Positions 1 through 34,802 of a stretch of DNA of 34,802 nt are shown piece after piece. Under the pieces are notes generated by a model, which did no database searches, was not told where the DNA came from, and worked only from the letters and a program-made list of their open reading frames with translations. Both the position numbers and the translations under genes were made by a program. The stretch spans positions 1 to 34,802 of the forward strand of contig CALWNO010000027.1 in NCBI GenBank assembly GCA_944382785.1, read 5' to 3'. How positions within the stretch are numbered: position 1 is the stretch's first letter; each line of letters starts with the position of its first letter. This stretch comes from an uncultured Gemmiger sp. (GTDB taxonomy: Bacteria > Bacillota > Clostridia > Oscillospirales > Ruminococcaceae).

Positions 1-1028
1 AGCACCTTTTTGCCGTCGTTCTGGGCAATGGCCATCATGCTGGCGGCAATGAAGGTAAAGCCGCCGATGAAAGCCACGGTCATACCGGTCATGTTGCCCG
101 CCATGGCGGGGGCCAGCCGGATGAGCAGGTAGACGCCCGCCTTGACCATGGTGGCGCTGTGCAGCAGCGCGCTGGAGGGGGTGGGCGCCACCATGGCGCC
201 CAGCAGCCAGCTGGAGAAGGGCAGCTGGGCCGACTTGGTCAGGCCCGCAAAGGCCAGCAGCACCACCGAGATGGTGGCCTTGGCTGCGACCAGTTCCCCC
301 AGCTGCACGGTGTGCAGGGTGTGGGCCGCCACCACAATGGCGATGGCAAAGCCAAAGCCGCCCAACAGGTTCATCCACAAAGCGCGGAAGCTGTTGTTGA
401 CGGCCTCTTCGGTGCGGGTGTAGCCGATGAGCAGAAAGGAGATGACCGAGGTGATCTCCCAGAAGAAGTACATCCAGACGAGGTTTTCGGACAGAACCAG
501 CCCGTTCATGGCCGCCAGGAAGAAGAACAGCATGGAGAAGAAGAACCCGCTGCGGTCCTGGTAGTCCTTGTGGTGCTGGTGGTAGGCCTGCATGTAGCCC
601 ACGGCGTAGATGCAGATCAGCCCGCCCACAAAGGCCACGATGATCAGCATGAGCATGGACAGGCAGTCCAGCTGGATGTGGGTGGGGGATTCCACCGGGC
701 AGGTCAGTTCCGACCAGGCCATCAGGCAGGTCTGCCCCACCGAAAGCAGCACCACCGGGTACTTTTTGTACTTGATGCTCAGATAGACGATGAGGACCAT
801 GAGGGCGAACTCGCCGGCCAGCATCAGGTGGTCAATCAGGGGCACTTCGCCGCACAGACTGACAATTCCGCCGCCCTGCAGCCAGGCGCCCAGCAAAAAG
901 GCGGCCAGCACCATGATCACGGCGGCGCCCCCGTACACCACGCGGCCGCGCAGGCGGGTATCGCGGATGCAGGGAATCACCAACGCCATCAGGGCAGGCC
1001 ACCCGATCAAAATTGGAATGATTGCCAT
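1..1028 (-). CDS. NuoL/HyfB-like proton-translocating membrane subunit, partial (C-terminus outside window)
   Basis: An open minus-strand frame starts at ATG 1028-1026 after a GAGGAGG ribosome site and runs off the left edge without a stop, giving 342 residues. It is strongly hydrophobic with many membrane helices and carries the signatures of the proton-antiporter subunits of complex I and group 4 hydrogenases: WMYFFWEITS with the conserved Glu at residue 191, and TKSAQLPFSSWL followed by VAPTPSSALLHSATMVKAG with the conserved Lys at residue 265. In this family those two charges are part of the proton path. It lies divergent from a complete hyp operon, so I infer a subunit of an energy-converting [NiFe] hydrogenase rather than of respiratory complex I. 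It could also be an Mrp-antiporter-type subunit; the missing C-terminus and left-hand neighbours would decide. Confidence 0.85.
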   Translation of the reverse strand, partial: MAIIPILIGWPALMALVIPCIRDTRLRGRVVYGGAAVIMVLAAFLLGAWLQGGGIVSLCGEVPLIDHLMLAGEFALMVLIVYLSIKYKKYPVVLLSVGQTCLMAWSELTCPVESPTHIQLDCLSMLMLIIVAFVGGLICIYAVGYMQAYHQHHKDYQDRSGFFFSMLFFFLAAMNGLVLSENLVWMYFFWEITSVISFLLIGYTRTEEAVNNSFRALWMNLLGGFGFAIAIVVAAHTLHTVQLGELVAAKATISVVLLAFAGLTKSAQLPFSSWLLGAMVAPTPSSALLHSATMVKAGVYLLIRLAPAMAGNMTGMTVAFIGGFTFIAASMMAIAQNDGKKV

Positions 1029-1091
1029 AAAAACAACCTCCTCGGGGAACTTTCCCGGATAATCATACAATTTTTTTGACAAATTAGTTTC

Positions 1092-1120
1092 ATTATAGTC
1101 CTCTTTTTTCCGATTTACAA
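1092..1120 (-). promoter_or_regulatory. Leftward promoter for the NuoL-like gene
   Basis: On the minus strand, a TTGTAA -35 box (1120-1115) is separated by 17 bases from a perfect TATAAT -10 box (1097-1092). The start codon follows about 65 bases downstream. Box quality and spacing both fit a housekeeping sigma factor. Confidence 0.7.
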
Positions 1121-1135
1121 GACCATCCTTCCGTA

Positions 1136-1164
1136 TGGATTTTTGTGTCGGATGGTGCTACAAT
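1136..1164 (+). promoter_or_regulatory. Rightward promoter for the hyp operon
   Basis: TACAAT at 1159-1164 is preceded by TG and one base, making an extended -10 box. The -35 position (TGGATT, 1136-1141) is weak. An inverted repeat CCATCC (1123-1128) / GGATGG (1150-1155) brackets the -35 position and could be an operator. This is inference from motifs only. Confidence 0.55.
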
Positions 1165-1172
1165 GGAACCGT

Positions 1173-1196
1173 GCGGCGGATTTCGCCGCCATTTTT
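1173..1196 (+). promoter_or_regulatory. Possible attenuator hairpin in the hypA leader
   Basis: Just after the proposed transcription start, GCGGCG (1173-1178) and CGCCGC (1184-1189) form a short GC stem with a 5-base loop, followed by a run of five T (1192-1196). The shape is that of a small intrinsic terminator between promoter and hypA. It may lower or condition hyp expression, but the stem is only six pairs, so chance is possible in GC-rich DNA. Confidence 0.35.
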
Positions 1197-1232
1197 GCCC
1201 CGCCGGGGCCCTGCCGGAAGGAGGAATTTGCC

Positions 1233-1577
1233 GTGCATGAGCTTGCCATCACCCAGAGCATTCTGGACATTGCTCTGCAGGCCGCCCGGGACCAGAAAGC
1301 AACGCATATCCGCGAAATTCGCCTGCGCATGGGGCCCTTTTCCGGCGTGGTGCCGGAGTGCGTGCAGATGTACCTGGACGTGCTGGCCAAAGGTACCCCT
1401 GCCCAGGGGGCCAAAATCAAGGTAACCACCGCACCTTTGAAGGTACTGTGCCGGGATTGCGGGCGCGAAGGAGAAATTGACCGCGCCCACATCGCCTGCC
1501 CCTACTGCGGCAGCCTGCGGCTGAAGCGGCTTTCGGGCAAGGAATTCATGGTGGAAAGTCTGGAGGTTGACGAATAA
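1233..1577 (+). CDS. hypA: Hydrogenase nickel incorporation protein HypA
   Basis: This 114-residue protein has the usual HypA length. HypA works with HypB to deliver nickel to the large subunit of [NiFe] hydrogenase in the cytoplasm. I chose GTG 1233 as start because it yields the obligatory N-terminus MHELAIT, in which His2 is a nickel ligand, and because AAGGAGG lies 9-10 bases upstream. A longer in-frame extension from 1143 would bury this N-terminus and has no family support. The zinc site is intact: Cys73-x2-Cys76 and Cys89-x2-Cys92. It is the first gene of a six-gene operon; its TAA overlaps the ATG of hypB by one base, implying coupled translation. Confidence 0.95.
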   Translation: MHELAITQSILDIALQAARDQKATHIREIRLRMGPFSGVVPECVQMYLDVLAKGTPAQGAKIKVTTAPLKVLCRDCGREGEIDRAHIACPYCGSLRLKRLSGKEFMVESLEVDE

Positions 1578-2242
1578 TGGAAATCAAAGTGCTGCATCAG
1601 GTCATGGAGTGGAACGAGGACGTGAGCGCCGAGGTGCGCCGCACCCTGAAGGACCACAAGGTCTGTCTGATCAATGTGATGGGCAGCCCGGGCGCGGGCA
1701 AGACCAGCCTGATCACCGCCCTGATCGCCAGACTGCGGGAAGAATTTTCCATCGGGGTCATTGAGGGGGACATCACCGGCCAGATCGACGCCGAGAAGAT
1801 CGCGGCGCTGAAGATCCCGGCGGTGCAGCTGAACACCGACGGCGCCTGCCACATCGAGGCCATGAGCATCCAGCACATCCTGCCGGACTTTGACCTGGAC
1901 AGCGTGGACGTGCTGTTTGTGGAGAACATCGGCAACCTGGTCTGCCCGGCGGAGTTCGACATCGGGGAGAATTTCCGCATCACTGTGCTGAGCATCCCCG
2001 AAGGGGACGACAAGGTGGCCAAGTACCCCCTGATGTTCACCGACACTTCCTGCCTGGTGCTGAACAAGTGCGATATGCTCCCCTATTTTGACTTTGATGT
2101 GGACCGGGTGGCGGCGGACTACAAGGGCGTGAACCCCGAAGGCCCGCTGTTCCAGGTATCCAGCCGCACCGGCGACGGCCTGGACGCCCTGGCCGCCCAC
2201 ATTGCGGACAAGGTGCGCGCCGCCCTGGCCCCTCAGGCATGA
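1577..2242 (+). CDS. hypB: Hydrogenase nickel incorporation GTPase HypB
   Basis: HypB is a G3E-type GTPase that powers nickel insertion with HypA. The 221-residue sequence has a P-loop (GSPGAGKT, residues 36-43), an NKCD guanine-specificity motif (163-166) and the dimer-interface metal ligands Cys91-His92 and Cys123. It lacks both the N-terminal CxxCGC nickel site and the His-rich nickel-storage stretch found in some proteobacterial homologues, so it is a minimal HypB. Its ATG shares a base with the hypA stop, and its own stop overlaps the hypF start by four bases (ATGA), a tight translational chain. Confidence 0.96.
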   Translation: MEIKVLHQVMEWNEDVSAEVRRTLKDHKVCLINVMGSPGAGKTSLITALIARLREEFSIGVIEGDITGQIDAEKIAALKIPAVQLNTDGACHIEAMSIQHILPDFDLDSVDVLFVENIGNLVCPAEFDIGENFRITVLSIPEGDDKVAKYPLMFTDTSCLVLNKCDMLPYFDFDVDRVAADYKGVNPEGPLFQVSSRTGDGLDALAAHIADKVRAALAPQA

Positions 2243-4485
2243 CCCGGCTGCATTTTCTCATTGAAGGGATCGTGCAGGGGGTGGGGTTCCGCCCCTTTGT
2301 CCACCGGCAGGCCGCCCGCCTGGGCCTGAGCGGCTGGGCCCGCAACACCGCCGCCGGGCTGGAGCTGGAGCTGGAAGGCCCCAAAGCCGCCCTGGACGAC
2401 TTTCAAAACATCCTGCGCACCGCCCCGCCGCCGTTGGCGGTGATCGAGAAGGTGCAGGTCCAGCCGGTGCCCCCCACCGGGGAAAGAGGCTTTTCCATCC
2501 TGCCCAGCCGGGAAGGGGCGGCGGCCACCCTGGTATCCCCCGACCTGGCCCCCTGCCCCGCCTGTCTGGCCGAGATGAACGACCCCCAAGGCCGGCGGTA
2601 CCGGTATCCCTTCATCAACTGTACCGACTGCGGACCCCGGTTTTCCATCATCCGCCGCCTGCCCTACGACCGCCCCGCCACCACCATGGCCGGGTTTGCC
2701 ATGTGTCCCGACTGTGAAGCCGAATACACCGACATCACCAGCCGCCGCTACCATGCCCAGCCCAACTGCTGCCCGGTGTGCGGGCCCCGGGCCATCTACC
2801 TGGACGCCGAGGGCCATCCCCTGCCCGGGGACCCCATCGCCCTGGCCCAGCAGGCCCTGGCCGCCGGGCAGATTGTGGCGGTGAAGGGCACCGGGGGCAT
2901 CCACCTGGCCTGCCGGGCGGACGACCCCGACGCCGTGGCCCGGCTGCGCCGCCGCAAACACCGGCCGGAAAAGCCCCTGGCCCTCATGGCCCGGGACCTG
3001 GAGGCCGCCGGGCGGTTCTGCCGCCTTTCGGAGGCGGAGGCCGCCCTGCTCCAAAGCCCCCGGCGGCCCATCCTGCTCCTTTCCAAAAGGGACCCCGCCG
3101 GGCAGGGCTGGCTCAGCGCCACCACCCGGCTGGGGGTCATGCTGCCCTACACCCCGCTGCACATCCTGCTGCTGGACGGCCAGGCCGGCGGCCCCGACCT
3201 GGCGGTGATGACCAGCGCCAACCGCCCGGGATGCCCGGTGCTCATCGACAACGAGGAAGCCCTGGCCGTGCTGCACGGGGTGGCGGACGGGTTTCTGTTG
3301 CACGACCGGCCCATCGCCAACCGGTGCGATGACTCCCTGGCCATGGTCTGGCGGGGCGCGCCGGTGTTTTTCCGCCGCAGCCGGGGCTACGCCCCCCAGC
3401 CCCTGTTGCTGGACCGGGACGCCACCGGGGTGCTGGCCCTGGGGGCGGAACAGAAAGGTTCCTTTGCCGCCGGGCGGGGCCGCCACGCCTTTGTGAGCCA
3501 GTACATCGGCGACCTGAAAAACGCCGAGACGCTGGACCACTACCGCACCGCCCTGCACTCCACCCTGGACCTGTTCGGACTTGTGCCCCAGACCCTGGTG
3601 TGCGATTTACACCCCGACTACGCCTCCACCCGCCTGGCCGAAGAGCTGGCCCGGCAGCGGGGTCTGCCCCTGCGGCAGGTCCAGCACCACTGGGCCCACA
3701 TGGCCGCCTGCATGGCGGACAACCGGCTGACCGGGCCGGTGTTCGGCCTGGTCTGGGACGGCACCGGCCTGGGGGAGGACGGGACCATCTGGGGCGGGGA
3801 ATGTCTGATGGGGGATTTCCGCACCTGCCGCCGGGTGGGCTCGCTGCGCCCCGTGGCCCTGCCGGGGGGCGATGTGTGCGCCGTACAGATTGGCCGCACC
3901 GCCCTGGCCCTGGCCACCGACGCGGGCTGTGCCGACCTGGCCCCGGACTTTCCCCGCCGGGAAGGGGTGGCCGCCCTGCTGCACAGCGGCTACCGCTACC
4001 CCCGGTCCTCCGGCATGGGGCGGCTGTTTGACGGGGTGTATGCCCTGCTCACCGGCCGGGTAACGGCCGGGTACGACGGCCAGGCCCCCGCCCTGCTGGA
4101 AGCCCTGGCCGAGGGCGCCGCCCCCGCCGCCCTGTACACTCCCGCCTTTTACGAGGACGCCGGGGTTCGGTTTTTCGACACCCGGCCCCTGATCCGGGCG
4201 CTGTGCACCGGCAAAGCCGCAGGGACCGACCCCGCCGCCCTGGCCGCCGGGTTCCAGCAGGCGCTGTGCGCCATGGCCCTGGACCAGTGCCGGGCGCTGA
4301 ACCCGGACAAGCTGCCGGTGGTGCTTTCGGGCGGGGTGTTCCTGAACCGGGCCCTGCTGGACGGGGTCACCGCCCGGCTGGAAGGGGCGGGTTACCGGGT
4401 GTACACCCACAAGCGGGTCTCCCCTTCCGACGAAGGGCTTGCCCTGGGCCAGCTGGCCATCGGCGCCGCGGGCCTTGACAGTTGA
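2239..4485 (+). CDS. hypF: Carbamoyltransferase HypF
   Basis: HypF takes the carbamoyl group from carbamoyl phosphate, makes carbamoyl-adenylate and loads it onto the HypE C-terminal cysteine; this becomes the cyanide ligands of the NiFe site. The 748 residues match the family length and show all four modules in order: an N-terminal acylphosphatase domain (GIVQGVGFRPFVHR near residues 10-23), paired zinc fingers (CPACLAEM through NCCPVCGP, about 105-180), a YrdC-like nucleotide-binding domain (about 195-390) and a Kae1/TobZ-like domain with HHWAHMAAC, a DGTGLGEDG motif and LSGGVFLN near the end. Start ATG 2239 overlaps the hypB stop. Confidence 0.96.
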   Translation: MTRLHFLIEGIVQGVGFRPFVHRQAARLGLSGWARNTAAGLELELEGPKAALDDFQNILRTAPPPLAVIEKVQVQPVPPTGERGFSILPSREGAAATLVSPDLAPCPACLAEMNDPQGRRYRYPFINCTDCGPRFSIIRRLPYDRPATTMAGFAMCPDCEAEYTDITSRRYHAQPNCCPVCGPRAIYLDAEGHPLPGDPIALAQQALAAGQIVAVKGTGGIHLACRADDPDAVARLRRRKHRPEKPLALMARDLEAAGRFCRLSEAEAALLQSPRRPILLLSKRDPAGQGWLSATTRLGVMLPYTPLHILLLDGQAGGPDLAVMTSANRPGCPVLIDNEEALAVLHGVADGFLLHDRPIANRCDDSLAMVWRGAPVFFRRSRGYAPQPLLLDRDATGVLALGAEQKGSFAAGRGRHAFVSQYIGDLKNAETLDHYRTALHSTLDLFGLVPQTLVCDLHPDYASTRLAEELARQRGLPLRQVQHHWAHMAACMADNRLTGPVFGLVWDGTGLGEDGTIWGGECLMGDFRTCRRVGSLRPVALPGGDVCAVQIGRTALALATDAGCADLAPDFPRREGVAALLHSGYRYPRSSGMGRLFDGVYALLTGRVTAGYDGQAPALLEALAEGAAPAALYTPAFYEDAGVRFFDTRPLIRALCTGKAAGTDPAALAAGFQQALCAMALDQCRALNPDKLPVVLSGGVFLNRALLDGVTARLEGAGYRVYTHKRVSPSDEGLALGQLAIGAAGLDS

Positions 4486-4510
4486 TTTTGTATGACGGGA
4501 GGGTTGCTGC

Positions 4511-4735
4511 ATGTGTCTTGCAGTTCCTTTGAAGATTGTTTCGCTGGAAGGCGACGGCAAACACGCCGTGGGGGAAGCCGCCGGGCTGACCCAGAATCTG
4601 CGGGTGGATTTTCTGCCCGGCATCGCCGTGGGGGACTATGTGATGGTCCACGCGGGCTTTGCCATCGAAAAGCTCACCCCCGAGCAGGCCGCCGAGAACC
4701 TGGCCTGCATTGAGGCGGCCATCCATGCCCTGTGA
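4511..4735 (+). CDS. hypC: Hydrogenase assembly chaperone HypC
   Basis: A 74-residue OB-fold chaperone starting MCLAVPLKI. Cys2 is the invariant residue that, with HypD, carries the Fe(CN)2CO unit and delivers it to the hydrogenase large subunit. The ATG at 4511 follows GGGAGG by a short gap. It sits 25 bases after hypF and overlaps the next gene, hypD, by 11 bases, which fits the stable HypC-HypD complex known for this family. Nothing is missing or unusual. Confidence 0.95.
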   Translation: MCLAVPLKIVSLEGDGKHAVGEAAGLTQNLRVDFLPGIAVGDYVMVHAGFAIEKLTPEQAAENLACIEAAIHAL

Positions 4736-5834
4736 TGCCTGGCTGAACGCCTTCCACAACCCCGAGGGGGCGGCCCGGCTGGTGGCAGACATCCGCCGCC
4801 GCACCGAAAACCGCGCCCCCGTGCGGATCATGGAGATCTGCGGCACCCACACCATGGCCATTGCCAAGGCGGGGCTGCGCAGCCTGCTGGCCCCGGGGGT
4901 GGAACTCATCTCCGGCCCTGGGTGCCCGGTGTGCGTGACCCCCGCCGGGGAGCTGGACGCCGCGCTGGAACTGTCCGCCCGGCCGGGTGTGATCATTGCC
5001 ACCTACGGCGACCTGCTGCGGGTGCCGGGCAGCGTGCGGGGGGATACCCTTTTGCGCCGCCGGGCCGCCGGGGCGGATGTGCGCACCGTCTATTCCGCCG
5101 CCGACGGGGTAGAATTGGCCCGGGCCAACCCGAACCGGCAGGTGGTGTTCCTGGGGGTGGGGTTTGAGACCACCGCCCCCGGCACCGCCGCCTGCGTGCT
5201 GGACGCCGCCGAAACCGGGGTGAAAAACTTTTCGGTGTACTGCCTGCTCAAGCGCACCGAACCGGCTTTGCGGTCGCTGCTGGACGCCCCCGACTGCGGG
5301 GTGGACGCCCTGCTCTGCCCCGGGCATGTGGCGGTGGTCACCGGGGCGGAGGCTTTCGGATTTCTGCCCCGGGACTACGGCCTGCCCGCCGTGGTCAGCG
5401 GCTTTGACGCCGGGGACGTGCTGTACGCCGTCTGGCGGCTGGTCTGCATGGTCTGCGACGGCACCCCCGATTTGGAAAACGAGTATTCCCGCCTGGTTTC
5501 GCCTGGCGGCAACGCCGCCGCCCGGGCCGCCGTGGACAAGGTCTTTCAGCCCGCCGACAGCCCGTGGCGGGGCCTGGGGGAAATTCCCCAAAGCGGCCTG
5601 GCCCTGCGGCCGGAATACGCCCCCTGGGACGCCGCCGCCCGGTTCGGCCTTGTGCGCCGGGCGGGCACCGAGCCCCCGGGCTGCCGGTGCGGGCAGGTCA
5701 TCCGGGGGATGCTGCACCCCGAACAATGTCCCCTTTTCGGCAAAGTCTGCCGTCCGGAAGATCCGGTGGGGCCGTGCATGGTTTCTAGCGAGGGCGCCTG
5801 TGCCGCCGCCTGGAAGTACCGTCCCGCCGACTGA
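4725..5834 (+). CDS. hypD: Hydrogenase maturation scaffold HypD
   Basis: HypD, with HypC, is the scaffold on which iron receives CO and cyanide ligands; it also holds a [4Fe-4S] cluster. I chose ATG 4725 (369 residues), which overlaps the hypC end and gives the normal family length; the longer in-frame ORF would lie inside hypC. Key residues are present: Cys39 in EICGTHT, Cys67 and Cys70 in GPGCPVC, a CPGHV motif in the middle, and the C-terminal cluster cysteines in GCRCGQVIRG, EQCPLFGKVC and GPCMVSSEGAC. Spacing of the first cysteines matches characterised HypD proteins. Confidence 0.95.
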   Translation: MPCDAWLNAFHNPEGAARLVADIRRRTENRAPVRIMEICGTHTMAIAKAGLRSLLAPGVELISGPGCPVCVTPAGELDAALELSARPGVIIATYGDLLRVPGSVRGDTLLRRRAAGADVRTVYSAADGVELARANPNRQVVFLGVGFETTAPGTAACVLDAAETGVKNFSVYCLLKRTEPALRSLLDAPDCGVDALLCPGHVAVVTGAEAFGFLPRDYGLPAVVSGFDAGDVLYAVWRLVCMVCDGTPDLENEYSRLVSPGGNAAARAAVDKVFQPADSPWRGLGEIPQSGLALRPEYAPWDAAARFGLVRRAGTEPPGCRCGQVIRGMLHPEQCPLFGKVCRPEDPVGPCMVSSEGACAAAWKYRPAD

Positions 5835-5856
5835 ACCCTGTTAGGAGATGAAACCG

Positions 5857-6858
5857 ATGGAACCGATCATTACCATGGATTACGGCAGCGGCGGCCTGCG
5901 CACCGCCCAGCTTATTGATGAAATTCTGCTGCCCGCCTTAGGCAACGCCGCCCTCAACGACCTGGGGGACGGGGCCGTCCTGCCCGACCTGGGCGGCAAG
6001 CCGGTGTTTTCCACCGACAGTTTTGTGGTCACCCCCTGGAAGTTTCCGGGCGGGGACATCGGCAAGCTGGCGGTGTGCGGCACCGTCAACGACCTGTGCA
6101 TGGCCGGGGGCAAGCCCTTGTACCTGAGCCTTTCCCTGATTCTGGAGGAGGGTCTGCCCATGGACGACCTGCGCAGGGTGGTGGATTCCATCGCCCGCAC
6201 CGCCAGGGAAGCGGGGGTGCAGATCGTCACCGGCGACACCAAGGTGGTGGAGCGGGGCAGCGCCGACGGGCTGTACATCAACACGGCGGGCATCGGGGTG
6301 CTGCGGGCCCCCGGTCTGGGCCGCCGGGCCCTGCGCCCGGGGGATGCGGTGCTGGTCAGCGGCAGCGTGGGCTGCCACGGCGCCGCGGTGCTCATGGCCC
6401 GGGGGGACCTGCCGGTGGAGGGGGACCTGCGCAGCGACTGCCGCCCCCTGCATGAACTGAGCGCCGCCGCCCTGGGGGCCGGGGAGGTGCACATCCTGCG
6501 GGACCCCACCCGGGGCGGTGTGGCCACCACCCTGAACGAATTTGTGGAGGGCAGCGGGCTGTGCATCGACCTGGAGGAGGAGGCCATCCCGGTGGACGAA
6601 CCGGTGGCCGCCGCCTGCGACCTTTTGGGTCTGGACCCGCTGTACGCCGCCTGTGAGGGCCGGATGCTGGCGGTGGTGGCCCCCGGCGACGCGGACGCGG
6701 TCCTGGCCGCCCTGCACGCCCTGCCCGGGGGCGAAAGCGCCTGCCGCATCGGCACCGTGGGCACCGGACGCCCGGGCAAGGTGGTGCTGCACACGGCTTT
6801 GGGCGGCAGCCGGATTCTGGGCAAGCTCACCGGCGCCCAGCTGCCCCGCATCTGCTGA
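5857..6858 (+). CDS. hypE: Carbamoyl dehydratase HypE
   Basis: HypE is a PurM-like ATPase that dehydrates the thiocarbamate on its C-terminal cysteine to thiocyanate, the cyanide donor. The protein ends with the diagnostic PRIC, so Cys333 is the acceptor. The N-terminal MDYGSGG and the central GDTKVVERG motif are typical. Two ATGs are possible: 5848 directly abuts AGGAG with no spacer, whereas 5857 lies nine bases after it, so I chose 5857 (333 residues). It is the last gene of the operon and is followed by a strong terminator. Confidence 0.95.
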   Translation: MEPIITMDYGSGGLRTAQLIDEILLPALGNAALNDLGDGAVLPDLGGKPVFSTDSFVVTPWKFPGGDIGKLAVCGTVNDLCMAGGKPLYLSLSLILEEGLPMDDLRRVVDSIARTAREAGVQIVTGDTKVVERGSADGLYINTAGIGVLRAPGLGRRALRPGDAVLVSGSVGCHGAAVLMARGDLPVEGDLRSDCRPLHELSAAALGAGEVHILRDPTRGGVATTLNEFVEGSGLCIDLEEEAIPVDEPVAAACDLLGLDPLYAACEGRMLAVVAPGDADAVLAALHALPGGESACRIGTVGTGRPGKVVLHTALGGSRILGKLTGAQLPRIC

Positions 6859-6870
6859 GCCTTCCTCAAA

Positions 6871-6909
6871 GAGGAAACAGACCCTGCCTGGGTCTGTTCC
6901 CTCTTTTTT
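6871..6909 (+). terminator. Terminator of the hyp operon
   Basis: A 14-base stem with one mismatch (6871-6884 with 6890-6903), a five-base loop and six T form a classic intrinsic terminator 12 bases after the hypE stop. It separates the hyp operon from the two-component genes. Confidence 0.93.
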
Positions 6910-6984
6910 GTTATCGGCCCGAAAGAATCCCGCAACATCCCCCGCCCATACTGGGTGTACCTATCCCGACAAGGAGGAATGACC

Positions 6985-7650
6985 ATGTACCCGGTGCTTG
7001 TGGTGGACGACGAGGCCCCCATTGCGGAGCTCATCTCCATTACCCTGTCCCAGATCGGGCTGCCCTGCGTGCAGGCCCACAGCGGCAGCGAGGCCGCCGA
7101 CCTCATCGAGACCCGGAAATTCGATCTGATCTTACTGGACGTGATGCTGCCCGATGTGGACGGGTTCGAACTCATGGACTACATCCGCCCCACCGGCACC
7201 CCGGTGATCTTTCTCACCGCCCGCACCGCCGTGGACGACCGGGTGCGGGGGCTGAAACTGGGAGCCTATGACTATATCGTCAAGCCCTTTGCGGCCCCCG
7301 AACTGCTGGCCCGGGTGGAGGGGGTGCTGCGCCACGCCGGACGGCGGGACACCCTGCTCCGTGCCTGGGACGTAGTGGTGGACCCGGAAGCCCGCACCGC
7401 CGCCAAAAACGGGGTGCCGGTACCCCTGACGCCCCACGAATTCGACCTGCTGCTGGCCCTGTTGCACAACCGGGGGATCACCCTCTACCGCAGCGCCCTG
7501 CTGGAACTGGTGTGGGGGATGGACGCCGAACCTTCCAACCGCACGCTGGACATCCACATGTCCCGGCTGCGGCGCAAACTGGGGTGGGACGACCACATCC
7601 GCACCGTGCCCCGGGTGGGCTACATGCTGGAGGAGGAGGAAACGCCATGA
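6985..7650 (+). CDS. OmpR-family response regulator
   Basis: A 221-residue DNA-binding response regulator. The receiver domain (about 1-115) has the acidic pair in VVDDE, the phospho-acceptor Asp52 in LLDVMLPDVDG, a Thr in LTAR and a Lys in KPF. A winged-helix domain follows (about 125-221) with the typical PHEFDLL and GYML segments. I chose ATG 6985, seven bases after AAGGAGG; the upstream in-frame ATG at 6979 is only one base from it. The stop overlaps the kinase start (7647), so the two are a pair. No strong promoter is visible in the short gap after the hyp terminator. Confidence 0.95.
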   Translation: MYPVLVVDDEAPIAELISITLSQIGLPCVQAHSGSEAADLIETRKFDLILLDVMLPDVDGFELMDYIRPTGTPVIFLTARTAVDDRVRGLKLGAYDYIVKPFAAPELLARVEGVLRHAGRRDTLLRAWDVVVDPEARTAAKNGVPVPLTPHEFDLLLALLHNRGITLYRSALLELVWGMDAEPSNRTLDIHMSRLRRKLGWDDHIRTVPRVGYMLEEEETP

Positions 7651-9056
7651 CCTTTTCCCGCAAACTGACTTTGGGCATTCTGCTGCTGCTCTGCCTGACC
7701 CTGTCCCTGGGGGGCGGATGGACCATCGACCGCAACCTGGACTTTGCCCTCCAGCGGGCCCAGACCCAGAACGCCGCCCTGCACCAGCGGGAACGCAGCG
7801 CCCTGGAACAGGCCCTGCGCACCGACGGCGCCCGCAACACCGTGGCCGCCGCCCGGACGGTGCTGGACTATGCCGCAGAGCTGCAAAGCGCCGTGGGGGC
7901 CCAGCCCTTCTATTTTTCGGTGCTGGACGAACAGGGCACCACCCTCTATTCCAGCCTGCCCGCGGCGGTGCGCTACGCTGCCCAGCGGGGGGCCATTGCC
8001 GCCGGGGCCCGGCAGCTTTCCTACACCGCCGAGGGCAGCGCCCGCTACATGCTGCTGGCCTCCCCTTTGCAGGGGTCCCTGGACGGGCTCTGGCTGGTGA
8101 GCGCCTACGATGTGGCCCCCCTGTATGCCGAGCGGGACCGGCAACTGCGGCAGTATTTTCTGCTGGAGACCGCCGCCCTGGTGCTGGCGGGTGCCGCGGC
8201 AGCCCTCTTTTCCCGCCGGATGACCCGTCCTTTGCGGGCTTTGCAGACGGCGGCCCGCTCCATGGCCCAAGGCGCCTACGACCGCCGGGTGCCCGTCTGC
8301 GGGCAGCGGGAATTCGACGCCCTGGGGCAGGATTTCAACCAGATGGCCGACGCGGTGGAAAGCCGCATGGACGCCCTGCGGCAGGAATCCGCCCGCCAGA
8401 GCCGGTTCGTGGCGGCCTTCACCCACGAACTCAAGACCCCCATGACCTCCATTCTGGGGTACGCCGACCTGCTGCGCATGGGAGAACAGCCCGCCGAGCG
8501 ACGCCGCCAGGCCGCCGACTACATCTACCACGAGGCCGGACGGCTGGAGACCCTGAGCCGCAGCCTGCTGCAATTGCTGGGCCTGGAACAGGAGCAGATC
8601 GTCCTGGCCCCGGTGGCGGTGCGGCTGGTGTTCGGGGATGTGCGCCGCAGCCTGCCGGAGGATTTTCCGGCCACCATCTGCACGGATTGTGACCCCCAGG
8701 CGGTGGTGCTGGCCCAGCGGTCCCTGCTGGGGGACCTGGTGCGCAATCTGGTGCTCAACGCCGCCAACTCCGGCCCCAAGGACGGGGCGGTGCATCTGGG
8801 CTGCCGCAGACAGGGGGACGGCTGGGAACTGACCGTCTCCGACACCGGCTGCGGTATGGCGGCCCAGGAACTGCCCCGCATCACCGAGCCCTTTTACATG
8901 GTAGACAAGAGTCGGGCCCGTCGGGCGGGCGGCAGTGGTCTGGGGCTGAGCCTGTGCGCTGAGATCGCCCGCCTCCACGGCAGCACCCTGACCTTTGTGA
9001 GCGAACCGGGCCGGGGCACCACCGTTTCGCTGCATCTGAAGGAGGGACGGGAATGA
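7647..9056 (+). CDS. Sensor histidine kinase (HAMP type), partner of the upstream regulator
   Basis: A 469-residue membrane kinase. It has an N-terminal membrane helix (about 8-25), an extracellular sensor segment of about 140 residues, a second helix near 170-190, a HAMP linker, a HisKA domain with His260 in FTHELKTP, and an ATP-binding domain with DTGCGM and GGSGLGLS. ATG 7647 follows an AGGAGGAGGA ribosome site inside the end of the regulator gene. The next ORF overlaps its stop by four bases, so at least three genes are cotranscribed. The signal sensed is not evident. Confidence 0.94.
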   Translation: MTFSRKLTLGILLLLCLTLSLGGGWTIDRNLDFALQRAQTQNAALHQRERSALEQALRTDGARNTVAAARTVLDYAAELQSAVGAQPFYFSVLDEQGTTLYSSLPAAVRYAAQRGAIAAGARQLSYTAEGSARYMLLASPLQGSLDGLWLVSAYDVAPLYAERDRQLRQYFLLETAALVLAGAAAALFSRRMTRPLRALQTAARSMAQGAYDRRVPVCGQREFDALGQDFNQMADAVESRMDALRQESARQSRFVAAFTHELKTPMTSILGYADLLRMGEQPAERRRQAADYIYHEAGRLETLSRSLLQLLGLEQEQIVLAPVAVRLVFGDVRRSLPEDFPATICTDCDPQAVVLAQRSLLGDLVRNLVLNAANSGPKDGAVHLGCRRQGDGWELTVSDTGCGMAAQELPRITEPFYMVDKSRARRAGGSGLGLSLCAEIARLHGSTLTFVSEPGRGTTVSLHLKEGRE

Positions 9057-9739
9057 AACAAAGCTTTCTGCCCACGATGGGGGCGCTGCTGGTATGCGCC
9101 GCCCTGCTGGGTGGGCCGGCCCTGTGGGCCCGACTGGGGGATGCCCGCCGGACCCAGCTGGTCACCGCCCGCCCGGTGACGGCGGGGGCCCTGGACGAGG
9201 ACGCCCGGGCCATCCCGGTGCTGTACGAGCTTCACGCCGGCAGTACCTGCACCGACCCGGACGCCCCTGCCGAGCTGCCCGAGCCGGACCCCGCCGAACT
9301 GTGCGCCGAAGCCGCTGACCCCCTGGCGGCGCTGGCGGAGGCTGGGGTGATTTCTGACCGGGAAAAGGCCGGTCTGGACGCCTTGCTGGCCCGGACCCCG
9401 GACCAATATTCCCGCGGGGCGGACGGAAGCCAGCAGACCCTGAGCCTGCTGTGGTTCGGGGAAACCACCACCGCCGGACTGTACCTGACCCGGCAGGCGG
9501 CCACCGGGGTGTATGTTTCCTATTCTCTGCCGGTGGGCGGGGACCTGGACGGCGAGACCCGCCTGCGGACCTGGCTGGCCCTGCTGGGGATGGACGGTCT
9601 GGGGGACTGGGAAACGGCGGACACCGACGTCCCGGACACCACTGCCCTGTATTCGGCCAAAGCCCGGGCCACCGTCTGCTGCACCTCTGGGGAGGACTGG
9701 TTGTATCTGGAACTTCGGAAAGGACAGTCCACCTTCTGA
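9053..9739 (+). CDS. Exported or membrane-anchored protein of unknown function
   Basis: A 228-residue protein I do not recognise. The N-terminus has a short Met-Lys start and a hydrophobic stretch (about 8-27), consistent with a signal anchor or uncleaved signal peptide. The rest is soluble, Ala/Asp-rich, with an acidic proline-containing segment near 65-80 and two adjacent cysteines near the C-terminus. Its ATG overlaps the kinase TGA (ATGA), and a lipoprotein gene follows 61 bases later. Position suggests an accessory factor of the two-component system, for example modulating the kinase outside the cell, but this is inference from gene order only. Confidence 0.75.
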   Translation: MKQSFLPTMGALLVCAALLGGPALWARLGDARRTQLVTARPVTAGALDEDARAIPVLYELHAGSTCTDPDAPAELPEPDPAELCAEAADPLAALAEAGVISDREKAGLDALLARTPDQYSRGADGSQQTLSLLWFGETTTAGLYLTRQAATGVYVSYSLPVGGDLDGETRLRTWLALLGMDGLGDWETADTDVPDTTALYSAKARATVCCTSGEDWLYLELRKGQSTF

Positions 9740-9800
9740 AAGAACTTCGCCACATGGATGCCGCAGAATAAAGGCAGATCAACACAAGGAGGGTTCACCC

Positions 9801-11078
9801 ATGAAACAACGCCTGTTCTGTCTGGCCCTGGCCGCCGCCCTGCTCACCGGCTGCGGGGCCGCCCCATCCGGGACTACCCCCGACACCGCCGCGGTCTCTT
9901 CCGGCCGGGGGGAGGAAGCCGCCGAAACCACCGCCCCCACCGGGCTGCATGTGCTGGATTCCGGGGACGCCCAGGGGTTCTACTCCGCCGGGTCCTCCCT
10001 GGACGCGGGGCTGTCCCGGCTGAACTATGTGGACTACGCCACCCTGACCGCCGCGCCCCTGTGCGCCGACCCGGCCTGCACCCACAATTCCGATACCTGC
10101 ACCGCCTGCCTGCCCGAAGGGCAGACCCTGTACGGGGTGAAGATCTTCAATGAGGACCGTCTGGTTATTATGGCGGCCCGTTCCCCGGATTACTGGCCGG
10201 TCTTGTACACCGCCGCCCGGGACGGTTCCGACCGGCAGCTGCTGTATGAGGGCAGCGCCACCGCCTATCTTTCGGTGGGGGACACCCTGCTCATGGGGGA
10301 CGGGGCGTATGTGTATTTCTGCGTCACCGAGGAAGACCCGGAGGACCCGGCCCTCTCCGGCGGGCTGTACCGCATCCCGGTGACCGGCGGCGAGGCCCAG
10401 CGGCTGTTCACCACCACCAACCACACCATGGTGGGGGTGGTGGACGGAGGCATCCTCTGCGTCTTTTACGACCTGACCGATCCTTCCGGCGCCGGGGCCC
10501 GGCACCTGCGGCTGTACGCCACCGACGGCAGCTACACCGACCTGATGAGCTGGACCGACGCCGACCCCGCCCGCAGCTTTGCGGTGGACGGGGACCGCAT
10601 CCTGTGGATGGCAGAGAGCGGCGCCGCCGGATGGCTGAAAACCGACGGCAGTTCCGGGCAGGTCAGCGTGGAGTGGCCCTTTACGGTGGGCAGCGGCGAC
10701 GAGGAAAAGCTGGTGAATCTGGACAGCCGGATGCCGGTGCTGGACGGCCAGCTGCTGGTCAATGTCACCGGGTGGGACTCGGACATGGTCACCGACCGCT
10801 ATGCCCTTAACCCGGAGACCGGCAGCCTGACGCCCCTGCCCCTCTCCTACATGGCCGGGGAGCTGAAGCGCCCCCTGGACCTGTCCGCCGTGGTGGGGGA
10901 CAAGGTGCTGTGCACCTTTGCGGTGAACTATCTGCCGGTGAGCTCGGTGGCCGAAGACGGCACCACTGTGGAGGTGGAACAGGCCCAGGCCCGCATCGGG
11001 CTGCTCTCCCTGGCCGATTTCTGGGCCGGGAACCCCAACTATGAGGAGATCACCTGCACCATGCCCATGGCTTTGTAA
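9801..11078 (+). CDS. Lipoprotein with predicted beta-propeller-like repeats
   Basis: A 425-residue lipoprotein: the signal peptide ends in LLTGCG, so Cys18 would be lipidated. The start at 9801 follows AAGGAGGG by eight bases. A Cys-rich motif, PLCADPACTHNSDTC (about 88-102), resembles one found in clostridial surface lipoproteins. The body contains recurrent short strands with YRIPVTGGE-like turns, suggesting a WD/DUF5050-type beta-propeller. It is the last gene after the 6985 regulator/kinase pair and may be cotranscribed with it. Function is unknown; binding a surface ligand or envelope component is a reasonable guess. Confidence 0.85.
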   Translation: MKQRLFCLALAAALLTGCGAAPSGTTPDTAAVSSGRGEEAAETTAPTGLHVLDSGDAQGFYSAGSSLDAGLSRLNYVDYATLTAAPLCADPACTHNSDTCTACLPEGQTLYGVKIFNEDRLVIMAARSPDYWPVLYTAARDGSDRQLLYEGSATAYLSVGDTLLMGDGAYVYFCVTEEDPEDPALSGGLYRIPVTGGEAQRLFTTTNHTMVGVVDGGILCVFYDLTDPSGAGARHLRLYATDGSYTDLMSWTDADPARSFAVDGDRILWMAESGAAGWLKTDGSSGQVSVEWPFTVGSGDEEKLVNLDSRMPVLDGQLLVNVTGWDSDMVTDRYALNPETGSLTPLPLSYMAGELKRPLDLSAVVGDKVLCTFAVNYLPVSSVAEDGTTVEVEQAQARIGLLSLADFWAGNPNYEEITCTMPMAL

Positions 11079-11122
11079 GGGGGCGGATTTCCCGCTGTCT
11101 GTGAAAAGTTCCCGCAAAAACC

Positions 11123-11157
11123 AAAAGCCTCTCTCCCGGCCGGGAGAGAGGCTTTTT
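11123..11157. terminator. Bidirectional terminator between convergent genes
   Basis: A perfect inverted repeat (11127-11139 with 11140-11152) is flanked by AAAA on the left and a T run on the right. It can therefore end the lipoprotein gene on the plus strand and the small gene on the minus strand. Confidence 0.92.
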
Positions 11158-11172
11158 TGGATGAGCAAGGGG

Positions 11173-11403
11173 TCATTCCTTGGGGTCCCGGCGGCAACTT
11201 CCCCCGCTGCAGCAGCAGGAGCCGAAGCTGCCGGACAGCAGCAGCCCGATGAGTCCCATATACACCATGGTGTTGAAGGGGTTGGAGGTGATGGCACAGG
11301 TACCGGTGGGGCACCCCACCAACGCGTAATACGCCAGGCCCACCAATGCACCGCCCACCGTGAAAAGGATGGGCCGCCGCCATTTTTTCAGCTGTTCTTT
11401 CAT
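11173..11403 (-). CDS. Small membrane protein, DUF6132-like
   Basis: A 76-residue protein with two membrane helices (about 10-30 and 45-65) and the motif VGCPTGTCAITSNP between them, characteristic of the DUF6132 family as I remember it. The C-terminus adds a cluster of four cysteines (SCCCSGGSC), unusual for so small a protein and possibly a metal or redox site. Translation starts at ATG 11403; AGGAGG lies 12 bases upstream, a rather long gap. It is a single-gene unit with its own promoter, converging on the upstream lipoprotein gene. The biochemical role is unknown. Confidence 0.85.
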   Translation of the reverse strand: MKEQLKKWRRPILFTVGGALVGLAYYALVGCPTGTCAITSNPFNTMVYMGLIGLLLSGSFGSCCCSGGSCRRDPKE

Positions 11404-11465
11404 TGCAACACTTCGCCTCCTGTCATGGTTGGGGGCGGTTGTGCCGTCCCCGGTGATTTGTATTC

Positions 11466-11494
11466 AGTATAGCGGCAACGGGCCGGAATGTCCG
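11466..11494 (-). promoter_or_regulatory. Promoter for the DUF6132-like gene, with adjacent palindrome
   Basis: On the minus strand, CGGACA (11494-11489) and TATACT (11471-11466) are 17 bases apart. A perfect palindrome, GTGAC-3-GTCAC (11494-11506), touches the -35 box on its upstream side and could bind an activator or repressor. Confidence 0.6.
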
Positions 11495-11551
11495 TGACAA
11501 GGTCACCGGGCAGCTTTACCAAAAATTCACCTGACTTTTACCGTGGCGTGG

Positions 11552-11580
11552 TGGAGAAGATGATTTCCCGGGTCTACAAT
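11552..11580 (+). promoter_or_regulatory. Possible promoter for the small membrane protein at 11638
   Basis: TACAAT at 11575-11580 lies 17 bases after TGGAGA (11552-11557). The -10 box is good and the -35 box weak. No other gene is visible between 11404 and 11637. Confidence 0.45.
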
Positions 11581-11637
11581 ACAGGTGCAGCCTGCAAAAG
11601 AAGCAGTTCCTGCCAAAAGAAAGGGAGTAGAACCGCT

Positions 11638-11853
11638 ATGAATCAGACACAAACCGGGAAAAAGGAATTTCCGCACGGTCGTACGCTGGCCGGAGGGCTT
11701 GCTGTGGGCATCGTCCTGTGTGCTGCCGGTGCGTGGAGCCTTTTGGGCGGGGCCGAAGCCGCTTCCATGGCCTCCGCAGCTCTGGGCGCCGCCGTGCTGG
11801 CCCTGACTCTGGTGCTGGCCCTGATCGCCGGGCCCCGGTCCCGCCGGAAATAA
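11638..11853 (+). CDS. Small two-helix membrane protein, unknown
   Basis: A 71-residue protein with a charged N-terminus and two hydrophobic segments (about 17-37 and 42-64) ending in a basic tail (GPRSRRK). I chose ATG 11638, about ten bases after AAGGGAG; an earlier in-frame ATG at 11488 has no ribosome site and would add a non-hydrophobic extension. The gene has its own possible promoter and a strong terminator, so it is a one-gene unit. I do not recognise a family. Confidence 0.65.
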   Translation: MNQTQTGKKEFPHGRTLAGGLAVGIVLCAAGAWSLLGGAEAASMASAALGAAVLALTLVLALIAGPRSRRK

Positions 11854-11863
11854 ACCCCTCTGC

Positions 11864-11895
11864 CGCCCCCGGGCCCTGCCCGGGGGCGTTTTTTT
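11864..11895 (+). terminator. Intrinsic terminator
   Basis: An 11-base perfect GC stem (11864-11874 with 11878-11888), a three-base loop and seven T directly follow the small membrane protein gene. Confidence 0.93.
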
Positions 11896-12006
11896 GTGGG
11901 GCAGACTTTTTTTGCAAAACACCCCTTTCCCGCTGGCGCAGCATCGCAAAATCCTGTATACTGACGGTAGAACATGATTTTTCTCTTTTTTCCGGGAGGT
12001 TCTGCC

Positions 12007-12498
12007 ATGAAAAAGCTGTTTTGCCTGCTGGGGGCGGCTCTCTGCCTGGCCGGGTGCAGCCCGGCACAAGCCCCGGAGGCTCTCCCCTCCCCCACCCCCG
12101 CCGAAATTGCGGCGGACTTTGCCCCGGACCAGCTGTACGGGGTGGCCTTTCTGGGCTGGCAGGACCAGACCGCTCTGGAAAGCTACCGGGACCTGGCCGA
12201 CCCGGACACCCTGCCCGTCTACCACATCTCGGCGGGGGAATGTTACCTGATCCTGCCCCGCTATGCCGACATGTCCCTGCGGCTGTACGCCGATGACCCG
12301 GTGGCCGGGACCCGGACCCTGGTGGTGGAGGACCCGGCCTGCGGTCCCTTTGTGCTGGAATGCAACGTGAGCGACCTCTACCCCGACGCGGTGGTGGAGC
12401 TGAGCCGGGAGGGGCAGAGCGTCAGCTTTTCCCCCTGGCATTCCCTGAAAGACGGCACCCTGCAGCTGGGGGAAGAGGGCTTGGACCTGACCCGGTAA
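12007..12498 (+). CDS. Small lipoprotein of unknown function
   Basis: A 163-residue lipoprotein: a short signal peptide ends in CLAGCS, placing the lipidated Cys at residue 17, followed by a Pro/Ala-rich linker and a compact soluble domain. ATG 12007 follows GGGAGG; an upstream in-frame ATG (11974) would spoil the signal peptide. A TATACT box lies at 11957-11962 without a clear -35. It sits directly upstream of a VanR-like regulator/kinase pair and in the same orientation, so it may report to or be controlled by that pair. No family recognised. Confidence 0.8.
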   Translation: MKKLFCLLGAALCLAGCSPAQAPEALPSPTPAEIAADFAPDQLYGVAFLGWQDQTALESYRDLADPDTLPVYHISAGECYLILPRYADMSLRLYADDPVAGTRTLVVEDPACGPFVLECNVSDLYPDAVVELSREGQSVSFSPWHSLKDGTLQLGEEGLDLTR

Positions 12499-12519
12499 CC
12501 GGGAGGGATTCCCGCTTCC

Positions 12520-12549
12520 TTGACAGGGGCTGCGGCCCCATAGTATCCT
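12520..12549 (+). promoter_or_regulatory. Promoter for the second response regulator
   Basis: A perfect TTGACA (12520-12525) is followed after 18 bases by TATCCT (12544-12549). The regulator start codon is 28 bases downstream of the -10 box. Confidence 0.7.
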
Positions 12550-12576
12550 GACAGACAACAAAAGGAGGTGTGCTGT

Positions 12577-13251
12577 ATGGCCACGACCATTCTCATTGCG
12601 GAGGACGACGCCGACATCCGCAACCTGCTGCGGCTGTACCTGGAAAGCGAGGGCTACACGGTGCTGGAAGCCGCCGACGGGGAGGCGGCCCTGTCCGCCG
12701 CCCTGACCCAATGCCCCGACGCCGCCATCCTGGACGTGATGATGCCCAAAATGAACGGGTACGAGCTGACCCGGGCCCTGCGCCGCACCAGCGACATCCC
12801 CATCCTGATTTTGTCCGCCAAAAGCCAGGACAACGACAAGATCCTGGGGCTGAACCTGGGGGCGGACGATTACATCGCCAAGCCCTTCAACCCCATGGAG
12901 GTGGTGGCCCGTCTGAAAGCCCATCTGCGCCGGGCAGGGAACACCCGCCGGTCGGCTCTGACCGTGGGGGAACTGACCCTGGACACCGCCGCCATGCAGC
13001 TGTACAAGGCGGGGCAGCCCATTCCCCTGACCCCCACCGAGTACAAGATCCTGGCCCAGCTCATGGGGGCGCCGGGGCGCATCTTTACGAAAGTCCAGCT
13101 GTACGAGGGCATTGCGGGGGAATATTTTGAAAGCAACGACAACACCATGATGGTGCACATCTCCAAACTGCGGGAAAAGATCGAGGATGATCCCAGGAAT
13201 CCGCGGTACATTGTGACCATCCGGGGATTGGGGTACAAGATTGAAGCGTAA
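12577..13251 (+). CDS. OmpR-family response regulator (VanR/PhoP-like)
   Basis: A 224-residue regulator with a receiver domain (IAEDDAD, Asp53 in ILDVMMPKMNG, LSAK, Lys in KPF) and a winged-helix DNA-binding domain (about 128-224) ending GLGYKIE. Start ATG 12577 lies eight bases after AAAGGAGG; a GTG at 12568 overlaps the ribosome site and is rejected. The kinase gene begins inside its end (11-base overlap). The adjacent ABC exporter operon has 11-bp-phased repeats before its promoter, the usual footprint of this regulator class, so that operon is a likely target. Confidence 0.95.
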   Translation: MATTILIAEDDADIRNLLRLYLESEGYTVLEAADGEAALSAALTQCPDAAILDVMMPKMNGYELTRALRRTSDIPILILSAKSQDNDKILGLNLGADDYIAKPFNPMEVVARLKAHLRRAGNTRRSALTVGELTLDTAAMQLYKAGQPIPLTPTEYKILAQLMGAPGRIFTKVQLYEGIAGEYFESNDNTMMVHISKLREKIEDDPRNPRYIVTIRGLGYKIEA

Positions 13252-14797
13252 GGAAGACCGGCTGTTTGCCCTGCTGGTGAAGAACTATCTGCTCTTCACC
13301 CTGGTTCTGCTGGGGCTGGCCGCCGGGCTGTACTGGGCCTGGGACCGGCAGTTTGAGCGGCTGCTCAACCCGGTGGACTGGGATGCCCTGCTGTGGGACC
13401 CCGCCCTGGAACAGGGGCGGTATGCCGAGCTGGACGGGTACCTCCACGGTGAGGGCAACGGCTTTGCGGTGCTGGATGCCGCCGGTACCGAACTCTACCG
13501 GGCGGGGGCCATGCCGCCCGCCCTGACCGCCGGGGAGCTGGCCTGTGTGGCCGACTACCAGAGCGGGGAATACCTGGAAGCCTTTCCCGAAGCGGAGGGC
13601 AGCCCGGTGCGCTACCGGGTGCTGCGCACCCGACTGCGGTCGGACGGCACCACCGAGATCACCGGGGACATGGCTCTGGACGCCGACTACCAGGTGCTGT
13701 CCGGGGCGCTGATCCCCGGCAAGACCGCCTACACACCACGGGAGTACGCCATCTTATCCGGGGCCTACCCTGCCCACGGCACCCTCTACCGGGCGGACCT
13801 GACCGACGGGCGGGTGGTGCTCTTCTGCATGGCGCCTCTGGACGAGGAAGCCCTGGCCCGGGTGTCCGACCGGGGCTGGCTCATCTGGCTGGCGGCCCTG
13901 CCCCTGTACGCCCTGGCTCTGGCCTTCTTTATCTGGCGGCTGGGGCGGCGCATCCGCCCGCCGCTGGAACGGCTGCGGGCCGCCCTGGACGCCCAGGCCC
14001 GGGGTACTCCCCAGCCGGTGGGGGACTGTGGCGGGGTGCAGGAACTGCAGCGCATCGGCCGCAGCCTGGACGAACTCTCCGCCCGGCTGGCCGAGAGCGA
14101 ACACGAGCGGGCGGAGATGGACCGGGAGCGCCAGCGGATGATCGCCAACATCTCCCACGACCTGAAGACCCCGGTGACCGTCATTGCGGGGTATGTGGAC
14201 GCCCTGGCCGACGGCAAGGTGCCCCCCGCGGAGCAGGAGCGGTATCTGGCCGCCATCCGCACCCGCACCGAGGCCCTGACCCGCCTGATCAACGCCTTCC
14301 ACGAATACAGCAAGGTGGATCATCCCCAGTTCAGCCTGCAGCAGCGGGAGCTGGACCTGTGCGAGTACCTGCGGGAATATCTGGCCAACCAGTATGACAC
14401 CATCCATCTGGCAGGCTTCACCCTGGAAGTCTCCATCCCCGAAACGCCCTGCCCCTGCTCCCTGGACCCCTTCCAGTTCGGCCGGGCGCTGGACAACCTC
14501 ATCGGCAACGCCCTGCGGTACAACCGGCTGGGCACCCTGCTCACCGTGGCCCTGGCCCTGGAGCCCGGGTGGGCGGTGCTGACGGTGGCGGACAACGGGG
14601 AGGGCATCCCCGCCGACCGGGCCGCCGCCATCTTTGAGCCCTTTGTGGTGGGCAGCGACGCCCGCACCGGGGGCGGCAGCGGACTGGGACTTTCCATCAC
14701 CCGACGGCTGGTGGAGCTCCACGGGGGCACCATCACCCTGGACAACCATCCCGGGGAGGGCGCCGCCTTCCACATCCGGCTGCCTCTTCCTTCCTGA
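13241..14797 (+). CDS. Sensor histidine kinase (VanS-like), partner of the 12577 regulator
   Basis: A 518-residue membrane kinase. It has one helix at about 13-32, an extracellular sensor of about 190 residues, a second helix near 220-235, a HAMP-like linker, a HisKA domain with His306 in NISHDLKTP and an ATPase domain with DNGEGI and GGSGLGLS. The start is TTG 13241 within the end of the regulator gene, with a GGGG-rich ribosome site about seven bases upstream; TTG starts are also used elsewhere in this window. A terminator follows directly. The signal is unknown; an envelope-stress or peptide signal fits the neighbouring exporter. Confidence 0.92.
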   Translation: MKRKEDRLFALLVKNYLLFTLVLLGLAAGLYWAWDRQFERLLNPVDWDALLWDPALEQGRYAELDGYLHGEGNGFAVLDAAGTELYRAGAMPPALTAGELACVADYQSGEYLEAFPEAEGSPVRYRVLRTRLRSDGTTEITGDMALDADYQVLSGALIPGKTAYTPREYAILSGAYPAHGTLYRADLTDGRVVLFCMAPLDEEALARVSDRGWLIWLAALPLYALALAFFIWRLGRRIRPPLERLRAALDAQARGTPQPVGDCGGVQELQRIGRSLDELSARLAESEHERAEMDRERQRMIANISHDLKTPVTVIAGYVDALADGKVPPAEQERYLAAIRTRTEALTRLINAFHEYSKVDHPQFSLQQRELDLCEYLREYLANQYDTIHLAGFTLEVSIPETPCPCSLDPFQFGRALDNLIGNALRYNRLGTLLTVALALEPGWAVLTVADNGEGIPADRAAAIFEPFVVGSDARTGGGSGLGLSITRRLVELHGGTITLDNHPGEGAAFHIRLPLPS

Positions 14798-14816
14798 TAT
14801 ATAGGATTCCTGCCCT

Positions 14817-14857
14817 GCCGGGGCGGAAAAGTGTAGGCTTTTCCGCCCCGGCTTTTT
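14817..14857 (+). terminator. Intrinsic terminator after the VanS-like kinase
   Basis: A perfect 15-base stem (14817-14831 with 14838-14852) with a six-base loop is followed by five T. Confidence 0.94.
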
Positions 14858-14874
14858 ACCTTTCTTTACAAATC

Positions 14875-14917
14875 TTAAGGTTGCGTTGAGGAAGAACCAA
14901 GGTTTGCCCGGTATACT
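14875..14917 (+). promoter_or_regulatory. Promoter with three 11-bp-phased repeats, ABC exporter operon
   Basis: TATACT at 14912-14917 is the -10 box. No TTGACA-like -35 lies 17 bases upstream. Instead TTAAGG (14875-14880), TTGAGG (14886-14891) and CCAAGG (14897-14902) are spaced exactly 11 bases apart, one helical turn, as in tandem half-sites of OmpR-family regulators. This suggests activator-dependent expression. Confidence 0.55.
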
Positions 14918-14951
14918 TCTCCTTGTCAGCCAAACCAAGGAGGTGAACCCC

Positions 14952-15668
14952 ATGAGCAATCCCTGTCCCCGCAAGCGCCCGCTGATCGAGGTGTGCGCCA
15001 TCCGCAAGGAATACCCTTTGGGGGATGAGACGGTGGTGGCTTTGAAAAACATCGACCTGAACATCATGCGGGGGGAGATCTGCTGCATCTTCGGCACCTC
15101 CGGTTCGGGCAAGAGCACCTTTCTGAACCAGCTGGCCGGGATGGAAAAGCCCACCCGGGGCCTGGTGTCCATCGGCGGGGTGCCCATCTCCCGCCTGAAC
15201 GAAAACCAGCTGGCGGCCTTCCGCCAGCGGCACATCGGCTTTGTGTTCCAGTCCTACAACCTGCTGCCCAACCTCACCGCCACCGAGAACGTGGCCCTGC
15301 CCCTGATGTTCCGGGGCGTGCCCCGCAAGGAGCGGGAGGAGGCCGCCCGCCGGATGCTCTGCCGGGTGGGACTTTCCCACCGGCTGGACCACTTTCCCCG
15401 CCAGATGTCCGGCGGCCAGCAGCAGCGCGCCGGCATTGCCCGGGCCTTCATCGCCCGGCCGGACGTGGTCTTTGCCGACGAGCCCACCGGCAACCTGGAT
15501 TCCAAAACCACCGTGGAGGTCATGGAGATGATCTGCACCTTTGCCCGCCGCTATCACCAGACCATCATCCTGGTCACCCACGACCCGGAGATGGCTGCTT
15601 ACGCCGACCGCATCGTGCGGCTCACCGACGGGGAGATCGTCAGTGACGAGACCCGGCGCCGCCCATAA
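14952..15668 (+). CDS. ABC transporter ATP-binding protein (MacB/LolD family)
   Basis: A 238-residue ATPase with Walker A GTSGSGKST, Q-loop in FVFQSYNLLPNLTA, signature MSGGQQQR, Walker B VVFADEPTGNLDS and the switch His in LVTHD. The DEPTGNLDS segment is typical of the MacB/LolD group, which pairs with FtsX-type permeases and does mechanical work rather than classic transport. ATG 14952 lies six bases after AAGGAGGTGA, nearly the full anti-Shine-Dalgarno match; the longer in-frame ORF has no such site. It leads a three-gene operon. Confidence 0.96.
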   Translation: MSNPCPRKRPLIEVCAIRKEYPLGDETVVALKNIDLNIMRGEICCIFGTSGSGKSTFLNQLAGMEKPTRGLVSIGGVPISRLNENQLAAFRQRHIGFVFQSYNLLPNLTATENVALPLMFRGVPRKEREEAARRMLCRVGLSHRLDHFPRQMSGGQQQRAGIARAFIARPDVVFADEPTGNLDSKTTVEVMEMICTFARRYHQTIILVTHDPEMAAYADRIVRLTDGEIVSDETRRRP

Positions 15669-15687
15669 GATAAAAGGAGGATGCTCC

Positions 15688-17508
15688 ATGTTCTTTGCCC
15701 GCAAAACCGCCGCCCTGCTGCTGGCCCTTACCCTGGCCGCCGGCACCGCCCTGCCCGCCATGGCCGAGGAAGCCCCTGCCGCCCAGCCCGCCCCCGCCGT
15801 GACCGAATCTGCCCCGGCGGACCCCAACTTCCTGACCCTCAATTACACCGCCAGCCGGGACCGCATCCGCCGGGGGGACAAAGCGGACCTGGCCGTCACC
15901 GTGAAGGATACCGCCCTGCTCACCCGGGATTTTACCGAGAGCGACTACGATTTCAGCAAGCTGCTGGACAGCTTTTCCGCCTGCACCCCCACGGTGGAGG
16001 TTCTTTCCCAGGAGGAGGAACCCCTGACCCTGCGCCTGACCTGCGCCGGAGTGGAGTACAGCGGCACCGGCCGGGACCTGAAGCTGAGCATTGCCCGCAA
16101 GGGCAGCGGCAGTCCCCAGACCCTGGCCCTCACCGTGACCCAGGCGGAGGAGTACGTGGCCCCCACCCCGGCGCCCACCCCCGAACCGGTCCAGCCCAAG
16201 GAGCAGGCCGCCCCGCCGGTGCTGGTGACCCGCTCCTCCCTGGCCAAGCCCCTGGGTGCCAACGAGGCCGCCGACATTGTGGTGACCATCCAGAACGCCG
16301 GCAGCACAAAAATGATCAAGCCCCTGGCTTCCTTCTCCGCCTCCGAATCCCTGCTCATCGCCAACGACGTGAGCAATGTGGTGCTGCCGGACATCGAACC
16401 GGGCAAGAGCACCACCGTGACCCTGCGGGTACAGGCGGCCAAGGAGATTTCCTCCGGTTCCCAGTCAGTGCAGGTGGACCTGAAATACGGCTATGAGAGT
16501 GCCGGCCAGACCCTGCAGGCCACCTCCTCCGACAAGCTGAACCTCTCCGCCGCCCCCACCGTCACCCCCGGTCCCGGCACCGACAGCGCCACCCCCAACA
16601 TCGTCATCCGGGATTTCAGCTACGGGGATTCCAACATTGCCGCCGGGTCCCGGTTCACCCTCTCCTTCAAGTTCCAGAACATGGGCCGGATGAAGGTGGA
16701 AAACGTGGTGGCCAGCATCGACGGCGGCGAGAACTTCGCCCTGGACGGCGGCACCAGTACCTTCTATTACGATTCCGTCGCCGCCAAGGGGGAGCAGAGC
16801 CAGACCGTGCCCCTGCAGGCCCTGCCCACCGCCAAGAGCGGCGCCCAGGCGGTGACCGTGCTTTTCAAGTATGAGTATGTGGACGGGGGCAAGCGCACGG
16901 CCACCTCCTCCGAGGTGAAGGTGGCCGTACCGGTGGTGCAGAAGGACCGGTTCCAGGTCAACGCCCCCACCCTGCCCGAAAGCTGCACTGTGGGCGAGGA
17001 ATGCGTGCTTACCCTGAACTATGTCAACCGGGGCAAGACCGAAGTCTCCAACGTGGAGGCCGTGGTGGAGGGCGACGGGGTGGACGTGACCGCCCGCAAC
17101 CAGTTTGTGGGCAACATTGCCGCCGGCGCCACCGGCAGCATCGGCTTTGCTCTGACCCCCAACCAGGCCGGTCCCCTGAAGGTGACCCTGAAGGTCAGCT
17201 ATGAGGACCCCAACCTGGAATCCCGCACCCTGGAATTCCCGGTGGAGCTCACCGCCGCCGAAGGCCTCGATGACGCCGACCTGGGCATGGATGTACCGGA
17301 GGAGGCCGAAGAGAGCTTCAAGTTTCCCTGGCCGGTGCTGCTGGTCATTCCCGCCGCCGGGCTGATCGCCGGGGCGGTGGTGCTCATCCGCCGCCGGGCT
17401 CTGCACGGGGAGGAAGGCTCCGACTGGGACCAGGCCCGTGACCCGGATGACTGGGGCACCGGCGCCTGGGACAACACCGCCTGGAGCGACGACGACCAGG
17501 AGGGCTGA
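15688..17508 (+). CDS. Membrane-anchored exported protein with CARDB/COG1361-like repeats
   Basis: A 606-residue protein with a signal peptide ending near AMAEEA, several tandem beta-sandwich modules with recurring NxG and V-V-DGGENF-like strands (roughly 40-150, 200-290, 310-420, 430-530), a single C-terminal helix (about 545-565) and an acidic tail rich in Asp and Trp (DWDQARDPDDWGTGAWDN). This matches the COG1361/CARDB-type architecture. Start ATG 15688 follows AAAAGGAGG. It sits between the ATPase and permease genes, with three bases to the latter, so it is an exporter component. I infer it takes the role of an adaptor or substrate-binding part outside the cell. Confidence 0.85.
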   Translation: MFFARKTAALLLALTLAAGTALPAMAEEAPAAQPAPAVTESAPADPNFLTLNYTASRDRIRRGDKADLAVTVKDTALLTRDFTESDYDFSKLLDSFSACTPTVEVLSQEEEPLTLRLTCAGVEYSGTGRDLKLSIARKGSGSPQTLALTVTQAEEYVAPTPAPTPEPVQPKEQAAPPVLVTRSSLAKPLGANEAADIVVTIQNAGSTKMIKPLASFSASESLLIANDVSNVVLPDIEPGKSTTVTLRVQAAKEISSGSQSVQVDLKYGYESAGQTLQATSSDKLNLSAAPTVTPGPGTDSATPNIVIRDFSYGDSNIAAGSRFTLSFKFQNMGRMKVENVVASIDGGENFALDGGTSTFYYDSVAAKGEQSQTVPLQALPTAKSGAQAVTVLFKYEYVDGGKRTATSSEVKVAVPVVQKDRFQVNAPTLPESCTVGEECVLTLNYVNRGKTEVSNVEAVVEGDGVDVTARNQFVGNIAAGATGSIGFALTPNQAGPLKVTLKVSYEDPNLESRTLEFPVELTAAEGLDDADLGMDVPEEAEESFKFPWPVLLVIPAAGLIAGAVVLIRRRALHGEEGSDWDQARDPDDWGTGAWDNTAWSDDDQEG

Positions 17509-17511
17509 CCC

Positions 17512-18864
17512 ATGAAGCACGAAGACCTGCTGCGGGTCTGCCTGCAGAACCTGCTGCGGCGCAAATCCCGCACCATCCTGACCGTGCTGGGGGTGCTCAT
17601 CGGCTGCTGTTCCATCGTCATCATGGTATCCCTGGGCATCGGCATGAAGGAAAGCCAGGAAAAGCTGCTGGCCGAGCTGGGGGACCTGACCATCATCACG
17701 GTCACCGCTCCCCAGAAAGGCAAGGGCAAGAAAAAGCTGGACGACAAGCTGCTCCAGTCCATCCGGACCCTGGACGGGGTGGAGGGGGTGACCCCCAAGC
17801 TGGGGTTTGACGCCTTCACCTGCCGGCTGCTGGCCGGCCCGGGAAACCGGTATGTGGCCGACTGGTCCATGCTGGCCGGGCTGGACACCGCCCAGATGGA
17901 CAAGATGGGCTACCAGCTCACCGACGGCAACTACCCTGCCGCCCAGGGCGAGGTGGCCGTGGGCCAGTACTTTGCCTACAACTTCCGGGATACCCTGCGC
18001 CCGGAAGGGTCCAACACCATCAACCGGTGGGACAGCGGCCTGGACGAGAACGGCCGGCTGCTGCCGCCCCCCGACGCCTACTTTGATCCCCTGAACCAAC
18101 CCCTGACCCTGGAGGTCACCGCCGCCGACGGCAGCACCTTCAAAGTACCCCTCAAACCCGTGGGCGCCGTGAAGGAGGACAACGCCAAAGGCTACGAGAC
18201 CTCCGACGGGGTCATGATGAGCGTGGCCGACCTGCAGGCCCTGATTAAGCGGGCCAGCGGCGGGCGCACCAACCCCAACGCCAACGCCTCCACCTATGAC
18301 TCCCTGCTGGTCAAGGTCAGCAGTATCAAACAGGTGGACCCGGTGGAGACCGCCATCAAGAACATGGGCTACTCCACCGAATCCATGGAGAGCATCCGCA
18401 AACCCATGGAAAAGGAAGCCCGCCAGAAGCAGCTCATGCTGGGCGGATTGGGGGCCATCTCCCTGATCGTGGCGGCCCTGGGCATCACAAACACCATGAT
18501 CATGTCCATCTCCGAGCGCACCCGGGAGATCGGCGTGATGAAGTCCCTGGGCTGTTACGTTTACGATATACGGGTGCTGTTCCTGGGCGAGGCCGGGGCC
18601 ATCGGGTTCATCGGGGGTGTCATCGGCTGTGTCATCAGCTTTGTGATCTCCCTGATCATCAACCTGGTGTCCCTGGGCCTGGACCCCGGCAACATTCTGC
18701 CCGCCATCCTGGGCGGGGAGGGCATCACCCGGGTGTCGGTCATTCCGCCCTGGCTTTACCTCTTTGCGGTGGTATTTTCCATCTTCATCGGGCTGGGTTC
18801 CGGCTACTATCCCGCCAATAAGGCGGTGCAGGTGCCCGCCCTGGAGGCCATCAAGAGTGACTGA
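17512..18864 (+). CDS. MacB/FtsX-family ABC transporter permease
   Basis: A 450-residue permease with the MacB arrangement: an N-terminal helix (about 20-42, ILTVLGVLIGCCSIVIMVSLGIGM), a large extracellular domain (about 45-305), then three C-terminal helices (near 310-335, 360-390 and 415-440). The SERTREIGVMKSLG segment after the second helix is the family coupling motif. The start is three bases after the previous stop. One ATPase and one permease gene imply a homodimeric 2+2 complex. The substrate cannot be read from sequence; peptides, lipoproteins or antibiotics are typical for the family. Confidence 0.95.
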   Translation: MKHEDLLRVCLQNLLRRKSRTILTVLGVLIGCCSIVIMVSLGIGMKESQEKLLAELGDLTIITVTAPQKGKGKKKLDDKLLQSIRTLDGVEGVTPKLGFDAFTCRLLAGPGNRYVADWSMLAGLDTAQMDKMGYQLTDGNYPAAQGEVAVGQYFAYNFRDTLRPEGSNTINRWDSGLDENGRLLPPPDAYFDPLNQPLTLEVTAADGSTFKVPLKPVGAVKEDNAKGYETSDGVMMSVADLQALIKRASGGRTNPNANASTYDSLLVKVSSIKQVDPVETAIKNMGYSTESMESIRKPMEKEARQKQLMLGGLGAISLIVAALGITNTMIMSISERTREIGVMKSLGCYVYDIRVLFLGEAGAIGFIGGVIGCVISFVISLIINLVSLGLDPGNILPAILGGEGITRVSVIPPWLYLFAVVFSIFIGLGSGYYPANKAVQVPALEAIKSD

Positions 18865-18916
18865 GCCTCCCCTTTGTATGCCATTCTCTTATTCTTCTTT
18901 CTCTTTCCCCTTCTCG

Positions 18917-18953
18917 AAAGACGGCCGGTTCCCTGGCGGGACCGGCCGTCTTT
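18917..18953 (+). terminator. Terminator of the ABC exporter operon
   Basis: A perfect 13-base stem (18917-18929 with 18941-18953) with an 11-base loop. The T run is short and interrupted, so termination may be moderate. Confidence 0.75.
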
Positions 18954-18991
18954 ATGTTGTCCGCTACCATTTTGCTCCGGGAAGGAGTATA

Positions 18992-21607
18992 ATGGGACAT
19001 ATTGAGAACCGGTGGGGGGATTTTGCTTTGAGGAGAAAAGGGATTCTGACCTTTCTGTGGGTCAGTCTGATCTGTCTGGCCGCCTTGTGCGTGGCGGTGT
19101 TCGGGGTGATTGCCCGGGTCATGGTGGAGCGGAGCGACCAGACCATGACCCAGGTGTCCACCCTGTACATGGAGGATATCAACACCCAGCTGCAGCGGCA
19201 TTTTGACTCCCTGGTGGAGATGCAGCTGGCCCAGGTGGAGGGCATCACCCTGGCGGTGCCCCCTGCCAGCGTGGATACCATCGACGAGAAGGTCATCCAG
19301 TCCATGACCACCGCCGCCCAGGCCCGGGATTTTGACTACCTGGCCCTGTACAACACCGAGGGCAAGGCGGATGTGCTCTACGGGGAGCCGGTGACCATCC
19401 GAAAGGAGGATGCCTTTCTGGCTTCCCTGAACCAGGCCAACCCCAAGGTGGCGCTGGCCGATACCGCCGACGGCGAAGGGCTGCTGCTCTTCGGGGTGTC
19501 GGTGGGGTACCCGGTCTCGGAAGGCTACCCCATGCCGGACGGCAGCCAGTGTACCGCCCTGCTGGCCGGAGTGCCCCTGGACTCCATCAACGACACCCTC
19601 TCCTTGAGCATCGACGACACCCTGATCTTCTCCCACATCATCGAGGCTGACGGCTGCTTTGTGCTGAAAAACAATGCCGATATCCCGGAGGACAACTACT
19701 TTGACTGGCTGCAGAACCACAGCGAGTTTGAGGATATGACCACCGACGAAGCCATCGCCGAACTGAAACAGGCCATCGCCAAGGGCGAAATGTTCAGCGC
19801 CGCCATGCTCACCGACGGCCAGCGGCGGCATGTGTGCTGTTCGCCGCTGAACAATTCCGAGTGGTATCTCGTCACCGTCATGCCCTACGGCGCCCTGGAT
19901 GAGGCGGTGGCCGACCTGAGCAGCTGGCAGATGCGCACCACCCTGGTGGGCTGCGGGCTGCTGCTGGCCGCCACTTTGCTGGTATTTTTCCTTTATTTCC
20001 GCATGTCCCGCCGTCAGCTCATCGAGGTGGCCCAGGCCCAGCGGCAAGCCGAACACGCCAGCCGGGCCAAGAGCGAATTCCTGTCCAACATGAGCCATGA
20101 CATCCGCACCCCCATGAACGCCATTGTGGGCATGACCGCCATCGCCGCCGCCAACGTGGAGGACCCGGAGCGGGTGCGGTCCTGTCTGAGGAAAATTTCT
20201 CTGTCCAGCAAGCATTTGCTGGGACTCATCAACGATGTGCTGGACATGTCCAAGATCGAGAGCGGCAAGCTCACCCTGAACATCGACATCATCAGCCTGC
20301 GGGAGACGGTGGACGGCATCGTGAGCATCATCCAGCCCCAGGTCAAGGCCAAACAACAGATCTTTGATGTCTTCATTCAGAACATCGGCCACGAAAACCT
20401 CTACTGTGACAGCGTGCGCCTGAACCAGGTGCTGCTGAACCTGCTTTCCAACGCCCTGAAATTCACCCCGGACCAGGGCAGCATCACCCTGACCGTTTCC
20501 CAGGAAACCTCCCCCAAGGGGGCGGGGTATGTGCGCACCCATTTTATCGTGAAGGACAACGGCATCGGCATGTCGGAAGAATTCCAGAAACGGATCTTCG
20601 AGTCCTTCGCCCGGGAGGACAGCCGCCGGGTGCAGCGCACCGAGGGGACCGGCCTGGGCATGACCATCACCAAGTACATTGTGGATGAGATGGAGGGCAC
20701 CATCACGGTGGAAAGCCATCTCAACCAGGGCAGCACCTTCCACGTGACCCTGGACCTGCAGACCGCCCCCGAGGAGGGCGAACCCCTGCAGCTGCCCCCC
20801 TGGGAGATGCTGGTGGTGGATGACGACGAACAGCTGTGCACCACCGCCGCCGACAGCCTGCGCCAGATCGGGGTCAGGGCCGAGTGGGCCACCAGCGGAC
20901 AGCAGGCCCTGGCCATGGCCGAAGCCCGCCACAAGGCCGGGCACGACTACCATGTGGTGTTGCTGGACTGGAAGATGCCCGGCATGGACGGCATCGAGAC
21001 CGCCCGCCGCCTGCGGGCCGCCGTGGGGGACGGGGTACCCATCCTGCTCATCTCCGCCTACGACTGGGGGGACATTGAGCAGGAAGCCCGGGAGGCGGGT
21101 ATCACCGGCTTTTTGGCAAAACCGCTGTTCAAGTCCACCCTTTACCACGGACTGCTGCCCTTTGCCGAGGCCGAAAGCTCCGGTGCCCGGGAAGCCGTCC
21201 CCCAGGACACCGCCCCCGATTTTACCGGCGTGCGCATCCTGGTGGCGGAGGACAACGAACTCAACTGGGAGATCGCCAACGAGCTGCTCAGCGCCCAGGG
21301 CTTCACCCTGGACTGGGCGGAGAACGGCCAGGACTGCCTGGACAAATTCTCCGCCGCCGCCCCCGGCACCTATGACGCCATCCTCATGGACCTGCGCATG
21401 CCAAAGATGGACGGCATTGCCGCCACCGAGGCCATCCGCGCCCTGGGGCGCCCCGACGCCAAGACCATCCCCATCATTGCCATGACCGCCGACGCTTTCA
21501 GCGAGGATATCCAGAAATGCCTGGCCAGCGGCATGAATGCCCACATCGCCAAGCCCATTGCCATGCGGGAGCTGCTGCGGCTGCTGCAAAAGTATCTGCA
21601 CCGCTGA
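18992..21607 (+). CDS. Hybrid sensor histidine kinase with two receiver domains
   Basis: An 871-residue kinase. A first membrane helix (about 19-40), an extracellular sensor of about 265 residues (Cache-like by size and layout), a second helix (about 310-332), HisKA with His369 in NMSHDIRTPMNA, an ATPase domain with DNGIGM and GTGLGMTITK, receiver 1 (about 605-725, Asp659 in LLDWKMPGMDG) and receiver 2 (about 748-868, Asp800 in LMDLRMPKMDG). No Hpt domain or output domain is present, so the phosphate must pass to partners elsewhere. ATG 18992 follows AAGGAG by four bases; TTG 19028 is an alternative start (859 residues). No partner regulator lies beside it. Confidence 0.9.
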   Translation: MGHIENRWGDFALRRKGILTFLWVSLICLAALCVAVFGVIARVMVERSDQTMTQVSTLYMEDINTQLQRHFDSLVEMQLAQVEGITLAVPPASVDTIDEKVIQSMTTAAQARDFDYLALYNTEGKADVLYGEPVTIRKEDAFLASLNQANPKVALADTADGEGLLLFGVSVGYPVSEGYPMPDGSQCTALLAGVPLDSINDTLSLSIDDTLIFSHIIEADGCFVLKNNADIPEDNYFDWLQNHSEFEDMTTDEAIAELKQAIAKGEMFSAAMLTDGQRRHVCCSPLNNSEWYLVTVMPYGALDEAVADLSSWQMRTTLVGCGLLLAATLLVFFLYFRMSRRQLIEVAQAQRQAEHASRAKSEFLSNMSHDIRTPMNAIVGMTAIAAANVEDPERVRSCLRKISLSSKHLLGLINDVLDMSKIESGKLTLNIDIISLRETVDGIVSIIQPQVKAKQQIFDVFIQNIGHENLYCDSVRLNQVLLNLLSNALKFTPDQGSITLTVSQETSPKGAGYVRTHFIVKDNGIGMSEEFQKRIFESFAREDSRRVQRTEGTGLGMTITKYIVDEMEGTITVESHLNQGSTFHVTLDLQTAPEEGEPLQLPPWEMLVVDDDEQLCTTAADSLRQIGVRAEWATSGQQALAMAEARHKAGHDYHVVLLDWKMPGMDGIETARRLRAAVGDGVPILLISAYDWGDIEQEAREAGITGFLAKPLFKSTLYHGLLPFAEAESSGAREAVPQDTAPDFTGVRILVAEDNELNWEIANELLSAQGFTLDWAENGQDCLDKFSAAAPGTYDAILMDLRMPKMDGIAATEAIRALGRPDAKTIPIIAMTADAFSEDIQKCLASGMNAHIAKPIAMRELLRLLQKYLHR

Positions 21608-21623
21608 TTTTGCCAAACACTAC

Positions 21624-21652
21624 GCCCCGGACAGAGTTTGTCCGGGGCTTTT
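21624..21652 (+). terminator. Terminator after the hybrid kinase
   Basis: A perfect 10-base stem (21624-21633 with 21639-21648), a five-base loop and four T. Confidence 0.8.
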
Positions 21653-21704
21653 GGGCGGGCAGTGCTATACGTTTTGGGAATATCATGGTATAGAATACAA
21701 CTAT

Positions 21705-21733
21705 TAGACATATTGTTCCGGGCATCGTATACT
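21705..21733 (+). promoter_or_regulatory. Promoter for the alpha/beta hydrolase gene
   Basis: TAGACA (21705-21710) and TATACT (21728-21733) are exactly 17 bases apart. The surrounding DNA (about 21660-21720) is notably AT-rich compared with the rest of the window. Confidence 0.75.
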
Positions 21734-21807
21734 GGAATCAGAACCCCGGGCCCCTGCGGGCAGCTCTCTGCCGCCCCGCCCGGCCGGAACCGAAAGGACG
21801 GACGATC

Positions 21808-22800
21808 ATGGAACAGCTGCATCTGACCCAGGAATGGGACAAGACTTTTGCAAAAAGCGACAAGGTGGACCAGGAGAAGGTCACCTTCCACAACCGGTAC
21901 GGAATCACCCTGGCGGCGGACCTCTACCGTCCCAAAAACGCCGAAGGCAAACTGGCGGCCCTGGCGGTGTGCGGCCCCTTCGGCGCCGTGAAGGAGCAGG
22001 CCTCCGGCCTGTACGCCCAGACCATGGCGGAGCGGGGATTTCTGACCATCGCCTTTGACCCCTCCTTCACCGGGGAGAGCGGCGGGGCACCCCGGTACAT
22101 GGCCTCCCCGGACATCAACACCGAGGACTTCCAGGCGGCGGTGGACTACCTGAGCACCCGGGAGGACGTGGACCCGGAAAAGATCGGCATCATCGGCATC
22201 TGCGGCTGGGGCGGCCTGGCCCTGAACACCGCCGCCCTGGACACCCGGGTGAAGGCTACGGTGGTGTCCACCATGTACGATATGGCCCGCATCAACGCCA
22301 AGGGCTACTTTGACGCCGAGGACAACGAGCCCGCCCGCTACGAAAAGCGCAAAGCCCTGAACGCCCAGCGCACCGCCGACTACAAGGCCGGTACCTACGC
22401 CCTGGGCGGCGGGGTGGTGGACCCTCTGCCGGAGGACGCGCCCTTCTTTGTGAAGGACTACTACGACTACTATAAGACTCCCCGCGGCTACCACGCCCGG
22501 TCGCTGAACTCCAACGGCGGGTGGAACGTCATCGGCTGCATGTCCTTTCTGAACCAGCCCATTTTGCAGTACAGCAACGAGATCCGCAGCGCCGTGCTCA
22601 TCATGCACGGGGAGAAGGCCCATTCCTGCTACATGGGCAAGGACGCTTTTGCCGACATGATGCAGGGCAACCCCTGCCCGGAGAACAAGGAGCTGCTGCT
22701 CATCCCCGACGCAGTGCACACCGACCTGTACGACGGCGGCGGCAAGAACGCCATCCCCTTCCACAAGCTGGAAACCTTCTTCCGCACCTGGCTGAAATAA
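21808..22800 (+). CDS. Alpha/beta hydrolase with Cys nucleophile (YcjY-like)
   Basis: A 330-residue cytoplasmic alpha/beta hydrolase. The nucleophile elbow reads GICGWGG, so Cys132 replaces the usual serine, as in dienelactone-hydrolase and YcjY-type proteins. A C-terminal HGEKAHSCYM segment and AVHTDLYDGG supply the likely acid and His. The N-terminal VTFHNRYGITLAADLYRP is typical of the YcjY group. The protein has no signal peptide. It is a single-gene unit with its own promoter and a shared terminator. The substrate is unknown; an ester or lactone is the family expectation. Confidence 0.88.
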   Translation: MEQLHLTQEWDKTFAKSDKVDQEKVTFHNRYGITLAADLYRPKNAEGKLAALAVCGPFGAVKEQASGLYAQTMAERGFLTIAFDPSFTGESGGAPRYMASPDINTEDFQAAVDYLSTREDVDPEKIGIIGICGWGGLALNTAALDTRVKATVVSTMYDMARINAKGYFDAEDNEPARYEKRKALNAQRTADYKAGTYALGGGVVDPLPEDAPFFVKDYYDYYKTPRGYHARSLNSNGGWNVIGCMSFLNQPILQYSNEIRSAVLIMHGEKAHSCYMGKDAFADMMQGNPCPENKELLLIPDAVHTDLYDGGGKNAIPFHKLETFFRTWLK

Positions 22801-22824
22801 CCAATCTTCATACATTCCCCATAC

Positions 22825-22858
22825 AAAACAGCGGCCCCCGGGCGGGGGCCGCTGTTTT
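22825..22858. terminator. Bidirectional terminator between convergent genes
   Basis: A perfect 15-base stem (22825-22839 with 22844-22858) begins with AAAA and ends with a T run. It serves the hydrolase gene on the plus strand and the lipoprotein gene on the minus strand. Confidence 0.93.
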
Positions 22859-22863
22859 TGCTT

Positions 22864-23910
22864 TTATTCGGAGGTCAACACATACCGGGTCAGGACGCTG
22901 GCGCCGTAAGAGTCGTGGGTCAGCACCAGAAAGCTGCCGTCCGCGGCACAGCCCAGGTAGCCGAACACCTGCACTTCAGGGGAGTCGCCCGGCAGGTCTT
23001 CCCCGGCGATCTCCACCACCAGTTCCGGCAGGGTGCCCCCCGCCGCCAGCTGCCAGATGCCCTCCCGGTTGAGGAAGTAAAGGGTGCCGTCGGGCCGGCC
23101 GGTCATGGCGGCCACTGTCCCGCCGGGCACATCCTCCAGCAGCCGGACGTTGGTGCCGGCGTCCAGGTCGATGGCCCGCAGCTGTATCCCGTCGGTGTCG
23201 TAGGTCGCATACACATACCGGCTGCCGGCCCCGCACTGGGCAAGGATGCCGCCCTGGCCGAACCCTTCCCCTTCGACGGCCTCTTCCACCTGCCAGTAGA
23301 AGTAAGCCTGCTCTCCCATTCCAGACATTGTGGTGCCGCTGCCGGTGGCCGGGTCATACACCGCCAGGTCGGGGCTCACACCCAGATCCTGGGCGGCAGG
23401 CAAAAAGACCAAACGTCCATCCCCCAGGAAAACGGGCGCTGCCATCAGTTCCCAGCCGGGAACCAGGTCGGAGACCTTCCACTGGGTGAGCTGGCCTTCC
23501 TTTCCCATCAGATAGGTGGCCCCGCCTTCGGTGCTCCACACCTTGTGCCCCACCCAGACCAGCCAGGTCCCGTCGGGGGAACCCATGGCATACCGGATCT
23601 CTTCATCATTGTCCAGTCCCCCGGCCATCCAGTCCAGGGAGGCGGTGGTCCAGGTCTCACCGCTGTCGGCGGATTGCAGCATCCGGTATTCGTCATTGCT
23701 TTTGTCGTACAGGCACAGCTGCACCGTGCCGTCCGCTTTGCAGACGATCTCCCCCACGGCGGAAGCCCCCTGCAGGTCCACCGCCTGGGCTTCCCAGTGC
23801 CAGGCGGCAGGGGCGGCGGTCTCGGCGGTGGCGGATGGGGCGGCGGAAGGGCCGCACCCGGCCAGCAGGGCGGCGGCCAGGGGCAAGGCCAGCAATTTCA
23901 GGGATTTCAT
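22864..23910 (-). CDS. Lipoprotein with Asp-box (BNR-like) beta-propeller features
   Basis: A 348-residue lipoprotein: the signal peptide ends in ALLAGCG, with the lipidated Cys at residue 19, followed by an Ala/Ser/Thr linker. SADSGETW (about 84-91) is a clear Asp-box, the hairpin found in sialidase- and BNR-type beta-propellers, and later strands such as PDGTLYFLNREGIWQL fit further blades. Start ATG 23910 follows AAAAGGAGG. It is divergent from a response regulator gene and both promoters carry the same tandem repeats, so it is very likely a regulon member. The ligand is unknown. Confidence 0.87.
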   Translation of the reverse strand: MKSLKLLALPLAAALLAGCGPSAAPSATAETAAPAAWHWEAQAVDLQGASAVGEIVCKADGTVQLCLYDKSNDEYRMLQSADSGETWTTASLDWMAGGLDNDEEIRYAMGSPDGTWLVWVGHKVWSTEGGATYLMGKEGQLTQWKVSDLVPGWELMAAPVFLGDGRLVFLPAAQDLGVSPDLAVYDPATGSGTTMSGMGEQAYFYWQVEEAVEGEGFGQGGILAQCGAGSRYVYATYDTDGIQLRAIDLDAGTNVRLLEDVPGGTVAAMTGRPDGTLYFLNREGIWQLAAGGTLPELVVEIAGEDLPGDSPEVQVFGYLGCAADGSFLVLTHDSYGASVLTRYVLTSE

Positions 23911-23942
23911 GGCGGTTCCTCCTTTTCGGTTTCGGTATCTTC

Positions 23943-23977
23943 ATTTTACCCCGCCCGCCTTGAATTGTCCTTGAAAA
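23943..23977 (-). promoter_or_regulatory. Leftward promoter with tandem TTTTCAAG-type half-sites
   Basis: Read on the minus strand: TTTTCAAG (23977-23970), then AATTCAAG 11 bases on (23966-23959), then ten bases, then the -10 box TAAAAT (23948-23943). No ordinary -35 is needed if an OmpR-family protein sits on the repeats. Confidence 0.65.
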
Positions 23978-23988
23978 AGGGGAAAAGT

Positions 23989-24023
23989 TTTTCAAGGTCT
24001 TTTCAAGACAAATCTGGTATACT
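23989..24023 (+). promoter_or_regulatory. Rightward promoter with tandem TTTTCAAG half-sites
   Basis: TTTTCAAG occurs at 23989-23996 and again at 24000-24007, exactly 11 bases apart. Ten bases later comes TATACT (24018-24023). The geometry is identical to the leftward promoter on the other side of the gap, pointing to autoregulation by the 24047 regulator. Confidence 0.72.
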
Positions 24024-24046
24024 GGAAAAGGAAGGAGGGGGTTGCC

Positions 24047-24715
24047 ATGCGCATCCTGTTCATTGAGGACGACACCGCCCTGTGTGCCGTCCTGGCCCCG
24101 GCGCTGACCGGGCTGGGCACGGTGGAATTCTGCCATACCGGGCCGGAGGGGCTTTTCCTGCTGGTCAGCGGCGGATATGACCTGTGCATCCTGGACCGGA
24201 TGCTCCCGGGGCTGGACGGGCTGACCCTGCTGCGGGCGGCCCGGGCCAAGGGGGTGCGTACCCCGGTGCTGCTGCTCACCGCCCTGGCCGGCGCCGGGGA
24301 CACGGTGGACGGGCTGGACGCCGGGGCAGACGACTACCTGGGCAAACCCTTTGACACTCCCGTATTGCTGGCCCGGCTGCGGGCGTTGCTGCGGCGCAGC
24401 GGGGGCACCGCCGCCCTGCAGGCAGGGGACCTGCGGCTGGACACTGGGGAGCTGACCCTCACCGGCCCCGGGGGCAGCGCGGTGCTCTCCCGCAAAGAGT
24501 GCGCTCTGCTGGAAGCTTTGCTCCGGGCCCCGGGGCGGTTACAGTCCCGCAGCGTGCTGCTGGCCCGGGTATGGGGACCCCTGGCCGAGGTGGAGGAGGC
24601 CAATCTGGACTGCTACATCCACTTTGTGCGGCGGCGGCTGGCCGGGGTGGGCAGCCGGGCCCGGGTGGTGACGGTGCGGGGCAGCGGCTACCGGCTGGAG
24701 GTGGACCCATGCTGA
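24047..24715 (+). CDS. OmpR-family response regulator
   Basis: A 222-residue regulator with a receiver domain (FIEDD, Asp50 in ILDRMLPGLDG, LTAL, Lys in KPF) and a winged-helix DNA-binding domain (about 125-222) ending VRGSGYRLEV. The start follows AAGGAGG. The kinase gene begins seven bases before its stop. Its promoter carries two exact 11-bp-phased TTTTCAAG repeats, which I take as its own binding sites. Asp in ILDRML rather than the more common DxMMP is ordinary in this QseB/CpxR-like subgroup. Confidence 0.95.
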   Translation: MRILFIEDDTALCAVLAPALTGLGTVEFCHTGPEGLFLLVSGGYDLCILDRMLPGLDGLTLLRAARAKGVRTPVLLLTALAGAGDTVDGLDAGADDYLGKPFDTPVLLARLRALLRRSGGTAALQAGDLRLDTGELTLTGPGGSAVLSRKECALLEALLRAPGRLQSRSVLLARVWGPLAEVEEANLDCYIHFVRRRLAGVGSRARVVTVRGSGYRLEVDPC

Positions 24716-26010
24716 AAGCTCTGCGCCGCCGCCTGGCCCTGCTCTTCGTGCTGCTCACCCTGCCGGTGCTCACCGCCGCTCTGGGGGCGGGGGTCTGGCT
24801 CTACCGGCAGCAGCAGCGGGAAGCCGCGGACACCCTCTTCCTGCACACCGCCCAGAACCTGTGCGACAGCCTGGTGGAGGCGGACTCGGTGAAGGACAGC
24901 TGGCTGGCCCAGCGGCAGCAGGCCCTGGGGGGCCTCATCGACCTGCAGGACAACGGCATCCCCACCCGGTTTTCCCTGCACAACCGGCAGGACGGGGACA
25001 CCGCCGCCCTGCTGGAAGTGGCCGAGACCCAGGCGGCCCAGGCCGGGCTGGACCTGACCGGCGGCGAAACCCAAGACAACGCGGTCTACCGGTTTGTGAC
25101 TTTTACGGTGACCGACACTGCCGGGCGCTCCTGGCGGGGGGCGGCGGCCACCCTGCCCCGGGGTGGGGCCGATCGGCTGGACCTGCTGGTGCTGCAGCCG
25201 GCGGGGCTGGCCTTCGGGGTGGGGCCCGCCCTGTTTTTCGTCGTCCTGTGGCTGGCGGGAGCCGGGCTGCTGACCGGGGCGGGCTGGCTGCTGGCCGGGG
25301 GGATGCTCCAGCCGGTCAGCCAGGCCTGGCAGCGGCAGAACGAGTTCATTGCGGCGGCGGGGCACGAGCTGCGCAGTCCCCTGGCGGTGATCAAGGCCAG
25401 CCTGGACGCCGCCGGGAACGCCGCCCCCGAACAGCAGGAGCGGTTTCTGGCCGCTGCCCGGCGGGAGACCGACCGGCTGGCCATCCTCACCGACGACCTG
25501 CTGGTGCTGGCAGCAGGGGAAGCGGGGGCGCTGGCGGTGCACCCCGGGCCGGTGGCGCCGGACACCCTGTGTATCGAACTGTACGAGCAGTTTTATCTGC
25601 TGGCCCGGAAGAAAGGTCATTCCCTGACCCTGGACCTGCCCGAATCCCCCCTGCCGCCCCTGACCACCGACGCACCCCGGCTGACCCAGCTGCTGTCCAT
25701 CCTGCTGCAGAATGCCCTGGACCACACCCCGCCGGGCACCCCGGTGGTCCTGACCCTGCGGCGGGAGGGTGGGCGGCGGCCGGTGGTGCGGTTCGGGGTC
25801 ACCGACCACGGTCCCGGCATTCCAGATGCCAGCAAGGCGGCGGTTTTTGACCGGTTTTACCGGGGAGATGCCAGCCGCACCCGCAAGCAGAACTTCGGCC
25901 TGGGGCTGAGCGTGGCCCGGGAGCTGGCCCGGCTGCTGGGAGCAGCCCTGACCTTGCAGGACACCCCGGGGGGCGGGGCCACCTTCACGGTGGAGCTGCG
26001 GGAGACCTGA
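24709..26010 (+). CDS. Sensor histidine kinase, partner of the 24047 regulator
   Basis: A 433-residue membrane kinase. A first helix (about 8-28), an extracellular segment of about 130 residues, a second helix (about 170-200), then almost at once the HisKA domain with His219 in AGHELRSPLAVI and an ATPase domain with DHGPGI and NFGLGLSVA. There is little room for a HAMP domain between the second helix and the phospho-acceptor helix, so signal transfer is probably direct. ATG 24709 overlaps the regulator gene by seven bases; a longer in-frame ORF lies wholly inside that gene. Confidence 0.93.
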   Translation: MLKALRRRLALLFVLLTLPVLTAALGAGVWLYRQQQREAADTLFLHTAQNLCDSLVEADSVKDSWLAQRQQALGGLIDLQDNGIPTRFSLHNRQDGDTAALLEVAETQAAQAGLDLTGGETQDNAVYRFVTFTVTDTAGRSWRGAAATLPRGGADRLDLLVLQPAGLAFGVGPALFFVVLWLAGAGLLTGAGWLLAGGMLQPVSQAWQRQNEFIAAAGHELRSPLAVIKASLDAAGNAAPEQQERFLAAARRETDRLAILTDDLLVLAAGEAGALAVHPGPVAPDTLCIELYEQFYLLARKKGHSLTLDLPESPLPPLTTDAPRLTQLLSILLQNALDHTPPGTPVVLTLRREGGRRPVVRFGVTDHGPGIPDASKAAVFDRFYRGDASRTRKQNFGLGLSVARELARLLGAALTLQDTPGGGATFTVELRET

Positions 26011-26051
26011 AACTCCCGCCAGCCCGCCGCAGCCAAATTCAACCTACCAAA

Positions 26052-26079
26052 GCAGCGGTCCCCGCGCGGGGGCCGCTGC
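26052..26079 (+). terminator. Terminator-like hairpin after the kinase gene
   Basis: A 12-base stem with one wobble (26052-26063 with 26068-26079) and a four-base loop. The T tract is poor (CTTGCTTT), so efficiency is uncertain. Confidence 0.6.
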
Positions 26080-26095
26080 CTTGCTTTCCGGCCCC

Positions 26096-26124
26096 TTGCC
26101 TGCAGGGCCCGCCGGGTTTATAAT
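26096..26124 (+). promoter_or_regulatory. Promoter for the TIR-domain gene
   Basis: TTGCCT (26096-26101) and a perfect TATAAT (26119-26124) are 17 bases apart. The transcript would start near 26131, giving a leader of about 65 bases. Confidence 0.8.
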
Positions 26125-26195
26125 GATAGAGCACCCCCTCCCTTGTGCAGTTCTTCACGGCAGAGAGGAGAAACGCCCAAGAAGTGAGGTACTCC

Positions 26196-27662
26196 ATGAG
26201 ATTCAAACGAAAGCATCCTGATTCGGAAGAGTTGCTCCGCACTGTCACACTGGCCGACCAGCTGCTGGAGAAACTGATCACCCTGCTCAAAACCATCCTG
26301 CAGCTGATGCAGCGTCTTGATATGGAGGATTCTCCCGCCCGCCGGGAGTATGAGGAGGCCCTCCACACCCTGGAGCGGCTGCAGCAGGTCAAGGTCCCCC
26401 TGGCCCCCCGGGCGGAGGAAGAGCCGGCCCCGGAACCTGCGGCAGAGGAACCGGCGACGGAGGAAGCCGCCCCGTCCAGGGAGACCGCGGAAGCCCCCGC
26501 CCCGGACAAAGGCGCTCCCCGGGAAACCACCCTTTCCCGCCGGGTCCAGCTGCTGTTTGACCGCACCGCTTCCGCGGAATCCGCCGAGGAAAGTGCCCCT
26601 GTCTTTTCTCTGTTCGGTTCCCGCCGCCGTCACCCTGCCGCCGGGGAGGCGCCCCTTGTTTTGCGGCGGCCCGTTTCCCCGGCGGCAGATGCTGCCCGGC
26701 CGCAGAGCTCCGCCGGAACGCCCGCCAAGGCCCCGGCAGAGGCCCCCGAGACCTCTGCCCCCGCTCCGGTCAAAACACCCGCCAAAGCCCCGGCCAAGGT
26801 CCCGGCCACGCCCCTTGCGGCGCCGGAAGCGCCGACGCCGCTCCTGTCCAGGACCGACACCGCCGCCCCGCCGGTTCCCCCTATGTACAAAGTACAGTTT
26901 TCCGCCGTGGTCCCCGGTCCCCTGCTGCGGGGCGGGGACGGGGTGCTCCATCTGTTCATGGCGGAAAAGGACTTTCCGCTGGCGGCGGAGGATCTGCTGC
27001 GGCAGGCTTCCTCCGCTCCCCGGCAGGCACAGCGCGGGGTCGTCGTGCGGGTGGCACTGCAATCCCCCGACCTGGAACTGACCCGCAGTACCCAGGCCCT
27101 GGCCTGGCCGGGAGAGTATCTGCGGTTTGACTTTCCCTTGTCCCTGCCGGAAGAGTTCCTCAAGCGGCAGGTGCTGTTCAACGCCGTTGTCTATATCAAC
27201 GAGGTGATCGCCACCCGGCTGAGGTTTCTGGTTCCCTGCGCCGCGCCGGGCCCCCAGATCATCCCGCCCCGGCGCCGGGATGTGCTTTCCGCCTTCCTTT
27301 CCTATGCCGGGGAGGACCGCGCCCGGGCGGAGGCCCTGTTGCAGGGAATGCAGAAAGCCCGACCGGATCTCCACGTCTTTTCGGAGGTGGAATCCCTGCG
27401 CAGCGGCGAAAACTGGCGGGAAGTCCTGCCTCTGGAAATTGCCCGCCGGGACGTATTTTTCCTGTGCTGGTCCCACTATGCCAAAGAATCCTTCTGGGTG
27501 AACTGGGAATGGAACTGCGCCCTGAAGGCAAAGGGCGCGTCCTGCATCGAGCCCATCCCGCTGGAGAATCCCGACCGCTGCCCGCCGCCCCGGGACCTGG
27601 ACGGCAGGCATTTCAACGACCACCTTCTGTACCTGATGAACGCTATGCAGAACGGCACCTGA
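26196..27662 (+). CDS. TIR-domain protein with N-terminal helical segment and middle beta-rich domain
   Basis: A 488-residue cytoplasmic protein. Residues 1-65 are helical and charged, likely coiled coil or oligomerising. Residues 66-229 are a low-complexity Ala/Pro/Glu linker. Residues 230-345 (from MYKVQFSAVVPGPL to TRLRFLVPC) form a conserved-looking beta-rich domain that I recall beside TIR domains in gut Clostridia but cannot name. Residues 362-488 are a TIR domain: FLSYAGEDRARAEAL, a FSEVESLRSGENW loop and FWVNWEWNCAL with Glu438 in the position of the NADase Glu. Start ATG 26196 follows a GTGAGGT site; GTG 26145 is an unsupported upstream option. It is a single-gene unit. NAD-cleaving defence or signalling is possible but unproven. 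Confidence 0.87.
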   Translation: MRFKRKHPDSEELLRTVTLADQLLEKLITLLKTILQLMQRLDMEDSPARREYEEALHTLERLQQVKVPLAPRAEEEPAPEPAAEEPATEEAAPSRETAEAPAPDKGAPRETTLSRRVQLLFDRTASAESAEESAPVFSLFGSRRRHPAAGEAPLVLRRPVSPAADAARPQSSAGTPAKAPAEAPETSAPAPVKTPAKAPAKVPATPLAAPEAPTPLLSRTDTAAPPVPPMYKVQFSAVVPGPLLRGGDGVLHLFMAEKDFPLAAEDLLRQASSAPRQAQRGVVVRVALQSPDLELTRSTQALAWPGEYLRFDFPLSLPEEFLKRQVLFNAVVYINEVIATRLRFLVPCAAPGPQIIPPRRRDVLSAFLSYAGEDRARAEALLQGMQKARPDLHVFSEVESLRSGENWREVLPLEIARRDVFFLCWSHYAKESFWVNWEWNCALKAKGASCIEPIPLENPDRCPPPRDLDGRHFNDHLLYLMNAMQNGT

Positions 27663-27689
27663 ATCCCCGGCACCTGCCGGAAAATACCA

Positions 27690-27728
27690 GTGCCCGCCCG
27701 GAGAGAGCCCCGGGCGGGCACCTTTGTT
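27690..27728. terminator. Terminator between convergent genes
   Basis: A perfect 12-base stem (27690-27701 with 27710-27721) with an eight-base loop, then CTTTGTTT. It can also act on the minus strand for the EamA gene, whose stop is at 27744. Confidence 0.75.
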
Positions 27729-27743
27729 TGTTCGGATGAAAAT

Positions 27744-28598
27744 TCAGGGTTCCGGGCGCAGGGTGGACCAGGCCGCCACCCCCAGAATGACCGCGCCGCC
27801 CAGCAGCTCCCGGACGGTGGGCAGTTCCCCCAGCAGCAAAGCAGCGTATGCAATGCCGTAGACCGTCTCCAGCCCCGAAACCAGCCCTGCTGTGCGGGCG
27901 GTGACCCCTTTCTGGGCAGCCACATACAGGGAGTGGGCCAGGGCGGTACAGACAAACCCGATGAGGGCCACCCCCGCCAGGTCGGCGGCGGTCCAGCTCA
28001 CCCGCACCAGGAAAAAGGCGGGCAGCAGCACCAGGGCGGCGGTGCCCTGCTCATACAGGCAGACCACCCGGGCGGGGTAACGGGCGGACAGGCGGCGGTT
28101 GCACAGGGTCAAAACCCCGTAAGCCAGGCTGGAAAGCATCCCCCAGGCGATGCCCACGGTGGTGTGGTCGGTGAGGGAGAAAGCGGGCACCGTGATGAGT
28201 ACCCCCGCCAGCAGCAGCACGGCCCGGCCCACCCCGGACAGGCGGAGCCGTTCGTGATAAAGCAGGGGTTCCAGAAAGGTCACGAACAGCGGGAAGGTGG
28301 AGTAGGTCAGGGTCCCGATGGCCACCGACGCCTCCTGTACCGAGAGGAAAAAGGCAGTCCAGTGCACCGCCAGCACCACCCCGGCCCCCACAGCCAGCAG
28401 GGTATCCCCGCGGCTGCGGAGTTTTAAGGGGGTGCGCCCCGCCAGGCAGAGCACCAGCAGCAGGGCCGAGGAACAGACCACCCGGCCTGCCGCCACCAGC
28501 ACCGCGGGCACATTCACCCACCGCCCCACCACCGCCGAAAGGCCGAAGAGCATGACGGCCAGATGCAGCGCTCCCAGGCTGCGGCGATCGGTCTGCAT
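27744..28598 (-). CDS. EamA-family drug/metabolite transporter
   Basis: A 284-residue membrane protein with ten hydrophobic segments in two similar halves of five, the EamA (DMT superfamily) layout. Each half has a recognisable C-terminal stretch, one reading LLYHERLRLSGVGRAVLLLAGVL and the other LLLGELPTVRELLGGAVILG. Start ATG 28598 follows a purine-rich GGGGGTAAGGA site. It lies 75 bases downstream of the metallo-hydrolase gene on the same strand, with a hairpin in between. Members export amino acids, purines or other metabolites; the substrate is not readable here. Confidence 0.93.
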   Translation of the reverse strand: MQTDRRSLGALHLAVMLFGLSAVVGRWVNVPAVLVAAGRVVCSSALLLVLCLAGRTPLKLRSRGDTLLAVGAGVVLAVHWTAFFLSVQEASVAIGTLTYSTFPLFVTFLEPLLYHERLRLSGVGRAVLLLAGVLITVPAFSLTDHTTVGIAWGMLSSLAYGVLTLCNRRLSARYPARVVCLYEQGTAALVLLPAFFLVRVSWTAADLAGVALIGFVCTALAHSLYVAAQKGVTARTAGLVSGLETVYGIAYAALLLGELPTVRELLGGAVILGVAAWSTLRPEP

Positions 28599-28624
28599 TT
28601 TCCTTACCCCCTTTGCAAAAGTTT

Positions 28625-28654
28625 CCCCGGCGCCGGGCGTTTCCGGTGCCGGGG
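28625..28654 (-). terminator. Hairpin between the metallo-hydrolase and EamA genes
   Basis: A 12-base stem with one mismatch (28625-28636 with 28643-28654) and a six-base loop. On the minus strand it is followed by AAACTTTTG, a weak T tract, so it may act as a partial terminator. Confidence 0.55.
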
Positions 28655-28673
28655 CGTTGGTATTGACAGTCTG

Positions 28674-29363
28674 TCAGGCCCGGGTGCGGTCCGCCTCGGT
28701 GCAATAGAAGTCGGTCCACTGCCCGTGGTAGGTGCGGCAGGGCATACCGGGGGTGGCCTCGCTGGGCAGGCTGCCCGCCCGCATGGCCTCGGCGTCCAGC
28801 CGGTTCTTACCGATGAAATCCGGGGTCACCGGGCAGGCGTGGTGGCAGGGATAAATCGTCTCAAACCGGTCCGCCATGGCTTCCAGCTTCTTCTGGCTTT
28901 CAATATACAGGTTCAGGTTCCGGTGGCTGCCGAAAAGATAAATGGGCCCCGCTTTCTGCACCGAATCCCCCGCAAACAGCACCTTTTTGTCAAAATCCCC
29001 AAAGGCCACGCTGCCGTAGGTGTGGCCGGGGATCTCGATGACCTGCAAATTCCAGTCCCCGCACCGGAAGGTATCCCCCTCCTGCAAGGGATGGAGTTTT
29101 GTTTCCGCTTCCACCAGGTGCCAGTCCTTTTCGTGGAGCCAGGCTTCCCCGAATTTGTCCAGTCCCCCGGCATGGTCCGGGTCCCCGTGGGTCAGCAGCA
29201 CCTGGATGGGCGCCTCGCTCACCTCCCGCACCGCCGCCAATACCGAACCGCCTTCAAAGCCGGTGTCCAGCAGCAGGACCTTGTCCGGCCCCACCACAAA
29301 AAACTGCCGTACCATGCCATTATCCAGCATGTAGAGGTTGTCACCCAAGTTTTGTGCCTGCAT
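28674..29363 (-). CDS. Metallo-beta-lactamase-fold hydrolase
   Basis: A 229-residue MBL-fold protein. The metal motif is LTHGDPDHAGG (His59, Asp61, Asp63, His64), so the usual second His of HxHxDH is Asp, a variant seen in some MBL subfamilies. Further ligands are in IPGHTYGS, FAGDS and PCHHACP. Start ATG 29363 lies eight bases after AAGGAGG; a longer in-frame ORF starting at 29501 runs through the promoter of the divergent MATE gene and is rejected. Glyoxalase-II-like or other thioester hydrolysis is a family-based guess. No signal peptide is seen. Confidence 0.9.
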   Translation of the reverse strand: MQAQNLGDNLYMLDNGMVRQFFVVGPDKVLLLDTGFEGGSVLAAVREVSEAPIQVLLTHGDPDHAGGLDKFGEAWLHEKDWHLVEAETKLHPLQEGDTFRCGDWNLQVIEIPGHTYGSVAFGDFDKKVLFAGDSVQKAGPIYLFGSHRNLNLYIESQKKLEAMADRFETIYPCHHACPVTPDFIGKNRLDAEAMRAGSLPSEATPGMPCRTYHGQWTDFYCTEADRTRA

Positions 29364-29400
29364 TCTGCAATGCCTCCTTGTGCCTTTTACGGCGCGGCGG

Positions 29401-29429
29401 TTGGATTTTCCACCAAAAAGCAGTATACT
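29401..29429 (+). promoter_or_regulatory. Promoter for the MATE exporter gene
   Basis: TTGGAT (29401-29406) and TATACT (29424-29429) are 17 bases apart. The leader to the start codon is about 105 bases; no convincing riboswitch or hairpin pair was seen in it. Confidence 0.75.
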
Positions 29430-29539
29430 GTGGAAAGAAGATTTTCCGCTGCCGTTTTTGCCGTTTTCTATGATTATACGCGCCTGCCCCGCCGCCCGCA
29501 AGAGCCCCGGCCCGCGCCATGCCAGAGGGAGGGGCTTTT

Positions 29540-30919
29540 ATGAACCAGACCGCCACCCAAAACGAACTGTTTGAAAGCCTGCCGGTGCCGGTAGCCCTGC
29601 GCCGGATGATCGTGCCTGCGGCCATCAGCCAGATCATCGTGCTGATCTACAACATGGCCGACACCTTTTACATCGGCCGCACCGACAACCCCTACATGCT
29701 GGCGGGAGCATCCCTGATTCTGCCGGTGTTCAACATGCTGCTCTGCCTGGCCTCCCTGGCGGGCATCGGCGGCGGGACCCTGATCTCCCGCCTGCTGGGG
29801 GCCGGGGAGGAGTCCGAGGCCCGCAAGGTCAGTGCTTTCAGCTTTTACCTGGCCATCGGGCTGTCCTTACTCTTCTCGGTGGGGCTGGGGGTCTTTATGG
29901 ACCCGGCCTTGCGGCTGCTGGGCGCCAAGGATACCTTCCTGCTGTATGCCCGGCAGTATTCCTTCTGCGTCATTGTGCTGGGCGCAGTGCCCACCGTCCT
30001 TTCCAACGTGCTGGCCCATCTGGTGCGCAGCGTGGGACTTTCCCGGGAAGCGGGTTTCGGCATCACCCTGGGAGCGGTGCTGAACATCCTGCTGGACCCG
30101 GTGTTCATGTACCTGATTTTGCCCGACGGCCAGCAGGTGCTGGGTGTGGGCATTGCCACCCTGTTTTCCAACTGTGTGGCCTGCGGATATTTCCTGGTGA
30201 TCCTGTACCGCATCCGGAACACCACCGTTCTCACCGCCGATTTCCGCCTGGGTCTGCCCCGGGGACAGAACATGAGCGCGGTTTTTGCGGTGGGGATTCC
30301 CTCGGCGGTGGCCAGCCTGCTCTTTGACCTGGACTATGTGGTCATCGACAAGCTGATGGTAGCCTACAGCGAGGTGGCCCTGGCGGCCATCGGCATCGTG
30401 CTCAAGGTGGAGCGGCTGCCTTTGAACGTGGGCATCGGCATCTGCCAGGGCATGGTGCCGCTGGTGGCCTACAACTGCGCTTCCGGCAACGAAAAACGGA
30501 TGAACCGGGTCATCCGGCTGTCCCTGGGGACCGGGCTGGTGGTGGCGGCGGGAAGTATTTTGCTGTATGAGGCCTTCACCCCCTGGATCGTGGGGGTGTT
30601 CATTTCGGATGCCGCCACCGTTCAGCTGGCCGATGTGTTTTTGCGCATCCGCATCCTGGCCACCCCCTTGATGTTCCTGAGCTTTTTTACCGTCTACATC
30701 TTCCAGGGGTTCGGCAACGGACGGATCTCCCTGTTTCTGGGGGTGATGCGCTGGGCGGTGTTCAACATTCCCATGCTGTTTTTGCTGGATCATCTGGTGG
30801 GCATGTACGGGATCGTCTGGTCCCAGATCTGCGCCGATGTGCTCACCGTGGCCCTGTCCGTTTACATCTACCGCACACGCCGCCCGGCGTTCGATTCCTC
30901 GGGCCCTGTGCGTCCCTGA
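29540..30919 (+). CDS. MATE-family multidrug/toxin exporter
   Basis: A 459-residue protein with twelve hydrophobic segments in two halves, the MATE layout. The N-terminal half has MIVPAAISQIIVLIYNMADT and FYIGRTDN, a typical DinF/NorM-like opening, and NVLAHLVRSVGLSREAGFG matches the conserved loop in the first half. ATG 29540 follows GAGGGAGGGG by six bases; an in-frame ATG at 29519 lacks a ribosome site. MATE proteins use sodium or proton gradients to export cationic compounds. It is a one-gene unit ending at a shared terminator. Confidence 0.95.
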   Translation: MNQTATQNELFESLPVPVALRRMIVPAAISQIIVLIYNMADTFYIGRTDNPYMLAGASLILPVFNMLLCLASLAGIGGGTLISRLLGAGEESEARKVSAFSFYLAIGLSLLFSVGLGVFMDPALRLLGAKDTFLLYARQYSFCVIVLGAVPTVLSNVLAHLVRSVGLSREAGFGITLGAVLNILLDPVFMYLILPDGQQVLGVGIATLFSNCVACGYFLVILYRIRNTTVLTADFRLGLPRGQNMSAVFAVGIPSAVASLLFDLDYVVIDKLMVAYSEVALAAIGIVLKVERLPLNVGIGICQGMVPLVAYNCASGNEKRMNRVIRLSLGTGLVVAAGSILLYEAFTPWIVGVFISDAATVQLADVFLRIRILATPLMFLSFFTVYIFQGFGNGRISLFLGVMRWAVFNIPMLFLLDHLVGMYGIVWSQICADVLTVALSVYIYRTRRPAFDSSGPVRP

Positions 30920-30940
30920 TTCCCTGCCCCGCCCTGCCAA

Positions 30941-30978
30941 AAAAAGACCTGCCGTCTTGGGAAACGGCAGGTCTTTTT
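30941..30978. terminator. Bidirectional terminator between convergent genes
   Basis: A perfect 15-base stem (30941-30955 with 30964-30978) with AAAAA on the left and TTTTT on the right around an eight-base loop. It ends the MATE gene and the minus-strand gene at 30998. Confidence 0.94.
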
Positions 30979-30997
30979 GCTTTGTCGGGTGGACTGC

Positions 30998-31645
30998 TTA
31001 CCGGATCACGGTCATCTCTTTCACCGGTCCGTAGCAGACCAGGCGGTCGCTGTAGGTATCGTAGGCCACAAAGGCCCGGTGTTCCCGGTCAAAGCCGTAG
31101 AAGGCACCCCGGCTGCCTGCAGGCAGAGCCTGCCCGCACAGGGTATAGCGATTTTCCTGGCTCAGGGCCACGTAGAGCTTGCCCTTGAAGAAGGGCATAC
31201 TGCGCGCCCGGTCAAACAACTGACACAGCGGGTCGGTCAGGTCCCGGCGCAGCGATACCCGTTCCTCGATGGAATCCGGCTTGATATGGGTCTTAGGGCG
31301 CCGCAGCATGGAAATGTTGTCTTTCATATACTGGGCGGCGATGGCCGCGTCATCATCGAGGCAGACGGCTTCCAGCCGGGCCGCCGCCACCGACGCCCGC
31401 AGCAGGATGTCCTTGCCCTGGATGTACAGGGTGCGCAGCGGAAGCTGTGCTGTCAGCAGGCAGAAGGGAATCTCCTCCATGCCCGGTTTCAGCGACAGGC
31501 CCCGGTCCTCCTCACTGTCCTGGGGGTCTGCTTCCATGACGGCATTGCGGAACCGGGCCGAACGCCACAGCTGGTGAAGATGGCTCAGCATCAGATAGCG
31601 GTCACCCTTGCAGTCTTCCAGCAGAATTTTCACTGGTTTTGCCAA
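30998..31645 (-). CDS. Unrecognised 215-residue cytoplasmic protein
   Basis: I do not recognise this protein. The start is TTG 31645, eight bases after AAGGGAGG; longer in-frame options reach into the upstream gene and lack a site. It begins MAKPVKILLEDCKGDRYLML, has no signal peptide or membrane segment, and is of mixed charge with several Cys. It lies 70 bases downstream of the giant HD-domain gene on the same strand and ends at a shared terminator, so the two are probably cotranscribed. A role as a partner, chaperone or antidote of that protein is conceivable from position alone. Confidence 0.75.
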   Translation of the reverse strand: MAKPVKILLEDCKGDRYLMLSHLHQLWRSARFRNAVMEADPQDSEEDRGLSLKPGMEEIPFCLLTAQLPLRTLYIQGKDILLRASVAAARLEAVCLDDDAAIAAQYMKDNISMLRRPKTHIKPDSIEERVSLRRDLTDPLCQLFDRARSMPFFKGKLYVALSQENRYTLCGQALPAGSRGAFYGFDREHRAFVAYDTYSDRLVCYGPVKEMTVIR

Positions 31646-31715
31646 GTTGATGTCCTCCCTTATTGGATGTAGGGTTTGCGGGCCGCAGGTACAGCGGTCT
31701 GCGGGAAAAGCCGGC

Positions 31716-34700
31716 TTATTCGAACAGGACTTCGAAGTCCTCCTCCGCACCGAAATGGGAGGTATAGAACTTTGCCTGCTGGCTGTTTTCGTCCACCCCG
31801 TGCACATGGATCACATGGCGGACCTTGTTGCCCAGCACCGGCATGCCGGCTTCCTGTACCCGGTCCCGAATGGCCTTGCCGCTCAGTTCGGGGATGAGTT
31901 TGCCGTCTTTCACCTCGTAGTGAATTTCCAGGTTGCCGGTGGTTTCATTATAGCAGATTCCCCCGCAATCCACATTGCTTTCCCCGGAATAGCATTCCAC
32001 CGATTTTTTGGTGGGGTCGGGGTGTTCGTGTTCCGAGGGCTCGCCGGTTTCCGGGTTCACAAATTCCACCTTGATGGATTCCACCGCCTCGTCTGCGCTG
32101 GCGTAGTCCCCTTCCAGGTTGCTCATCTTGATGCCGTCCTGGGACTGGGTCATGCTGATTTCCCGGGCCGGACGCTGGGCGTCCGCTTCCCGGAGGATGG
32201 CCACCTCGTACTGCAGGCGGGTGTAGGCCTTTTCATTGGTGATGGTGAACTTGCCGTTCTCGTCCATGGTTCCCAGGAAGCCGGGGTCATAGGTCAGGCC
32301 ACGGGCCTTGGCGGTTTCCGCCATGCGCTCCACTGCCTGTTCCATCTCCTTGCGCACAAAGGCGTCGCTGTCGGTGACATGCCATTTGCCGTTCTTGTCC
32401 TGCGCGGCAAAGGAACTGGGATCGAACTCGATGCCCTTGTCCTGGTAATACTGGATCATCTGGTCCAGCCGTCCCGGCTTGGTGACCTCGCCGGTGGTCT
32501 GTCCGCTGTTGTAGTTGGCCGGGTCTTTTTCGATCTTCACGCCGGAATTGCTCTTGCTGTGCATGTAGACGAGGGTTGCCACCTCGTTGGGATTCACATC
32601 GGCGGTGCGTACCTGGTCCCCATTGTCCAGCACATGCATGGCGGATTCCAGCGGGTGGTTGGAACGGATGACATCGCCGTAATCGTCCTTGCCCGTTTTT
32701 TCCAGATGGGCCTGCTGGTCGGCAAGATATTCCGCCGTCCCCTTGTGGCCGCCGTCCATACCGGTGTCATGCCAGACACAGGAGGTTACCACCGTGGGCA
32801 GATGAGGCGCCGCCGGGTCGTTGGGGTCGATGCCCTGGCTCTTGGCGTATTCCATATATGCCTGGTAGAACCGGATCCCGTTGGTGGTGACTTCCTTGAT
32901 GTGTTCAGGGCCATGGTCGGTGTAGTTGTCCAGGGTCTTGTCCAGCTTGGCGATTTCCATGGCGTTGTCGTAGTACCCCGATGCGCTTTCCATCATCTTT
33001 TCATAGTTTTCCTTGATTTCGGGGTTCGTTTCACTGACTTCGTTCAACGCCTTTTCCAGATCCTTCTGGGTCTTTTCCAGCTGGCGTTCATAGTTGGACT
33101 TTTCTTCGCCCAGTTTTTCTTTTTCTCCCAGATCTTCCTTGATTTCAGGATTCTTGGGACCGTTGGGGCCATCCAGAGGCGGATCGTTCGGACCGTTAGG
33201 ACCGTCCAAGGGTGGATCATTCGGACCGTTGGGCCCGTCCAGAGGCGGGTCCGCCGGACCCTTGGGGGTCTCTACAGGCGGGTCGCCCGGACCCTCGAGG
33301 CCGTCCGACGGCGCATTGGCGAATTTTTCCATCTGCTGCGCCCGCTGTTGCTGCTGTTTTTCTACAAACTCCAGATACAGCTCGGACCGCTCCATGCCCG
33401 AAATGGGCATATGCTGCAGGTGTTCCAGGTAGGAGGCCCGGGCCTGGGCATCTATCTGTTCGATCAGCTCGCTGTTTTCCATGCCATAGGGTTTGTAACC
33501 CCAATCCTGTCCTTCGCCGATATATTTGCCATCGGCGTCATAATTCTTGGGGTCCAGATAGTCCTGGAAGGTATGCTGCCGGTGCGGCGTATCCGCCTGC
33601 ACCTGTTGGGGATCATCGGGATTTTCTTCCGGTTGCTTCTCCTCTGTCTCCTGAGGCACAGCCGCAACCTCTTTAAGCGATCCATCCGCATTCTCAGCCC
33701 GGTTGTCGGTGTCCTCGTCGTCCGGGTTGTCCGTGTCGCTGCCATCCGGGTTGTCCGTGTCGCCGCCTTCGGGGTTCTCGGTGTCGCCGCCCTCGGAGGT
33801 CTCGGTGTCACCACCCTCGGGATTTTCGGTATCGCCATCCTCGGGGTTGTCGGTATCGCCATCCTCCGGGTTCTCCGTGTCGCCGCCCTCCGGGCTCTCC
33901 GTGTCGCCGCCTTCAGGGTTGTCGGTATCGCTGCCCTCGGGGTTCTCGGTATCGCTGCCCTCGGGATTCTCGGTATCGCTGCCCTCGAGGTTGTCCGCAT
34001 CGCCGCCTTCGGGGTTGTCGGTATCGCCACCCTCGGGATTCTCGGTTTCGCCGCCTTCAGGGTTCTCCGTGTCGCCACCTTCGGGGTTGTCCGTATCGCT
34101 ACCCTCGGGGTTGTCGGTGTCGCCGCCTTCGGGGTTGTCCGTGTCGCTATCCTCGGGGCTCTCGGTGTCACCACCCTCGGGGTTCTCGGTGTCGCCACCC
34201 TCGGAGGTCTCGGTGTCGCCGCCTTCCGGGTTCTCGGTGTCGCCGCCCTCGGAGGTCTCGGTGTCACCACCCTCGGGATTTTCGGTATCGCCACCTTCGG
34301 GGGTCTCCGTGTCGCCGCCTTCGGGGGTGTCGGTATCGCCATCCTCCGGGTTGTCCGTATCGCCGCCTTCGGGGTTCTCGGTGTCACCACCCTCGGGGTT
34401 CTCCGTGTCACCATCCTCCGGGTTTCCCGTGTCGCTGCCTTCCGGGTTGTCGGTGTCGCCGCCCTCGGGGTTGTCGGTATCGCTGCCTTCGGGGTTCTCG
34501 CTATCTCCGCCTTCGGGGTTGTCGGTATCGCCACCCTCGGGATTCTCGGTGTCGCCGCCTTCAGGGTTCTCGGTATCGCCACCCTCGGAGGTCTCGGTGT
34601 CACCGCCTTCGGGATTCTCGGTGTCGCTGCCCTCGGAGTTGTCCGTGTCGCCGCCTTCGGGGTTCTCGGTGTCACTGCCCTCGGAGGTCTCGGTATCGCC

Positions 34701-34802
34701 GCCTTCGGGATTGTCAGTATCGCCGCCCTCGGGGTTCTCCGTGTCACCATCCTCCGGGTTTCCCGTGTCGCTGCCTTCCGGGTTGTCGGTGTCGCCGCCC
34801 TC
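31716..34802 (-). CDS. Giant acidic-repeat protein with HD-hydrolase-like domain, partial (N-terminus outside window)
   Basis: An uninterrupted minus-strand frame of 1028 codons enters from the right edge; the start is not in the window. In visible numbering: residues 1-361 are tandem acidic octapeptides (consensus PEGGDTEN); 362-505 are acidic and Gln-rich; 505-549 are 11-residue Pro/Gly/Asp repeats; about 555-610 is a charged coiled coil; about 620-760 is HD-like (DHGPEH with His630 and His634, WHDTG with His678-Asp679, His716 in SNHPLESAMH); the last 250 residues are unrecognised and rich in Glu/Asp. No LPxTG motif or membrane helix occurs at the C-terminus. A GTG at 33659 with AAAGAGG eight bases upstream could give a repeat-free 647-residue form. 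Substrate is unknown. Confidence 0.82.
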   Translation of the reverse strand, partial: EGGDTDNPEGSDTGNPEDGDTENPEGGDTDNPEGGDTETSEGSDTENPEGGDTDNSEGSDTENPEGGDTETSEGGDTENPEGGDTENPEGGDTDNPEGGDSENPEGSDTDNPEGGDTDNPEGSDTGNPEDGDTENPEGGDTENPEGGDTDNPEDGDTDTPEGGDTETPEGGDTENPEGGDTETSEGGDTENPEGGDTETSEGGDTENPEGGDTESPEDSDTDNPEGGDTDNPEGSDTDNPEGGDTENPEGGETENPEGGDTDNPEGGDADNLEGSDTENPEGSDTENPEGSDTDNPEGGDTESPEGGDTENPEDGDTDNPEDGDTENPEGGDTETSEGGDTENPEGGDTDNPDGSDTDNPDDEDTDNRAENADGSLKEVAAVPQETEEKQPEENPDDPQQVQADTPHRQHTFQDYLDPKNYDADGKYIGEGQDWGYKPYGMENSELIEQIDAQARASYLEHLQHMPISGMERSELYLEFVEKQQQQRAQQMEKFANAPSDGLEGPGDPPVETPKGPADPPLDGPNGPNDPPLDGPNGPNDPPLDGPNGPKNPEIKEDLGEKEKLGEEKSNYERQLEKTQKDLEKALNEVSETNPEIKENYEKMMESASGYYDNAMEIAKLDKTLDNYTDHGPEHIKEVTTNGIRFYQAYMEYAKSQGIDPNDPAAPHLPTVVTSCVWHDTGMDGGHKGTAEYLADQQAHLEKTGKDDYGDVIRSNHPLESAMHVLDNGDQVRTADVNPNEVATLVYMHSKSNSGVKIEKDPANYNSGQTTGEVTKPGRLDQMIQYYQDKGIEFDPSSFAAQDKNGKWHVTDSDAFVRKEMEQAVERMAETAKARGLTYDPGFLGTMDENGKFTITNEKAYTRLQYEVAILREADAQRPAREISMTQSQDGIKMSNLEGDYASADEAVESIKVEFVNPETGEPSEHEHPDPTKKSVECYSGESNVDCGGICYNETTGNLEIHYEVKDGKLIPELSGKAIRDRVQEAGMPVLGNKVRHVIHVHGVDENSQQAKFYTSHFGAEEDFEVLFE
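33157..33288 (-). repeat. 33-bp tandem repeat, four units, inside the HD-domain gene
   Basis: Units at 33157-33189, 33190-33222, 33223-33255 and a more divergent one at 33256-33288, with a partial fifth. They encode an 11-residue unit, DPPLDGPNGPN, probably a stiff linker. The length is a multiple of three, so unit number can change without a frameshift. Confidence 0.9.
33721..34802 (-). repeat. 24-bp tandem repeat, 45 full units, encoding an acidic octapeptide
   Basis: Forty-five complete 24-base units run from 33721 to 34800 without a single insertion or deletion, and a 46th begins at the window edge. Each encodes an octapeptide close to P-E-G-G-D-T-E/D-N; common variants are S for P, D or S for G, and T for N. 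Every unit carries about three acidic residues and almost none is basic. Third-position changes between units show the array is old enough to have drifted under selection for the peptide. Confidence 0.97.

Follow-up and report, generated by a model that had tools for sequence, protein, structure and literature searches.

A giant acidic HD-domain protein as candidate output of a tubulin/GTPase/vWA gene run in an uncultured Gemmiger sp.

The right end of a contig of an uncultured Gemmiger sp. encodes the C-terminal part of a giant acidic protein, in which a long array of octapeptides precedes a predicted HD domain. We propose that this protein is a cytoplasmic HD phosphohydrolase that acts as the output of a membrane-linked tubulin/GTPase/vWA system and is tethered or condensed by its polyacidic chain, a reading to which we give a probability of roughly 45%. 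The gene context is well supported; it is the mechanism that we infer.

The window, i.e. the whole stretch of DNA that was analysed, is the entire contig C27 (34802 bp), part of a 2.68-Mb genome in 111 contigs, and the contig is broken inside the octapeptide array. The features found near this end are collected in Table 1. From the N- to the C-terminus, the protein runs on C27 through octapeptides, a Pro/Gly repeat, a charged helical stretch and the HD domain. The array holds 45 complete octapeptides and a degenerate 46th (DDEDTDNR), the commonest units being EGGDTENP, EGGDTETS and EGGDTDNP. The original prediction of one open frame with at least 45 acidic octapeptides and an 11-residue Pro/Gly repeat was thus borne out by the count and by TRF, and neither a stop nor a frameshift separates the repeats from the HD domain in this assembly. 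A coiled coil had been proposed as well. A helical stretch was indeed modelled, at low confidence, but the coiled-coil call itself is based on two long helices of that model and on weak profile matches below the cut-off. The sub-cut-off matches to PEARLI-4, IL6 and ApoLp-III were taken as coiled-coil or low-complexity artefacts, as was a match of the array to Cornifin that exceeded the cut-off. Neither Pfam nor NCBIfam nor PADLOC holds a model of the whole protein, in line with the earlier statement that no described family joins an HD domain to such an array.

Table 1. Features at the right end of the window (positions on contig C27).
Feature	Position	Strand	Basis
Giant acidic HD protein, C-terminal 1028 aa	31716..34802	-	Open frame; incomplete at contig end 34802
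24-bp tandem array, 45.9 copies	33701..34802	-	TRF, period 24, score 1070
33-bp (11-aa) Pro/Gly/Asp repeat, 3.3 copies	33157..33266	-	TRF, period 33, score 122
Charged helical stretch, possible coiled coil	32943..33111	-	Helices 2-29 and 31-57 of model, low confidence
Predicted HD domain	32181..32903	-	HD-CE and HD profile matches; residues invariant in two sequences
Proposed HD ligands	H 32901-32903; HD 32766-32771; H 32655-32657; H 32559-32561; D 32181-32183	-	Alignment of two sequences
Conserved C-terminal segment YxGESNVDxG...YN...GxLEIxYxVKDG	31719..31991	-	Alignment; strand-rich in prediction
p215, 215 aa	30998..31645	-	TTG start behind AAGGGAGGA, chosen by alignment to relative

The variation within the array is concentrated at third codon positions. 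Over 93 units (45 from C27 and 48 from a second contig, C5, discussed below) the mean entropy was 0.21, 0.25 and 1.04 bits at positions 1, 2 and 3, respectively. Single-base codon differences between the C27 units were synonymous in 2500 and non-synonymous in 1359 cases in the coding frame; the corresponding ratios were 199:3185 and 241:3275 for the two shifted frames of the sense strand and 448:3259, 2517:1027 and 225:3197 for the three frames of the antisense strand. As the second antisense frame scores equally well, the codon statistic alone cannot fix the strand; the coding strand was settled as minus because the frame of the array reads through into the conserved downstream domain. The open frame through the array is not a product of chance. 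The third-position variation, together with a second, diverged octapeptide array that lies before the main one, argues against an explanation in which an ordinary HD phosphohydrolase has undergone a neutral satellite expansion and the array does nothing beyond solubility. A recent expansion is indeed indicated by 60-base stretches that recur exactly among the 24-bp units, at spacings of 336 and 456 bp on C27 and of 432 and 240 bp on C5, and no octapeptide array was found in genome G237, which carries an HD relative. On balance we regard a purely neutral array as unlikely.

A scan of genome contigs yielded one relative of the HD part, encoded on a 3691-bp contig of Candidatus Anaerofilum excrementigallinarum that is letter-for-letter identical to the HD contig of G237. 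The C-terminal parts of the two proteins are 44% identical, and a Pro/Gly/Asn-rich stretch precedes the HD domain in the relative as well. The window protein itself stays below the cut-off of 27 bits for HD-CE (PF24391; 12.4-16.6 bits, E 0.0067-0.12), whereas the relative exceeds it (27.9 bits, E=2.4e-6). The relative also matches HD (PF01966) at 20.7 bits (cut-off 22, E=5.3e-4), and this match starts at the second His of DHGPEHI, the first proposed ligand, and takes in HDTG. The proposed ligands sit in DHGPEHI, HDTGMDGG, (N/G)HP, HSKSNSG and ADAQRP, and the ligand residues are identical in both proteins. The last three (H, H and D) were assigned by the usual HD patterns, and the order H, HD, H, H, D presumably resembles that of the six-ligand HD enzymes. 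Thus the claim of an HD-type protein likely holds, through the profile matches of the relative and the shared ligands rather than through the score of the window protein, and the C-terminal domain is predicted to be a metal-dependent phosphohydrolase. Of the profile and structure check suggested earlier, the profile half gave a match over the cut-off for the relative (HD-CE) and not for the window protein, with the first ligand at the start of the relative's sub-cut-off PF01966 match, and the AlphaFold model of the HD part, built from two sequences, was poor (pLDDT 55.5), displayed no HD fold and had no PDB match at E<=0.001 (Foldseek). Significant relatives of the HD part were found neither in the PDB nor among plasmids, phages and viral contigs. 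With HD-CE and HD the protein has the H...HD region in common; it differs from both in a long insert ahead of the last Asp, in the conserved C-terminal segment and in the huge acidic array.

Within the genome the octapeptide array was located just twice, once where C27 ends on the right and once where C5 begins on the left. Both arrays lie on the same strand and share identical segments as long as 77 bp, and C5 carries only an N-terminus, C27 only a C-terminus. The end of C5 encodes 681 aa from an ATG, starting with MDEMGGGMESG... and containing the diverged array (GDVDIPDT-like units) followed by 48 further octapeptides. Because the ends fit in strand, frame and missing half, they are probably the two halves of a single gene that encodes about 1700 aa or more. 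Alternatively, the arrays on C5 and C27 could belong to two separate genes of similar repeat content, both interrupted by the assembly. The contigs are separate and their ends overlap by just 17 nt, which is uninformative inside a repeat array, but the existence of only these two array ends, with their matching orientation, frame and missing half, makes two genes very unlikely.

The original prediction had considered the array as a stalk, or as a calcium-binding structure, that displays the enzyme at the surface, and had left the decision to the hidden N-terminus. Now that the probable N-terminus has been located on C5, no signal peptide is visible in it by eye, a hydropathy scan showed no membrane segment in either half, and no sorting signal was seen in either. 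The surface stalk is therefore not supported. The Asp-rich repeats would suit it, as would the secreted or membrane-bound appearance of the vWA proteins encoded in the neighbouring gene run on C5. Leaderless export via the HerA-type ATPase of that run is conceivable, but nothing speaks in favour of such export, and we consider surface display extremely improbable. A solubility or phase-separation tail, also raised in the original prediction, may still apply. The gene run on C5, which that prediction could not take into account, explains the protein better. The giant protein is probably cytoplasmic; its computed charge at pH 7 is -228 for the N part (C5) and -205 for the C part (C27).

The giant gene appears to be the last but one, and p215 the last, of a long one-strand run that begins on C5 with a TM-Toastrack protein (DUF4097). 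A role in assembling sub-membrane complexes has been proposed for the Toastrack domain (PMC11237479). The Toastrack protein is followed by three Tubulin_2 ORFs of 987, 1060 and 1188 aa (E 1.4e-50 to 1.4e-60), p618, a multi-TM vWA protein with DDSGS, p203, a 513-aa zinc-ribbon P-loop GTPase (GNTSSGKT, DFPGE and SKAD motifs plus CxxC pairs), a 301-aa zinc-ribbon protein, an 883-aa protein, p387, p316, p308, p385, a second vWA protein and, directly before the giant gene, a 921-aa HerA-type ATPase (DUF87, E 7.2e-9). The second vWA protein has hydrophobic segments at its N- and C-terminus and is apparently secreted with a C-terminal TM; the TM segments of both vWA proteins were called by hydropathy only. 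p316 combines one N-terminal hydrophobic segment with a Thr/Ala/Lys-rich basic tail (+24 at pH 7, pI 10.2). Those ORFs that have no family match were placed by frame and position alone, and long antisense ORFs are also present in this G+C-rich DNA. The genes of the run are presumably co-transcribed. No promoter- or terminator-like site was found at 30880-31760. On C27 a MatE gene in convergent orientation borders the run beyond p215. When seven proteins were compared with the PADLOC 2023 models, HerA-type models and one mad8 model matched the ATPase and one Tubulin_2 protein had a marginal LmuB match (E=0.0016); the HD protein, p215, the 883-aa protein, the GTPase and vWA had no match at E<=0.01.

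The association between the HD protein and p215 extends beyond this genome. The Anaerofilum contig has the same HD-p215 order, with a p215 copy that is 42% identical and occupies the same place after HD, and p215 was found in 2 of the 19 chosen genomes, the same two that carry HD. No p215 relatives were found in viral contigs, and its structure model was poor (pLDDT 40.5). The ORF list also contains a longer version of p215 with an ATG start from 31807. The next gene after the pair on the Anaerofilum contig encodes a transglutaminase core (E 3.7e-10) behind an N-terminus rich in Trp and Asp; the Trp/Asp-rich N-termini of p308 and of the multi-TM vWA protein are similar. The HD gene is rare, being present in 2/396 genomes of the family, 1/35 of the genus and, by a two-sequence profile, 1/394 of the order sample, the three samples overlapping. 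Tubulin_2 and the GTPase of the run were not found in G237 (83% complete, with HD on a 3.7-kb contig), and G237 is not among the listed genomes matched by the HerA-type ATPase or the 883-aa protein. With neither Tubulin_2 nor the GTPase detected in this genome, HD-p215 may be an independent module, separable from the tubulin system.

This distribution bears on a further explanation, in which a toxic C-terminal HD domain on a repetitive carrier and p215 form an effector-immunity pair that is only loosely related to the tubulin run. In its favour, long repeats lead into a domain of enzyme-like character at the C-terminus, a small gene conserved along with that domain lies downstream, the distribution is sparse, and G237 carries the pair although neither Tubulin_2 nor the GTPase was detected in it. 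However, the probable N-terminus has no visible export signal, and p215 and the HD part are conserved to the same extent, with no sign of tip exchange, in a comparison that covers just the two known copies. A toxin of this kind is, in our view, rather unlikely.

Relatives of the tubulin part of the run are more widespread. Tubulin_2 was found in 17 of 247 genomes of the family, the present one included (16 over the cut-off). For 12 of the 16 other genomes the neighbourhood was compared at one place each, several of them ending at contig ends, by BLAST (E<=1e-3) of ORFs on the tubulin strand. The GTPase was matched in three of the 12, clearly in G131 (1.4e-17) and marginally in G069 (1.3e-4) and G053 (7.7e-4), and vWA relatives were likewise present in three (G131, G053 and G148); HD or p215 occurred in 0/12. 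The set in G131 comprises a vWA protein, Tubulin_2, a DO-GTPase2 protein over the cut-off and a vWA-TM protein, as well as a GAP1-M/GAP1-N2-like protein below the cut-offs (E 1e-4 and 6.5e-4). Its DO-GTPase2 protein is the one that matches the GTPase of the C5 run by BLAST, and hhalign gave 98.9% for this pair; the GTPase had no direct match to a DO-GTPase model. HerA relatives were found in 38 other genomes of the 396, and in the six inspected (G362, G293, G416, G116, G314 and G202) BLAST detected no other run components nearby. G202 does have Tubulin_2, on a contig other than that of its HerA relative.

The proposed output system could operate as follows. Membrane and vWA proteins would sense a signal from the envelope or from an invader, and the GTPase and tubulin-like filaments would assemble beneath the membrane. 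In the giant protein, two types of octapeptide would make up a polyacidic chain, probably disordered, which a Pro/Gly hinge and a helical stretch connect to the C-terminal HD domain. The chain would tether or concentrate the enzyme at the membrane, perhaps because it pairs with the membrane protein p316 through the basic tail of the latter, and the HD domain would hydrolyse a phosphoester, either a nucleotide or a nucleotide messenger, as output, while p215 would regulate or neutralise it. The tethering, the enzymatic activity, the role of p215 and a function in conflict or stress are all inferred. A more specific version, in which a tubulin/GTPase/vWA system acquired a dedicated HD output on more than 90 octapeptides that forms a charge-driven condensate with the p316 tail and is controlled by p215, we consider doubtful. 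If true, it would give these systems a new effector class and recruitment by a charge tether.

The run invites comparison with two sets of published systems. GTPase-centric conflict systems of the GAP1-N2 type have a tubulin theme in Firmicutes (Kaur et al. 2020, PMC7159879), which, as described there, has in common with the C5 run several tubulin-domain genes, a pair of vWA genes (one for a multi-TM protein), a P-loop GTPase with zinc ribbons, TM proteins and variable components that are lineage-specific. In the operons with FtsZl1, vWA and GTPase genes, for which a function in membrane remodelling was proposed (Makarova and Koonin 2010, PMC2875224), the shared components are an FtsZ-like protein, vWA proteins, a diverged GTPase and membrane proteins; Tubulin_2 is presumed here to correspond to the FtsZl1 family. 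These shared components and the related set in G131 tie the C5 run to both. There are differences too. The run has three tubulins against two in the available description of the GAP1-N2 theme, and GAP1 and FNIII, both described there, were not recognised in it. The 883-aa protein in the expected place had no GAP1 match up to E=10 and no hhalign match, as single sequences, to the GAP1-like protein of G131; single-sequence hhalign gave no identity for GAP1, p618 or p203; and no FNIII match was present among the run proteins scanned, the 203-aa candidate p203 having no Pfam match. As GAP1 and FNIII were not recognised, the run is classed as a relative resembling the GAP1-N2 systems, not as a proven member. 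The HerA-type ATPase, the giant acidic HD protein and p215 are not among the components in the available text of PMC7159879, the main text of which has no HD terms and HerA only within a reference; likewise, the available main text of PMC2875224 lacks the terms 'HD domain', 'phosphohydrolase', 'acidic' and 'HerA'. Among the open-access papers found, no title or abstract links these operons to an HD protein or to acidic octapeptides; the terms HD domain, vWA domain and HerA do occur together in two of these papers (PMC9503650 and PMC7824862). The reading as an effector leans on the variable effector genes reported for the published systems (PMC7159879). A phosphohydrolase output would have a parallel there, because a calcineurin-type phosphoesterase is the commonest effector in the sister GAP1-N1 type (PMC7159879). 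The tubulin-centred GTPase/vWA operons were described by computation, with no output given in the available text (PMC7159879, PMC2875224). An HD enzyme tied to such a system, with a straightforward biochemical prediction and a conserved partner, would offer a direct handle on the function of the system.

Two of the three Tubulin_2 ORFs in the one-strand gene run on contig C5 of the Gemmiger genome (G000) are 75% identical across about 1000 aa, which suggests that this pair arose by recent duplication. The same run encodes both the acidic octapeptide array of the giant HD protein and p316, a protein of opposite charge sign (computed pI 10.2, charge +24). The single hydrophobic segment of p316 lies at its N-terminus, and its long, basic tail is rich in Thr/Ala/Lys/Gly.

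Features and their coordinates
Feature	Location	Strand	Remark
hypF, hypD, AIRS protein (hydrogenase maturation)	window 2239-6855	+	Pfam
Three Tubulin_2 ORFs, tandem	G000:C5:20528-30235	-	
p316	L012:9125-10075, G000 contig C5	-	hydrophobic segment, basic tail
Transglutaminase-core protein	L005:2336-3691	+	Ca. Anaerofilum, behind HD-p215
Nearest relative of the run's HerA-type ATPase	G362:C31:31285-32724	+	45% over core

On the window, the AIRS protein may be HypE. G362, the genome harbouring the nearest HerA relative, belongs to another genus, and BLAST detected none of the other run components within 22.8 kb around that gene.

The transglutaminase-core protein has a low-complexity, Trp/Asp-rich N-terminus. 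Those of p308 and the multi-TM vWA protein, both from the Gemmiger run, are similar to it, and this N-terminus may represent a tag shared by all three proteins.
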